A stretch of DNA of 64,000 nt, taken from the NCBI GenBank assembly GCA_030752795.1, contig JASMDM010000010.1, forward strand, positions 1 to 64,000, given 5' to 3'. Every line of letters starts with the position of its first letter. Positions within the stretch are counted from its first letter, which is position 1. The stretch is from SAR202 cluster bacterium. Lineage in GTDB: Bacteria > Chloroflexota > Dehalococcoidia > Lucifugimonadales > UBA1123. The position numbers were made by a program, and so were the translations under genes. This document shows positions 1 to 64,000 of this stretch, in pieces. The notes beneath the pieces are model-generated. The model was not told the origin of the DNA. It did not search any database and saw only the letters and a list, made by a program, of their open reading frames with translations.

Positions 1-46
1 CTTTGTCGACGATTAATTGGGCGCGTTCAGTCGTGAAATCAAACAT
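1..46 (-). CDS. N-terminal fragment of a CDS running off the left edge (MFDFTTERAQLIVDK...)
   Basis: ATG on minus strand at 46 with an open frame to the window edge; only 15 aa visible. Confidence 0.3.
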   Translation of the reverse strand, partial: MFDFTTERAQLIVDK

Positions 47-198
47 GATTGAAAGAGACCTTTGACTCGAAACTGGCGGACGGTCGGGCTCGCAAACGCG
101 ATTGCGACCCGACTGATCGGGACGCTCACTAGGCCGTCGCTCGTAGAACCTTACAGTGGGTTCAGCGCAGTCTTCGGGTCACGAGATAGTCCTTCCGG

Positions 199-1665
199 TC
201 ACATCGCGGGCATGCTGCTCGCGGAACGAGGGAGGTTGGAGGCGCCCATCAGATACTGGTCGATGCCCCGCGCGGCTTCTCGGCCTTCGGCAATCGCCCA
301 GACGACGAGCGATTGACCTCGCGTCATGTCGCCGGCGGTGAAGATGCCGGGTACGCTGGTCATCTTGTTCTCATCAGATGCGACGTTGCCGCGCTGGTCG
401 AGCTCGACGCCGAGGTCGGTGAGCATTCCCTCGGGTTCAGGGTGAACGAAGCCCATGGCCAGGAACACGAGGTCCACGTCGAGTTCGAACTCGCTGCCAG
501 GGATTTCGATCATAGCCGGACGGCCGGTGGCGTCGGGCGGTCCCCATTCCAGCCGGACGGCGTGAAGCTTTTCGAGCTTGCCGTCTGTGCCGGTGAATTT
601 CTTCGTAAGAATGTTGAATTCGAGATTCCCGCCTTCTTCTTGCGAAGAGGACGTCCTGAGGATCACCGGCCACTTGGGCCAAGGTTGGTTCTCCGGGCGT
701 TCGGTTGGCAGTTGCGGCAACAACTCAAGTTGATGCACGACCGCGGCGCCCTGTCGATGTGCGGTGCCAAGGCAGTCGGAGCCAGTGTCGCCGCCGCCGA
801 GCACCACCACGTTTTTGCCCTCGGCGGAGATTCGCTCCGAGTCCGGGATGTCCTGCCCAGCGTTGACGCGGTTCTGTTGAGGAAGGTACCCCATGGCCTG
901 GTAAACGCCGGTCAGCTCGCGGCCTGGGATCGGGAGATCTCGACCTACGGTGCTGCCGCCGGTCAGGCAGACAGCGTCGAACTCGGTTTTCAGGCTTGCC
1001 GACGGATAATCCCGCCCGACGTTGACGCCGGTCTTGAAGACGACGCCCTCGGCCTCCATCTGATCTACTCGCCTTTGGACGACATCTTTGCCAAGCTTGA
1101 AGTCCGGGATGCCGAATCGCAAGAGACCGCCGATGGCTTCGTTGCGCTCGAACACCGTGACGGTGTGCCCAGCTCGATTGAGCTGCATGGCGGTCGCTAG
1201 CCCCGCGGGACCCGATCCGACCACGGCGATTTTCTTACCGGTCCGAATGGCTGGCGGTTGCGGAACGATCCAGCCCTCTTTCCAGCCACGGTCCGCGATC
1301 GCCTTTTCGATGTACTCGATGGTGACTGGGTCGTGGTTGATGTTCAGCACGCACGACGCCTCGCACGGCGCCGCACAAACGCGGCCAGTGAACTCGGGGA
1401 AATTGTTGGTGGATTGCAGCTCGTAGAGCGCTTCCTGCCACCGGCTCCGATACACAAGGTCGTTGAAATCGGGGATGATGTTGCCCAGCGGGCACCCGCT
1501 CATGCAGAACGGCACCGCGCAGTTCATGCATCGCGCGCCCTGATCGCAAGCGGCCTGCTCGCTCCAGTCGCTGTAGAATTCACGCCAATGATTTATGCGA
1601 TCCGCAGCGGCTTCCCGGGACAACGGCTTTCGCCCGAGTTCCTTGAATCCTGTTACTTTACCCAT
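199..1665 (-). CDS. gltD: Glutamate synthase small subunit (NADPH, FAD/Fe-S)
   Basis: 488 aa; CxxxxCPxxC Fe-S motifs, GSGPAGLA and GGGDTGSDC nucleotide-binding motifs. Confidence 0.95.
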   Translation of the reverse strand: MGKVTGFKELGRKPLSREAAADRINHWREFYSDWSEQAACDQGARCMNCAVPFCMSGCPLGNIIPDFNDLVYRSRWQEALYELQSTNNFPEFTGRVCAAPCEASCVLNINHDPVTIEYIEKAIADRGWKEGWIVPQPPAIRTGKKIAVVGSGPAGLATAMQLNRAGHTVTVFERNEAIGGLLRFGIPDFKLGKDVVQRRVDQMEAEGVVFKTGVNVGRDYPSASLKTEFDAVCLTGGSTVGRDLPIPGRELTGVYQAMGYLPQQNRVNAGQDIPDSERISAEGKNVVVLGGGDTGSDCLGTAHRQGAAVVHQLELLPQLPTERPENQPWPKWPVILRTSSSQEEGGNLEFNILTKKFTGTDGKLEKLHAVRLEWGPPDATGRPAMIEIPGSEFELDVDLVFLAMGFVHPEPEGMLTDLGVELDQRGNVASDENKMTSVPGIFTAGDMTRGQSLVVWAIAEGREAARGIDQYLMGASNLPRSASSMPAM

Positions 1666-1836
1666 TTTTGGTTATGTTTCCCGTGTGTGATTGAGTTTGA
1701 CCTGGCGCAACTGGTCCTGTTGAGGCTGAAGTGCCGACGTTGGTCTCGGTACACGTTGTGATCGATCGGATCCAGTGTGGCGCGATGTCGCCGCAATCGA
1801 TCCAGACCGCCAGAGGTCTTCATGCCGCGACAAGGT

Positions 1837-1867
1837 CGTAGGGGAGGGTTTGAAATCCTCCCCTACG
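1837..1867. repeat. Perfect 11-bp inverted repeat (CGTAGGGGAGG-N9-CCTCCCCTACG)
   Basis: Read directly; intergenic between gltD and gltB. Confidence 0.8.
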
Positions 1868-2028
1868 GGATTAGACACTGCGTAGGGGGTCGAATGCATT
1901 GCTGGCGCCAAATCTGTCATCTTATTACACCGAATGTTGTCGAACGTGACCATCTCAAAGAACTTCGCACAGAGCGCACCCGACAATGCAATGCGTTAAT
2001 CGGGCCGCGTTCAGCGGCGCCCTAGTCG

Positions 2029-5000
2029 TCAGATGCCGCGTCGGCGCGCCGCCAGCACGGCTTTGTACGCTCTGGGCATGATTTTGACGAACCGGCCTTG
2101 CATGTCGTGCCAGTCGGCGAGGACGCGTCGGGCGTTCTCGCTTCCCGTGAAGCGTAGGTGATCTTCGATCATGCGCTTGACGGCATCGATGTCGTCAACG
2201 TCGATCAGCGGATCGAGATCGACCATCTCGGTGTTGCACAGGTCCGCGAACAGCCCGTGCTCGTCCAGGACGTACGCTTCACCGCCGCTCATTCCAGCGG
2301 CGAAGTTGCGGCCGGTCGCGCCGAGCACGACGACTCGCCCGTGGGTCATGTATTCGCAACCGTGGTCGCCGACGCCCTCCACCACGGCTTCGGCGCCGCT
2401 GTTGCGGACGCAGAACCGCTCGCCCGCGATGCCGCGGATGAACACTTTACCGGATGTCGCGCCGTACAGCGCCGTGTTGCCTATCACGATGTTGTCTTCG
2501 GGTACGAAACTCGAACTAGACGGCGGCTTGATGATCACTTTGCCGCCGGACAGCCCTTTGCAGAAGTAGTCGTTGGCGTCGCCATCGACGTTCATGGTGA
2601 CGCCTGCCGCAAGGAACGCCGCGAAGCTCTGGCCCGCGGAGCCCGCGAAATTGATCGTCACCGTGTCTTCGGGCAGGGCTTCTTCGCCGTATCTTCTTGC
2701 GATGTTGTAGCTCAGGGTAGTGCCGACCGTTCGATTCGAGTTGTTGATCGGCAGGTCGAGCGCGACCGACCGTTTGTTCTCGAGCGCGTCCATGCTGAGT
2801 TCGATGAGTTTGTTGTCGAGCGCCTTGTCGAGTCCGTGGTCCTGACCCTCACAGCAGAACGTCGCGATGTCATCAGGCACCTCCGGCTTCGTCAGAAGAT
2901 TCGAAAAGTCGAGTCCCTTGGCCTTCCAGTGGTCGATTGCCTGACTAGTGTCGAGTCGATCCACGCGACCGACCATCTCGTTGATGGTGCGGAACCCGAT
3001 TTTGGCCATGATCTCACGGAGCTCTTCGGCCACGAAGAAGAAGTAGTTGATTACGTACTCAGGTTGTCCTGTGAACTTGGCCCTTAGCTCGGGGTCTTGG
3101 GTCGCGATGCCCACCGAGCAGGTATTCAGGTGACATTTGCGAAGCATGATGCAACCCATCGTGATCAGCGGACCGGTCGCCATTCCGAACTCTTCGGCCC
3201 CGAGAAGGCAGGCGATCGCAACGTCGCGTCCGGTCTTCACGCCACCGTCGGCTTGGACCACGATGCGCCCACGAAGGTCGTTTTGCACGAGAACCTGCTG
3301 GGTCTCGGCGATTCCAAGCTCCCAGGGCAGTCCGGCGTGCTTGATCGACGACTCCGGGGAGGCGCCCGTGCCGCCGCCGTCTCCGCTGATCAGAACGACG
3401 TCGCCATGCCCTTTCGATACGCCAGCCGCGATGGTGCCCACGCCGGCTTCGGCCACGAGTTTGACGTGGATGCGAGCGCTGGGATTGGAGTTCTTGAGGT
3501 CGTGGATGAGCTGCGCCAGATCCTCGATCGAGTAGATGTCGTGGTGCGGCGGCGGCGAGATGAGCTCGACGCCAGGGGTCGAATTCCGGACCCAGCCGAT
3601 GTACTCGTCGACTTTGTGCCCCGGTAATTGTCCGCCTTCGCCGGGCTTGGAGCCCTGTGCCATCTTGATCTGAAGGTCCGCCGCGTTCGCCAGGTAATTG
3701 GACGTCACGCCGAATCGCCCGGAAGCGACCTGCTTGATTGCGCTGTTGCGAGAGTCGCCGTTGGCGTCCGGGACGTACCGGCGGTAGTCCTCACCGCCCT
3801 CACCCGTGTTCGAGCGGGCTTGGATGCGGTTCATGGCGATGCCCATGGTCTCGTGGGCCTCGCGGCTGATGGATCCCAGTGATATCGCGCCGGTGGCGAA
3901 ACGTTTGACGATCTCAGAAGCAGACTCTACCTCGTCCAGCGGAATCGGCTGGTCGAGCGACTTGAACTCCAGCAGTCCTCGGATAGTGCACAGGTTCTGC
4001 GAGTAGCTGTTGGCGTATTCGGCGTATTGCTGATACGTATCCCAGCTATTGGTCCGCGCAGCGTCTTGCAGGGTGGCGATGGTCGAGGCGTTCCACATGT
4101 GGTACTCGCCGTCGCGCCTCCACTGGTATTGCCCGCCCACACCGAGCCGCATGTTGCCGTTGACGGCGTGCTCCGGATATGCGAACGAGTGACGCCGCCT
4201 GGATTCCTCTTCGATCTGATCCAGCCCAATGCCGCCGATTCTGGATGGCGTCCAGGAGAAATACCGGTCGATCAGATCCCGGTTCAGACCCACGGCCTCG
4301 AAGATCTGAGCGCCGCGATAGCTCTGGATCGTCGAGATGCCCATCTTGGACATGATCTTGACAACGCCTTTGTGCGACGCCTTGATGAAGTTCTTCACCA
4401 CGGCGTCATAATCGACGGGCGTCTCGAACGTGTTCTCTCGAGACATGTCGGCCAGAGTCTCGAACGCGAGGTACGGGTTGACTGCGCCGGCGCCGTACCC
4501 AATGAGCAACGCGAAATGCGCCACTTCCCGGGGCTCTCCGGACTCGACGAGGATCCCGACCTTGGTCCGCGTCCCTTCCCTGATCAGATGGTGGTGCACG
4601 CCAGCCGTGGCCAGCAAGCTTGGAATCGGGGCGTTCTTCGAGTCGACGCCTCGGTCCGAGAGAATCAGGATCGAGCAGCCTTCTTCTATCGCCCGCGACG
4701 CAGCGTCGCACAGCTCGTCTATCGCCTTGCGCATCAAACCTGCGGAGCTGGGATCGAATAGCGTCGACAACGTCTTGGCCCGCATGCCGTTAACGTCGAT
4801 CGCCCTGATCTTTTCGATCTCGTCGTTGGTGAGGACAGGCTCGGTGATCGTTAGCTGGCGAGAGTGCTCGGGGGTTTCGTCGAACAGGTTCTGCTCACAG
4901 CCGATCATCGCCCTGGTGGACGTTACGAGCTCCTCGCGGATAGCGTCCAGCGGCGGGTTGCTGACTTGGGCGAAAAGCTGCTTGAAGTAGTTGAACAACA

Positions 5001-6549
5001 CCGGCGACTTCTCGGACAGCACCGCCAGCGGCGCGTCGTTGCCCATGGACCCGGTCGGTTCCGTGCCGTTGACCGCCATCGGACCGAGGATCATGCGCAG
5101 GTCTTCGAGGCTATACCCGAAGGCGGCTTGCCTACTGACCAGCGTGTCGAAGTCAGGCTCCTGGCCGGTTGTCGGCAGCGGCAACTCAGCCAACCGCATC
5201 GAGTTCGCCCGTAGCCACTCCCCGTAGGGTTGCTGACTCGCCAGCGACGCCTTGAGCTCGGCGTCTTGGACAATCTCGCCCCGCTCGGTGTCCAGCAGGA
5301 ACATGCGGCCAGGATAGATGCGTTCCTTGTAGAGCACCTTTTCCGGCGGGACGCTCAACACTCCGGTTTCCGAACCCATAACCAGAAGATCGTCCGTGGT
5401 CACGAGGTAGCGACAGGGGCGCAGTCCGTTTCGGTCCAACACCGCGCAGACCTTGGCGCCGTCGCTGCCGATCACAAGCGCCGGCCCGTCCCACGGCTCC
5501 ATCATGCTGGAGTGGTACTCGTAAAAATCGCGCTTGGCCTGGTCCATCGGAATGTGGTCGCCCCAAGCCTCGGGGATGAGCATCATCATCGCGTGCTCGA
5601 GTGACCGACCGGTGGCCAGCAACAGCTCTAAGGCATTGTCCAACACGGCGGTGTCGCTTTGACCGGAACCGATGATGGGCAGCAGTTTCGCGAGGTCGTT
5701 GCCCAGCAACGAAGATTTGAAGTTCTTCTCGCGCGCGGTCATCCAGTTGATGTTGCCGCGCAGAGTGTTGATCTCCCCGTTGTGGACGACCATTCGATAC
5801 GGGTGGGCCAGCCGCCAAGTCCCGAGGGTGTTGGTCGAGAACCTCGAATGCACCAAAGCGAAAGACGAGACCAATCGTTCGTCAGTCAGATCGTGGTAAA
5901 AGCTTTGGAGCTGGTAGGCCAAAATCAGCCCTTTATAGACCACCTTGTTCGTCGAAAAACTGCAAACGTAAAAGTTCGGCTCTTTCTCGGCCACGGCAGC
6001 CTCAATCAACCGACGAATGACGTACAGCTTCAGTTCGAAACTGGATTGGTCGTGAATCTCATCGGATCTGCCGACAAGAAATTGGCGTATCGACGGCATG
6101 ACTCTGGCGGACAATGTGCCTATCTGGTCGGGGGAGACCGGTACGTCGCGCCACCCCAGAAAGGTCTGCCCCTCGGAGCGCACCACTTGCTCCACCATGT
6201 TCTCGCACATGATGCGCTCTGCGCTGTCGGTTGGCATGAACGACATGCCAAGGCCGTACGCGCCTGGCTCCGGAACAGATACGCCGGTTTTGGCGAACTC
6301 GTGGACCAGGAAATCGTGCGGCATCTGGATTAGGATGCCGGCGCCGTCGCCGGTCTCGGGGTCTGCTCCGGCCGCCCCACGGTGTCCAAGGTTCACCAAA
6401 ACTTCGATGCCTTGATCGATGACGGAATGAGACTTTCGGCCTTTCACGTTGGCAACGAGGCCTACCCCGCAGGCGTCGTGCTCGAACGCCGGGTCGTACA
6501 GTCCGCCGGAGACCGTCGGTGTGTATTCTTTGTTGTAACTGTGTGCCAT
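2029..6549 (-). CDS. gltB: Glutamate synthase large subunit
   Basis: 1506 aa; N-terminal amidotransferase (Cys after propeptide, HDACGVGLVA), FMN/Fe-S and GXGXG domains. Confidence 0.97.
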   Translation of the reverse strand: MAHSYNKEYTPTVSGGLYDPAFEHDACGVGLVANVKGRKSHSVIDQGIEVLVNLGHRGAAGADPETGDGAGILIQMPHDFLVHEFAKTGVSVPEPGAYGLGMSFMPTDSAERIMCENMVEQVVRSEGQTFLGWRDVPVSPDQIGTLSARVMPSIRQFLVGRSDEIHDQSSFELKLYVIRRLIEAAVAEKEPNFYVCSFSTNKVVYKGLILAYQLQSFYHDLTDERLVSSFALVHSRFSTNTLGTWRLAHPYRMVVHNGEINTLRGNINWMTAREKNFKSSLLGNDLAKLLPIIGSGQSDTAVLDNALELLLATGRSLEHAMMMLIPEAWGDHIPMDQAKRDFYEYHSSMMEPWDGPALVIGSDGAKVCAVLDRNGLRPCRYLVTTDDLLVMGSETGVLSVPPEKVLYKERIYPGRMFLLDTERGEIVQDAELKASLASQQPYGEWLRANSMRLAELPLPTTGQEPDFDTLVSRQAAFGYSLEDLRMILGPMAVNGTEPTGSMGNDAPLAVLSEKSPVLFNYFKQLFAQVSNPPLDAIREELVTSTRAMIGCEQNLFDETPEHSRQLTITEPVLTNDEIEKIRAIDVNGMRAKTLSTLFDPSSAGLMRKAIDELCDAASRAIEEGCSILILSDRGVDSKNAPIPSLLATAGVHHHLIREGTRTKVGILVESGEPREVAHFALLIGYGAGAVNPYLAFETLADMSRENTFETPVDYDAVVKNFIKASHKGVVKIMSKMGISTIQSYRGAQIFEAVGLNRDLIDRYFSWTPSRIGGIGLDQIEEESRRRHSFAYPEHAVNGNMRLGVGGQYQWRRDGEYHMWNASTIATLQDAARTNSWDTYQQYAEYANSYSQNLCTIRGLLEFKSLDQPIPLDEVESASEIVKRFATGAISLGSISREAHETMGIAMNRIQARSNTGEGGEDYRRYVPDANGDSRNSAIKQVASGRFGVTSNYLANAADLQIKMAQGSKPGEGGQLPGHKVDEYIGWVRNSTPGVELISPPPHHDIYSIEDLAQLIHDLKNSNPSARIHVKLVAEAGVGTIAAGVSKGHGDVVLISGDGGGTGASPESSIKHAGLPWELGIAETQQVLVQNDLRGRIVVQADGGVKTGRDVAIACLLGAEEFGMATGPLITMGCIMLRKCHLNTCSVGIATQDPELRAKFTGQPEYVINYFFFVAEELREIMAKIGFRTINEMVGRVDRLDTSQAIDHWKAKGLDFSNLLTKPEVPDDIATFCCEGQDHGLDKALDNKLIELSMDALENKRSVALDLPINNSNRTVGTTLSYNIARRYGEEALPEDTVTINFAGSAGQSFAAFLAAGVTMNVDGDANDYFCKGLSGGKVIIKPPSSSSFVPEDNIVIGNTALYGATSGKVFIRGIAGERFCVRNSGAEAVVEGVGDHGCEYMTHGRVVVLGATGRNFAAGMSGGEAYVLDEHGLFADLCNTEMVDLDPLIDVDDIDAVKRMIEDHLRFTGSENARRVLADWHDMQGRFVKIMPRAYKAVLAARRRGI

Positions 6550-6704
6550 AGGTGTTGGTCGCCCGTTCCGCCCCTGTGGAGCCGCCAGTCAACGCGCTGA
6601 CGATGCATCGTCGTTGCCGTCGTGAGACCGTTGACCGAGCTCGCTGAAATCGGCTGATCCGATTCGCACTCAAGTATCGTGCGGTCGACTCGCAGCATCG
6701 GTCG

Positions 6705-8039
6705 TCAAAGGTTCGGCAGGTATCGCATTATCTCGTAGTCTGTTACGTGGGATCTGTAACGTTCCCACTCGATCTTTTTGTTTTCGATGAAGCTGTCAAA
6801 AACCAGGTCTCCAAGGGCGTCCCGCACCATTTCACTGTTTTCGGTGATCGAGATGGCCTCCCAAAGGTTGCCTGGCAGCGATTGTATTTCTCGCTCATTT
6901 CTCTCGGCCGCTGTCATGTCGTAAACGTTGGATGCCGAGGGCGGCGGCAACTCGAGCTCCTTGTCGATGCCTTCGAGTCCGGCCGCGAGCATGACGCTGA
7001 ATGCCAGATACGGGTTCGCAGCCGGATCGGGCGCGCGATATTCGATGCGCCGCGACTCCTCGCGCCCGGGTTTGTACGCCGGAACTCGCACCAGGTCGGA
7101 TCGATTAACCGTGGCCCAGGAGACAAAAGTCGGCGCTTCGTAGTTGGGCACGAGACGTTTGTAGGAGTTCACCCACTGGTTCGTAATCGCCGTGATCTCG
7201 CGGGCGTGCGCCAACAAACCGGCGATGAAGTGCCGCGCCACGTCCGAAAGCCGGTCCACGTCCTCGCCGTCGTAGAATGCGTTGCGTCCGCCCTTGAACA
7301 GGGATTGATGCGTATGCATCCCATTGCCGTTGAACGATGCGATCGGTTTGGGCATGAACGAGGCGAAGCAGCCGTGCCTCTGAGCGATCTCTTTGACGAC
7401 CACTCTGTAAGTCATGACCGTGTCGGCCATGGTCATGGCGTCGGTGTGCCGGAGATCGATCTCGTGCTGGCTCGGGGCCACTTCGTGGTGGCTCTGCTCG
7501 ACCGGAATGCCGAGTTCCTCCAGCATGAGGACCGTTTCACGCCGCAGGTCCGTAGCCTGGTTCGTGGCGTCCTGGTCGAAATATCCGCCCCGGTCCAGCG
7601 GCTCAGCACTGGTAGAGTCTTTGAAGTAGAAATATTCGAGCTCGGGCCCGACGTAATACGTGAAGCCCAGGCTCGCGGCGCGTTCTATGTTGCGCCGGAG
7701 CACCCACCGGGGGTCACCTTTAAACGCGGCTTCGTCCGGCGTGACGATATCGCAAAACATCCGAGCGACCGCGTTGGACCGGGGACGCCACGGGAGCAGG
7801 CTGAACGTGTTGGGGTCAGGAAGGGCGTAGAGGTCTTTCTCCTCGGCGCGAGCGAACCCTTCGATCGCCGAGCCGTCGAAGCCCATGCCTCGGGTCAGGG
7901 CGGCCTCGAGCTCCTCGGATGTGATCGCAAACCCTTTGAGGCTACCGAGGATGTCCGTGAACCAAAGCCGGATGAACTTTACGTCACCGTCTTTGGCCTC
8001 TTTGAGAGCGTATTCAATTGCCTGGTCTCGGTCTACCAT
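6705..8039 (-). CDS. glnA: Glutamine synthetase type I (444 aa)
   Basis: GFDGSAIEGF, GPELEYF, GNGMHTHQS, NRSDLVRVP motifs. Confidence 0.95.
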   Translation of the reverse strand: MVDRDQAIEYALKEAKDGDVKFIRLWFTDILGSLKGFAITSEELEAALTRGMGFDGSAIEGFARAEEKDLYALPDPNTFSLLPWRPRSNAVARMFCDIVTPDEAAFKGDPRWVLRRNIERAASLGFTYYVGPELEYFYFKDSTSAEPLDRGGYFDQDATNQATDLRRETVLMLEELGIPVEQSHHEVAPSQHEIDLRHTDAMTMADTVMTYRVVVKEIAQRHGCFASFMPKPIASFNGNGMHTHQSLFKGGRNAFYDGEDVDRLSDVARHFIAGLLAHAREITAITNQWVNSYKRLVPNYEAPTFVSWATVNRSDLVRVPAYKPGREESRRIEYRAPDPAANPYLAFSVMLAAGLEGIDKELELPPPSASNVYDMTAAERNEREIQSLPGNLWEAISITENSEMVRDALGDLVFDSFIENKKIEWERYRSHVTDYEIMRYLPNL

Positions 8040-8215
8040 AAAATAAACGCTCGGTCAGGCTGGAGACTGATCGGCGGAACCCCTCGCGCATTCCGTTGTT
8101 GGCTTCCGTGACATCCTTGGCGTCCTCGCGGATTGGTCGTCCCGAGGATGCGTTGGGACATCGCGCCACGGAGCCTGGATTTATGCGCGGCCACGCGGGG
8201 CACTACGAAGACCTG

Positions 8216-8236
8216 CCGTCGCAAAATCTGCGACGG
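8216..8236. repeat. Perfect 8-bp hairpin (CCGTCGCA-AAATC-TGCGACGG)
   Basis: Read directly; between the two glnA genes. Confidence 0.7.
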
Positions 8237-8269
8237 AAAATCTCTCGAAATATAACAATCTGCGCCTGT

Positions 8270-8300
8270 GGTGTCAATTTTTCGGACCACAATTGACGCC
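8270..8300. repeat. 10-bp hairpin (GGTGTCAATT-N11-AATTGACGCC)
   Basis: Read directly; one G-U pair; about 75 nt past the stop of the 8375..9811 glnA. Confidence 0.7.
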
Positions 8301-8374
8301 CACGGGGCATCGCGCTGAGATCGCGATGCCCCGAATGGCGGCGTCATGAATGCCGGCGACGACCGGCCTGGTCT

Positions 8375-9811
8375 TTAGGCGTCGAAGTACAGGAAGAACT
8401 CGTACGGATGAGGGCGAAGCCTCATCGGGTCGAGCTCGTTGGTGCGCTTGTAATCGAGGTAAGTTTCGATCAGGTCGGAAGTGAACACGTCTCCGGCGAG
8501 CAGGAACTCGCTGTCCGCCTCCAGTGCGTCCAGAACCGCGTCCAAGCTGCCGGGCACCTGTTCTACGTTCGCAGCTTCTTCAGGCGAGAGATCGTAGAGG
8601 TCCACGTCGAGCGGGACTCCCGGGTCGATCTCGTTGCGGATGCCGTCAATGCCCGCAAGAAGCATCGCGGGGAACGCCAGATACGGGTTGGCCGTCGGGT
8701 CCGGGCACCTGAACTCGATGCGCTTCGAGTTGGGTGTGTCGAAGTATGCCGGGATTCGGCAGCATGCGCTGCGGTTTCGGGCCGAGTACGCCAGGTTGAC
8801 CGGGGCCTCGAAGCCGGGCACCAGCCGGCGATAAGAGTTCGTCGTGGGCGCCGCGAAAGCCAGCAACGCGGGTGCGTGCTTCAGCAGGCCGCCGATGTAG
8901 TACTTCATCGTGTCGCTCATGTGAGCGTAGCCTTCGCCGTAGAAGATGTTCTTGCCGTCTTTCCAGATGCTCTGGTGGGTGTGCATGCCCGTGCCGTTGT
9001 CGCCGAAGAGCGGTTTGGGCATGAACGTCGCGATCTTGCCGTACCTGGCTGCCACGTTCTTGAGCAGGTATTTGTAGTACATCACGTTATCGGCTGTTTG
9101 AGTCAGCGTGTCGAACACGATGTCGATCTCGCCTTGGCCGGCCGTCGCGACCTCGTGGTGGTGCTTTTCGATTTTGATGCCGAACTTCTGCATCTCGATC
9201 ACGGCCTCCGAGCGGAGGTCGGAGAGGGTGTCCATGGGCGGCGCAGGGAAGTAACCTTCTTTGTGCCTCGGACGAAATCCCTGGCCCAGTCCGCCATCGA
9301 CACGTTCGGCTTTGCCGGAGTTCCAGATGCCTTCATCCGAATCCACGTGGTAGAAGCCTTCGTTCGCCGTCTGGTCGAAACGAGCGGAATCGAAAATGAA
9401 GAACTCAAGCTCGGGACCCCAGAAGCTCTGGTCGCCGATGCCAGTCGACTTCAGGTATTCCTCGGCCTTGTGGGCGATGTAGCGCGGGTCCCGAGAATAC
9501 GCCTCGCCGGTGAGCGGATCCCGGATGTCGCAAATGAGGCTCAGAGTCTTGGTGTCATAGACCGGGTCGATATTCGCGGTGGTTGGATCAGGCACGAGGA
9601 GCATGTCGCTCTCGTGGATCGCCTGGAATCCCCTGATGCTCGACCCGTCGAATCCGGTCCCTTCCGCGAACAGGTCCTCGGTGATTTCGCTGGGCGGGAT
9701 GGCCAAATGCTGCATGGTGCCGGGCATGTCGACAAATTTCAGGTCGATCATCTCGATACCTTGGTCTTTGACCATCTTGACTACGTCTTTGCCTGTGATC
9801 GCATCTGCCAT
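8375..9811 (-). CDS. glnA: Glutamine synthetase type I (second paralog, ~478 aa)
   Basis: [31 protein letters not shown] start; [27 protein letters not shown], adenylylation-region like C-terminus; start chosen at 9811 rather than 9949. Confidence 0.95.
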
Positions 9812-10602
9812 GCCATGACTCTCCTTGTCGATCTGATTACGGAAACTGTTGCAGCGAACTTGCGTGAACAAATCGCCCACGCCTCGCACATCACCGAACC
9901 GGCTCCATGAGCTTCCAATGGAAACATCGCGAGTGGCGAAGAAGACCAAACCCGATGGCTGAGAACCGGCGTACTAGATCCAACGTGGGATTATTTCGGT
10001 TGTCCCGCCGCCGGCTGGACGCATTGACGTACGAGCACAGGGCAAGAATCCGCGACATTCGCGGGGCGGTTACCCTTGCCGGTCCATAACCAAGCGCTCG
10101 AGATTAGTGCGATCGAATGGAAACTCCGACGAACGCCACGCCGTCCGGAACAGTGACCGTGTCAGTTTATCCCGGCGTCTTGCTCGCTCGCAAGTGGCGC
10201 CACCGAAAACCGAGACCCGCCGTACCATATCCACCGTAATCCAAATTATGAGGCATCGATGTTTCGGACGTGTTTCCCAGATGTTAAATCTTTGTTACAT
10301 GCCTACGTGGGTTCCTTTGAATCAAGGGATATCGCGATCTCACAGGCGACGAACGTGTCGCCGAAAAGCCCGTATAGGGCACGCTGGTTCCGCCAGGTTC
10401 GTTCATCCCAAATGATGAGCGGCATTGTAGACCGTCAGCGAAAGTGGGGCACATTTGGGCCTGAAATTAAGAGAGACAATCGGTAGGTAGAGCGATCTCC
10501 TGACAGAGGGATAGAAAGTCCTCTGGAAGGAGCAGCAGTGACTGAGAACACAGAAGATAAGAACCAGACTGCTGAAGAACGGAGCCAGGACACCAGAGGA
10601 TT

Positions 10603-10768
10603 CGTTAATCGTCTGATCTCCTCGGAGAGCTGCCAAGGCTACCTTCGCCCTGAACGTTGCACCGTACTTCCTACGTGATTGCTTCATGCCCTGCTCCTTC
10701 CATCTCGGTCATCTTAGGAGCCTGACGGTAGCTTAACCACCTGTCCAGTTTTCGGGGTCCACCTCAGC
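10603..10768 (-). mobile_element. IS3-family left-end remnant: terminal inverted repeat plus ~29 aa of transposase OrfA
   Basis: Minus-strand peptide MKQSRRKYGATFRAKVALAALRGDQTINE typical of IS3 OrfA N-terminus, then homology is lost; upstream TGAGGTGGACCCCGAAAACTGGACAG resembles IS3-type ends. Confidence 0.65.
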
Positions 10769-10900
10769 GGCGCTCAGTGGTACAGTTTTGCTCCGCACCA
10801 CTGGTACACTTTCCCGCCGCCCGTGACAGATGCGCGCGACCGGCGGGCCGCTCATACAGGCCGCCGGATCTTCCATCGCCTCGATAATTCGCCGCTTGTT

Positions 10901-10929
10901 TTGACAGGGCACACCGGTCAAATTACAAT
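10901..10929 (+). promoter_or_regulatory. Sigma70-type promoter (TTGACA-17-TACAAT)
   Basis: Exact spacing read from sequence; ~40 nt upstream of the ATG at 10971. Confidence 0.75.
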
Positions 10930-10970
10930 GCGGTGTACGATCATCCGACTGTGCGAAGGAGTGGCGGCGA

Positions 10971-11600
10971 ATGGAAAACACCCACGTAGACATCTATTTC
11001 GACTACGCTTGACCCTGGGTCTACAATGCAGCCGTGTGGCTGGATAGAGTTCAGAAGGCCTCCCCGGGGACGCTGGACATCACCTGGAAGAATTTCTCTT
11101 TGGAGCAGGTGAACAGCAAAGAGGGGCCGGAGTGGAAGGTCTGGGAGGAGAAGGGTCTCGACGAGGCGAGGGCGCTTCTGGCGTCGGTCGCCGGCGAGGC
11201 TGCGAAGCGACAAGGCGGCGAGGCATTCGATCGATTCCACCTGGCGTTGCTGACGGCGCGCCACGGCGGCGGTCGCGTCGCCCTGAACGAGGTTGACTCG
11301 TTGGTCAAGGTCGCCGAAGACGCAGGCCTTGACGCCGCGCAGTTCCGAAAGGACCTTGACGACCCCGGACTCGTCAAGATCGTCGCGGACGATCACGAGA
11401 ATTCGACCGGAAATCTCGGGGCGTTCGGGACCCCGACATTCGTTTTCGACAACGGACAGTCGGCGTACGTCAAAACGTTCATCCCGCCGGAGGATGAGTC
11501 ATTGGAAGCTTTCGAAAACTTCCTCGGATTGTTCTCGCAGCGATCCTACATCGGCGAGGTCAAGCGCCCGCAGCCCCCGTGGCCAAAGGGCGCGGTCTAA
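10971..11600 (+). CDS. DsbA/FrnE-family thiol oxidoreductase, probable selenoprotein (TGA 11010..11012 = Sec)
   Basis: AAGGAG SD then MENTHVDIYFDYA[TGA]PWVYNAAVWLDRV...; TGA replaces the catalytic Cys of (C)PWx; same frame continues to a canonical cis-Pro segment GAFGTPTFVF. Confidence 0.82.
11026..11045 (+). promoter_or_regulatory. Candidate bacterial SECIS hairpin
   Basis: CAGCC-GTGT-GGCTG 5-bp stem, extended by two A-T pairs across a G.G mismatch; loop begins 22 nt after TGA with G first. Confidence 0.6.
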
Positions 11601-11844
11601 ACCGCCAAGGACATCGACCGGGCGACTCGAAGGGATGCCCCGCCGGTTCGCCCGGTACCCACAACCTACCAGCGCCACGAACCCCGTTTATCATCTTCAG
11701 AAAGGCGCTGATGATCCGTCACCATAGCAAAGGCTCCAATCGCAGGATACGCGTGACCCAGTTGCGCGGCTATCTATATTTGCGGAGATTTGTGGCGGAT
11801 ATTGTCCGCGTATCGAAATCTCGCCCAGCCTGCCTCTGCACCTC

Positions 11845-12561
11845 GTGACCGCGTCTTCGTCGTCCCTGGGCCTCGACGAGCTTCAACGATCTCTCGGCGT
11901 GACGTTCGATGACCCGGGTTTGCTTGAGCTCGCCCTCGTACACAGCTCGTACGTCGCCGAATACCCGGACGCCCATCCCGAGTCGAATGAGCGCCTGGAG
12001 TACCTCGGCGACGCCCTGGTCGGCTTGGTCGTGGCGCACGAGTTGTACCAGCGCTTCCCCGACAACCCGGAGGGGCGCCTCACTCAGATGCGAGCGGCTT
12101 TAGTGAGCAAAGAAGCACTCGCGCGGGTCGCCGAATCCTTGGACCTCGGCGCGTCACTCATCGTTGGCAAGGGCGAAGCCGGAACCGGCGGCGCGGAACG
12201 TGAGTCGAACCTGGCGGACGCTTTCGAGGCCGTCGTGGGCGCGGTTCTGATCGACCAAGGCTACGACGTTGCTCGAGAGTTCACTCTGCGCGCGCTGGCG
12301 GACTCGATACGGGCCGTGTCGGAACAGGACGGCCCTCCACGGCATCCGAAGTCGCTTCTGCACGAAGTGGCGATGTCCCGAGGGTTCACCCCGCCGTCAT
12401 ACCGCGTCATCTCGACCGAGGGTGAGGATCACCTGCCTCGATTCACGTGCGAGGTCGTGGTCAACGGCGAGCGCATGGGAACGGGCGCCGGCCGACGCAA
12501 AGCCCACGCCGAGCGCGAAGCCGCCGCCGAGGCGCTCGAGACGCTGGGCCACGAGATTTGA
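11845..12561 (+). CDS. rnc: Ribonuclease III
   Basis: NERLEYLGDALVG signature and C-terminal dsRBD. Confidence 0.96.
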   Translation: MTASSSSLGLDELQRSLGVTFDDPGLLELALVHSSYVAEYPDAHPESNERLEYLGDALVGLVVAHELYQRFPDNPEGRLTQMRAALVSKEALARVAESLDLGASLIVGKGEAGTGGAERESNLADAFEAVVGAVLIDQGYDVAREFTLRALADSIRAVSEQDGPPRHPKSLLHEVAMSRGFTPPSYRVISTEGEDHLPRFTCEVVVNGERMGTGAGRRKAHAEREAAAEALETLGHEI

Positions 12562-12567
12562 GCAGGG

Positions 12568-14147
12568 CTACCGTCTCTGGTACTTCTGCCCTAGCGCTTC
12601 TTCCCACCTGAGGTAATTCACCATATCCGCGTAGTTCCTGCTGGCGCCCGTGGGTAGCACGTCGGTGGGTGAACTCATTACGCCCGTCAATCCCATCTCG
12701 ACCGGTAAATCAGCGGACCTCCACGCCTTCATCCCCCCATCCAGAACCGACCGTTGCGGTATCCCAGATTGGTCAGCGTGGCGCCGGCAAGCGTCGACTG
12801 GAGTCCATCAGTACAAGTCACCGTCAGGTCAGCCTGTTTGTCAGCGGCCGCGCTGTCGATCTGTAACTCGAGCCAACCGCGTGGAATCCAGTGTGCGGAC
12901 GGCACGTGGCCTCGGGCGAAGTCCTGGCTGAGGTCAACGAAGAGGACCGTGGAATCGCTATTCGAATAAAGCTGCCGAGGAGACACGAAGTTTGCCGCCC
13001 GCAGCGCAGGGTCGTAACTTGACGGCAGCCGGCCGGAATCACCCGTCTCCAAGGCGAATCCGGAGGCGCACCAGGCGTCGGCGCCGCCATCGACGACGTA
13101 TACTTCCTCGAACCCCATCTGCCTGTAGAACGATGCGGTGATTGTTGCCCGCGCGTTCCGGTCGCAACAGAACACAACAGGGCTGTTATGCACCACCGCC
13201 ACCTCGTCGACGCGCTGGACGGCCTGACCCCCCGGAAACCACTGAAAACCGGGGATGTGGCCTCCTTCGTACTCGGACCCGGCTCGCACGTCGACAAGAT
13301 AGACGTTCTCTCGATCGCGGCGTCGCATCATCTCAGCCAAGCCATCCATATCGAGGCGCCGGACCCCGTCTTCAGCGCCGATCCAGGCAGCGTAAGCTTC
13401 GGCTGCAGCCAAGCCTTCCGCCGAGGGCTCGGGCAACTCGATGCGATCTGCGCCCTCCTCCAGCGTCTGACCCGCGAGCGCCCAACCCGCGGTTCCATTC
13501 TCGAGGCCGTACAGATTGCGCAGCCCCATGCGCTGGAGGATCCGCGTGCCGATAATGCTCCGAGTACGGCCGGCGCAGCTAACCACAACCGTCGTGTCTT
13601 CATCCAGAGCCTCGGTGATGTCGGTGATCCGCAAAGCCAGCTCCGCGCCCGGAACGCTGCAAGCACCAGGCACACAGGACCGCTGATACTCCTCGGGCGT
13701 CCGCGAATCCAAGATGACCAGCTTCTCACCGTTTCCCAAGCGCTCAAGCAACTCGGTCGCCGTTATCTCCGGAACCTCGTGCTCGACCTGTACTCGCTCG
13801 CCGAAATCCTTACTGGGCACGTTGACGCCCCACTCGGTCGGGCGATGTTCCACGACCCAGCGATTCATGCCGCCGTCGAGGGTCGAGACATCCGTGTAAC
13901 CCATCTCGGTCAGCGTTCCGGCGGCAAGAACCGCCCGCTGGCCGTCGTCGTCGCATACGATGATATTGGCGCCCACGAAAGGGACAGATTCAGGCATGCG
14001 GAACTCGAGCTCTCGCCTGGGAATCAGACTGGAGCCAGGGATATGGGAACTGTTGTACTCGCCCACGTCCCGTACGTCGATCAAGGCGAACGGCGCACTG
14101 CCCGAAAGCAATGAAGCCAGTTCGCCAGCAGCGATGAAGTCGGTCAT
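12568..14147 (-). CDS. Protein with four tandem rhodanese domains; C-terminus shifted by an apparent 1-nt indel in a poly-G run near 12735
   Basis: Four rhodanese-like units each with a Cys loop; after ...RFWMGG the adjacent frame reads MKAWRSADLPVEMGLTG...LRWEEALGQKYQRR*. Confidence 0.85.
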
Positions 14148-14219
14148 GCCTCAGCCTTCGTTTCAACAACTTGCCGAGTCATGGCCGCCCACACGTTGAC
14201 AAAGAATCCGGGCCGCGCG

Positions 14220-14810
14220 CTAGCAGTTGTCAAACCTGGTGGTCGTGAAATCGGTCGCCGAGCAAGCGTCCAAATCGAAGCGGCTGCGCTCCAGGCCACG
14301 GAGATCGTTTCCGTACACGTGAATCTCGGCCGTTGCCCGATCGCTGAAGTTATCCATCTGGTGAATCTCGTCCACCTCGGGTATCAACAAACTCACGTCG
14401 CCGGGTTTGACCTGGTTTACGCGGTCTCGCTCCAGTTGGGCGAAGCCTTCGCGCGAGCGGTCGTCCTGCCTGCGGAAGCGGGTCTCGGTGATAAAGTTGT
14501 CCATCACCCCGATGAGGCCCCACATGCGGTGATCGTGCGGGCCAAGGTGGTCGTCCGGGCCCCAGACGACCGAGGTGATGAGAAGGCCATTGGCCCCGTG
14601 ATGAAGGAGATACGTGCCGTGATTGGCGTTTCTACCCCGCGAGCCCGCAGGCAGCCGGCATTCCTCGGGGATGGCTTTAGGATCGTTAATCAGGCGCTCA
14701 AGATACGCAGAACCTTTGTTGAACAAACGCTCTTGATCGGGATGTTCATCCACCAACCGGCTCATGTCGTGGACAAATTCTTCCAAAGAATAACTGACAA
14801 TGGACACCAC
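14220..14810 (-). CDS. Cysteine dioxygenase-like cupin protein
   Basis: GPDDHLGPHDHRMWGLIGVMDN cupin metal motif; 196 aa. Confidence 0.7.
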   Translation of the reverse strand: MVSIVSYSLEEFVHDMSRLVDEHPDQERLFNKGSAYLERLINDPKAIPEECRLPAGSRGRNANHGTYLLHHGANGLLITSVVWGPDDHLGPHDHRMWGLIGVMDNFITETRFRRQDDRSREGFAQLERDRVNQVKPGDVSLLIPEVDEIHQMDNFSDRATAEIHVYGNDLRGLERSRFDLDACSATDFTTTRFDNC

Positions 14811-15028
14811 AAACCTCCTCCGATCTAAACGTGGCTGTTCAATTCCGACGTTCAGATCACCTCACAAACAACCCATCCAGGTCGTCCCAATGGACTAACA
14901 GTCTACCCCATGCCGCTCGACGGGTCGCAACGACTCACCGCCGCGGTCTCTTCGACACCAATATTCCGAGCTAGCTCGATACGAAAAACTAGATCTGGCG
15001 GCGAAGATCCGGTCGCTTAGTCGTGATC

Positions 15029-16174
15029 TCAGCCGTTGGTCAGCACTTCACGCAGGCGTTGCGCCAGTTCCACCTCCTCGCCGGGACGCAGGTTGACCGG
15101 AATTATCGCGATCTCGCCTTCGAACCCGGACGAGTTGACGCGCACCCCCGGGTCGCCGTCTTCGAGCATCTGGAGGATTCTTTCTTGGCTGGGACCCTTC
15201 CAGTCCTGATCGAAGTGGATCACGGCCCTCGGCGCGTTGGACATCGATTCGAGCATCTCGGGCCTGGCTTCGCTGAGTTCGACCCGCAGGCCGGGGATGT
15301 CCTCAAGGGCCTCAATGACCAGGACGCATTGGTCGCGCCAACCTGACATCACAGCGTCGAAGTCGGTATCGACGAAGATTTCGAGCGCGGTCACGATCCC
15401 CGCGATCTCCTCTTTGCAGACCTTGGCGGCCCTGCCGATGGAGTCGCTGTTGGGGGCGCCGTTCGCATACGCGGCCTCGATCAGGTCGGCCCTTCCCGCC
15501 AAGATGCCGGTGGACTGTGGCCCGAGCACGCCCTTCCCTCCGCTGAAGCTGACCAAATCCGCGCCCATCTCGATGAACTGAGTCAGGTTTTCGGGCGGCG
15601 GGAGCATGGCAGCGGCGTCGACGATGACCGGCACGTCGCGTTCGTGCGCGATCTCGACGACCTTGTCCAGCGGCAAAGCTCCGCCCCGTCGCGGGCCGAA
15701 GATGTACGCGACCGCCGCCGTGTTCTCGTTGATCGCGTCCGCCAGCTCCCACTCATTGGTGCTGCCGCTGTTTCCGATTTCGACCAGTGTCGCGCCCGCC
15801 GCGCGGAAGTTGTGGTCGTAGTTGACCCTGTGTGCGCGGTGCAGGATGATCTCGTTCTTCATGCCGGTCGTGTCCGGCAGTCGCCACACCTTGGCCGGAT
15901 CCGAGCCGGCCATGCAGGCGGCAGCCTCGAGAACCATCCCGGCAGCCGACCCGGCGGTCACCAGTCCAGCCTCGGCGCCCGTCAGATTCGCGATGACCTG
16001 GCCCGCCTTGGCGTTGAGATCGTGCATGTCGACGAACCAGCGCGACGCGTCCTCCATTGCGGATACGACCGCGGGAGGCATGATGCTGCCGCCGTAGACG
16101 GTGATCCACGACGCGGCGTTGATCAGCCGCTTGACGCCGAGCCTCTGGTAGAACTCAACATTCCGGTTCGCCAT
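15029..16174 (-). CDS. SelA-like PLP-dependent enzyme (not clearly true selenocysteine synthase)
   Basis: RLINAASWITVYGGS, DLVSFSGGKGVLGPQSTGIL motif of the SelA/DgaE-like fold; 381 aa. Confidence 0.75.
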   Translation of the reverse strand: MANRNVEFYQRLGVKRLINAASWITVYGGSIMPPAVVSAMEDASRWFVDMHDLNAKAGQVIANLTGAEAGLVTAGSAAGMVLEAAACMAGSDPAKVWRLPDTTGMKNEIILHRAHRVNYDHNFRAAGATLVEIGNSGSTNEWELADAINENTAAVAYIFGPRRGGALPLDKVVEIAHERDVPVIVDAAAMLPPPENLTQFIEMGADLVSFSGGKGVLGPQSTGILAGRADLIEAAYANGAPNSDSIGRAAKVCKEEIAGIVTALEIFVDTDFDAVMSGWRDQCVLVIEALEDIPGLRVELSEARPEMLESMSNAPRAVIHFDQDWKGPSQERILQMLEDGDPGVRVNSSGFEGEIAIIPVNLRPGEEVELAQRLREVLTNG

Positions 16175-16220
16175 TCTTCACGCATCCTTCTCGACGCTGT
16201 CGATGTGGACAGCAGGTTGG

Positions 16221-16988
16221 TTATTTGCCGCGGAATACGGGCGTCCGCTTCTCCGCGAAAGCCGCCAAACCTTCCTGAGCATCCTCGGTCCGCTGGAGCC
16301 GGCGGTTGACGATTCCGGCCAGCCTGACGCGGTCTTCCAGGCGCATGCTCAACCCGCGAACCGCAACTTCCTTGATCGCGCGCATGGCCAGTGGAGCGTT
16401 GTTGAGCAGCTTCTGCACCACCTCGTCCGTGGCGGACTCAAGCTCGTCGTGAGGCACGACTTTGTTGACCATCCCCAGTTCGAGCGCTCGTTCGGCGTTG
16501 ATGAAATCGCCCGTGAACAGAAACTCGAACGCGTAGTTCAGCGGGACACGATGGGCGAGCATGCACGGCCCGCTAACGGAACCGATGCCTCGTTTGGCCT
16601 GCGGCCAGCCGAATTGCGCCTGGTCCGAGGCGATGCGGATGTCCGACGCCAAAGCGATGCCGCCGCCTTGCGCGAGGCACAGCCCGTTGATCGAGGCGAT
16701 GATGGGTTTGAACACCTGCGTCTGGTACACGTACAGGTCCTCGGTTGAGATCTCGTCGGAATATAGGTCGTCGCCCCGACCTGACATGGCAACCAGATCG
16801 TGCCCGACAGAGAATGCCCGGCCATTGCCCGTGATAACCGCGAGCCAAATGTCTGGGTTTTCGTTCACGTCGTGAATCGCGACCCAGAGCTCGTCGCGCA
16901 TAGCGACGTCGATGGCGTTCAGCTTGTCGGGCCGGTTAAGCGTGATGTATCCGACCCTGTTCCGTACTTCGTATTCTACCGTCGACAT
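16221..16988 (-). CDS. Enoyl-CoA hydratase/isomerase family protein
   Basis: VGYITLNRPDKLNAID, crotonase fold motifs. Confidence 0.92.
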   Translation of the reverse strand: MSTVEYEVRNRVGYITLNRPDKLNAIDVAMRDELWVAIHDVNENPDIWLAVITGNGRAFSVGHDLVAMSGRGDDLYSDEISTEDLYVYQTQVFKPIIASINGLCLAQGGGIALASDIRIASDQAQFGWPQAKRGIGSVSGPCMLAHRVPLNYAFEFLFTGDFINAERALELGMVNKVVPHDELESATDEVVQKLLNNAPLAMRAIKEVAVRGLSMRLEDRVRLAGIVNRRLQRTEDAQEGLAAFAEKRTPVFRGK

Positions 16989-17584
16989 TTGTGTCCTCCT
17001 GCGGCGACGTATGCCAGTGTGACCTTACGTGGTTTTGCTTGCGATTCGAAATGTTATCAAGGGCGCAATGCCCTGTTCTCGCCTATACCCTACCTCATGT
17101 CGATGAAATGCGGCACGATAATGCCGCTATTATTCAATTCAACCTCGATCTGACGCGCCTAGCCGGGAATGATGCGATACGATCTTCAGGAGGTCCGACC
17201 ATCGACAATCCAGGTGCTCGGATCATGCGTGCTGTCCCTCCACCTGATTTTTCCTTTGACCAGGATGGCGGCAGTCGGTTCAAATTCGTTCCCAGTCTAC
17301 GCCTGTCACCCGACACCAACAAGAGCGAAAACCTCGCGACGAGATGATCGCATGCCAATCGTTCGCGTGACTTATTCAACGGGCGCGAGCGGAGAGTTCC
17401 GATGGGCGAGAAAGGGGGTCGTCTGATCAACTCAGTGGCGACACCCGCGCTCCACGGCCGCTGAGGCGCCGTGGACGGCGCCAAGCGAGCCTGGTTGCCA
17501 GAACACCGGACGTTCGGATAGGCTCCGCAGTGCGCCCGCTGGCTTCACGCCCCTGTTTCACTAGTCCGGAGAGCCACACCGAAT

Positions 17585-18775
17585 ATGCGCCAAACAACTC
17601 CCCGCTTGACCGCCCTCATGCTGACATTGCTCGTCATCGAGTTCGTCGACGAGTTCGTCTACGGCGCTCGTGAGGCGGCGTGGCCGTTGATACGGGACGA
17701 CCTGGGGCTTTCTTACATCCAGGTCGGCATCTTGCTCAGCGCACCGAACCTTGTGGCGAACGTCGTCGAACCGTTCCTGGTCATTCTGGGCGACGTGTGG
17801 CGTCGGCGGGCGCTGATCCTCGGCGGCGGGGTCGTGTTCGGCGTGGCTCTGTTGCTCACGGCCGTAAGCAACAGTTTCAGCCTCATTCTGGCCGCGTTCA
17901 TCCTGTTTCACCCAGCTTCGGGCGCTTTCGTCAGCCTGTCGCAGGCGACGCTGATGGACGCAGAGCCAAAGCGCCACGAGCACAACATGGCACGATGGAC
18001 GTTGGCGGGATCGCTGGGGGTCGTTCTGGGAGCGCTGGCCCTCGGCGCTGGCGCCGCGGCAGGCGTCGGCTGGCGTTGGTTGTTCGTCGCGACGGCAATC
18101 GCGACCGTCGCCGTCATCGTCTTCGCAGTGCGCATGCCGTTGGGCGGCGCATCCAGCGCTCGACAGGCCGAGCCGTTCACGGCTGCATTCGGACGAGGAT
18201 TGGTGGGTGCGCTGCGATCGTTCAAGCGCCTGCCGGTGCTTCGATGGCTGGTCCTGCTCGAATTTTCCGACATGATGTTGGACGGGCTTCACGGCTACCT
18301 GGCCCTGTACTTCGTCGACGTCGTGGGAGTCAGCGAAGCGAAAGCCGCGTTGGGCTTAGCCGTGTGGACCGGAGTCGGGTTGGCGGGCGACGTCCTGCTG
18401 ATTCCTCTGCTGGAGCGAGTCCGAGGTTTGACGTACCTCCGATTCAGCGTCGTCGCCGAGCTCATCCTGTTTCCAACGTTCCTGCTGGTTCCGGGACTCG
18501 GGCCAAAGCTGGCGGTGGTCGCGATGCTCGGTTTCGCGAACGCGGGCTGGTACTCGATCCTTCAGGGGCAACTCTACTCCACGATGCCCAGCCAAAGCGG
18601 CACTGCGCTCGCGGTCAAGAACATCTCAGGCATCGCCGGAAGCCTCATCCCCCTCGGCATAGGCGCCGCCGCCCGAGCCTGGGGCCTCGGCGGCGCGATC
18701 TGGCTGCTGCTCGCGGGGCCGATCGTGCTGTTGGTGGGGGTGCCAAGGGCGAAGAAAGACCCGCCGAGGCTGTAG
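17585..18775 (+). CDS. MFS transporter
   Basis: ~396 aa with repeated hydrophobic segments. Confidence 0.85.
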   Translation: MRQTTPRLTALMLTLLVIEFVDEFVYGAREAAWPLIRDDLGLSYIQVGILLSAPNLVANVVEPFLVILGDVWRRRALILGGGVVFGVALLLTAVSNSFSLILAAFILFHPASGAFVSLSQATLMDAEPKRHEHNMARWTLAGSLGVVLGALALGAGAAAGVGWRWLFVATAIATVAVIVFAVRMPLGGASSARQAEPFTAAFGRGLVGALRSFKRLPVLRWLVLLEFSDMMLDGLHGYLALYFVDVVGVSEAKAALGLAVWTGVGLAGDVLLIPLLERVRGLTYLRFSVVAELILFPTFLLVPGLGPKLAVVAMLGFANAGWYSILQGQLYSTMPSQSGTALAVKNISGIAGSLIPLGIGAAARAWGLGGAIWLLLAGPIVLLVGVPRAKKDPPRL

Positions 18776-18871
18776 CACGAGGCAACTCAACGAATCACAC
18801 TGTCGCTGCGCATCGAGAACGGGTCGGCTAGGCATCACTCCGACGCCTGAAGTTCTCGCTCAGCGAAACGC

Positions 18872-19892
18872 TCACGCGGGAACGGATTCGAACAGGCTGA
18901 ATTGCGACTCGGTCGGGATTACGCGGACCGTGCGTAGTCCCGCGGCAGCCTGTAGCTCGCGGTGACGTTCCTCAGTGCGAAGCCCGCCGCCGTGCAATGC
19001 GAACATGTGCAGATCGACCAGCGCGTCCACGGGTTCGCTGAGTGGCCGCTCGACGACGATGACCTTTCCGCCGGGACTGACAGCGTCCCTGCAGTTCGAC
19101 AGAATCTTGACCACGGACTCGTCGGTGTTGTCCATGAGCACCGACTTTATTACGCAGGCCCCCGGACGGCATTGTTTCGAAGTAGCTGCCTACTTCCAAC
19201 GAGCACCGACTTTCCCACGGCTGACCTTCGATGGCTAGCTTTGCTTGCTCGATCGTCGTCGGCATGTCGAACAGCACGCCTGTCAGATGAGGATATCGAT
19301 CCAAGATCGGGCCGATCAATTGCCCCTGTCCGCCGCCAACGTCCACGAGCTTGATTATGTCCGAAAAATCGTAGGCGTCCAGCATGAAATCGGGGTCTGG
19401 ATTCGCTCCGGTTACCATCATGTCGTTGAAAATGGCTTGATCATTCGGGTGTTGCAGGAAGTAATCGTATATCTCCTGTCCGTGGACAAGCGAGAACGGG
19501 TTTTGCCCCGTCATGACACTTTCGTAAAAGTTCCCCCAGGTGTCCCAGTTGAATTTGGCTGACGTGAATATCGCCATCGGTCGAAGCGAGCCTTCGACAT
19601 CGCTGCGAAGCCATTCCGAGAGCGGTGTAAGACCGTATTTACCTTCGTCATCCGTCGTGAAGTAGCCGAGAGCGACCATCGCATACATCAGACGGTGTAG
19701 GGTCTCCGCGTGTGCGCCGATGGAAACCGCAAGCTCTTGGCTGTTCTTCTGGCCCTCGACGAGCAAGTCGGCGACACCGAGTTTCGCGGTGACGCAAACC
19801 ATCGCCATGTTTCGAACCGCCTGCAAGAATGCTCGAAGCTGTCGGTCCGGCGGCATCCCTTCGCCGCCTGCAAACGGAAGGGTCGCTGTCAT
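18872..19892 (-). pseudogene. SAM-dependent O-methyltransferase, frameshifted near 19160
   Basis: LVDVGGGQGQLIGPIL in frame 1, then VLMDNTDESVVKILSNCRDAVSPGGKVIVVE in another frame. Confidence 0.75.
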
Positions 19893-19992
19893 GACGGCCT
19901 CCTGCGACTCTTCTCGTGACCACTCGGACGCTCCTGCAGCTATCCGGGCATCAAGCACTCCGGTCCTGTCGAACAGTTTTTCATGCGCCCTA

Positions 19993-20817
19993 CTAGCTCA
20001 GTTTAAAGCTGGCCGGGACCTCGTCGACCATGCCGTCATCCACGAGCTTGTCTAGGTGGGTCGAGACGTTGCGCTCCGCCGATCTCCACAGACCCTTTTT
20101 GAGGTTCTTCGGGTAGATGTCGCGGGCGATGTCGGGCACCGAGCCGTTGCCCTTTTCGAGCGCGGCGACGACCTGGCGCTCTCGTTGTAACCGATGCTCC
20201 ATCTGCCATCGAACCAAGCCTTTGCCCTTCGGAGGCGGGACCACGGGTCCGTGAGCGGGGCACACGGTGTCGTGCCGAAACTTCTGGATCAACTCAAGCG
20301 ATTTCATGTAGTCGCCCAGATTGCCGACCGATGTGGACGATGCTCCGAGGACGGTGTCGCCGGTGAACATGACCCGGTCCTCGCGAAGGTGGTAGCACAC
20401 GTGATCGACCTCGTGGCCGGGCGTGAACAGCGCCCGTAGCGTTGCTCCGCCGCCTGTCCTGAGCAGCTCACGCGATTTCAACGCAACTACGGCTTCTTCG
20501 TTATCGAGCATCTCTTGGAGTCGCTTGACGAGTTTGGGGTGGCACCGAACGGGGGCTTCGAGCGCCTCGTGGATGCGGTCCAACCCTCCGATGTGGTCCA
20601 CGTGGCCGTGGGTGATGACGATCGCGCCGATTTTCGGTTTTCCGAGCTCGGCGTGGTAATCGAGAATCGACTGAATCCACTTCCGGTGATGGTCACCGGT
20701 GTCGATCAGGATCATCTCCTCGGACGGATCGCCGACGAAGAAGTTGTTGCTGCCTCCGGGATGGGCTACGGCAACGTCGTCTATATGCATGTTATAAACG
20801 TGGGGCGTGACTTGCAT
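19993..20817 (-). CDS. MBL-fold metallo-hydrolase
   Basis: ITHGHVDHIGG motif; LACTB2-like C-terminal winged helix. Confidence 0.9.
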   Translation of the reverse strand: MQVTPHVYNMHIDDVAVAHPGGSNNFFVGDPSEEMILIDTGDHHRKWIQSILDYHAELGKPKIGAIVITHGHVDHIGGLDRIHEALEAPVRCHPKLVKRLQEMLDNEEAVVALKSRELLRTGGGATLRALFTPGHEVDHVCYHLREDRVMFTGDTVLGASSTSVGNLGDYMKSLELIQKFRHDTVCPAHGPVVPPPKGKGLVRWQMEHRLQRERQVVAALEKGNGSVPDIARDIYPKNLKKGLWRSAERNVSTHLDKLVDDGMVDEVPASFKLS

Positions 20818-21036
20818 GGCATTTCCTTTCTGCGCTGGGTTCCGCTATGATCGCGCATTTGCGGGATTTTGGCTATACCTGGGCTGGGCGGTGGGGCCCC
20901 GCCCGGTAGTTGTTTGACCCACCGTGGTCCGTGGTGGGTTTGGCCGTGAACGGCCAGAACACCGGGAGCGGTCGATGCGAGCTCGGTGTGGACGCCGGTA
21001 TCGAGCGGGAGGGTTTGTCCGTAATGGTCATCATTT

Positions 21037-21345
21037 AATAAGTTGTGCCCAAAGATCCTCACGATGCGGAACATCTGCCCATTTTGAGCCACGCACCCAT
21101 ACGTTCGCCCTGAGCTTGTCGAAGGGTCGCCTACACGCAACCGTCGCTTGAGCCGTCACGGTCATTTGCTCGATACGTTGTGTCCAACGTTTATTACCAT
21201 GTTGAGTGGTGCTGAGAATAAGAAGCGTTTGGGGTTGCTCAGGCAAAATAGCGTGTTCAGCGACCAGATTCTTCGGCTGCGGCCTCTGAATGACACATTA
21301 TTCCGGCCCCACTTAATTTGTTTATCAACACAACGGCCAGAGCAC
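21037..21345 (+). repeat. Copy A of ~0.3-kb imperfect direct repeat
   Basis: Aligns by eye with 22413..22735 (e.g. GAGAATAAGAAGC, GCTCAGGCAAAAT, AGATTCTTCGGCTGCGGC). Confidence 0.75.
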
Positions 21346-21393
21346 CGAACGCACCAACATTGGTGGTTTCGGTGCCCGCGCCGAGCCTCGCGA

Positions 21394-22338
21394 TTACTGC
21401 CCCAGCGCGTTCAATCGATCGAGCACTTCCGGCGGCAGCTCGACGTCGGTTGCGGCGACGTTGCTCGCGACTTGTTCCGGTCGGGATGAACCGACGATCA
21501 CGGACGTCACCTCGGGCTTCGAAAGCGTCCACGCAAGTACGATCTGGGCGACGTTGACATCCAGATCAGCGGTGACCTGCCTGAGCGTCTCGACCATCTC
21601 GAACGTGGAGTCGTTCCAGTACGTGTCTTTGGCCCGCGCGGCGTGACGCGAGGCCATGTGGCTGTCTTCGGGCGGCAGCGACTTCGAGTCGTATGTTCCC
21701 GTCAGCACGCCGCCCATGAACACCTGGTACGGGATCACCGAAACCTGTTGGTCGCGACAAGCTGGGAAGAGCTCGATCTCGATTTCGCGCCTGGCGAAGT
21801 TGTACTCCGGTTGCACGGACTCAAACCGCTCGAGGCCGTGATTGTCGCTAACCCACAGGGCGCGCATGAGTTGCCATCCGGCGAAGTTCGAGCAGCCCAA
21901 ATAGCGGATTTTGCCCTGGCGGACCATATCGTCAAGCGTTCGCATAGTTTCTTCCACCGGCGTGTTCGGGTCCCAGTAGTGCACCTGGTAGAGGTCGATG
22001 TAGTCGGTCCCCAGCCTCCGAAGGCTGTCCTCGACTGCGTGGATCAGGTGCTGGCGGGAGAGTCCGACGTCGTTGGGACCGGGGCCGGTAGCGATGAAGC
22101 CTTTGGTTGCGATGACGAAGTCGTGCCGGTCTTCGTGCACGGCCCGCCCAACGACTTGTTCCGACATGCCGGCGTGGTAAGCGTCCGCGGTGTCGATGAA
22201 GTTGACGCCGTGCTCACGCGCCGCGTCAACGACGCTGAAGACTCGCTGGTCGTCGACGTAGCCATCGCCGAACATGTTTGTTCCGAGGCAGATCTCGGAT
22301 ATTTGCAGGCCCGATCGGCCGAGTTGTTTGTATTGCAT
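21394..22338 (-). CDS. Aldo/keto reductase
   Basis: MQYKQLGRSGLQISEICLGTNMFG...; catalytic D/Y/K pattern. Confidence 0.93.
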   Translation of the reverse strand: MQYKQLGRSGLQISEICLGTNMFGDGYVDDQRVFSVVDAAREHGVNFIDTADAYHAGMSEQVVGRAVHEDRHDFVIATKGFIATGPGPNDVGLSRQHLIHAVEDSLRRLGTDYIDLYQVHYWDPNTPVEETMRTLDDMVRQGKIRYLGCSNFAGWQLMRALWVSDNHGLERFESVQPEYNFARREIEIELFPACRDQQVSVIPYQVFMGGVLTGTYDSKSLPPEDSHMASRHAARAKDTYWNDSTFEMVETLRQVTADLDVNVAQIVLAWTLSKPEVTSVIVGSSRPEQVASNVAATDVELPPEVLDRLNALGQ

Positions 22339-22412
22339 TCTCTGTCCGCCTCCTGCGGTCGATTGTCGATGCAGAGAAGAGAGGTCCAGGCTTGGCTGTG
22401 CTAGCCATCGAC

Positions 22413-22735
22413 TAATTAGATTGCGCTCAACGCTTCCCGTGCCGCTGAGCATCCGTCCATTGGGAGCCACGCTCCTTTCCGTTCACCCCTTCGGAAATCT
22501 CAAGGCAGGCTCTGAGCTCGTCGAAGGGCCGCCCACGCTCGAGCGTCGCTTAAGCCGTTATGGTCGTTTGCCCAATACGTTGTGCTCAACGTTTCGTGCC
22601 GGGATGGGCGCCTCTGAGAATAAGAAGCATTTGGAGATGCTCAGGCAAAATGGCGTGTCCAGCGACTAGATTCTTCGGCTGCGGCTCAGAATGACATTAT
22701 TTTCCAGCGCCACTTGTTTCGTTTATTGCCATAAC
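22413..22735 (+). repeat. Copy B of ~0.3-kb imperfect direct repeat
   Basis: See 21037..21345. Confidence 0.75.
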
Positions 22736-22795
22736 GGTCAACGCACGTTGGGTTGCCGGCAAATGCGGCGTCGTTGTTCGTTCGGCGAAATCAGC

Positions 22796-23431
22796 TCAGA
22801 CGGGGTCGTCGGCGCGAATCAGGACGCCGTCTTCGTCGAAGCCAGGGACGTTCATGCAGACCTTCGGCTGGGCGCCGTTGAGTTGGATCTCCATCGACAT
22901 GGCTTCGCCGGGGTTCGGACGACCCGGAGATTGTCCCAAGGGTATGATCTCGGTTCGCAGCGATCCGGGCGCGAGCTCGAGGAGGCCGACCGTCCCGAGT
23001 CTCAGCTCCTTGTGGCGCGGAAAAGTGATCGACCCGCTGTTGATCATCGCGACGTTGTCCCGGTACTCCAATCGCTCGAGGTGCGTGTGGCCGGCGATCA
23101 TGATGTCCACCGTGGTCGGGAAAAGTCGCTGGAGGTCAGACATGGAGCGAAACTGTCCCTCCATGCTGTGGATCATCCCGATGCGCCATCCCTCAATCTC
23201 CAGCGTTTGAACTTCTTCCGATCTGTGGTCCGGAATGGGATCGTTGTTTCCCGTGGAACACACGACCGGCGCGAATTGTTCAAGCCAGTCCAAAATGGTC
23301 GGCGAAGTCAGGTCGCCGCCATGAAGTATCAGGTCGACGCTCTTGAAGAATTCGGCGGGTTCGGGCCCGAGCTCATCGAGGTGACGGATTAGGTTCGGCA
23401 GGTGGGTGTCAGACAGCAATCCGATAATCAT
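22796..23431 (-). CDS. YfcE/MJ0936-type metallophosphoesterase
   Basis: MIIGLLSDTHLP, ILHGGDLT, GNND, AGHTH motifs. Confidence 0.92.
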   Translation of the reverse strand: MIIGLLSDTHLPNLIRHLDELGPEPAEFFKSVDLILHGGDLTSPTILDWLEQFAPVVCSTGNNDPIPDHRSEEVQTLEIEGWRIGMIHSMEGQFRSMSDLQRLFPTTVDIMIAGHTHLERLEYRDNVAMINSGSITFPRHKELRLGTVGLLELAPGSLRTEIIPLGQSPGRPNPGEAMSMEIQLNGAQPKVCMNVPGFDEDGVLIRADDPV

Positions 23432-23544
23432 GAGGGGCAATATATCGCGCGCGCGGCCACGAGTCAATTAATGGCTCGGCAACGTTGACTGAACATTGAC
23501 CTTATGCTAACTTTGCGGCACCCCAAATTAGAGAGGAGATACGC

Positions 23545-24738
23545 ATGCCTCAACGCAGAGAGGCCGCCATCGTAGGAGTCCACGAGTATCCACTCAGAGT
23601 CGTCGGGCAAGACACCAGCGCCCTCCAGATCAAGGCCGCTTCCGCAAAAGCAGCTTTGGACGACGCAGGACTGTCGTGGTCGGACGTCGATGCGGTTTAC
23701 GACACGGGCAGCCACCAGGGCATAGGCGGGCTTGGCATTTCAGAGTACCTGGGAATCAAGCCCAAGGTCATCGACTCGACCTCGGTCGGCGGCACGTCGT
23801 ATGAGTTCCACGCCAACCACGCGGCGATGATGATCGCTGCCGGCAAGTGCGAAGTAGCGCTGCTGACCTATGGCTCCACCGCCCACTCGGACCGGCGGGC
23901 CATCGGAACCGGCGGATTCACGGGCACGGCGACACCCAATCCGCAAACTAACATGGAAGCGCCCTGGGGCTTGACGCTAATCAGCAACTACGGCCTGGTC
24001 AAACAGCGTCACATGCACCAATACGGCACCACCAACGAGCAATTCGCGGCGATCTCGGTTGCCACGCGCAAACATGCGATGCGCAATCCGGAGGCCGTCA
24101 AGGCGATGACCGACCTCGAATTCGTCGGCATCAACGAGCTGTCGATCGAAGACGTGGTCGACTCGCGCATGGTCGCGTGGCCGTTGCGCCTGCTTGAGTG
24201 CTGCATGATTTCCGACGGCGGCGGCGCGGTCGTCATCGCATCGCCCAAGGTAGCTGCCAACGCGGCCAAGAAACCCGTGTGGATCATTGGCACAGGCGAG
24301 GCGACACAATACCGAGAGAACGGCGGCGACATCACGAAGAGCGCCGGCGCTCAGTCGGGTCCCCGCGCGTTCGCCGACGCTGGCGTATCGCCGTCTGAGG
24401 TCGACGTCTTGATGGCTTACGACTCCTTCAGCATCACCGTGATGTGCATGATCGAAGACCTGGGATTCTGCGCCAAAGGCGAAGGCGGAGCGTACGTCGA
24501 AGACGGCCACCTGGCGTTCGACCATCCAACCGGACCGGCGCTGAACACCGACGGCGGCGGACTGTCGTCCAACCATCCTGGCGAACGCGGCATCTTCCTG
24601 CTGCTAGAAGCAACGCGACAGCTCCGAGGCGAATCAACCTCGCAGGTCAACGATCCGAAGCTCGCGGTGGCGGTCGGCAACGGAGGCCAGCTAGGCTCCC
24701 GCCACGCGACAGGCGTCACCATTCTGGCGGCAGACTAA
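23545..24738 (+). CDS. Thiolase family protein (lipid-transfer/SCPx-like)
   Basis: ~397 aa thiolase-like with AGKCEVALLTYGSTAHSDRR and C-terminal VGNGGQLGSRHATGVTIL. Confidence 0.9.
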   Translation: MPQRREAAIVGVHEYPLRVVGQDTSALQIKAASAKAALDDAGLSWSDVDAVYDTGSHQGIGGLGISEYLGIKPKVIDSTSVGGTSYEFHANHAAMMIAAGKCEVALLTYGSTAHSDRRAIGTGGFTGTATPNPQTNMEAPWGLTLISNYGLVKQRHMHQYGTTNEQFAAISVATRKHAMRNPEAVKAMTDLEFVGINELSIEDVVDSRMVAWPLRLLECCMISDGGGAVVIASPKVAANAAKKPVWIIGTGEATQYRENGGDITKSAGAQSGPRAFADAGVSPSEVDVLMAYDSFSITVMCMIEDLGFCAKGEGGAYVEDGHLAFDHPTGPALNTDGGGLSSNHPGERGIFLLLEATRQLRGESTSQVNDPKLAVAVGNGGQLGSRHATGVTILAAD

Positions 24739-24819
24739 TCAACGTCGCGGCTGCATGCGCGGGAAGCGTTTGGGGCCAACTGAACATCACAACAAACGCT
24801 CTCATAAGGAGCAGCGAAA

Positions 24820-25242
24820 ATGACATCACAGGCAATTAGACCTCAACCACACTTCCCAGAGCAGGACACGCAACCGTTCTGGGATGCAACGAAACGACAT
24901 GAACTCACCTACCAGACTTGCGACGATTGCAGCAACGTGATCTTCTTCCCAAGCCGCCATTGCACCAAATGCGGCGGCGACAACACGACGTGGAACGTGT
25001 CAAGAGGCGAGGGCGAAGTCTACACGTTCAGCGTCGTCATGCAGAGCAGGCACCCCGCATTCAAGGACCTGGGCGCGTATGCGGTCGCGTACGTCGACCT
25101 GGACGAAGGGTTCCGAATCATGACCAACATCGTTGGCGTCGGCAACCCGATCGAAGAGATCCAATGCGGGATGCGCGTCAAACTGGTCTGGGAAGACCAG
25201 GGCGACGACCAGGTGGCTCTGCCCATGTTCGAGCCCGCCTGA
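24820..25242 (+). CDS. Zn-ribbon/OB-fold (DUF35-type) thiolase partner protein
   Basis: CDDCSNVIFFPSRHCTKCGG rubredoxin-like zinc ribbon followed by OB-fold. Confidence 0.9.
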   Translation: MTSQAIRPQPHFPEQDTQPFWDATKRHELTYQTCDDCSNVIFFPSRHCTKCGGDNTTWNVSRGEGEVYTFSVVMQSRHPAFKDLGAYAVAYVDLDEGFRIMTNIVGVGNPIEEIQCGMRVKLVWEDQGDDQVALPMFEPA

Positions 25243-25421
25243 CCCTCACAAAGGGATTCAATGGGTAAGGCGGGACCAGGACTGCGAATCGCCGCCTGAC
25301 CCGGCGCCAGCCTTTGGACGATGCGTGCAACGCAACTAGCCATTGGCATTGCCGTCAGCTGACAAACGACCTGCATCGATTCAGGACGCGCCGAATTTAG
25401 CATAGACCCGGAGGTCTTCCG

Positions 25422-26597
25422 ATGGACTTTCGTTTCACACCCGAACAAGAAGAGTGGCGGGACGAGGTTCGCGACATCATCGAGTCGCTAATCACGCCCG
25501 AGCTCCGGATCGAAATGCAGTCGAACGACGACGTTGGACCGGGTCCCGAAGGCAAAGATTTCATGCGAGCGCTGGGCGAGCGCGGTCTCCTTGGCATCCC
25601 GTGGCCGACCAAGTACGGTGGCCTCGGCCGCTCGCTCATCGACCAGTACATCTTCTCCGAGGAGATCGGTCGCGTTGGCGGTCTGTACACGTCGAGCACG
25701 GCCGTGAACATGGTCGGTCCGACGATCATGCGCGTCGGAACCGACGAGCAGATCGACGAGTGGCTGCCTAAGATCCTCACCGGCGATGCCGAATTCGCGC
25801 TCGGGTACACTGAGCCCGGCGCCGGAACGGACCTGGCCAGCCTTGAAACCCGCGCGGTCGAAGACGGCGACGAGTTCGTCATCAACGGCCAAAAAATGTT
25901 CACCAGCGCGGCGCACTTTTCGTCCCACATTTGGCTTCTCGCGCGAACCGATGTCGACGCTCCGAAGCACCGAGGGCTGTCGGCGTTTTTGCTGCCGATG
26001 GACTCGCCTGGAATCACCGTCCGACCACTCTGGCGCATGGACGACGGTCGCACGAACGAGGTGTTCTTCGAGGACGTTCGGATCCCGCGCAAGAATCTGA
26101 TCGGCGAAGCGAATCGCGGCTGGTACCACGTCGCGATGGCGCTGGATTTCGAACGGGTCAGCCTCGGCGGCCGCTACGCCGGACTCCTCAAGCGCATGAA
26201 CTCGTTGGTCGAATACGCCAACGAAACGGTCCCGGACGGTCAGCCTCTTTCTCGGGATCCGTACATCCGGAGCCAGTTCGCCGACCTCGGCATCAAGCTC
26301 GAGGTCGTCCGCCTGTTCTCGTATCGAACCGCCTGGATGATCGACCAGGGCCAGGTGCCGAATTACGAGAGCTCGGCTCAGAAGATCATCGCGACGGACC
26401 TGATCCAGGAGATCGCCGACTTCGGTGTCGAGCTGCTGGGCATGCACGGCCAGCTCACGCCGGAGTCGTCGCACGCTCGATTGGGCGGCGAGATGGAGCA
26501 GGCATACCGCAGCGGCATCTTCCTCCGTTTCGGCGGAGGCGCCAACGAGGTGCAACGCGACATAATCGCCCGCCGAGGCCTAGGCATGCCCCGCTAG
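25422..26597 (+). CDS. Acyl-CoA dehydrogenase
   Basis: YTEPGAGTDLASLETRA and C-terminal FGGGANEVQRDIIARRGLG. Confidence 0.95.
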   Translation: MDFRFTPEQEEWRDEVRDIIESLITPELRIEMQSNDDVGPGPEGKDFMRALGERGLLGIPWPTKYGGLGRSLIDQYIFSEEIGRVGGLYTSSTAVNMVGPTIMRVGTDEQIDEWLPKILTGDAEFALGYTEPGAGTDLASLETRAVEDGDEFVINGQKMFTSAAHFSSHIWLLARTDVDAPKHRGLSAFLLPMDSPGITVRPLWRMDDGRTNEVFFEDVRIPRKNLIGEANRGWYHVAMALDFERVSLGGRYAGLLKRMNSLVEYANETVPDGQPLSRDPYIRSQFADLGIKLEVVRLFSYRTAWMIDQGQVPNYESSAQKIIATDLIQEIADFGVELLGMHGQLTPESSHARLGGEMEQAYRSGIFLRFGGGANEVQRDIIARRGLGMPR

Positions 26598-26710
26598 CGG
26601 CGCCTCAGGCGCTTTCAATTACCAAACTGTTGCCCGTCGGAATTTATGTCGTGAATTCGGTCGCTGCTGCCGTCACGAAACTACGAGATTGCTTCTAGGA
26701 GTGCAACACC

Positions 26711-27847
26711 ATGGACTTGGCCTTAACCGAAGCGCAGGAGATGCTCCGCAGCTCAGCCCGAGATTTTCTGGAGCGCGAGTGCCCAACCTCGCTTGTGCGA
26801 GCGATGGAGCAGGACGACCGAGGCTATCCGCCTCAGCTCTGGGAACAGATCGCAGGATTGGGTTGGATGGGCGTCCCGTTCCCCGCCGAATACGACGGCG
26901 CGGACGGGTCGTTGACCGATCTGGCGGTGCTGCTCGAAGAGACCGGACGCGCGATGACCCCGGGGCCCTTGTTCACGTCGGTCGTCGACGTCGGGTTGAC
27001 GATCCTCGATGCTGGGACTGACACACAGCGCAAGGTGTACATCCCGAGACTCGCTTCCGGCGCACTGATCGGGTCCGCGGCTATCCTCGAGAACGACGCC
27101 AGGTACAGCGCGCAAGCCATAACGCTTCCGGCGAAGCGCATCGGCAATGGCTATAAGATCAGCGGCGCGAAGCTGTTCGTCGAGTACGCGAATTCGGCAG
27201 ACCTCTTGCTCGTTCCGGTCCGAACCAACGCCTCGTCTACGGACGAGGACGGCGTCACTGTCTTGCTGGTGGAGACTTCCGCGACCGGGGTCGCTCTCGA
27301 ACCGATGGCCAGCATCGCGCGAGACCGGCAGTTCGCGGTGACGTTCGACAACGTAACCGTGTCCGACGACGCGGTGCTGGGCGAAGCCGGCGCAGGCTGG
27401 CCGATCGTCAGACGGATGCTGGATAGGTCCACAATCTTGCATTGCGCCCAGAGCGTCGGGGGCGCGCAGCGCGTGATGGAGATGACGGTCGACTACGCGA
27501 AGCAGCGCGTGCAGTTCGGCAGGGCGATCGGCAGCTTCCAGTCGGTCCAACACGATTGCGCCGACATGGTCAATGCCATCGACGCGGCGAGACTGGCGAC
27601 TTACCAGGCCATCACTCGCCTGGAGGACGGCGCGCCTGCCGACAAAGAGATCGCGATGGCCAAGGTGTTGGCTAACCACGCTTACAAATGGACCACGCTG
27701 ACCGCACAGCAGATCCACGGCGGCGTCGGATTCATGGAAGAGTACGACCTCCAGCTATGGACACGCCGAGCGAAGGTCGCCGAGCTCAAGTTCGGCACGT
27801 CCGCGCCACACCGCGACACGTTCGCCACAGCGATGGGGCTGCGGTAG
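26711..27847 (+). CDS. Acyl-CoA dehydrogenase
   Basis: QRVQFGRAIGSFQSVQHDCADM, QIHGGVGFMEEYDLQLWTRR. Confidence 0.94.
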   Translation: MDLALTEAQEMLRSSARDFLERECPTSLVRAMEQDDRGYPPQLWEQIAGLGWMGVPFPAEYDGADGSLTDLAVLLEETGRAMTPGPLFTSVVDVGLTILDAGTDTQRKVYIPRLASGALIGSAAILENDARYSAQAITLPAKRIGNGYKISGAKLFVEYANSADLLLVPVRTNASSTDEDGVTVLLVETSATGVALEPMASIARDRQFAVTFDNVTVSDDAVLGEAGAGWPIVRRMLDRSTILHCAQSVGGAQRVMEMTVDYAKQRVQFGRAIGSFQSVQHDCADMVNAIDAARLATYQAITRLEDGAPADKEIAMAKVLANHAYKWTTLTAQQIHGGVGFMEEYDLQLWTRRAKVAELKFGTSAPHRDTFATAMGLR

Positions 27848-27913
27848 CGGGCGGACAACCGGGCATTCGCGGCGGACGGCGCTCGTGTTCACAGAGTCAC
27901 GGTGTAGCCGACG

Positions 27914-28435
27914 ATGAAATACATCATTGGAATTGTTGCGTTGTTGGTCGGAATCGCAATCGGTAAAGAGTTCCCTGATCTAGACCAAGAAACCAGTCTG
28001 CTCCTTCATCGATCGATAGTCACGCACGGACTCCTGCTGCCCTTCGTCGCGTTCGGACTTGCTTCGCTCGTCAGGTCGCTTCCGATTCGCTGGCTAGTGT
28101 TGGGCTTCTCTGTGGGGGTCGCCGTCCATTTGAGCTTCGATCTGTTCCCCCGCGGTTGGTCAGGTTTCGCCCTCATCAGCGTTCCGACGGTCGGATGGAC
28201 AGCCCCTTGGTTCTCATGGATCTGGATTGCACTCAGCACGATCGTTTGCACTTATCTGGCTATGCGCTTGGTTCGTGGCGGGCTTGAAGGCGGTGTGTTC
28301 GTGTTGTCATTGATAGGCGCTTTCGGCTACATAGCTGCAGACGAAGTCGTTTTCTGGCGGCCCATCGTCGCGCTGACCGTCGCGACCATCATCTCATCCA
28401 TCTTCGCTGTCCGCCACGCCATGCCATCCGACTAG
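27914..28435 (+). CDS. Small integral membrane protein of unknown function
   Basis: 173 aa, multiple hydrophobic segments, good codon structure. Confidence 0.65.
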   Translation: MKYIIGIVALLVGIAIGKEFPDLDQETSLLLHRSIVTHGLLLPFVAFGLASLVRSLPIRWLVLGFSVGVAVHLSFDLFPRGWSGFALISVPTVGWTAPWFSWIWIALSTIVCTYLAMRLVRGGLEGGVFVLSLIGAFGYIAADEVVFWRPIVALTVATIISSIFAVRHAMPSD

Positions 28436-28584
28436 CCCTCTGCCTGTGCCCGCGTATTGCGGCAGCATCCGTGCCGTGTCAACCAAGAATCAATCTCGCC
28501 ATTGACCCGAGGCCTGGGTATGAAAAGGCGACCTGGAATGTACGGTCGCACTCTCCCATCGAGCCTTCGAGAATCATCGGTCAG

Positions 28585-28998
28585 TCAGAATATCCATGAG
28601 GGTTCGGTACTTAGAAATTCCACGTTTCTCTCGGAAGCTTCGAATCCTCTACGTTTGATCTCCGCCGAAACTTCCCGAAGGGAATCGCCCACGCAGACGC
28701 AGCCGTCATTGAGAATTGGGACCCATTTGTTGGGATGCAACTGTGTTTCCTCTTCGCGTACTTCGTCAAAGCGCTCGGACCGCTCTACGTATGCCTGGAA
28801 CACGGCGAAGATCTCGGCCGCCTTCCGGTGACCAAAGGCGAGTTTGTCGGCGGTTTCTTCGGCCGACTTCGCGTCGTCTCCTTCAGGCCCAATGTCATCG
28901 GGCATATCGTCCATCCAATTCTTCTTGAGGAAAGGGAGCATCAATCTAGTCACCTTCTCGCAATTATGTGGTTCGACGAGCCACGGGGCAATGCTCAA
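28585..28998 (-). CDS. Hypothetical protein
   Basis: 137 aa charged globular-looking ORF; start uncertain. Confidence 0.5.
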   Translation of the reverse strand: MSIAPWLVEPHNCEKVTRLMLPFLKKNWMDDMPDDIGPEGDDAKSAEETADKLAFGHRKAAEIFAVFQAYVERSERFDEVREEETQLHPNKWVPILNDGCVCVGDSLREVSAEIKRRGFEASERNVEFLSTEPSWIF

Positions 28999-29090
28999 TC
29001 CGATCGGCTCTCGTCAATGCCACGGATTGCCAGAGGCATGCGTCGGTTGAGCCTGAGCGAGTGACTCAACGGCGAACGAGATAGGTATCA

Positions 29091-29714
29091 TCAATTATGC
29101 CGGTTCATGGCCTCGTTGACGCCATCTGTCAGGATCGTCGCTATGGCTTCGGCGGCGCGCTCGATGGCGTCAACGACCAGGCGCTTGTCGTCGGGGCGGA
29201 ACTCGCCAAGGACGTGGTTGATTCGGCCGGCGCTCGACTCGGGTTGTCCGACGCCGATCCGGAGGCGCGCGAACTCTTGCGTGCCGAGCGATGAGATGAT
29301 CGACTTGATGCCGTTGTGGCCGCCGGCGCTGCCTTCGGGCCGGAGCCTGATCTTGCCCGGAGGGAGCGCTGTGTCGTCGTAAACGAAGAGCAAGCGATCG
29401 CGCTTCACGCGATACCTCGCGAGCAGGTACGCCGCCGCCTGACCGGTGCGGTTGACGAACGTCCTGGGCTTCGAGAGCACGACTCGCTGTCCCGCGATCT
29501 CACCCTCGCCCAGATGCGTCGTGCGATGGCCCCGCGCCATCTTGATGCCGTGACGGCGGGCCAGCAAATCAATGCACCAGAACCCGGCGTTGTGCCGCGT
29601 GTTCCGGTACTCGGGACCGGAGTTGCCCAAGCCGACAATGATAAGGCCGGGCGGCTCGTTGCTTTTGCGCTGACCGATCAGCGGTTTGAGGATGTCGAGG
29701 CTAAATCGCGGCAT
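29091..29714 (-). CDS. pth: Peptidyl-tRNA hydrolase
   Basis: IIVGLGNSGPEYRNTRHNAGFWCID. Confidence 0.96.
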   Translation of the reverse strand: MPRFSLDILKPLIGQRKSNEPPGLIIVGLGNSGPEYRNTRHNAGFWCIDLLARRHGIKMARGHRTTHLGEGEIAGQRVVLSKPRTFVNRTGQAAAYLLARYRVKRDRLLFVYDDTALPPGKIRLRPEGSAGGHNGIKSIISSLGTQEFARLRIGVGQPESSAGRINHVLGEFRPDDKRLVVDAIERAAEAIATILTDGVNEAMNRHN

Positions 29715-29849
29715 TGTAATTGGGGTCCTGCGAATGGTATTGCCACTGGCCGACGATGCGTCCTAAATCGACGGCGCGGAGTTACTGGTTACACGATCAG
29801 CTCAACCGAACGTTTGGCGAAACCCTGCCCGTCATGATCGGCTCAGCGC

Positions 29850-31003
29850 TTATGCGATATCGGCTACGATGTCGGCCGCCGACTCGATGCCGCACGACAT
29901 CCGAATGAGGCCGTCGCTGATTCCGAGTTCGGCGCGCTCGTCTGCCGATAGCGAACGGTGCGAGGTCTTTGCCGGGTGCGATATCGTCGTTCTCCTCTCG
30001 CCCAAGCTCGGGGCCAGTTTGATTGCCTCAAGGCCTCTGACAAACGCGGACGCCGCATGCAATCCGTCAGCCAAGTCGAACGTAACCATCCCGCTGAACC
30101 GTCCGCCGAGCGCCGCACGCGCCAAATCGTGCTGGGGGTGACTACGGATGCCAGGGTAGTGCACGTGGCGTATATCGGATCGGGTCGACAAGAAATCGGC
30201 CACGGCCATCGCGTTTTCGCAGGCACGATCCACGCGTAACGGAAGCGTCCGGATCCCGCGTACGGTGAGCCATGCCGCGAAGGGGTCGGGCACAGAGCCC
30301 CAAACTCGCGCCGACTGGTGGATCGCAGACGTGAGCTCGAAGTTCGCGACTGCAACGCCTCCGGTAACGTCCGAGTGGCCGCCGAGGCTTTTCGTCGTGC
30401 TGTGCACCACAACATCGGCGCCGAAGACCAGCGGTCGCAGAAGCATCGGCGTCGCCAGAGTGTTGTCTACCAGCACTTGACGCCCGCCGGTGACGCACAT
30501 TCGCTGATTGCTTCAATGTCGGGCACGCGCAATAGCGGGTTCGTAATCGATTCCACCAAGGCCAGTTTCGGCTGGCCATCGAAAGCACGCCTCACCGCGG
30601 CGAGGTCGCAGAAATCGACGAATTCAGTTTCGACGCCAAACCGGTTCAGGTGCTGTCGCAAAAGCACATTCGTGCCGCCGTACAGCTCAGTCCCCGCGAC
30701 TATGCGGTCGCCGGCGTCGACCAGCGACAAGAGCGTGCCTCCGATCGCCGCCATGCCCGAGGAGAACGCCACTGCATCGTCCGCTCCCTCTAGCTCCGCC
30801 ATTACACGTTCGAGGATCGATACGTTGGGGTTGCTCTCTCGGGAGTACAGATCGCCGTCGACGCGCCCTTCGTAGATGGCGTCGATCTGTTCGAGACTCT
30901 CGGCTTCGAACACGGAGTTCTGGTAGATGGGAGCGGTCAACGGCCGGGTTGCGGACGGGATGTCCCCGCCGACGGTCGCGCAGATGGACTCTATCGATCT
31001 CAT
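29850..31003 (-). pseudogene. Cys/Met-metabolism PLP enzyme (cystathionine gamma-synthase-like), single-base frameshift near 30480
   Basis: Two frames join as ...ISECASPAGVK|VLVDNTLATPM...HSTTKSLGGHSDV if one base is restored. Confidence 0.85.
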
Positions 31004-31049
31004 GATTGGTTACCCGATGGTTTGTCGCGTGAACCCAATGAGCCGTGGG

Positions 31050-31550
31050 TTACTCGAGCTCGATCAGACCGCTTCTGCCGCCTGACTTTCGCACCAGGCG
31101 GACGGCTTCGATCCGCATGCCGCGATCGACGGCCTTGCACATGTCGTAGATGGTCAACGCCGCGACGCTGACGGCGGTCATCGCTTCCATTTCGACGCCG
31201 GTCTTCGCGGTGGTGTGAGCCGTGGCGGTGATGTCGACCGAGCTCCGACTCGTGTCCAGTTCGAAGTCGACGACCACGCTGGTCAGCGGCAGCGGATGGC
31301 AGAGCGGTATGAGGTCGGAGGTGCGCTTGGCGCCCATGATTCCCGCCAACCGGGCCACGCCCAGGACATCGCCCTTCTCGAAGCCATTGGACTCGATCAG
31401 CGCCAGGGTCTCAGGCTGCATCGAGATCGCGCCGCGGGCGATGGCCTCACGATCGGTCTCGAGTTTCTCGCCGACGTCGACCATTCGGGCTTTGCCACTC
31501 TCGTCGACGTGTGTGAGTGTCTGGCGTTCCTCGTTGCTACTATCTGCCAT
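31050..31550 (-). CDS. moaC: Cyclic pyranopterin monophosphate synthase
   Basis: [55 protein letters not shown]. Confidence 0.97.
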
Positions 31551-31619
31551 GAATGGGTCGTCCTTGTTCGGATGCGATCGAGTGCTCATCTCTGGGCTGC
31601 CGTCGCTCTCGAGCCGCGG

Positions 31620-32153
31620 TCACAACAACCGCGATTCCGGCGCCAACGTGCTGTTCTCGTAGCCAGTGTCGAGCGCCAAATCGTCACCGTGGGCAGCAGC
31701 GACAGCCAGCTTATCGGCTCGCTCGTTGCCTTCGTTGCCCGCGTGGCCCTTTACCCACTTGGTCTCGACGTCGTGGCGGGCTAGTTGGTTGAGCAATTCG
31801 TCCCAGAGGTCCGGGTTGAGCGCATTTTCGTTCTTGCCGCGCTTCCAACCCCTGGACTTCCATCGCTTCGCCCACCCCTGGTTGATTGCATCGACGACAT
31901 ATTTCGAGTCGCTGTACAGGGTCACGTCGCAGCGATCCTTGAGCGCCTTGAGCCCTTCGATCACAGCCAACAACTCCATGCGGTTGTTGGTCGTGCGTCT
32001 GTAGCCGCCGCTGAGGTCCTTGGTGTGGTCGCCGTAGATCAGATATGTGCCGTACCCGCCAGGTCCGGGGTTTCCCGTGCACGCGCCATCCGTGTAAATG
32101 GTTACTTCAGCGATAGTTTCGCGCTCCTCTTCGACCGAATCGTCGATCAACAT
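31620..32153 (-). CDS. rnhA: Ribonuclease HI
   Basis: VTIYTDGACTGNPGPGGYG, NNRMELLAVI, VKGHAGNEGNERAD. Confidence 0.97.
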   Translation of the reverse strand: MLIDDSVEEERETIAEVTIYTDGACTGNPGPGGYGTYLIYGDHTKDLSGGYRRTTNNRMELLAVIEGLKALKDRCDVTLYSDSKYVVDAINQGWAKRWKSRGWKRGKNENALNPDLWDELLNQLARHDVETKWVKGHAGNEGNERADKLAVAAAHGDDLALDTGYENSTLAPESRLL

Positions 32154-32236
32154 AGTATACCAGGCGCAGTCTCACCTCCGGCATCATTCGACCCACGGAA
32201 TGTCGGAAAACGAACGTCAGGTCGAGCCTCGCTCTA

Positions 32237-32632
32237 TTACACCAAGACGCCAAAACCGGACTTAGTGCATATCTCGACCTGGTTGCCCTCGGAGTCGTTC
32301 AGCTTGAATTCGCGTTGGCCGTCGTCGCGAGTTTTGAGTTCAGTGGTCTCGACGCCCTTGCTTCGAATGAATGCGTATGCGGCCTCAATGTCGTCCACCT
32401 CGAATGCGCCGTGATGCGCGGGCATCGACGGAGCGTCAGCGTGTTCGACGAGGTGCACCATGGCGCCGCTGGGAAGCTGTAGCCAATACAGGTGATCGGA
32501 TTCGACCTGGCTCGGGATCTGCTCGACTCCCAGAACGTCCTCCCAGAACCGAAGCGCGCGGTCTTTGTCTTGGACGGTGTAGGTCAGGTGGTTGATGCCA
32601 GTAAGTCGGAACGAGTTCGCCTGAGACGTCAT
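32237..32632 (-). CDS. VOC/glyoxalase family protein
   Basis: GINHLTYTVQDKDRALRFWEDVLG; EGNQVEI. Confidence 0.92.
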   Translation of the reverse strand: MTSQANSFRLTGINHLTYTVQDKDRALRFWEDVLGVEQIPSQVESDHLYWLQLPSGAMVHLVEHADAPSMPAHHGAFEVDDIEAAYAFIRSKGVETTELKTRDDGQREFKLNDSEGNQVEICTKSGFGVLV

Positions 32633-32771
32633 CGTGAGCCTCCGTTGGTCGGTGATCTTTCAAGGTGGTGACATCATATCAGGGTAACGAACGGTGCGAT
32701 AAGGCCGCGCGATGCATTAGAATTCGCTCGTGCCGCGATGCGCGGCCAACGTTCAATTCGAGAGGTGATGC

Positions 32772-33239
32772 ATGTCCGATATCGATGACAGACTGGCCAG
32801 CTTGGGGATCGAACTGCCGCCGACACCGTCGCCGGTCGCCAACTACGTACCGGCCGTCCGCACCGGCAACCTGCTGTATCTGGCCGGGCTTGGTCCCGCC
32901 GCCCGCGCCGACGGAACGACGCCCATCGGCAAGCTCGGCGACGACATGACGGCCGAGGAGGGCTACGAGGCGGCCCGGCTCGTTGGCATCAACATCCTGG
33001 CCCGGATCAAGGGCGCGATCGGCGATTTGGGCAAGGTCAAGCAGGTCGTCAAGTTGCTGTCGATGGTCAACTGCACACCGGACTTCAAGGGACAGCCAGC
33101 GGTCGCCAACGGATGCTCGGACCTATTGGTCGAGGTCTTCGGCGACAAAGGCCGACACGCCCGCTCGGCGGTCGGCATGGCGGGCCTGCCAAACGGCATC
33201 CCCGTGGAGATCGAAGCGATCATCGAGATCGAGGACTGA
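32772..33239 (+). CDS. RidA family protein
   Basis: YjgF-like; C-terminal GLPNGIPVEIEAIIEIED. Confidence 0.9.
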   Translation: MSDIDDRLASLGIELPPTPSPVANYVPAVRTGNLLYLAGLGPAARADGTTPIGKLGDDMTAEEGYEAARLVGINILARIKGAIGDLGKVKQVVKLLSMVNCTPDFKGQPAVANGCSDLLVEVFGDKGRHARSAVGMAGLPNGIPVEIEAIIEIED

Positions 33240-33276
33240 CGGGTTCGGTCGAGTCGATGGCGCGGACGCGACCTCG

Positions 33277-34446
33277 TTACGCCAGCACCTGCATCGCGTA
33301 GCGGGAGCGCATCTGTTTGCCTTCCGCGAAGCGCTTCAGGGTCAGCATCGAGATGTCGATGGTGACGCCCTTGCCCTCGGTGATGAGCTCGGACATCGCG
33401 AGGGCGATCATGGGCGACAGTTTGAAGCCGTGACCGCTGAATCCGATGGCGCAGTAGAGGCCGTCGATGCCCTCGACGCGGTCCAAGATCGGGTGCCAGT
33501 CAGGGGTGGTGGTGAACAGTCCGGACCAGCCTCCTTGGAAGACGGCGTCCTCCATGGCAGGGACTCGCGCAACCAGCTTGGTGAAGGTCTTTTCGACGAC
33601 AGGCATGTCGACGCTCTGGTTGTAGGTGTCGGGGTCTTCTTTCGATCCGTCGCCCGCGCCGTCAGCCAGCGTCAGGTTGCCGACGTCGGGTCGCGCGGAC
33701 AGGTCTTGCACCACGTCGCCGATGATCGGATGGTTCGAAATGCTGTCTCCTGAACGGTGAAGCATGATCACCTGTTGTCGGAGCGGGTGGAGCGGAACGT
33801 CTACTCCGACCGTCGCCAGAAGCGATTCCGACCACGGTCCGGCGGCGACCACGGCGATGGGCGTCTCGACCCGGGTGTCTGCGGTCAGCACGGCTGTGAC
33901 TCGGTTGCCTGTGATCTCGATGCTCGTCACCGGCGATCCGGCACGAATGGTCGCGCCCAATCGTCTGGCGGCGGCGGCGTAGCCGGTCGTCACCGAGTAA
34001 GCGTCCGCGTAACCCGATTGCGGCTCGTAGGCGAAGGCCTCGCCTTCGGACGTGGCCACCATGGGCGCGATCTCACTCACGTCGGACGCACTGACCTCAT
34101 CGGTGTCGATTCCTAGTCGCTTTTGCATGGCCACGTTGTCGGCCATTGCCTTTTGGTCATCGGGTCCGACTATGAGCAAGTAGCCGGTCTGAACGTAGCC
34201 AGACGGACCGCCCACGACGTCCTCGAAGTTCCTGAAGACGTCGAGGCTCTTCAACGCCATCGTAGCGGTGACCTCGTTGGAGTAGTGCATTCGCAGGATG
34301 GCCTGAGAGCGGCTGGTCGAGCCCGAAGCGAGCACGTCCCGCTCCAGCAGCAGGGTGCTGGTCATTCCCCGCTTCGCGAGGTTGAACTGGATTCCGCACC
34401 CCATCACTCCGCCGCCGATGATTACCGTGTCCGCAGTGGCCGCCAT
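33277..34446 (-). CDS. FAD-dependent oxidoreductase (sarcosine oxidase beta/DAO-like)
   Basis: DTVIIGGGVMGCGIQFNLAKRG; GLYCAIGFSGHGFKLSPMI. Confidence 0.93.
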   Translation of the reverse strand: MAATADTVIIGGGVMGCGIQFNLAKRGMTSTLLLERDVLASGSTSRSQAILRMHYSNEVTATMALKSLDVFRNFEDVVGGPSGYVQTGYLLIVGPDDQKAMADNVAMQKRLGIDTDEVSASDVSEIAPMVATSEGEAFAYEPQSGYADAYSVTTGYAAAARRLGATIRAGSPVTSIEITGNRVTAVLTADTRVETPIAVVAAGPWSESLLATVGVDVPLHPLRQQVIMLHRSGDSISNHPIIGDVVQDLSARPDVGNLTLADGAGDGSKEDPDTYNQSVDMPVVEKTFTKLVARVPAMEDAVFQGGWSGLFTTTPDWHPILDRVEGIDGLYCAIGFSGHGFKLSPMIALAMSELITEGKGVTIDISMLTLKRFAEGKQMRSRYAMQVLA

Positions 34447-34693
34447 GTTCGTCTCCCTAATTAATCGAGTATGCGCGATTCACCGCGTGGCCGCGTCGGA
34501 CGATGCGATGATTCGGAGCATTGGCCGATGCCGTTGCCGCGTGTGCAATTCTACAATACGAGGCACGGCCTGGGTTCGATCATTGCGGCTGGATCGATGG
34601 GGGTCGAGCCTGCAAAAGCTACGCGTCGCTGTGCAATTCAACCGCGGTTGTGCTAGCCTGAACGACAGTGGGACGACGCCTGTTGCAGTCGCG

Positions 34694-34723
34694 TTGTAGC
34701 CCGTCGATTCACCATGCTATAAT
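34694..34723 (+). promoter_or_regulatory. Sigma70-like promoter (TTGTAG-18-TATAAT) upstream of rpsF
   Basis: Perfect -10, 18-nt spacer. Confidence 0.65.
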
Positions 34724-34759
34724 TCTCTGGATTTCTCACACATGCATCAGGAGAACGGA

Positions 34760-35668
34760 TTGACCTTTCAACGAATACGCGACTACGAAGTCGTGATGGT
34801 GCTCAGCCCGGAGGCAACCGAGGCCGAGGCCAGCGCCACAGTAGATCGATTTTCCACGTTTATTGCCGACCAAGGCGGGACGATCTCCCATCAAGAGAAC
34901 TGGGGCGTCCGCCGGCTAGCCTACCCGATCCAGCGCTTCGAAGAGGGGAACTACTTCCTGGCCCGCTTCACGCTGGGTCCCGAGAGCGTCATTGAGCTCG
35001 ACCGCACGCTCAACGCTTCGCAGGACGTCCTTCGCCATCTCGTCATGAAGATGGACAAGAAGGCGCTTGCCGCCCTTGAGGAGCAAGCTGAGAAGGAGGC
35101 GCGAAGGCAGGCCGAAGTAGAGGCCAGGGCCGAGCGTGACGCCGCCGAACGCGCCGAAATGCAGGCGCGAGCCGAGCGCGAAGCCGAGGAACGTGCCGAA
35201 GCGGAAGCTGCCGGAACAGACGAAGCAACTCTTGACGCTGCCGTCGAAGATGCCGAACCAGCAGCCGAAGCCGAAGAAGCGCCCGTCGCTGAAGAAGAGA
35301 CGGCTGAGCCCGAGGCCGAAGTCGAAGAGGCTCCGGTAGCTGAAGAAGAGACGGATGAGGCTGAAGTCGAAGAGGAACCCGTCGCTGAAGAAGAGACGGC
35401 CGAGCCCGAGGCCGAAGTCGAAGAGGAACCCGTCGCTGAAGAAGAGACGGCCGAGCCCGAGGCTGAAGTCGAAGAGGAACCCGTCGCTGAAGAAGAGACG
35501 GCCGAGCCCGAGGCTGAAGTCGAAGAGGAACCAGTCGCCGAAGAAGCGGCGGCTGAGCCCGAGGCCGAAGTCGAAGAGGCTCCGGTAGCTGAAGAAGAGA
35601 CGGATGAGCCCGAGGCTGAAGCTGAGGACGCGCCAGCGGCGGAAACCGACACAGAGTCCGAGCGGTAA
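34760..35668 (+). CDS. rpsF: 30S ribosomal protein S6 with long repetitive acidic C-terminal extension
   Basis: YEVVMVLSPE...WGVRRLAYPIQRFEEGNYFLARF; TTG start after AGGAG preferred, ATG 34742 possible. Confidence 0.93.
   Translation: MTFQRIRDYEVVMVLSPEATEAEASATVDRFSTFIADQGGTISHQENWGVRRLAYPIQRFEEGNYFLARFTLGPESVIELDRTLNASQDVLRHLVMKMDKKALAALEEQAEKEARRQAEVEARAERDAAERAEMQARAEREAEERAEAEAAGTDEATLDAAVEDAEPAAEAEEAPVAEEETAEPEAEVEEAPVAEEETDEAEVEEEPVAEEETAEPEAEVEEEPVAEEETAEPEAEVEEEPVAEEETAEPEAEVEEEPVAEEAAAEPEAEVEEAPVAEEETDEPEAEAEDAPAAETDTESER
35273..35640 (+). repeat. Tandem ~51-bp minisatellite (about 7-8 units) encoding EVEEEPVAEEETAEPEA
   Basis: Units visible in DNA and protein, near identical in the centre. 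Confidence 0.9.
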
Positions 35669-35690
35669 ACCTCACAGAAGGAGCGCAACG

Positions 35691-36146
35691 ATGAGCCTGA
35701 ACAAAATGCTCGTCATAGGCAACCTGGGCGGCGACCCCGAAATGCGCTACACGTCTGGTGGCGTGCCGGTTACCAGTTTCAGCGTGGCCACCAATCGCAG
35801 ATACACGACCGCTTCCGGCGAACAGCGCGACGAAACGGAGTGGTTCCGGGTTTCCGCATGGCGTCAACTCGCAGAGCAGTGCAATCAGTTCTTGTCCAAA
35901 GGACGACAGGTGTACGTGGAAGGTCGCTTGAACACCAGCACGTGGCAGGCCCAGGACGGCCAGAACCGGACCTCCCTTGAGATCACCGCTGATCGGGTGG
36001 TGTTCTTGAGCGGCGGTGGCGGCGACCAACAGGGTGGTCAAGGTGGTCGGGGTGACCAAGGCGGCCCACAAGGCGGCCAAGGATATCAGAGTGACCCACC
36101 AGCGGGTCCTCCGCCTCCCGACGACGCGGAAGACCTGCCCTGGTAG
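35691..36146 (+). CDS. ssb: Single-stranded DNA-binding protein
   Basis: MSLNKMLVIGNLGGDPEMRYTSGG...; acidic DDAEDLPW tail. Confidence 0.97.
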   Translation: MSLNKMLVIGNLGGDPEMRYTSGGVPVTSFSVATNRRYTTASGEQRDETEWFRVSAWRQLAEQCNQFLSKGRQVYVEGRLNTSTWQAQDGQNRTSLEITADRVVFLSGGGGDQQGGQGGRGDQGGPQGGQGYQSDPPAGPPPPDDAEDLPW

Positions 36147-36165
36147 AACGAACGAATATCCCAGC

Positions 36166-36229
36166 GATCGGCGTCCCGTTCGGATAACACGGGAGCCGAT
36201 CTGAGAAACGTAATCCGCGACAGTCGCGG
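36166..36229 (+). promoter_or_regulatory. Two consecutive stem-loops in the ssb-rpsR intergenic region
   Basis: GATCGGC-g-TCCCGT/ACGGGA-GCCGATC (13 bp, 1-nt bulge) then CCGCGA-CAG-TCGCGG. Confidence 0.6.
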
Positions 36230-36281
36230 AGATACATACCACTAGATCGCGACGGACGTAATCCGTTGTAAGGTGAATGCA

Positions 36282-36713
36282 ATGACAAGTCAACCTCCAC
36301 CCGACGCCCAACCCCGAGGGTCGGGCCCTCGACCCGGACCAGGCGGCCCCCCAGGCGCGCGCCCCAGTGGCGGAGGTTCCGGCGGCAGGCCAGGCGGCGG
36401 AGGAGGACGGCCGGGCGGCGGTGGCAGGCCCGGCGGCGGCGGCGCCGGCGGCAGACGAGGCAGGCCCAGGTACTATGCTCGCCGAAAGATCTGTTCCTTT
36501 TGCGTCGACCACGTGAAGTATATAGATTACAAGGACACCGACCGGTTCCGCAGGTTCATAACGGATCGATACAAGATGGAGTCGCGACGCAAGACCGGCG
36601 TGTGTGCCAAGCATCAACGGGGCTTGGCCACTGCCGTAAAGCGTGCTCGGCATCTGGCACTGATACCTTTCAGCCCGGACCATCGAGGGGTTGGCATTCG
36701 CTTCGGCCGGTAG
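36282..36713 (+). CDS. rpsR: 30S ribosomal protein S18 with Gly/Arg/Pro-rich N-terminal extension
   Basis: [63 protein letters not shown]. Confidence 0.95.
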
Positions 36714-36778
36714 CGGGCGCTCGAGCTCGGCTGGCCGCCTGACGACAACACGGTATTGAGGGCAGTGGAGCGTACAAT

Positions 36779-37900
36779 TTGGTAGAAGACGCCCGAGGCG
36801 GCGCCCCCAGCGGCCTGCGAGTAGACCGGCGCCGGCTGGCCGCGCAACTCCCGGAAGATCAACGACGCAGACGACGTCTCGCATTCGTGATCATCAGCAT
36901 CTCCCTGTTGGTCGTCACCGCCATCGTCGTCGTTGGTTACGTGATGATATTCGTGTTGCCACCGAAGCAACTAGTCGTCCGCGTGGGCGACGTGAGCTAC
37001 ACGCGCGGCGACATGGTCAAACTCCTGCGACTAAGGCAGGCCACGCTTCAGGCCACGGGTCAGAACATCAGCAACAGCGACGACGTTTTCGAAGCTCTGC
37101 AGTTGATCGTGGAAAACGAGATAATCACCCAGGCAGCGCCAAGGCTTGGCATCTCGGTCACTAACGAACAGGTCGACGCCCAAATACGAAACGTGATGTC
37201 GCCGTCCGAGGCCGAGTCACTGGGCAAGACCGAAGCGCAGATCGATCGTGAGTTCGAGGAGCGATATCGCCAGTACCTCAACTTGACTCAAGTCAGCAAG
37301 GACGAACACAGAGCTCTGGTGCGAAGGTCCATCCTCCGTGAACTCGTCAGGCAGTTCATCGGTGACTCGGTGCCCGCGGTAGACGAACAGGTTTACTTGC
37401 ACCGAATGACCCTGAGCGGCTTCGACGAAATCGACATAATGCAAACCAAATTCAAGGACGCCGTGGCGATCGACAATAGCCCGGATTTCTTGCGTGTGTT
37501 GTTCAAATCGCTTGCCCGCGAGTTCTCGTCCGATCCGGGAACCTTGCAGACTGGTGGAGAGCTCGGATGGCAGCCACAAGGAGTGCTCGAGGACTATGAC
37601 CGCAGGTTCTTCGAGCTCGAGCCCGGTGAATTGTCCGAGCCTGTGGCAAACCTAGACAATCCCCAAGAGTTCCACTTTTTCATGCTGTCCGAGAGGTCTG
37701 AGAGCCGCCCACTCAGCGAAGTAAACCAGGACATCCTGAAAACCCGAGCACTGCAAACATGGTTGAACGAAGAGCGGGCAAACCATGATATCTACGCGGT
37801 GTTCAACTCCGAGATATACGGCTGGGTGTTCGAGGAGCTCCGCATAAACACGATGATCACCCCCACGCCTGCTCCGACCCCACTGTTCCCCGGGCTGTAG
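36779..37900 (+). CDS. Membrane-anchored SurA/PpiC-like peptidylprolyl isomerase
   Basis: N-terminal TM segment, SurA_N-like and parvulin-like region; TTG start. Confidence 0.75.
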   Translation: MVEDARGGAPSGLRVDRRRLAAQLPEDQRRRRRLAFVIISISLLVVTAIVVVGYVMIFVLPPKQLVVRVGDVSYTRGDMVKLLRLRQATLQATGQNISNSDDVFEALQLIVENEIITQAAPRLGISVTNEQVDAQIRNVMSPSEAESLGKTEAQIDREFEERYRQYLNLTQVSKDEHRALVRRSILRELVRQFIGDSVPAVDEQVYLHRMTLSGFDEIDIMQTKFKDAVAIDNSPDFLRVLFKSLAREFSSDPGTLQTGGELGWQPQGVLEDYDRRFFELEPGELSEPVANLDNPQEFHFFMLSERSESRPLSEVNQDILKTRALQTWLNEERANHDIYAVFNSEIYGWVFEELRINTMITPTPAPTPLFPGL

Positions 37901-38126
37901 CCGCCCTCGGTGACGACGGCCGATTAAACGTCGAGCGTCGGTGAACGCTGCCATCCGCCTACGCTCTGGACTCGTTGCCAGCGGTTTTGACATAATGACC
38001 GAGCGCTGCCCGATCCACTAGCGGGCGGTTGCCTGGCGAGCAGCGTCCCCTCAACGATCGGTTTGCGATGAGAGGCTTCGCGCCCGCCCGTCAGCATCAG
38101 AACCTGATCAGATTGGACGGGACAAA

Positions 38127-39425
38127 TTGGGCAAATCCACCATCGGCATCGGTGTACTGGGCATGGGCGTCGTTGGCGGCGGCGTGGCCAGCGTTCTGGA
38201 CAACAGACGGGAGCAACTCTCCGCCCTGGTAGGTTGTGCCGTCGAGTTGAAAGGCGTGCTGGTTCGAGACGTTGCCAAGCCGCGCGCGCATCAACTGCCC
38301 GCTGGACTGATTACAACCGACCCGCGGCAAGTGCTGGACAATCCGGACGTCGACATCGTTGTAGAGTTGATGGGAGGGCAGGACCCTGCCCTCGAGTACA
38401 TCCTCGGCAGCGTCTCGCAGGCCCGTCATATCGTCACGGCGAACAAAGAGGTCATGGCCAGACATGGGCCGAGCATCCTGACCGCAGCGAGTGAGAAGGG
38501 CGTGCAGGTTTTGTTCGAAGCGGCGGTCGCGGCGGGAGTGCCCATCATTGCACCGCTTCTTCGCGACCTGGTGGCCAACGAGATCATCGACATCCACGGG
38601 ATCATCAACGGCACGACCAACTACATCTTGACGCGCATGGCAAACGAGGGCGCCGATTTCGACGCGACCCTGGCCGACGCTCAAGAACTTGGTTACGCAG
38701 AGGCCGACCCGACCAACGACATCGAAGGGATTGATGCGGCATACAAACTGGCGGTAATGGCCACGCTGGCCTTCCGCACCAAAGTGATGGACATCGACGT
38801 GTACCACGAGGGCATCACCAAATTGACGTCCAGGGACTTCCTTCACGCGAGCGAGCTCGGGTACGCCATCAAGCTGCTGGCAATCGCCGACAAGGTTGGC
38901 GACGCCGTGCAGGCTCGCGTGCACCCAGCCCTCGTTCCCCAAGACATGATGTTGGCCAAGGTCGATGGAGTTCTCAACGCCATCGAGGTTCAGGCGGACC
39001 TGACCGGCAAGCTCCTGTTCCACGGCGCGGGCGCCGGATCGATGCCCACGACCAGCGCGGTCGTCGCAGACATCGTCGACATCGCTCGAAACGTAGCCGG
39101 GAACAGCGTGCCCCCTTCGAATCTCGCGCTGTCGGATAGCGTGACGATCAGGCCGATAAGCGAGTTGGAGACACGCTACTACATTCGCCTAACGACCACG
39201 GACCGTCCGGGCGTACTGGCTCAGGTAGGCAAAGTGTTGGGCGACCTGAACATCTCGGTCGCGTCGGCGATACAAAAAGAAACAGACGAGGTTGCCCAGA
39301 GCGCTGAGTTGGTCCTCATGACGCATTTGTCGTCCGAGTCGGCGATGCAGACCGCGATCAGCCAACTCGAGGCGCTCGACGTCGTCGCGGAGGTCGGGAA
39401 CGTAATCCGCGTCGAGGAGTGGTGA
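38127..39425 (+). CDS. hom: Homoserine dehydrogenase
   Basis: GIGVLGMGVVGGGV, GIINGTTNYILTRM, EADPTNDIEGIDAAYKLAVMA, C-terminal ACT domain; TTG start. Confidence 0.96.
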   Translation: MGKSTIGIGVLGMGVVGGGVASVLDNRREQLSALVGCAVELKGVLVRDVAKPRAHQLPAGLITTDPRQVLDNPDVDIVVELMGGQDPALEYILGSVSQARHIVTANKEVMARHGPSILTAASEKGVQVLFEAAVAAGVPIIAPLLRDLVANEIIDIHGIINGTTNYILTRMANEGADFDATLADAQELGYAEADPTNDIEGIDAAYKLAVMATLAFRTKVMDIDVYHEGITKLTSRDFLHASELGYAIKLLAIADKVGDAVQARVHPALVPQDMMLAKVDGVLNAIEVQADLTGKLLFHGAGAGSMPTTSAVVADIVDIARNVAGNSVPPSNLALSDSVTIRPISELETRYYIRLTTTDRPGVLAQVGKVLGDLNISVASAIQKETDEVAQSAELVLMTHLSSESAMQTAISQLEALDVVAEVGNVIRVEEW

Positions 39426-39462
39426 TGCGATGCGGGCGGAAAAACAGCCCGCGGGGAAGTCG

Positions 39463-39813
39463 ATGACGTTGAACGCAACTTACTACACCTGGACGCGTTG
39501 AAGCACGTGCCGAAAAGTGAAGGCGGAGCTTTCACAAAGAGACGTTGAACTCGACGAACGAGATTTCTTCCGAGACCCGTTTGATCCAGACGAACTGCGC
39601 GCCTTAATAGGTGACCGGCAAGTCTCAGACTTCTTTTCTTTCAACAGCCCTTCCTTTCGGAAACTCGGCGTCAAACGCGACGAGCTCACCGACGAGCGGA
39701 TGATATCGCTGATAATCGATGAGCCGCGCCTGATTCGCAGGCCGTTGATCGCCGTTGGCAGCGAACTCGTGGTGGGCACGGACAAAGAGGCGATGGCCCG
39801 GCTCTTTCCGTAA
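39463..39813 (+). CDS. ArsC/Spx-family thioredoxin-fold protein, probable selenoprotein (TGA 39499..39501 = Sec)
   Basis: MTLNATYYTWTR[TGA]STCRKVKAELSQRDVELDERDFFRDPF... aligns TGA to the first Cys of the CxxC in [17 protein letters not shown]-type Spx proteins; downstream ArsC-like RLIRRPLI. Confidence 0.85.
39517..39535 (+). promoter_or_regulatory. Candidate bacterial SECIS hairpin
   Basis: GTGAAGG-CGGAG-CTTTCAC, 7 bp with one G.U; loop starts 23 nt after TGA with G at position 2. Confidence 0.68.
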
Positions 39814-39920
39814 CCTCCGGCTCCCTCTGGTCCCATCTTCCCCGTTTGTCTTGTGTGCCGTATGATCGTACACAGGCGCGGCGCCCGCGTGATTTCAGAC
39901 TGAGAGACAAGGAGCTTCCA

Positions 39921-40736
39921 ATGATGATAGACCTGTCGGACAAAGTCGCCGTCGTTACGGGCGGAGCGAGCGGGATAGGTCGGGGGATCTGCCTAGTGCT
40001 GGCCGAACAGGGAGCGGACGTTGCCGTGACCGACATGAACCTCGCGGGCTCTCAGTCCGTTGCCGACGACGTGGCCGCGACCGGCCGACAATCCGTCGCG
40101 ATCCAGGTGGACGTCACCGACCGGGCGTCGATCCAAGACATGGTTTCGCAGGTGCTTCAGCGGTTCGGCACGATCGACATCCTTGTGAACGACGCGGGCA
40201 TCGTCGGCGTCGGTGAGTGGTGGGAGCGCGAGCGGCCGAGCGACGACGATTGGAGCCAGGTGTTCGCGGTCAACGTTCGCGGCGTCGTGATGGTGTCTGA
40301 AGCCGTATCCGAGCACATGATCGAGCGACAGTCCGGCAAGATCGTCAACATCGCTTCGATCGCCGCTCGTCAGGGGAGCCCGGACCTGCCCCACTACAGC
40401 ACGTCCAAGGCTGCCGTGGCGAGCTGGACGCAGTCAAACGCCGCGCAGCTCGCTCGACACAACATCAACGTCAACGCGATCTGCCCCGGCTTGCTGTGGA
40501 CGCCCATGTGGCAGGCGATCGCGCGCAAGCGTTCCAGGTACGGCGCCACAGATTCTGACATCGAGGGCTTGTCCGGACGGGAGCTGTTCGACCAGGTCAT
40601 CGAGGAGACGATTCCGATGGGCCGAGAGCAGACGCCGGACGACGTTGGCAGACTCGCCGCATTCCTGGTATCCGAAGACGCCCGCAACATCACCGGGCAA
40701 GCGATAAACGTAGACGGCGGCCGGCGAATGAACTAG
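39921..40736 (+). CDS. SDR-family oxidoreductase
   Basis: VAVVTGGASGIGRGI, NDAGI, YSTSKAAV. Confidence 0.95.
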   Translation: MMIDLSDKVAVVTGGASGIGRGICLVLAEQGADVAVTDMNLAGSQSVADDVAATGRQSVAIQVDVTDRASIQDMVSQVLQRFGTIDILVNDAGIVGVGEWWERERPSDDDWSQVFAVNVRGVVMVSEAVSEHMIERQSGKIVNIASIAARQGSPDLPHYSTSKAAVASWTQSNAAQLARHNINVNAICPGLLWTPMWQAIARKRSRYGATDSDIEGLSGRELFDQVIEETIPMGREQTPDDVGRLAAFLVSEDARNITGQAINVDGGRRMN

Positions 40737-40856
40737 TTGTGTCGAATCTTGTTGACCGCTACAAACCTCGACAATATAATACTCTGCATGTACTTTGTCG
40801 CGTCAAAAACTGCCGCAGGTTCAATACAAAGCGGAAAGCGTGTGAAAAGAACTGTG

Positions 40857-41977
40857 ATGAGGACTATTTCTCTCAATAAGAAACACTACTATTTGCTGGC
40901 GTTCGTCGCTGTTGCGGCGGCGGCTTCGATGCTCTTTGCGTTGGGTTCGACAGCTAACGCCCAGGGAGTGGGGAACACCTCTCAGGCAGTGGGCGCCAAC
41001 TTTGCCGTTGCTGCCGGATTCGCCGACAACGCGAATGAAGGCTTTGAAATCGAAGAGTTCCTGCCTGAGAAGATTACGGTTCGGGAAGGCGACTCAATCA
41101 CCTGAACATTCGATACTTTTGAGCCGCATACGGCAACCTTCCTGTCTGGCGCCGAAGGACCCGCGGATTTCCTTCCTCTGGACGATGGCAGACTAGCGGC
41201 CAACCCCGCGGTTTCATTCCCTTCGGGAGGCTCCGACTATGACGGCACCGGCGTCGTCCTCTCGGGACAACTAACCAAGGACTTTGCAACCGGCGCGGCG
41301 CCACAACTGCATCGATTACGTTTACCACAGCGGGCACGTATGAATACGTATGCCTGATCCATCCGGGCATGCTCGGGGAAGTCACGGTTTTGGCGGCGGA
41401 CGCTGACTACGCGTTCATCCAGGCCGACTGGGACGCGGACGCCGAGGCCGAAAAGGCGGCGCACATTGCGGCCATGGCCGCCGACAGACCCGAGAAGGTC
41501 ATTGAACTCACCGACCTAGGCGACGGCTCTCGCGAGTACCTCTTGCGGGCCGGAATCAGCACCGCGAACGCCGACCTTATGTGGCTCGAGGAACCGGACC
41601 TCACGGTCTACGCAGGCGACACGGTAAAATGGACTTGGGACTTCACTTTCGCGCCGCACACCGTCACGTTCATCCCCGACGGACAGACCACTCCAGCTTT
41701 CGTTCTCGTCGAGCCTCAGGCCGCTGGATCTCCGACAATAATCTTCAATCCCGTGGCGATCGGCCCTGCGGGCGGCGCAACCCACTCGTCGACCGAACTA
41801 GCCCACTCGGGCATGCTGTTCAACCCGCTGGTGGGACCTCCGGGCGCACCCGGAACCTACTCGCTGAAGTTCGAAGAGACTGGCTCGAAAGAGCGTCCCG
41901 ACATGGTCGGGAAGCTCTTTTTCGTCGACATCTGCTGGTCGGGTATCCTCCGCTTGCTCTATGGCACTTGCTCGTAG
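40857..41977 (+). pseudogene. Secreted plastocyanin/cupredoxin-like protein with two related domains; nonsense (41103) and frameshift (~41300)
   Basis: REGDSIT[TGA]TFDTFEPHTATF vs second domain AGDTVKWTWDFTFAPHTVTF; signal peptide; GTYEYVCLIHPGM in another frame. Confidence 0.75.
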
Positions 41978-42237
41978 AGCTCGATGTCGGGAAGCGACAC
42001 CGCCAGCGCGAACCAGAAGCTTGAGCGCGACGGGACTTTCTCTAGTGTCTCGCCGACCAACGCGCCGGATATCGCCCTCCCAGCGTCGTCCCAGACTGTT
42101 CCCATCTCCACGTCGATCACGGATCCGTCGATCACGCTGAAAGTCAGCGTCTGACCGGCAACGGTCCTCGAATACGCCGACCCAGAGGGGCCGTCGGCCG
42201 GACGAAGATCGCGACCGGCGCGCCTTCGACCTGGCAC
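41959..42237 (-). pseudogene. DUF3179-like C-terminal fragment
   Basis: VAGQTLTFSVIDGSVIDVEMGTVWDDAGRAISGALVGETLEKVPSRSSFWFALAVSLPDIELY. Confidence 0.65.
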
Positions 42238-42249
42238 GAGTCGACGACA

Positions 42250-42710
42250 GGCCGGGCGGCGTCCGTCGCGTCACCACCGCTGAAATCGACGCGCATTTCA
42301 ACGTCAACGCCCGTGCATACGCGTTGATGATGTCCGAGTACGTCGATCGACATCTCGAACGCGGCGCGTCCAGTGGGCGGATCGTCAACCTGAGCACCGA
42401 TGCGGCTCACTCGCACACGGCGAACGTCAGCTACGCCGCCAGCAAACACGCGATTGAGTCGTACAGCCGATCCGCCGCGGCCGAGTTCGGCCGGTACGGG
42501 ATCGCCGTCAACATCGTGGCGCCGGGCCCAGCGCAAACAGGCTACATCACGCCCGAGGCAAAGGCCCAGATCGCGCCGAATACGCCGCTGGGCCGGTTGG
42601 GCCAGCCCGACGATCTGGCGGACGTGATCGTCTTCCTGGCTTCGAAACAGGCGCGATGGGTGACCGGCCAGCTGATCTACGTCGGCGGAGGATGGCGGAT
42701 GCACCAATAG
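42250..42710 (+). pseudogene. SDR-family oxidoreductase lacking its N-terminal cofactor-binding half
   Basis: FNVNARAYALMMSEYV...VSYAASKHAIESYSRSAAAEFGRYGIAVNIVAPGPAQT; no TGxxxGIG upstream. Confidence 0.75.
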
Positions 42711-42765
42711 TCGAAGCGCCTAGAGGTTCGTCGGCTGGGGCCATTGCAGCCGACAGCGCGAACGG

Positions 42766-43356
42766 CTACGCCAGGCAGAGAATCCGGGCAGCTCTGATGA
42801 CACGCGTGAGGATCGGCGTGAGCAGGTCTCGGCCTTTGACGACCGCGTACGTCACGGGGATGCCGATCGCCGCCGCCACAACCACGTCCGAGGGATAGTG
42901 GACTCCGGCGTAGACGCGGCTCAGCGCGTAGACGCTCGCCACACCAACCAGGATGGCGCCCAATCTGCGATGTACGGCCAGCACGCCAAACGCGATGCCG
43001 AACATCGCGGCCACCGCGTTGGACGGAAACGAGGAGTCGGTCGGGCGGTAGAACAGCAACGTCGCATCCAGCGTCTCGAACGGTCTGGGGCGGAAGTACA
43101 GCCCGTTGATGATGAACACGACGAGGCTCGACACCGCCATCGACGTCAGGGCGACGAACACACCGATCTGATGCCGCTCGCGGATCTTCTGGACCGGTTC
43201 AATGAACCACAGCGCGATGAGCGACAGCGCCATGGCGATCGGGACCAGGTAGTCGCTAGCGACCCATTCGGCTACACGATCGAGGGCTGGAATTGTGCCC
43301 ACGAATCCGTTCAGCCAAAGAAATAGCTTTTCATCTGCGTGCGCCAATTCCGCCAC
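42766..43356 (-). CDS. PAP2-family phosphatase
   Basis: SFPSNAVAAMFGI, SRVYAGVHYPSDVV. Confidence 0.9.
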   Translation of the reverse strand: MAELAHADEKLFLWLNGFVGTIPALDRVAEWVASDYLVPIAMALSLIALWFIEPVQKIRERHQIGVFVALTSMAVSSLVVFIINGLYFRPRPFETLDATLLFYRPTDSSFPSNAVAAMFGIAFGVLAVHRRLGAILVGVASVYALSRVYAGVHYPSDVVVAAAIGIPVTYAVVKGRDLLTPILTRVIRAARILCLA

Positions 43357-43751
43357 CAGTATGTCAGGCTTCGGGTGAGTGCGACGACGTAGTTGGTGTC
43401 TCTAACCGCGTCGAGTCCGGCTCCGACGGGGGCTTCACGGCCTTTCATCGCAATGTTGACGATCGATGAGCCCGCAAACGTTACGATGACCGCCAAAAAC
43501 GAGCCGTAGAAGAAAAACAGCGCTTGGCCGTTGGCGTCCATGCCTCCCTCGAAGTCGTTCACGTTGCGCGGGCCGGTGCTGAAAAACAGGACGAACGCGA
43601 ATACGACGAGCACGACGCCGAGTGCGCGGGCGAGCACCGGTCGTTTGAAGAAGAGGAGGCCGTCGATCCTGCCGATGGACACCGCGATCTGGAGCACGCC
43701 TACCGTGGCGATGAAGACGCAGATGGAGTAATCAGTCGCAAAGGTGAACAT
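43311..43751 (-). CDS. Membrane protein of unknown function
   Basis: MFTFATDYSICVFIATVGVLQIAVSIGRID..., several TM segments. Confidence 0.65.
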   Translation of the reverse strand: MFTFATDYSICVFIATVGVLQIAVSIGRIDGLLFFKRPVLARALGVVLVVFAFVLFFSTGPRNVNDFEGGMDANGQALFFFYGSFLAVIVTFAGSSIVNIAMKGREAPVGAGLDAVRDTNYVVALTRSLTYWWRNWRTQMKSYFFG

Positions 43752-43777
43752 GTTGCGGTTGCGATCGGCGGCTGAGG

Positions 43778-44707
43778 CTACCCCTCCAGCGGCACTTCCG
43801 TGCACCAGTCGAGGTACTTCGGGTTGGCGCCGCTTATCAGGTTGACGTAGGTGTCGCGGATCTGGGTTGTGATCGGCCCGACGCCGCCCTCTCCGATCGG
43901 GCGTCTGTCGAGCGAACCCACAGGCGTGATGTGTGCTGCAGTGCCCGTCAGGAAAATCTCGTCCGCCAGGTAAAGCTCGCTGCGCCGAATCCGCCGCTCG
44001 ACCACATCGATGCCGAGCTCTTCGTGGGCAAGGGTGATAGCGGAATCGCGGGTGATGCCGACCAGGTTGTTGTCAGCCACTGGCGGCGTGAATATTTCGC
44101 CTTTGTAAACCATGAACAGGTTCTCGCCGGAGCCTTCGGACACGTCACCGGCCGGCGTCAACATGATCGCCTCGTCGAACCCGGCAAGCGTGGCTTCGGT
44201 TTTGGCGAGGATGCTGTTGACGTAGTGGCCGGAGATCTTCACGCGCGGAGGGATGACCGTATCGTCGATGCGCCTCCACGAGGATGTCGTGCAGTCGATG
44301 GCGCCCTCGGCGTCGATGTAGGCGCCGAACGGAACCGCGATCAGCGTGAAATCGCTCGACAGGTCTTGGAGCCTCAGATTGGCGACGAGTTCCTGGCTTT
44401 TGTACGCGAGAGGGCGGATGTAGAGATCCTGCCGGTAGCCGCAGCTTTGCAGCAACTCGATCGTGATCGCGCAGAGTTGCTCCGTCGTGTACGGGATGTC
44501 CATCATCAGCATTCGGCATCCCTGCAGCAGCCGGTCGTAGTGCTCGGCCATGCGGAACACGAAGAGCTTGCCCTGGTCTTCGTTCCAGTTTCCCCGGATG
44601 CCCTCGAAAACCGCGGTACCGTAGTGGAGCGCGTGCGTCATAACGCTAACCCGTGCCTCGGATATTGGAACTATATTGCCGCGGAAAAAGGCTAGTTCAC
44701 GAGGCAT
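43778..44707 (-). CDS. ilvE: Branched-chain amino acid aminotransferase
   Basis: HALHYGTAVFEGIRG; EGSGENLFMV; internal start MPRELAFFRG. Confidence 0.95.
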   Translation of the reverse strand: MPRELAFFRGNIVPISEARVSVMTHALHYGTAVFEGIRGNWNEDQGKLFVFRMAEHYDRLLQGCRMLMMDIPYTTEQLCAITIELLQSCGYRQDLYIRPLAYKSQELVANLRLQDLSSDFTLIAVPFGAYIDAEGAIDCTTSSWRRIDDTVIPPRVKISGHYVNSILAKTEATLAGFDEAIMLTPAGDVSEGSGENLFMVYKGEIFTPPVADNNLVGITRDSAITLAHEELGIDVVERRIRRSELYLADEIFLTGTAAHITPVGSLDRRPIGEGGVGPITTQIRDTYVNLISGANPKYLDWCTEVPLEG

Positions 44708-44762
44708 GGCATCGGACTCCTTGGGTGAAAATCTGACGCCTATTATAGCTGTTGGCCGTCGC

Positions 44763-45545
44763 CTAAGACAATCTCTCGAAGAACGAGTCGATCTCGGCCA
44801 CGAACCGCTCCGGCTGGTCGATGTGGACAAGGTGGCCGACATCGGGCCATTCGACGATCTCCGCGCCTCGCAAGAGACGCTGCAACAGCGGCCGGTCTGC
44901 CCAGTCCACCGCCCCGCCCCTGGACGGGTTGCCGAGAATAGCCAGAACCGGGCAAGACACTTTCGGCAGAAGATCATCGGAACGATACGCGGTCTCGCCG
45001 TCCATCAACTCGACAAGCACCTGTTCGCTCATCGCCTCGAAACTCTCCGCACGCGCCGTCGCCGCCTCCCTATCGGTGCCCCGCATCTCCATCAGCGCTT
45101 CAACACGCTGGTCGAACGGCATGCGTTTGGCGGCGAACGCCGGTTTGAAATGATCACTCACGCCAACCGGACCCTCACGCGGAAACGAGGGTGGATCTTC
45201 CAGCACGATCGCGCGGACACGCTCGCCCGCCTGGACCGCCACGGGTGCCGCGACCACGGCGCCCAGGGAGTGGCCCACCACGATCGCGGGCTCGACTAGT
45301 TGGGTCGCGATGAAGTCGACAACGTCGGCTGCGTAGTCGGTCTCCCAAGCGTAGCCGCTCTCAGGGTTGTCAGACAGCCCGTGTCCTCGCAAATCGATGG
45401 CCATCACGCTGTATCGATCGATGAAATGTGGCGCGATCATGTCCCAGATTTTGCAGTTGGACGTGACTCCGTGGATGAAGATCAGCGGCGGTCCGGCGGT
45501 CGACCACTCTATTGTAATGCAGCCGAATGCCGTTGGCCTCGGCAT
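44763..45545 (-). CDS. Alpha/beta hydrolase
   Basis: VVGHSLGAVVA nucleophile elbow; DVGHLVHID. Confidence 0.9.
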   Translation of the reverse strand: MPRPTAFGCITIEWSTAGPPLIFIHGVTSNCKIWDMIAPHFIDRYSVMAIDLRGHGLSDNPESGYAWETDYAADVVDFIATQLVEPAIVVGHSLGAVVAAPVAVQAGERVRAIVLEDPPSFPREGPVGVSDHFKPAFAAKRMPFDQRVEALMEMRGTDREAATARAESFEAMSEQVLVELMDGETAYRSDDLLPKVSCPVLAILGNPSRGGAVDWADRPLLQRLLRGAEIVEWPDVGHLVHIDQPERFVAEIDSFFERLS

Positions 45546-45703
45546 ACTTGCTCCCCGGTTTCACTTGGGACGAAGTCATTTCGCGATCTCTTAGAATCCA
45601 AAACACGAGTCCGGCTCGCGTGCTACGTTGAACGCGAGTATATGGGCCGACGGTGTGACGGTCAATCGTCGGCGGATAGGGTCGAACAGCACCATTGTTC
45701 AAG

Positions 45704-45732
45704 TTGTTGGCATGCCTGCGGTATGCTATACT
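45704..45732 (+). promoter_or_regulatory. Sigma70-like promoter (TTGTTG-17-TATACT)
   Basis: Upstream of rpsU. Confidence 0.55.
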
Positions 45733-45845
45733 CGGCGTTGTGCATTTAGCCTAGGTTTGTGCCTGGGTGTTTCGTATCCGATGATTCGAGTGGGCCTTTG
45801 GACCGCGTCGGCTTCTCGAACAAGCATTGCAAACAGGAGTGTCAG

Positions 45846-46034
45846 TTGTCCTTCGTAACCCTTCGAGAAGGTGAAGACCCAGAGGGCCTGTTGAAGAGGT
45901 TCCAAACGTCGATGCAACGATCCGGGATTCTTCGCGAATTGAGAAACCGCCGATTCTTCCGGACGAAGGGCGAACAGGCACGCCTAGACAAGCAACGCAG
46001 CCTGCGCCGAATGCGCCGAAGGCGCCGCCGCTAG
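45846..46034 (+). CDS. rpsU: 30S ribosomal protein S21
   Basis: TTG start after AGGAG; LSFVTLREGEDPEGLLKRFQTSMQRSGILRELRNRRFF... Confidence 0.9.
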   Translation: MSFVTLREGEDPEGLLKRFQTSMQRSGILRELRNRRFFRTKGEQARLDKQRSLRRMRRRRRR

Positions 46035-46113
46035 GTTCTTTCGCATTCCACCAACTTGAACTGCTGACGTGGCATTTCCCGATGTCAGCGCTCTGGAACT
46101 GCCATCGACAGTG

Positions 46114-46148
46114 AACCCCTTTCTGTGATCAGGAAGGGGTTTGTTTTT
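46114..46148 (+). terminator. Rho-independent terminator after rpsU
   Basis: AACCCCTT...AAGGGGTT followed by TGTTTTT. Confidence 0.85.
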
Positions 46149-46260
46149 GATCCGATTCCAGTCGCGAAGCTTGTCGACAACAGCGGTGTTCGCCGCTCGC
46201 GGTTCCTGGTACGATAGACGCCCGCGGTCACCGCAAAATCCCGAACACGAGGTGTCTAGA

Positions 46261-47100
46261 ATGCCCAACAACACTCCGCCCACCGACCACAATGTCGAGG
46301 TAAATGGCCTCAATATCCACTACCTGGATTGGGGAGGATCGTCAAATCGGAACCTGCTGCTGGCGCACGGCCAGGGCGGTCACGCCCACAACTGGGACCA
46401 CGTCGCGCGTGAGCTCCGCGACGAGTTTCGTGTCATCGCTCTCGATCAGCGCGGGCACGGGGACTCAGACCACACCGAGGATGGTTACGCCGTAACCGCG
46501 TTCGCGTCCGATTTGGCGGTGTTCGCCGAGAAGATCGGCATTACGCCCTACGACTTCGTCGGCGCCTCGCTGGGCGCACGCAACGGTATCTCGTACGCGG
46601 GCTCCCATTCGGATCACTTGAAGCATTTCATCTGCCTCGATTACGGCCCCGAGATGAGCGTCCTATCCGCCAAGAATCAGATCGTCGGCATCGGCGGCAG
46701 GCGGCTGGGTTGGAACAGCATCGACGAATATGTCGATCAGCAGCGCGCCGCGAATCCGAGGCCCGCAGAGGAGATCGTTCGAAATTCCGCTCGACACACC
46801 CTGCGGCTCAACTATGCCGGCAAATACGTGCTGAAACAGGACTCCGAGATATTCTGGATCAACGGCGGATTCGGCGTCCGCGAGGTTCCGCATCTCTGGG
46901 AGCAGTGGGACAAGATACGCTGCCCGATCCTGGAGCTGAAAGGCTCGGAGAGCGATTTCCTTTCCGCTGAGATTCAGGCTCGGATGAGGGAGACGCAGCC
47001 CAGCCTCACGTTCATCGAGGTGCCCGAATCAGGCCACCCGATTTCGTCCGAAAATCCGGACTTCCTCATCAACGAGCTTCGCCAATTCTGCGTGGCCTAG
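46261..47100 (+). CDS. Alpha/beta hydrolase
   Basis: LLAHGQGGHAHNWD, DQRGHGDSD, GASLGARNG. Confidence 0.92.
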   Translation: MPNNTPPTDHNVEVNGLNIHYLDWGGSSNRNLLLAHGQGGHAHNWDHVARELRDEFRVIALDQRGHGDSDHTEDGYAVTAFASDLAVFAEKIGITPYDFVGASLGARNGISYAGSHSDHLKHFICLDYGPEMSVLSAKNQIVGIGGRRLGWNSIDEYVDQQRAANPRPAEEIVRNSARHTLRLNYAGKYVLKQDSEIFWINGGFGVREVPHLWEQWDKIRCPILELKGSESDFLSAEIQARMRETQPSLTFIEVPESGHPISSENPDFLINELRQFCVA

Positions 47101-47292
47101 CCTCGATTCACTAACGCCCCTCGGCCTCCGCCGTTATCTATCTTGAAACGTTCGGGGGCCTTTGGCCATCTCATTACCCTGGAGACTCGTTCGAGTCGTG
47201 TCCGAGTCTCCGTCCGATGCCGGACACAACCGTCAGAGACGGCCGACCTACACCAACCTCTGGCGTTGCTCAAATGACGGAGGTCTTTTCTC

Positions 47293-48714
47293 GTGAGTAA
47301 GCACGCTCGTATCATCGCAATATTCTCTATCTTATTGGTATCCATGTTCGTCCTGAGCGCATGCGACCTTGGATCGGACGCCGGAGATTCGCCGCCGGTT
47401 CCTGTCGCCGTGAACTCGTCACCCGCGACGACGACAGCGGTCATTCCCGCAGTGCTAGCGCCCGCACCGACCGCGCCGCTTGCGCCTGCAATCGCTCCGT
47501 CGCTGCCGCAACCGTCACCGGCTCCTGCACCAGCGGCGCCTGCCGCGGCGAACCCGGCTCCGGCAACAGCGGCCCCCGCGCCCGTTGCAGCGCCAGCTCC
47601 AGTCGCGGCGCCGTCGCCTGCAACAGCCCCAACGGCAGAACCTTCGCCGACGGCCATAGCCCAGGCCGAGCCGACGGCGGAACCAGCAGCCGAAGACATC
47701 GCTGAAGCTCCCGAAGTCGTTGAAGGCGCGGGAAACGACAACGACGACGCCGGCGCCGCCATGGTTTCGCTGACCGCTGCCGATGAGTCGCTTCCGACCG
47801 TCGAGGTGGTCAAGCTGTTGACGCCGTCCACGGTCCAGATCGTCACCGAGGTCGCTGGGATGGCGTTCTCGAACTCGCCTACACCGCCCACCGGCGTTGG
47901 CACCGGAGTGGTCCTCGACCTCGAAGGTCACATCCTTACGAACAACCACGTCGTGGACAGCGCGCAGAAGATCACGGTTACGCTCAGCAACGGTGAAAGC
48001 TATCCAGCCACCGTCGTCGGCAGGGACCAGATCACCGACCTGGCAGTGATCCACATTTCGGCAGAGGGCTTGATGCCCGCCAGACTCGGAGTCTCGGCCG
48101 ATCTCGAGGTCGGCCAGGACGTCATCGCCATCGGGCACGCTCTCGGGCTCATTGGCGGTCCGACCGTCAGCAAGGGCGTGGTCAGCGCCCTGGGCCGAAC
48201 GATCAACACCGACGCTCAGACCACGATGGTCGACCTGATCCAGACCGACGCCTCGATCAATCCCGGCAACAGCGGAGGCCCGCTTGCGAACGACCGGGCC
48301 GAGGTCATCGGCATCAACACCGCGATTATCCAAGAGGGCCGCGGCATCGGATTCGCAATCAACATCGATGACGCCAAAGAAGTCGCCATGCAGTTGCTGG
48401 AACGAGGCTACGTGAGCCGCGGGTTCCTGGGAATCCGGCCGGTCAACCTCACGCCCGCCATAGCCAACCAGCTCGGCGTCGACTTGACCGAAGGCATCGT
48501 CATCGCGTTCGTCATCGACGGCACTGCGGCCGCCGAAGCCGGTCTGCTCAGCGAAGACATCATCGTCGAGCTTGGCGGCGAACCCATCCGAAACACGGGC
48601 GAGCTGTCGAAGTTCCTGATCGCGCACGGTCCCGGCGAGACGGTCGACGTCCTTGTCGTCCGGCAGGGACGCGAACTTTCCGGGCAAATCACGCTGCGCG
48701 AGCGACCGGAATAG
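47293..48714 (+). CDS. DegP/HtrA-like trypsin-PDZ protease, lipoprotein with Pro/Ala-rich linker
   Basis: Lipobox LSAC; NNHVVD, DLAVI, NPGNSGGP triad; C-terminal PDZ. Confidence 0.94.
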   Translation: MSKHARIIAIFSILLVSMFVLSACDLGSDAGDSPPVPVAVNSSPATTTAVIPAVLAPAPTAPLAPAIAPSLPQPSPAPAPAAPAAANPAPATAAPAPVAAPAPVAAPSPATAPTAEPSPTAIAQAEPTAEPAAEDIAEAPEVVEGAGNDNDDAGAAMVSLTAADESLPTVEVVKLLTPSTVQIVTEVAGMAFSNSPTPPTGVGTGVVLDLEGHILTNNHVVDSAQKITVTLSNGESYPATVVGRDQITDLAVIHISAEGLMPARLGVSADLEVGQDVIAIGHALGLIGGPTVSKGVVSALGRTINTDAQTTMVDLIQTDASINPGNSGGPLANDRAEVIGINTAIIQEGRGIGFAINIDDAKEVAMQLLERGYVSRGFLGIRPVNLTPAIANQLGVDLTEGIVIAFVIDGTAAAEAGLLSEDIIVELGGEPIRNTGELSKFLIAHGPGETVDVLVVRQGRELSGQITLRERPE

Positions 48715-49104
48715 GGTCGGACGAGATCGCATCTGACGACCCGATTCACGGAGGTCAAATTGACCCGGTCATTCGCCGCGCCAATTTCTCGACCCTTGCC
48801 GCTGAGAAATCAGGTGTCGCCAACATCGGCGTTTCACCAGTCATGCCGGGGGGTCTATCGCTCATGTGCATGGCGTCGTCCGCGGATGATTTCGCGGGGC
48901 CGTAGCAGACCGGTTCGGGGGCTTCACAACCGAGCGCCGTGCGGGGTCGAGTGTGGAGTTTTCAGAGCCGGATTCGCCGAAATTGACCTTTTGAGAAATG
49001 CAAGGGAATTCGCGCAACAACAGTCGTCGATTTCTCTTTCCGCCTACCTTGCATCGCCGTTGAATGCGCATGCTAAGGTTGTGATCGCAGGATGAGGCCA
49101 AGCG

Positions 49105-50499
49105 ATGACAACCACCGTCATAGACCCTCGGAGCGTCTGGGATGCGGCATTGGGCGAGCTGCAACTCAGGGTGACCCGGGCAAATTACGAGACCTGGCTT
49201 AAGCATACAGTTGGCGTATCTCTCCGTGACGGGGAGTTCGTCATCGGTGCGCCGAACGCGTTCGTGCTCGAAGCGCTGGAACAGCGAATGTTCTCCCTTA
49301 TTTCGGAGACGATCGAACACGTCCTCAACGAGCCGGTCAACGTGAGCTTTCGGGTCTCGATGTCGTCTGGCGGATCCAGTGTCGCCGAAGACCGAGTTCC
49401 CGCTCCGCCAACGCCAGCCCGTGATGCGGCTCCGGCGTCGACTGAGCCGGCTCAGTTCGAATGGCCGCCTTACACCCGTCTGATCAAGCTGAACGCCAGG
49501 TACACATTCGACCGATTCGTCGTCGGCAGGTCCAACGAGCTCGCGCATGCAGCGGCAGAGGCCGTCGCCGCCAAACCCGGTTCCACCTACAACCCGTTGG
49601 TGATGTACTCCGGGGTTGGGCTGGGCAAGACGCATCTGCTGCACGCGATCGGCCACCGCGCAGTTGCCATGGGCCTCTCGGTAATCTACGCGACAACCGA
49701 AAAGTTCACCAACGACTACATCAAAGCCATCCGCGAGGGCACGACCGAAGAGTTCCGCGACCACTATCGCAACGCCGACATGCTCCTTCTGGACGACATT
49801 CAGTTCTTGATCGGCAAGGAGCAGACGCAGGAAGGGTTCTTTCACACCTTCAACGCCCTTCACATGGCCAACCGGCAGATCGTCGTGACAAGCGACCGGC
49901 CCGTGAGCGCGTTGCGGCTTCTGGAGGACCGAATCCAGTCCCGCCTCACCGGTGGGCTGGTCGTCGACATGCAACCGCCCGCCATCGAGACGCGATTGGC
50001 GATCCTCAAGGTGAAGGCGGAGCAGGCCGGCCACGATGTCCCGGAATCGGTGCTTGAGCTGCTTGCCGAGCGCGTGTACGACAACGTGCGCGAGTTGGAG
50101 GGCAGCCTCAACCGGGTCATCGCCCTTGCACACGCCACGGACAGCCCGATCGATGTCGACTTGGTTACGCGAGCCATCGACGACATGGTCGACTCGCTTA
50201 CGACGCGAGAAGCGCCTCCCGACCTTGTGCTGGACACGGTCGCAGCGCACTTCGGGATGGGCATCGACGCCCTGGCGGGACGGAAGCGCGACAAGAAGAC
50301 GGCGCTCGCCAGGCACGTCGCCATGTATCTCCTTCGCGAAGACGCCAAGCTTCGCCTCACGGCTATCGGTCGAGTACTCGGCGGCAAGGACCATACGACC
50401 GTAGGGCACGGGTGCGACCGCATCGCGGTGCAACTCGGCGTCGACTCAGCTCTCAGACGACAGGTGGCCAACATCCGCGAGGCCTTGGCCGCATCCTGA
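49105..50499 (+). CDS. dnaA: Chromosomal replication initiator protein DnaA
   Basis: NPLVMYSGVGLGKTHLLHAIGH, LLLDDIQFLIGKEQTQEGFFHTFN, GGKDHTTVGHGCD. Confidence 0.98.
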   Translation: MTTTVIDPRSVWDAALGELQLRVTRANYETWLKHTVGVSLRDGEFVIGAPNAFVLEALEQRMFSLISETIEHVLNEPVNVSFRVSMSSGGSSVAEDRVPAPPTPARDAAPASTEPAQFEWPPYTRLIKLNARYTFDRFVVGRSNELAHAAAEAVAAKPGSTYNPLVMYSGVGLGKTHLLHAIGHRAVAMGLSVIYATTEKFTNDYIKAIREGTTEEFRDHYRNADMLLLDDIQFLIGKEQTQEGFFHTFNALHMANRQIVVTSDRPVSALRLLEDRIQSRLTGGLVVDMQPPAIETRLAILKVKAEQAGHDVPESVLELLAERVYDNVRELEGSLNRVIALAHATDSPIDVDLVTRAIDDMVDSLTTREAPPDLVLDTVAAHFGMGIDALAGRKRDKKTALARHVAMYLLREDAKLRLTAIGRVLGGKDHTTVGHGCDRIAVQLGVDSALRRQVANIREALAAS

Positions 50500-50898
50500 C
50501 CGTCGAGCTCGACCCTGACGCGAATTCGAATAACCCGGTGACCCTTTCGGAAGCCCTCTGTGCAGCCGCAGATTCCTTTGTTCCAACGCTACTATTCGTC
50601 TCATATTTCGAATAGACTTAGAATCAATCTTCGTGCCTAGCGTATGGGGATAAGTGGCATGATTTCGGGGGAAAGTCCTTTTGCATGTGGACAACTTTTG
50701 TTCAAGTATGATGCAGATTTAACGATTCTTCGGTCGCCTTGATCGGTCCCGGCACTTATAACCGCTCTCTCCTCATCGGGCCGTGCTACAATGCCTGAGA
50801 GTCCACAGCCTGCCAGTCACTTCTATCCCTGTTATTCGCTTCGTTATTACTGTTACTGACCACCGGATAAGACATGATTGATCGAGTTGTTATCCACA
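50500..50898. promoter_or_regulatory. Candidate origin of replication (oriC)
   Basis: AT-rich intergenic region after dnaA with DnaA-box-like TGGGGATAA (50645), TGTGGACAA (50686), TTATCCACA (50890, inside obgE start). Confidence 0.4.
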
Positions 50899-52154
50899 TA
50901 AAAAGCGGTAAGGGGGGAAACGGAGCCATCAGCGGACGGCACGAGAAGTACGTGCCCCGCGGAGGGCCCGACGGCGGCACGGGAGGCGACGGCGGAAGCG
51001 TCTATCTCGTCTGTGACTCGAACGTCAACACACTCTTGGCTTATCGCTACAGACGTATCTTTGCCGGAGGCAATGGAAGCAACGGCGAGGGCGGTCTCCG
51101 CCACGGGAAGAAGGGCGACAACGTGGAGTTGCCGGTTCCGGTTGGCACGCAAGTGTGGTCCGATAGCCAGCCTCCCACGTTGATTGCGGACTTGGATCAA
51201 GACGGTGATCGCGTGTTGATCGCCGAGGGCGGTCGTGGCGGCGCCGGTAATGCCCGTTACGCGTCACCGACGAATCGGTTCCCGGTATTGGCACAAACCG
51301 GCGAGATGGGGGACGAATTCGACGTCCGGCTCGAGCTGAAACTCCTGGCCGACGTGGGCATCATCGGCGCTCCAAATGCGGGGAAGTCGAGTTTGCTGTC
51401 GGCGCTAACCGCCGCAAGGCCGAAGGTAGCCGACTACCCGTTCACGACGCTGGAAGCAGCGCTGGGCGTAGTCGAACATCGTGGTAAAGATGTGGTGCTG
51501 GTGGACATTCCCGGGCTGATCGAAGGCGCTCATGCTGGCGTCGGCCTCGGACATGACTTCCTACGACATATCGAACGGACTCGCATCTTGGTGCACGTCA
51601 TCGACGGCTCGCTGGACGATCCGCTGGAGCAGTACCGTGAGATCAACAACGAGCTCAGTCTGTTCGACGCCGAGCTCATGGACAAATCGCAGATCGTCGC
51701 TCTCAATAAGATCGATATACCGGAGGTCAGAGAGCGGATAGATGGTCTCTCGTCCGATCTGTCGGAGGAGAGTGGAACTGAGACGCTGAGCATCTCGGCT
51801 GCCGGTCGTGAAGGCTTGGCCGAACTCATGGACGCCGTCATGAAGAACTTGGAGATCGAGCAGACGTTCAGCGAACAAAGGGAAGTGAAGTCACCCGAAA
51901 ACGATCTCCCTGTGTTGCGCCCCCGTCCACGGTCGACGCGGCCCCTTGTTCGTAAGGATGCGGACGGCGTCTTCATCGTGGAATCAGCCGATGCGATTCG
52001 AATCGCCGCCATGGTCGATGTGCGAAAGTGGGAGGCGCGTATCCAGTTCTATCGGCGGTTGCAGCACACCGGCATCGATCAAGCGCTTATCGACGCCGGC
52101 ATCATGCCTGGCGATTCGGTTCGGATCGGCGCATTGGAGTGGGAATGGGAGTAG
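50874..52154 (+). CDS. obgE: GTPase Obg
   Basis: Gly-rich Obg fold; GAPNAGKSSLLSALT; DIPGLIEGAH. Confidence 0.97.
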   Translation: MIDRVVIHIKSGKGGNGAISGRHEKYVPRGGPDGGTGGDGGSVYLVCDSNVNTLLAYRYRRIFAGGNGSNGEGGLRHGKKGDNVELPVPVGTQVWSDSQPPTLIADLDQDGDRVLIAEGGRGGAGNARYASPTNRFPVLAQTGEMGDEFDVRLELKLLADVGIIGAPNAGKSSLLSALTAARPKVADYPFTTLEAALGVVEHRGKDVVLVDIPGLIEGAHAGVGLGHDFLRHIERTRILVHVIDGSLDDPLEQYREINNELSLFDAELMDKSQIVALNKIDIPEVRERIDGLSSDLSEESGTETLSISAAGREGLAELMDAVMKNLEIEQTFSEQREVKSPENDLPVLRPRPRSTRPLVRKDADGVFIVESADAIRIAAMVDVRKWEARIQFYRRLQHTGIDQALIDAGIMPGDSVRIGALEWEWE

Positions 52155-52254
52155 AGCCCGTTATCATGGCTTCGCGCTTACCGGATACGACGGATCAATG
52201 TTTCCAACGCGGGTTGGTCTTGGATGTTGCCCAGATTGTCGAAGCGGTGGCCGC

Positions 52255-52872
52255 ATGAAGCTCGGGCTCCTCGGCGGCACGTTCGACCCGATTCACTTGG
52301 GACACTTGCTGATTGCCGAGGACGCCCGTGAGCAACTCGAACTCGACCAGGTTGCGTTTATTCCGGCGGGTCGTCCATGGCTGAAGGCAGCCTCCGGTGT
52401 CAGTGATGCACAGAGCCGTCTCGAGATGGTCGAAGTGGCTGTATTCGAGAATCCGCACTTTCGCGTTATGGACGTTGAGGTGCGGCGGTCCGGTCCGACG
52501 TTTACCGTGGACACGTTGGAGCAGCTTCGCGGAGAATTGCCTTCAACCACCGAGTTCTTCTTGCTGCTAGGCATGGATTCAATTGGCGATTTGGCGCGAT
52601 GGCGAGAATCCGGCCGGCTGTTTGGGCTGTGCACGGTTGTCGGAATATCGCGGCCCGGATACGACGACATGGACCCCGAGAGTTTGTCGACGATCGAGTC
52701 GCACGCGCCGGAAACTGTGCAATTCATCGAGGGCCCGCTCGTGAACATCAGTGGCACCGACATCCGAGAGCGAGTCGCCTCTGGGCGGTCGATCAGATAT
52801 CGTGTTCCCGACCGCGTCGAAGCATATATACGCGAGCACGGGCTCTATCGCAAACAACCAGTTGGGACATAG
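52255..52872 (+). CDS. nadD: Nicotinate-nucleotide adenylyltransferase
   Basis: MKLGLLGGTFDPIHLGHLLIAEDA; ISGTDIRERV. Confidence 0.96.
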   Translation: MKLGLLGGTFDPIHLGHLLIAEDAREQLELDQVAFIPAGRPWLKAASGVSDAQSRLEMVEVAVFENPHFRVMDVEVRRSGPTFTVDTLEQLRGELPSTTEFFLLLGMDSIGDLARWRESGRLFGLCTVVGISRPGYDDMDPESLSTIESHAPETVQFIEGPLVNISGTDIRERVASGRSIRYRVPDRVEAYIREHGLYRKQPVGT

Positions 52873-52971
52873 TTCAACAACGAGTGTACTCTTGGCGCTT
52901 CGCAGCCTGATGGGCGGCGTCGGACCAGCAACGAACTCTGAACGACGACACGAATAATCACAAGGAGCACC

Positions 52972-53970
52972 ATGGCAGAGCAGAACCACACCGTTTACTA
53001 CATTGGCAATCGCAGAACGAGCGATCACTCGGAGACGATCGAAGAGCTCGACAAAGTTGGCGCCACGTTGGTCCCGCTGCCAATGCTCGAAGACGAGGAC
53101 GAGATTATCGAACAAACTCAGGGAGCGGACGCGCTAATCGTTGTGGAAGCGCCGATCACGCGAAAGGTGTTGGAGTCGCTCACGCAGTGCAAGGCTATCT
53201 TGCGGACGGGAGTCGGTTTCGACTGCATTGACGTCGATGCGGCCACCGACAACGGGATCGCGGTCATCAACGTCCCCGATCTCTGGACGCGAGAAGTTGC
53301 CAACCACGCCATTACGTTGCTCCTGGCCGCTAACCGCAAGATCGTGGGTCTCGACGGTGACGTCCGCGCCGACCGATGGACGCCAACGATAACGCCGCCT
53401 GTCGGCCCGTTGCACACCGAGACTGTCGGCGTCGTCGGGCTCGGCCGGATCGGCAGCGCTTTCGCCAGACGGATCACTGGCTTCGAGGTCGAGCTCGTTG
53501 CGCACGACCCATACATCTCGGACGCCGAATTCGACGCCGTCGGCGCCCGTTCGGTGTCGCTGGACGAGCTGCTGGCGATTTCCGACTACATCTCGGTTCA
53601 CACGCCGCTGAACGACGAGACATACCACCTCATCAACGAAGAGGCGCTCCGCAAGATGAAGCCGACGGCGCACCTCATCAACACGTCTCGAGGCCCTGTC
53701 GTGGATGAGCAAGCACTGATCAAAGCCCTGCAAAAAGGGTGGATAGTCGGCGCCGGACTCGACGTGCTGGAAAAAGAGCCGCCGGACGCTGACAACCCGC
53801 TCCTGAAGATGAACAACGTGACGGTCACACCTCACGCCGCCCACTACTCGGACCTTTCGATGGCGCTTCGCCCTCGGCGGTACGGCCTCGAGATCGCGGC
53901 CGTGCTGGACGAGAGGAAGCCGATGAACCTGGTCAACCCCCAGGTTCTCGAGGTTTTGCCTCTGAAGTAA
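52972..53970 (+). CDS. D-isomer-specific 2-hydroxyacid dehydrogenase (CtBP/PGDH-like)
   Basis: VGVVGLGRIGSAFARR; NTSRGPVVDEQAL. Confidence 0.94.
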   Translation: MAEQNHTVYYIGNRRTSDHSETIEELDKVGATLVPLPMLEDEDEIIEQTQGADALIVVEAPITRKVLESLTQCKAILRTGVGFDCIDVDAATDNGIAVINVPDLWTREVANHAITLLLAANRKIVGLDGDVRADRWTPTITPPVGPLHTETVGVVGLGRIGSAFARRITGFEVELVAHDPYISDAEFDAVGARSVSLDELLAISDYISVHTPLNDETYHLINEEALRKMKPTAHLINTSRGPVVDEQALIKALQKGWIVGAGLDVLEKEPPDADNPLLKMNNVTVTPHAAHYSDLSMALRPRRYGLEIAAVLDERKPMNLVNPQVLEVLPLK

Positions 53971-54010
53971 ACCGTCCGGTTGGGAAGGGAAACGGGTAAC
54001 GCACCCGACC

Positions 54011-54147
54011 CGTTCGGCCTGAGCCCGTCGAAGGCCCGCTGCCACGCGCGGTGCGCAGAAAATGGGTTGCGATGGTAAGAACTCCGAGTTTGGACACTTG
54101 CGCGATATCGCGTTTGGGCGTGTGGTTCGACAGGCTCACCACGAACG
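54011..54147. repeat. Inverted pair of REP-like elements
   Basis: CGTTCGgccTGAGCCcGTCGAAgg ... ccTTCGACaGGCTCAccaCGAACG type arms. Confidence 0.65.
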
Positions 54148-54196
54148 TCTGCGCGGCTACGGTGGGACGTTCAGTTGAAGCGGGCTTCGAGCAGCG

Positions 54197-54888
54197 CTAC
54201 GACGGGACTTTGTAGCCGAAGCCCCGAACTGTGATGATGACTTTCGGGTCCGCGCCGTTGTCGCCGAGCTTCTTGCGCAGATGCTGGATGTGCAGCTTGA
54301 CCAGGTACGAGTCGGTGGACGAGGAGTTCAGCTCCCAGACTTCGTCGATGAGCGCGTCGCGGGTCACGACTTTATCGGCGTTCTGGACTAGCATGGACAA
54401 GATCTTGAACTCGGTTGGCGTCAGGTTGATTTGCTTGTCGTCGACAAAGACCTCGGCAGCTTCGGCGTCGATTCTGATTTGGCCGGCTTGGAGGATGCGC
54501 GGGGCCGAAGCCCCGTTTTGCCGCTGACCTGCCGCAGCACCGCCGATGCGCGCGCCAGGAGTTCGAACGGCGAGAACGGCTTGGCCAAGTAATCGTCGGC
54601 GCCCATCTCCAAGCCGCGAACCCGGTCCGTTTCCGAGGCTCTCACGGGCAGCATGATGACGGGCACGGTGGAAGTCTCTCGGATTTTCGACAGCACTTCG
54701 AATCCGTCGATGTCCGGGAGGTTCACATCCAAGGTAACGAGGTCGAACGACTCGCACTTGTTGACCGTGACGCCGTCATTTCCCGATTCCTTGACGACCA
54801 CCCGCGCTTCGGGCCATCGCATGGAGAAGACCATGCTGATGGTTTCACCGATCTCGGGATCGTCTTCGATGACCAACTCGTCAATCAT
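54197..54888 (-). CDS. OmpR/PhoB-type response regulator, apparent 1-nt frameshift near 54518
   Basis: Receiver domain LVTLDVNLPDIDGFEVL and winged helix DSYLVKLHIQHLRKKLG in different frames. Confidence 0.85.
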
Positions 54889-55724
54889 CAGCCGCGACCT
54901 CGCCAGAGCGGAATCGGGACAGTGAATCTGAGCCACCCTTCGGAATCGTCCAGTTCGATTCGACCGCCGTGGGCCGCGACAAGAGAGCCGACCACGCTCA
55001 ACCCGAGTCCGGTCCCGGCCGCGTACCCTCCCGCCGAAGACTTTTGGAACGGCTCGAACAGCCTGTCTTTCAGCTCCGGATCGAGGGGGCCTTTTCGGTT
55101 GGACACCGTGATCGCAGCGACGTTGGCGTCGGCGTCCTCGACGATGTCGATCAGCACCGGTCCGCGCTCCGGGGAGGCTTTGATCGCGTTGGTCAGCAGG
55201 TTGGCCATGATCTGCTGGAGGCGGATTTCGTCCCCGGCAACCGTCGGACCGTCTCCACCTCGCCATCCGCCGCTTATGAACACCTCTTTCGCGCCCGCGG
55301 CCGGCGCGAGCTCGGTGACCACCTGGTGGATGACGTTCGAAACGTCCACCGGTCCTTTGTGGATCGACAGGTCGTCACCCCGGGCGAGCGCGACATCGAG
55401 CAGGTCGCTGATCAGCCTCTCGGGCCTGGCCGTCGACCTGCCCATGTTGTCGAGCAGACGCGCGGTGATGGTATTGTGGGTCTCGGATTTCTCGGGACCG
55501 GTGAGCATGTCGAGCGCCGCCCTCAACGAGGTTAGCGGTGATTTTAGCTCGTGGTGAAGCACCGAGTAGAACTGCGCCCTGAATCTCTCCGCCTGCCGAA
55601 GCCGTGCCAACTCGCTCTGGGGCGGGTCGTCACGTTCGGGGGCTTTGTCGAAGCGCTCGTTTGGCGGCCTAACTTGGCCGGACCCGGATCGATATCGTGG
55701 ATTTGCTTGCATCGTCGTTTTCAC
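54888..55724 (-). CDS. Sensor histidine kinase (no obvious sensor/TM domain)
   Basis: HHELKSPLTSL H-box; N- and G-boxes (LLTNAIKASPERG, GTGLGLSVV); overlaps RR start by TGATG. Confidence 0.88.
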   Translation of the reverse strand: MKTTMQANPRYRSGSGQVRPPNERFDKAPERDDPPQSELARLRQAERFRAQFYSVLHHELKSPLTSLRAALDMLTGPEKSETHNTITARLLDNMGRSTARPERLISDLLDVALARGDDLSIHKGPVDVSNVIHQVVTELAPAAGAKEVFISGGWRGGDGPTVAGDEIRLQQIMANLLTNAIKASPERGPVLIDIVEDADANVAAITVSNRKGPLDPELKDRLFEPFQKSSAGGYAAGTGLGLSVVGSLVAAHGGRIELDDSEGWLRFTVPIPLWRGRG

Positions 55725-55952
55725 GGGTTTGTTGCGGGATCAGAAAACGTCAGACGGCCGAAGCCAACCGTGGGCGGTGAATGCCGCCACTACAGAAATG
55801 GACACATGCCCCCGACGCAAAACGTAGTCGATGCGAGTCCGTGCTGGATTGAACGGCCCCGCCCGTCGAGATTTGTCCCTGTGATACATTACCGACGCGA
55901 TAGACGCCGGGACATCCCCGCTGCCATATGGCGGCAACCCCAGGAGATCGAC

Positions 55953-57149
55953 TTGACGACACACGACGGACCGGATATCGAACGCGCTCGGGAGTTGCAC
56001 AGTCAGGCTCCTCTGATCGACGGCCACAACGATCTGCCGTGGCGATATAGACGATTCGCGAATCGCGCGCTGTCCAAGATCGATATTGCTCAGCATCAAG
56101 AGGCTCTGCATACGGACATCCCGAGGCTCCGGGAGGGCGGTGTCGGCGGGCAATTCTGGTCCGTCTTTGTGTCCCAGGCCATGCCGCCGGAAGACTACGT
56201 GCGAACGACGTTGGAACAGGTCGACGTCGTCTACAACATGATCCGCGCATATCCAGAGACACTCGAGCTCGCCTTGACGGCGGATGACATGGATCGAGCG
56301 TTCAGAGCAGGCCGCATCGGGTCGTTGATCGGAATGGAGGGCGGGCACTCGATCGACAACTCGCTGGGGGCTCTGAGGATGTTCGCTCGACTCGGCGCTC
56401 GGTACATGACGCTGACTCACTTCAAGAACACCGACTGGGCCGACTCCGCCACCGACGAGCCCGCAGCGGACGGCCTGACGCCGTTCGGACAGGAAGTCGT
56501 ACGCGAAATGAATCGCCTCGGCGTGCTCGTGGACCTGTCGCACGTCTCCGCCGACACGATGCGATCGGCACTCGATACGGTCGAGGCGCCGGTCGTGTTC
56601 AGCCATTCGTCCGCGCGAGCTTTGACGGGCCACCCTAGGAACGTGCCGGACGACGTTCTCGACCGCGTGCGCGACAACAATGGCGTGGTGATGGTGTCGT
56701 TCGTGCCCGGATTCAGTTCACAAGAAGTGTACGTGCACACGCAGAGCAGGGACGCCGAAAGGCAACGACTAGACTCGAGCCCGTCCTCGACCGAGGAGTC
56801 GACGAACGCGGGGCTCGAACAGTGGGACGTGGGCCATCCCGAGCCGAGAGCGACCTTGTCGGACGTGGCGGACCACATCGATCACATTCGCGAGGTTGCG
56901 GGCATCGACCACATCGGCATCGGCGCGGATTTCGACGGCACCGGCTCGGTGCCGGTCGGACTGGAAGACGTCTCGAAGTACGTCGATCTAACCGCCGAGT
57001 TAGTTCGCCGCGAATACGAAGACGGAGACATCTTGAAGATAATCGGCGCCAACGTATTGCGAGTGATGAGGGCGGGCGAGCACGAGGCAGGCAGGATCCA
57101 AGAATCTCGAGGGCCGTCAGAGGCGCTTATCGAAGACCTGGACGGTTGA
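55953..57149 (+). CDS. Membrane dipeptidase (peptidase M19)
   Basis: APLIDGHNDLPWRYR; IGMEGGHSI; DHIGIGADFDG; TTG start after AGGAG. Confidence 0.92.
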   Translation: MTTHDGPDIERARELHSQAPLIDGHNDLPWRYRRFANRALSKIDIAQHQEALHTDIPRLREGGVGGQFWSVFVSQAMPPEDYVRTTLEQVDVVYNMIRAYPETLELALTADDMDRAFRAGRIGSLIGMEGGHSIDNSLGALRMFARLGARYMTLTHFKNTDWADSATDEPAADGLTPFGQEVVREMNRLGVLVDLSHVSADTMRSALDTVEAPVVFSHSSARALTGHPRNVPDDVLDRVRDNNGVVMVSFVPGFSSQEVYVHTQSRDAERQRLDSSPSSTEESTNAGLEQWDVGHPEPRATLSDVADHIDHIREVAGIDHIGIGADFDGTGSVPVGLEDVSKYVDLTAELVRREYEDGDILKIIGANVLRVMRAGEHEAGRIQESRGPSEALIEDLDG

Positions 57150-57353
57150 CGACCCGGGTCGCTCGCCGAGAAGCGGCATTCGCCGCGCGGACGTAATCGA
57201 CCGTCGCGATCTGCCCGCGGCGGGACAGTGGCCGAACTCAGCCGATCATGCGCTCTGGCAACCGACGTTGCCGTACCGCACCAAAGTTTCAGACGATGTC
57301 GGGACGCTGGACTGAGTGGTGGAGTTGAGTCGAAGGTTGGTGATCGTCAGCGG

Positions 57354-57497
57354 CTAACTGGCCTTGCCAATCCTGTAGACGTTCGCGCCGCAAACGGAGC
57401 ACGTGCCTCTGGTCGCTGTGCGTCCATTCTTCAAAGTGACCTCTTCGGTATTGGATATATCATGTCGCTCACGACACTTCAGGCAGTACGCTTGCAT
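57354..57497 (-). CDS. 47-aa zinc-ribbon protein (DUF5679-like)
   Basis: MQAYCLKCRERHDISNTEEVTLKNGRTATRGTCSVCGANVYRIGKAS. Confidence 0.85.
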   Translation of the reverse strand: MQAYCLKCRERHDISNTEEVTLKNGRTATRGTCSVCGANVYRIGKAS

Positions 57498-57873
57498 TGC
57501 TCCCTCCGGATGGATAGATGATGAGATATGAATGGAATACGGAGATTGGCGCTGTGAAGCCCCAATCTGATGCAGGGCGGCCTGTCTTCGCGGTCTAATA
57601 CTCGTGACAGGCAATCCGACCGGTGGTTCGGCAAAAGCAATGCTTCGACAAGGGTCCGGACAGTCCGCATTATATGATGACCCGAGGCTTGTATCAAGCG
57701 CCTTTTCGAGATCGGCCTGTTTGCGGATCGACGGCCAACTGCAGCGCGCCAACATTCCTGAAATGCACGTCTGAATCCCCTGCCAAATCAATTGGAAGTA
57801 GCTTTCCGGAGGTTCAGAAAAACAAGATCTTGACGCCATCGATGGAGACAGGGCGGCCTGTTTGACGGACTCG

Positions 57874-58080
57874 CTAGCGCCGGTCTCGGCCCTGTAGCAG
57901 CCGCTGCCGCGCGTAAACCGCCAGCACCACGATCGGCGCCAAGACGATGAGGAAACCGAGCAAGAGGACGATCGCTTCGGGGCCCAGACCGAAAATCGCG
58001 TCGATCTGGTGGCGAATCCAGTCCATGAGCTCGGGGTCGATTGGTTCTCCGTGGTGGGCAAGCGCCGACAGCAGCAACAT
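57874..58080 (-). CDS. Small single-pass membrane protein
   Basis: 68 aa with one hydrophobic helix (AIVLLLGFLIVLAPIVVLAVYA). Confidence 0.5.
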   Translation of the reverse strand: MLLLSALAHHGEPIDPELMDWIRHQIDAIFGLGPEAIVLLLGFLIVLAPIVVLAVYARQRLLQGRDRR

Positions 58081-58103
58081 TATTGACAGTTAACCGGGTT
58101 ACG

Positions 58104-59468
58104 CTAGTCCCCGTCGCCGACCGTCTCCGGAGTTGCCGCCGGCACCGACTGGAAGCGAGACGAGTATTGCTTCTCACGGATGCTAAAGCTCGCGATGGTG
58201 GCTCCGAGCAACAGCGCGCCGGCGATCCCGAACGCGACATCGTATGAGCCGAAATGATCGTACAACACACCGCCCATGAAGACGCTCAGCGCGCCGCCCA
58301 CTTGGTGCGACAGCGTGGAGAATCCGGCGAGCGTGCCGATATTTCGAAGTCCGTAGATGTCCGCCGTCAGAGACGTCGTCAGCGGAGCCGTGGCGATCCA
58401 CGAGAATCCGGCTATTACCGCGAACGCCCAAATCCCCCAGATTCCAGGCGCCAGGATTAGTGCAGCGTAGGCCAAGCCACGGATGGCGTACAACCCCCCG
58501 AGCAATCGTTTTCGTCCGAACCGATCAGACACGAAGCCGACCACGATCGCTCCCACGACGTTCAGCCCTGTCATGAGACCAAACGCCAACGCCGCCATTT
58601 CGGGCGACGCCCCTCTGTCGATCGCAGACGGCACATAGTGCGCGGCGATTAGCGCTGTCGTCACGCCGCAAACGAAGAAAGCCCCGGTCAACTGCCACAT
58701 CGGAGGCGACTGGAACGACTCTTGCCACGTGTTCGTCTCCAGCGGACCGGTTTGCGAACTCGGTTTGGAGGTCGCGGATTCGCGCTCGGGATCGCGAGCA
58801 GGGCCGCCGTCAGGCACTTCGCCGATGTCCGCCGGATCTTCGCGCACGAACATCAAAACGAGCGGTAGGGGAATGAGGATGACGAGAGCTCCGACGACAA
58901 ACCACGTCGTCCGCCACCCGGCCAGCAGGATCAAATACGTCGCAAACGGAGCCAGTATCATGGCGCCGGCGGACGCCCCGGCGGTCACCATGCTCAGTGC
59001 GACGCCGCGCTTTCGATAGAACCACTTCGACATGACACCGTGAATCGTGACGTTGGAAGCGCCGCCGGCGGCGATTGAGATCACGAAACCGTAAAGGACG
59101 ACGAGTTGCCAGAGGTTGTCGATTTGGTTGAGCATCATCGTGCCGGCGCCGACGACGACCAGGCTGGCCGAGATGACCGTCCGGCCTCCGAGTCGATCGT
59201 AAGCCCAACCGATCAACGGTTGGCTCAAGCCGTTCGCAAGCCACCCGATGGATATGGCCAACGATATGGCGCTTCGACTCCAGCCAAAGTCATCGGACAT
59301 CGGCAGGATAAATACCCCAAATGTGCCGCGCGCGCCCATGGTCATGAACATCGCCATGAAGCCGGCCGCCAATATGAACCAGCCATGGAATATGCCCTTG
59401 CGGGCCGGCGACTTCGCCAAGTTGGGCCTCCCGTCAACGCCTACCACAGAGTCAACAGAGTCTAGCAC
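58104..59468 (-). CDS. MFS transporter (monocarboxylate/oxalate-formate type)
   Basis: GWFILAAGFMAMFMTMGARGTFGVF; 12 TM-like pattern. Confidence 0.9.
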   Translation of the reverse strand: MLDSVDSVVGVDGRPNLAKSPARKGIFHGWFILAAGFMAMFMTMGARGTFGVFILPMSDDFGWSRSAISLAISIGWLANGLSQPLIGWAYDRLGGRTVISASLVVVGAGTMMLNQIDNLWQLVVLYGFVISIAAGGASNVTIHGVMSKWFYRKRGVALSMVTAGASAGAMILAPFATYLILLAGWRTTWFVVGALVILIPLPLVLMFVREDPADIGEVPDGGPARDPERESATSKPSSQTGPLETNTWQESFQSPPMWQLTGAFFVCGVTTALIAAHYVPSAIDRGASPEMAALAFGLMTGLNVVGAIVVGFVSDRFGRKRLLGGLYAIRGLAYAALILAPGIWGIWAFAVIAGFSWIATAPLTTSLTADIYGLRNIGTLAGFSTLSHQVGGALSVFMGGVLYDHFGSYDVAFGIAGALLLGATIASFSIREKQYSSRFQSVPAATPETVGDGD

Positions 59469-59657
59469 TGGGGTTGCTCGCGGGCAAGGATATTCAACAA
59501 AAAGTTCACCCCATCCGAAGTGGTGTGAGCATTGGTCGGATGCTCAATTCACATGAGTGGGGTGATAAGGGGGACAGTCGCCACCCGCTCAATGGGTCGC
59601 AATGTTGTTAAGGGTTAGCGACTCCCGAGCGAGGAGGTTATCGTCAGGAAATTTTGT

Positions 59658-60119
59658 CTACGGGGTAGCCGTTTGTTGCGCCTCGGCCTCAGCGATTGCG
59701 TTGTCGAACTCTCCTTGCATCCGTTGCGAGAAGCCGTCGATCATGCCCGCGATAGCGACAGTCTTGCTCATCAGGTGTTGACTTGTTGCCTCGGCTCGTT
59801 CGTAATCAGGGTTCATCTGATGGGAGATGATTTCGTCGAGAATCGAGGTGTATCGGTTTGCGATTAGGTCGCCGGCCTGCTCGACGGCCGCCGGGCTGTA
59901 CATCTCGTCGACCGGTGCGTCCGGAACTTGCTCCATTTCGGGAATAGCGAATGCGGTGGTGACCCTGATAATCAAGGCTACAACCATTCCAGCTATGCTC
60001 AGTGCGGTAATCGATCCGACCATCGTTTTCCCCCTTGGGCCGTTGCCTAATTCCAATATGAGGTCGGAAAGTGAATATTCCGGTGACAGGACGGCATGCA
60101 TATGGATCAGGAGCAGCAT
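59658..60119 (-). CDS. Hypothetical protein with N-terminal TM segment (start may be 60023)
   Basis: MVGSITALSIAGMVVALIIRVTTAF... Confidence 0.55.
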   Translation of the reverse strand: MLLLIHMHAVLSPEYSLSDLILELGNGPRGKTMVGSITALSIAGMVVALIIRVTTAFAIPEMEQVPDAPVDEMYSPAAVEQAGDLIANRYTSILDEIISHQMNPDYERAEATSQHLMSKTVAIAGMIDGFSQRMQGEFDNAIAEAEAQQTATP

Positions 60120-60548
60120 CGGATTGTCACGTTCGCCTTCGGAACGGGCCGCAGCCGCTTACGGCGGACAGCATTCAGCGTTCCGCATTCAGCGCTCAGT
60201 GCTCAGCTAGCCGTGGCTGATCACTCCTGATGCGTCGGGACTTCCAGCCAACGGCTGCTTGACTCGTAGATTCAAAGACACGGCCGGGCGCGACATGCCC
60301 AGTCAGCATCGGTCCGCCCACCCTCCCGCCCCGAATTCCGAACGCTTCTGGAGCATTCACTTCGGCCCTCTGAAAATCGGGTTGCTCGACGAGTACAAAA
60401 GGACTACTCTGCGCATACCGGTACAGGTGTCACCCATGTCCCCAGATTAACTGTTACCTATGTTCCGGTTCATACAGCCCCCAGAAAACCTTCGCGGGCG
60501 GGTGGGCACATTCAACCTGGGCGGGATCGCGCTCCAAGTTGCCGATCG

Positions 60549-61070
60549 TTACGCCGCCAGCAGCTCGTAATCGACCCGGCACTCCTCGCACATCGACTCG
60601 GGGATCAGTCCCCAGCGCATCGCGTAGTTGAACACCATGCACCCGGCGCAGAAACCGAGACCCGCTTCCAGCGCCGCGAACACGGACAACACGCCCAGCA
60701 CTATCCTCGATGCGGTTATGCCGTCGGTTACGAAGTAGAGCGCTAACGCGGTGAAGGAGAATACCACTCCGACTGACTGCGCGAACCGCTTGGGCGGTCC
60801 GGGGACGAGCCTGCCGCGGTCGCCCATCCAGGGCACGAACACGCGGGTCGCCAGAAGTCCCATCGGGCTCAGCGTCGGGCCAGTCATCACTCGAGCCAGG
60901 AATCCGTACGCCAGAATCGGCATGAGCCACCACTGGCCGGAGATGATTGTCGCCAGCGCCAAAGTGAGCACCATCGTTGCGACCAGACGCGCGGCGATCT
61001 CGTTGACCGGGTTCGGGAAGCTGAACACCGCCTTGAACAGTGTGGGGGTTGTAATGTTCGCGTTGATCAT
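60549..61070 (-). CDS. DUF4395 membrane protein
   Basis: NPVNEIAARLVA...; GLGFCAGCMVFNYAMRWGLIP. Confidence 0.85.
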   Translation of the reverse strand: MINANITTPTLFKAVFSFPNPVNEIAARLVATMVLTLALATIISGQWWLMPILAYGFLARVMTGPTLSPMGLLATRVFVPWMGDRGRLVPGPPKRFAQSVGVVFSFTALALYFVTDGITASRIVLGVLSVFAALEAGLGFCAGCMVFNYAMRWGLIPESMCEECRVDYELLAA

Positions 61071-61090
61071 TCTGTCTCCTCTTCGTTCCA

Positions 61091-61121
61091 CAAAAACCCT
61101 CGTCCAAAATCAGACGAGGGT
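61091..61121 (-). terminator. Terminator-like hairpin in the 5' leader of the DUF4395 gene
   Basis: 9-bp perfect stem ACCCTCGTC/GACGAGGGT followed by TTTTT on the minus strand. Confidence 0.65.
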
Positions 61122-61411
61122 CGAACATTCAGCTAAATCCAAACGGCGCGATGCCGAGAGCTGTAGGGCTCCCTCTATGTCAGCACATACACACGCAGGA
61201 AATCAGATTCATCATTGCCGACGCGGTATAACGCGTTTCCGGCGCGTTCGCCACTGTTCGCCGCCGGCGGCCCGTCCTCGAGTCGCAAAGGCATGATCGG
61301 CAACGGTTTCTGCCGAACATCCCACTGCCTTCGTTTGACCGAGTTCAGGCGCGTTGTTACACTCCGCCCAGCCGGATATTCGGCGAGACGATGCTGAGCG
61401 GAGGGCCGGAC

Positions 61412-62089
61412 ATGTGCGGAAGATTCACGCTGACCGCCCACGATGACGCACTGGCGGACGCCTTCTCGTTCACGCAAGCCGACTTGGGCTGGGTGCCGAG
61501 CTACAACATCGCGCCGACGCAACAGGTCCTCGTCGTGACCAACGACGGGAGCGAGAACCGGGCCCATCAGATGCGCTGGGGACTGGTGCCTTCTTGGGCG
61601 AAGGACGCGTCGATCGGCAATCGCATGATCAACGCGCGCGCCGAGACCGCGGCCGAGAAGCCCAGCTTCCGGACGGCGTTCAAAAAACGACGATGCCTTG
61701 TCCTCGCCGACAGCTACTATGAATGGAAGAAAACCGGCGGCAAGAAGACGCCGATGCGAATCATGGTCGGCGACGGCGAGCTCTTTGCGTTCGCCGGACT
61801 GTGGGAGTACTGGCACCCGTCCGACGACGAAGGCATCCTCTCCTGCACGATCGTCACCACCGCTGCCAACAGCTTCATGGAAACGATCCACAATCGCATG
61901 CCCGTGATTCTTCCCCGCGAATCGGCAGAAGCTTGGCTTGATCCGAGCATTGAAGACGTTGCGACGGTCTCCGAATTACTGTTGCCGTGCGATTCCGATG
62001 CGATGATCGCACACGAGGTCTCGACCTTCGTGAACTCGCCCCGCAATAACACTCCCGATTGCATCGCCCCGGTGCAATCGCTGCTGTAG
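61412..62089 (+). CDS. SRAP (HMCES/YedK) domain protein
   Basis: MCGRFTLTAHDD...YNIAPTQQ...NARAETAAEKPSFR...EWKK; catalytic Cys2. Confidence 0.94.
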   Translation: MCGRFTLTAHDDALADAFSFTQADLGWVPSYNIAPTQQVLVVTNDGSENRAHQMRWGLVPSWAKDASIGNRMINARAETAAEKPSFRTAFKKRRCLVLADSYYEWKKTGGKKTPMRIMVGDGELFAFAGLWEYWHPSDDEGILSCTIVTTAANSFMETIHNRMPVILPRESAEAWLDPSIEDVATVSELLLPCDSDAMIAHEVSTFVNSPRNNTPDCIAPVQSLL

Positions 62090-62269
62090 ATGTCCGTTTG
62101 CCATTCTGAGGCCGCGGCCGAAGAATCTGGCCCCACGGCGCCAATGCCACCCTGCGAGACCCGAGATGCTTCGCTTCGCTCAGCATGGCGATCGGGGCAA
62201 CCCATGTATCATGTGCCAATACGCATTGCCTTTCGAATTTCCAACCTGACACGCCCACGATTCTGAAGA

Positions 62270-62557
62270 ATGGCTCAATATTACGTCTACATCATGACCA
62301 ATCGATCGGGAACGCTATACGTCATCGTCACCCTCGATCTGGTCAGAAAAATGTACGAGCACAAGAACAAACTCGTTCACGGATTTACGAGCAGGTACAA
62401 TATTGATCGACTCATTCTCTTCGAACAGACCGATGATTTCGAATCCGCTGTGACTCGCGAAAAACAGATCAAGGGCTGGACTCGCAAAAAGAAGATCGAC
62501 TTGATCCGACAATCCAACGAAACATGGAGAGACCTCTCCGAGGGGTGGCTCGAGTAG
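62270..62557 (+). CDS. GIY-YIG nuclease superfamily protein
   Basis: YYVYIMTNRSGTLYV...REKQIKGWTRKKKIDLI. Confidence 0.88.
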   Translation: MAQYYVYIMTNRSGTLYVIVTLDLVRKMYEHKNKLVHGFTSRYNIDRLILFEQTDDFESAVTREKQIKGWTRKKKIDLIRQSNETWRDLSEGWLE

Positions 62558-62585
62558 GGCGCATCTGCGCTGCGGGAAGAAACAC

Positions 62586-63692
62586 ATGGCCGGCATCTAC
62601 CTCGACTATAACGCGACCACGCCCATCGACCCACAGGTCGCCGACGCGATGATGCCGTACATCCGGCACAGCTTCGGCAATCCGTCGAGCGGCCACTCCT
62701 TCGGCGTCGAGGTGCGAGATGGCATGGACCGAGCTCGGGGAGAGGTCGCGCGACTGCTCGGTTGCGAATCGGGCGGAGTGGTGTTTACCGGCGGCGGCAC
62801 CGAAGCCAACAACCACGCGATCAAAGGCGTCGCGGCCAGCCACGGGCATCGAGGGCGTCACGTTATCACCTCGGCCATCGAACACCCCGCCGTCGAGGAA
62901 GTCTGCCGCTACCTGGAAGGGCAAGGCTTCACCGTGACGTACCTCCCCGTAGATCGCGACGGTCTGATGCACCCCGAACAAGTCGAGGAAGCCATCACGT
63001 CCGAAACCATCCTCGTCACGATCATGCACGCGAACAACGAAGTAGGCACGATCCAGCCCATCCGCGAGATCACGGAGGTCGCGCACCGAAATGGCGCGCT
63101 GATGCGCTCAATCGGTCGGCAAGATACCCGTGAAAGTCGACGACCTTGGCGTCGATCTGCTGTCCATCGCCGGGCACAAGTTGTATGCTCCCAAGGGCGT
63201 TGGGGCGCTCTACATTCGTGACGGCGTCACCGTCGAGAAGCCCATGCACGGCGCGGACCATGAATCGGGTCGAAGAGCTGGCACCGAGAACGTCGTCCTC
63301 GTGTCCGGTCTGGGCGCGGCATGCCAGCTCATCGAGGACAATCTCGAATCGTGTACGGCGCAGATGCGCGAGATGCGGGATCGGCTCGAGGCAGGCGTGA
63401 TGCGAGTCTATCCGGAAACCGCGTTCAACGGCCACCCGGACAAGCGCCTGCCGAACACAACCAGTGTCAGCTTCAAGGGTCTCTCGAGGCCAACGCGATA
63501 CTCGCCGAGATCGAAGGCGTTGCCGCGTCGGCTGGCGCGGCGTGTCACAGCGATCGTATCGACGTTTCGCCGGTGCTGATGGCGATGGGCGTGCCGATCG
63601 AGTACGCGATGGGCACGGTCCGGCTTTCGGTAGGCAGGTACACGACAGCAGATGGAATCGACTCAGCCGTCGAGCAGACCGGCCCGTGGTAG
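62586..63692 (+). pseudogene. Cysteine desulfurase (NifS/IscS-like), disrupted by two indels
   Basis: IYLDYNATTPID; frame breaks at ~63105 and ~63485; SIAGHKLYAPKG and ASAGAACHSD in other frames. Confidence 0.85.
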
Positions 63693-63731
63693 GCGCGCTC
63701 GCCGGAGTTTAATCAAAGAAGGCAATTTACG

Positions 63732-64000
63732 ATGCAGAAGTCTCAGCCGGAATACGAAGTTGTCCTTTTATCCGACGTGATGGTCCCGTTGCGAGACGGC
63801 GTCCGCTTGGCGACGGACGTCTACCTGCCGGCACGCAACGGCAATGCCGTGTCCGAGCCGCTGCCCGCCGTGATGCAACGAACCCCGTACGACAAGACGG
63901 TCCAGGCTCGACGAGACGACGCAGCCCAGTACTTCGCCAGTCGAGGATACGCGGTCGTGTTCCAGGACACCCGCGGGCGATTCAACTCCGAGGGCAAGTT
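63732..64000 (+). CDS. CocE/NonD family hydrolase, N-terminal part (runs off right edge)
   Basis: VMVPLRDGVRLATDVYLPA...QRTPYDKT...RGYAVVFQDTRGRF. Confidence 0.88.
   Translation, partial: MQKSQPEYEVVLLSDVMVPLRDGVRLATDVYLPARNGNAVSEPLPAVMQRTPYDKTVQARRDDAAQYFASRGYAVVFQDTRGRFNSEGK

Follow-up and report, generated by a model that had tools for sequence, protein, structure and literature searches.

The window, a 64,000-nucleotide stretch of one contig from a SAR202 cluster bacterium, carries on its forward strand a gene (10971–11600) predicted to encode a selenoprotein with selenocysteine (Sec) at its active site, a reading to which we assign a probability of about 0.96. The frame runs from ATG 10971 to a TAA at 11598–11600 (209 aa plus stop) and has a single in-frame TGA, at codon 14 (11010–11012). 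The predicted protein, MENTHVDIYFDYA-U-PWVYNAAVWLDRV, has a DSBA-like thioredoxin fold, Sec14 in the motif UPWV, and the cis-Pro motif region FGTPTF (11424–11441), in which F152, G153, P155 and T156 are invariant.

The gene is preceded by a Shine-Dalgarno sequence, AAGGAG (10957–10962), and a sigma-70-type promoter-like site, TTGACA-17-TACAAT (10901–10929), the latter a consensus match only (11 of 12 positions). Both hexamers and the Shine-Dalgarno sequence are kept in Dehalococcoidia bacterium UBA2160, the nearest named relative (86% identical) and the sole close relative from a genome contig scan. Across the frame, with the TGA codon set aside, comparison with UBA2160 gives dS of 1.29 and dN/dS of 0.058. 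The standard ORF listing contains only GTG 11034–11600 (188 aa), a start that sits inside the loop of the hairpin described below and loses both strand 1 of the fold and the active site. The first-pass annotation had described the full frame through FGTPTF, the expression signals and the shortened ORF, and all three agree with the present reading.

The gene for RNase III (rnc, 11845–12561, with Pfam RNase III and dsrm domains) lies about 245 bases downstream on the same strand. It directly follows the selenoprotein gene, in the same orientation, in 18 of the 20 relatives examined as well as in UBA2160 and the window, and in several relatives the two overlap or are spaced by a few bases. The arrangement is seen in the window (10971–12561) and at loci L063–L078, L081 and L082, and this adjacency helps to identify orthologs.

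The in-frame TGA and its downstream hairpin

TGA occupies this codon in all eight sampled family genomes. Within a class sample of 295 genomes a homolog is present in 33, three of which were left out of the alignment; the aligned homologs have TGA exactly at the column in 24 genomes and TGC in six. Two genomes outside the class also have TGA at the column, TGC is found there in seven homologs, and Cys is the alternative in every aligned non-TGA homolog, which bears out the earlier suggestion that TGA stands at the catalytic Cys position. The occurrence of the identical TGA in many independent genomes excludes a sequencing error for practical purposes. At least four Sec/Cys changes are needed on a 40-member tree (without an outgroup root), in which the Cys forms sit within groups of Sec forms. 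Two Cys forms (L055 and L056) belong to genomes G058 and G105, both of which retain SelA and tRNA-Sec, so that Sec and Cys were exchanged there without loss of the Sec pathway. A TAG flagged in the G058 gene is its terminal stop; the active-site codon of that gene is TGC.

The UGA is followed on the same strand by a bacterial SECIS-type hairpin (11026–11045), CAGCC-GUGU-GGCUG at its center (11029–11042). Its core stem pairs 11029–11033 with 11038–11042 around the loop GUGU (11034–11037), and outer pairs join 11026–11027 to 11044–11045. The first loop base, a G, is the 22nd base downstream of UGA, in keeping with bacterial SECIS elements, in which the loop lies ~16–37 nt past the UGA and has G among its first two bases. 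The stem, its two-pair extension, the loop position and the leading G are all where the first-pass annotation had placed them.

Folding of the window hairpin as a single sequence gives an unremarkable energy (z = -0.69), and it is the comparative evidence, not single-sequence thermodynamics, that marks the hairpin as more than chance; the folding check proposed at first pass is uninformative on the single sequence, and the support comes from comparative pairing and silent sites. All four core pairs are formed in 19 of 25 TGA homologs versus one of seven Cys homologs, the remaining six TGA homologs being without one or more of these pairs in this register. When synonymous codons are resampled, a mean of 4.2 homologs and a maximum of 11 (2000 trials) have all core pairs, versus the 19 observed. 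Counted over all 25 TGA homologs, 89 of the 100 possible core pairs are formed, and sliding the partners by 1–3 bases lowers this to at most 69 of 100. A G is present in the first two loop bases of 22 of the 25, and the loop starts about 21–22 nt after UGA.

Silent changes, in which the gene is otherwise rich, nearly stop around and after the UGA. Among eight family genomes, the stretch from +4 to +11 has six conserved degenerate codons, of which five show no nucleotide variation, versus 13 of 97 elsewhere (p = 0.0005), and AATGCAGCCGTGTGGCTG is identical in all eight. A search of viral contigs with the SECIS DNA pattern gave no match. On this comparative evidence the predicted hairpin is a real SECIS-type element with the bacterial layout.

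Selenocysteine pathway and alternative readings of the UGA

The source assembly is a metagenome-assembled genome (MAG) of 3.5 Mb in 116 contigs, 91% complete with 5.6% estimated contamination, and it contains a complete bacterial selenocysteine pathway. SelA (545 bits), SelB with its C-terminal region, SelD (366 bits) and tRNA-Sec (71.9 bits; ARAGORN anticodon tca, i.e. UCA) are all present, which answers the first-pass call for selA, selB, selC and selD. The selA, selC and selD genes are on contig C44 and selB is on C67, with the window on C10. SelD is the classical Sec-containing form, so that selD (L025, G000:C44:28477–29397, minus strand) is itself a selenoprotein gene, reading SCAGUAAK through an in-frame TGA. 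Among the class sample SelA is found in 23 of 24 TGA genomes versus four of nine others (Fisher p = 0.003, uncorrected for shared ancestry), and the lone TGA genome without SelA is 71% complete and does carry tRNA-Sec.

A whole-genome search for the DSBA family returned the window gene, with one TGA inside, and a second gene on contig C56 with TGA at the same Cys. This second DsbA-family selenoprotein candidate (L001 1462–2103; G000:C56:5868–6509) has the motif YYDYIUPWCYIG, and hence UPWC, and is followed by a hairpin of eight pairs, the GAA loop of which opens with the 22nd base downstream of UGA; by its motif the candidate fits the UxxC entry of earlier surveys. Two weak candidates emerged when the window was scanned for other genes interrupted by TGA, although the scan is crude, since its thresholds missed the known gene too. 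The stronger candidate (31050–32171, minus strand) encodes an RNase H and a MoaC domain in a single frame, but its TGA falls between the domains and these are probably two adjacent genes.

Two readings of the TGA would dispense with selenocysteine. The TGA could be a true stop or a miscalled TGC or TGT, the protein being dead or made from GTG 11034; the start chosen by ORF callers and the origin of the window in a MAG are consistent with this, but the presence of this TGA in some 30 other genomes, strong purifying selection downstream of it, a strand-helix unit of the fold that spans it and the conserved SECIS make such a pseudogene or error very improbable. Just as improbable is reassignment or readthrough of UGA to give a different residue, such as Trp, or Cys by way of a variant tRNA, with no SECIS involved. 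Some bacteria do recode UGA to other residues, but here every aligned non-TGA homolog has Cys at the column, no component of the Sec pathway is missing, conservation of a hairpin at SECIS distance is seen in the TGA but not the Cys forms, and TGA elsewhere acts as an ordinary stop, as where it separates RNase H from MoaC in the window. Insertion of selenocysteine at codon 14 is the reading that we retain.

Protein fold, proposed chemistry and known relatives

The read-through protein matches Pfam PF01323 (DSBA) with 66.2 bits (cut-off 25.6). An AlphaFold model with Cys replacing Sec (pLDDT 92.7, pTM 0.90) has strand 1 at residues 4–10 and places residue 14 at the N-terminal end of the first helix (15–30), so that the strand-helix unit spans the TGA position. 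As the protein starts with MENTHVDIYFDYA and strand 1 is already formed by residues 4–10, there is no room for a signal peptide. The window motif is DYAUPWV and that of the family D[YF]x(U/C)P[WFYH][VA], a small correction to the first-pass active-site motif, in which the placing of Sec at the Cys position was right. The residue following U-P-x in the TGA family is V or A and never C. The family has no conserved Cys at any other position either, and the window protein is entirely free of cysteine.

The best sequence and fold match is DR2335 of Deinococcus radiodurans (PDB 7dk9, 7dka; TM 0.80), which has the aligned motif CPYA and likewise no CxxC, but differs in having Cys instead of Sec and is 26% identical; a literature search for structure 7DK9 found no paper. 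Next is Rv2466c, and GST-kappa and HCCA isomerase are also among the fold matches. The mycothiol-dependent DsbA-Mrx1 group of Rv2466c and NCgl2478, thiol-disulfide reductases with a monothiol mode, is alike in fold (TM about 0.7) but has CPWC or CPFC where the window protein has UPWV, and the score against PF22234 (Rv2466c-like mycothiol nitroreductase) is below cut-off (20.4 versus 27 bits). D. radiodurans FrnE (5cnw) shares the DSBA-like fold but is a weaker match, and its CxxC active site is absent from the Cys-free window protein; of the initial label "DsbA/FrnE-like" the DsbA part therefore stands and the FrnE part applies only loosely. The CPHC motif and signal peptide of periplasmic DsbA oxidases are likewise absent. 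NF041057 (Rcas_1661 thioredoxin-like (seleno)lipoprotein) scores 19.9 bits against a cut-off of 190, and no dedicated NCBIfam model is above cut-off for the window protein.

Directed by the hairpin at 11026–11045, SelB and Sec-tRNA(UCA) would insert Sec at the UGA to give the active site U-P-W-V in a cytoplasmic selenoprotein with a DsbA-like thioredoxin fold. Its selenol could attack a mixed disulfide or similar electrophile, forming a selenenyl-sulfide intermediate on Sec14 that an external thiol would reset. The sequence excludes an intrachain dithiol cycle, as the protein contains no Cys, and with neither a second Cys nor a second Sec a single-selenol (monothiol) mode is the most likely. 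NCgl2478 C24S, in which the second Cys is gone, no longer acts on insulin yet retains its reductase activity toward mixed disulfides (PMC8280269); it mimics a lone nucleophile, which makes a monothiol-like selenol cycle the best guess. By this analogy we regard monothiol-type redox chemistry of the lone selenol as somewhat favored. As to the external thiol, a search of six genomes gave no sign of GCS2-type glutathione synthesis, and the matches to MshC, which may represent cysteinyl-tRNA synthetase, all score under the cut-off of the family.

The protein could instead be a selenoprotein that is no thiol-redox enzyme, its lone selenol binding a metal or metalloid or serving a transferase-like site as in GST-kappa and HCCA isomerase folds. 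The absence of a resolving Cys and the presence of those two folds among the matches speak for this, but Sec at a helix N-terminus together with the cis-Pro motif is redox geometry, DR2335 and Rv2466c are the best fold matches, and the nucleophile is kept in Cys homologs; we consider such a role unlikely, though a good deal less so than either of the readings without selenocysteine. Under the redox reading, a broader proposal, which we hold tentatively and at slightly less than even odds, is that a Cys-free thioredoxin-fold enzyme with one selenol as its only redox group was ancestral in Dehalococcoidia, has been Cys-replaced several times, and uses a partner thiol in bacteria without GCS2-type glutathione synthesis.

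DsbA-like selenoproteins were listed as UxxC in a 2005 marine metagenome survey (PMC1088965). The 2008 GOS survey has three DsbA selenoprotein families, of which the third, 'DsbA 3', is given in its Table 2 as PF01323 and UxxV, with five sequences from three samples (PMC2398784). This bacterial, marine metagenome entry shares domain and motif with the window protein, but host and gene context, available for the window gene, are absent from that listing. A 2026 review distinguishes DsbA-like form 1 (UxxC) from form 2 (DxxUP, PF01323, representative MDP6049977.1; PMC13188914), and the window protein, with DYAUP, matches form 2 in domain and motif. Form 2 is labelled as crotonase/enoyl-CoA hydratase family in the table of that review, whereas the window gene has no crotonase fusion; a crotonase-like ORF, recognized by eye, is located at 16221–16988, about 4.6 kb away. 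By domain and motif the window gene fits the known UxxV/DxxUP entry. A literature search found no paper placing a UxxV DsbA-like selenoprotein in Dehalococcoidia. The family is already listed in marine surveys, and the present analysis adds an account of its conservation, its RNA signal and the absence of Cys.

Implications for the family

An apparently broken gene would, on this reading, be an intact selenoprotein gene whose stop codon is read as selenocysteine. Because gene callers remove the active site, annotations hide a conserved selenoprotein, and one that belongs to a widespread, mostly uncultured bacterial class. With Sec forms in some related genomes and Cys forms in others, the family provides material for comparison, and the protein is a natural case for asking whether one selenol, unaided by a resolving cysteine, is sufficient for thiol-disulfide chemistry.
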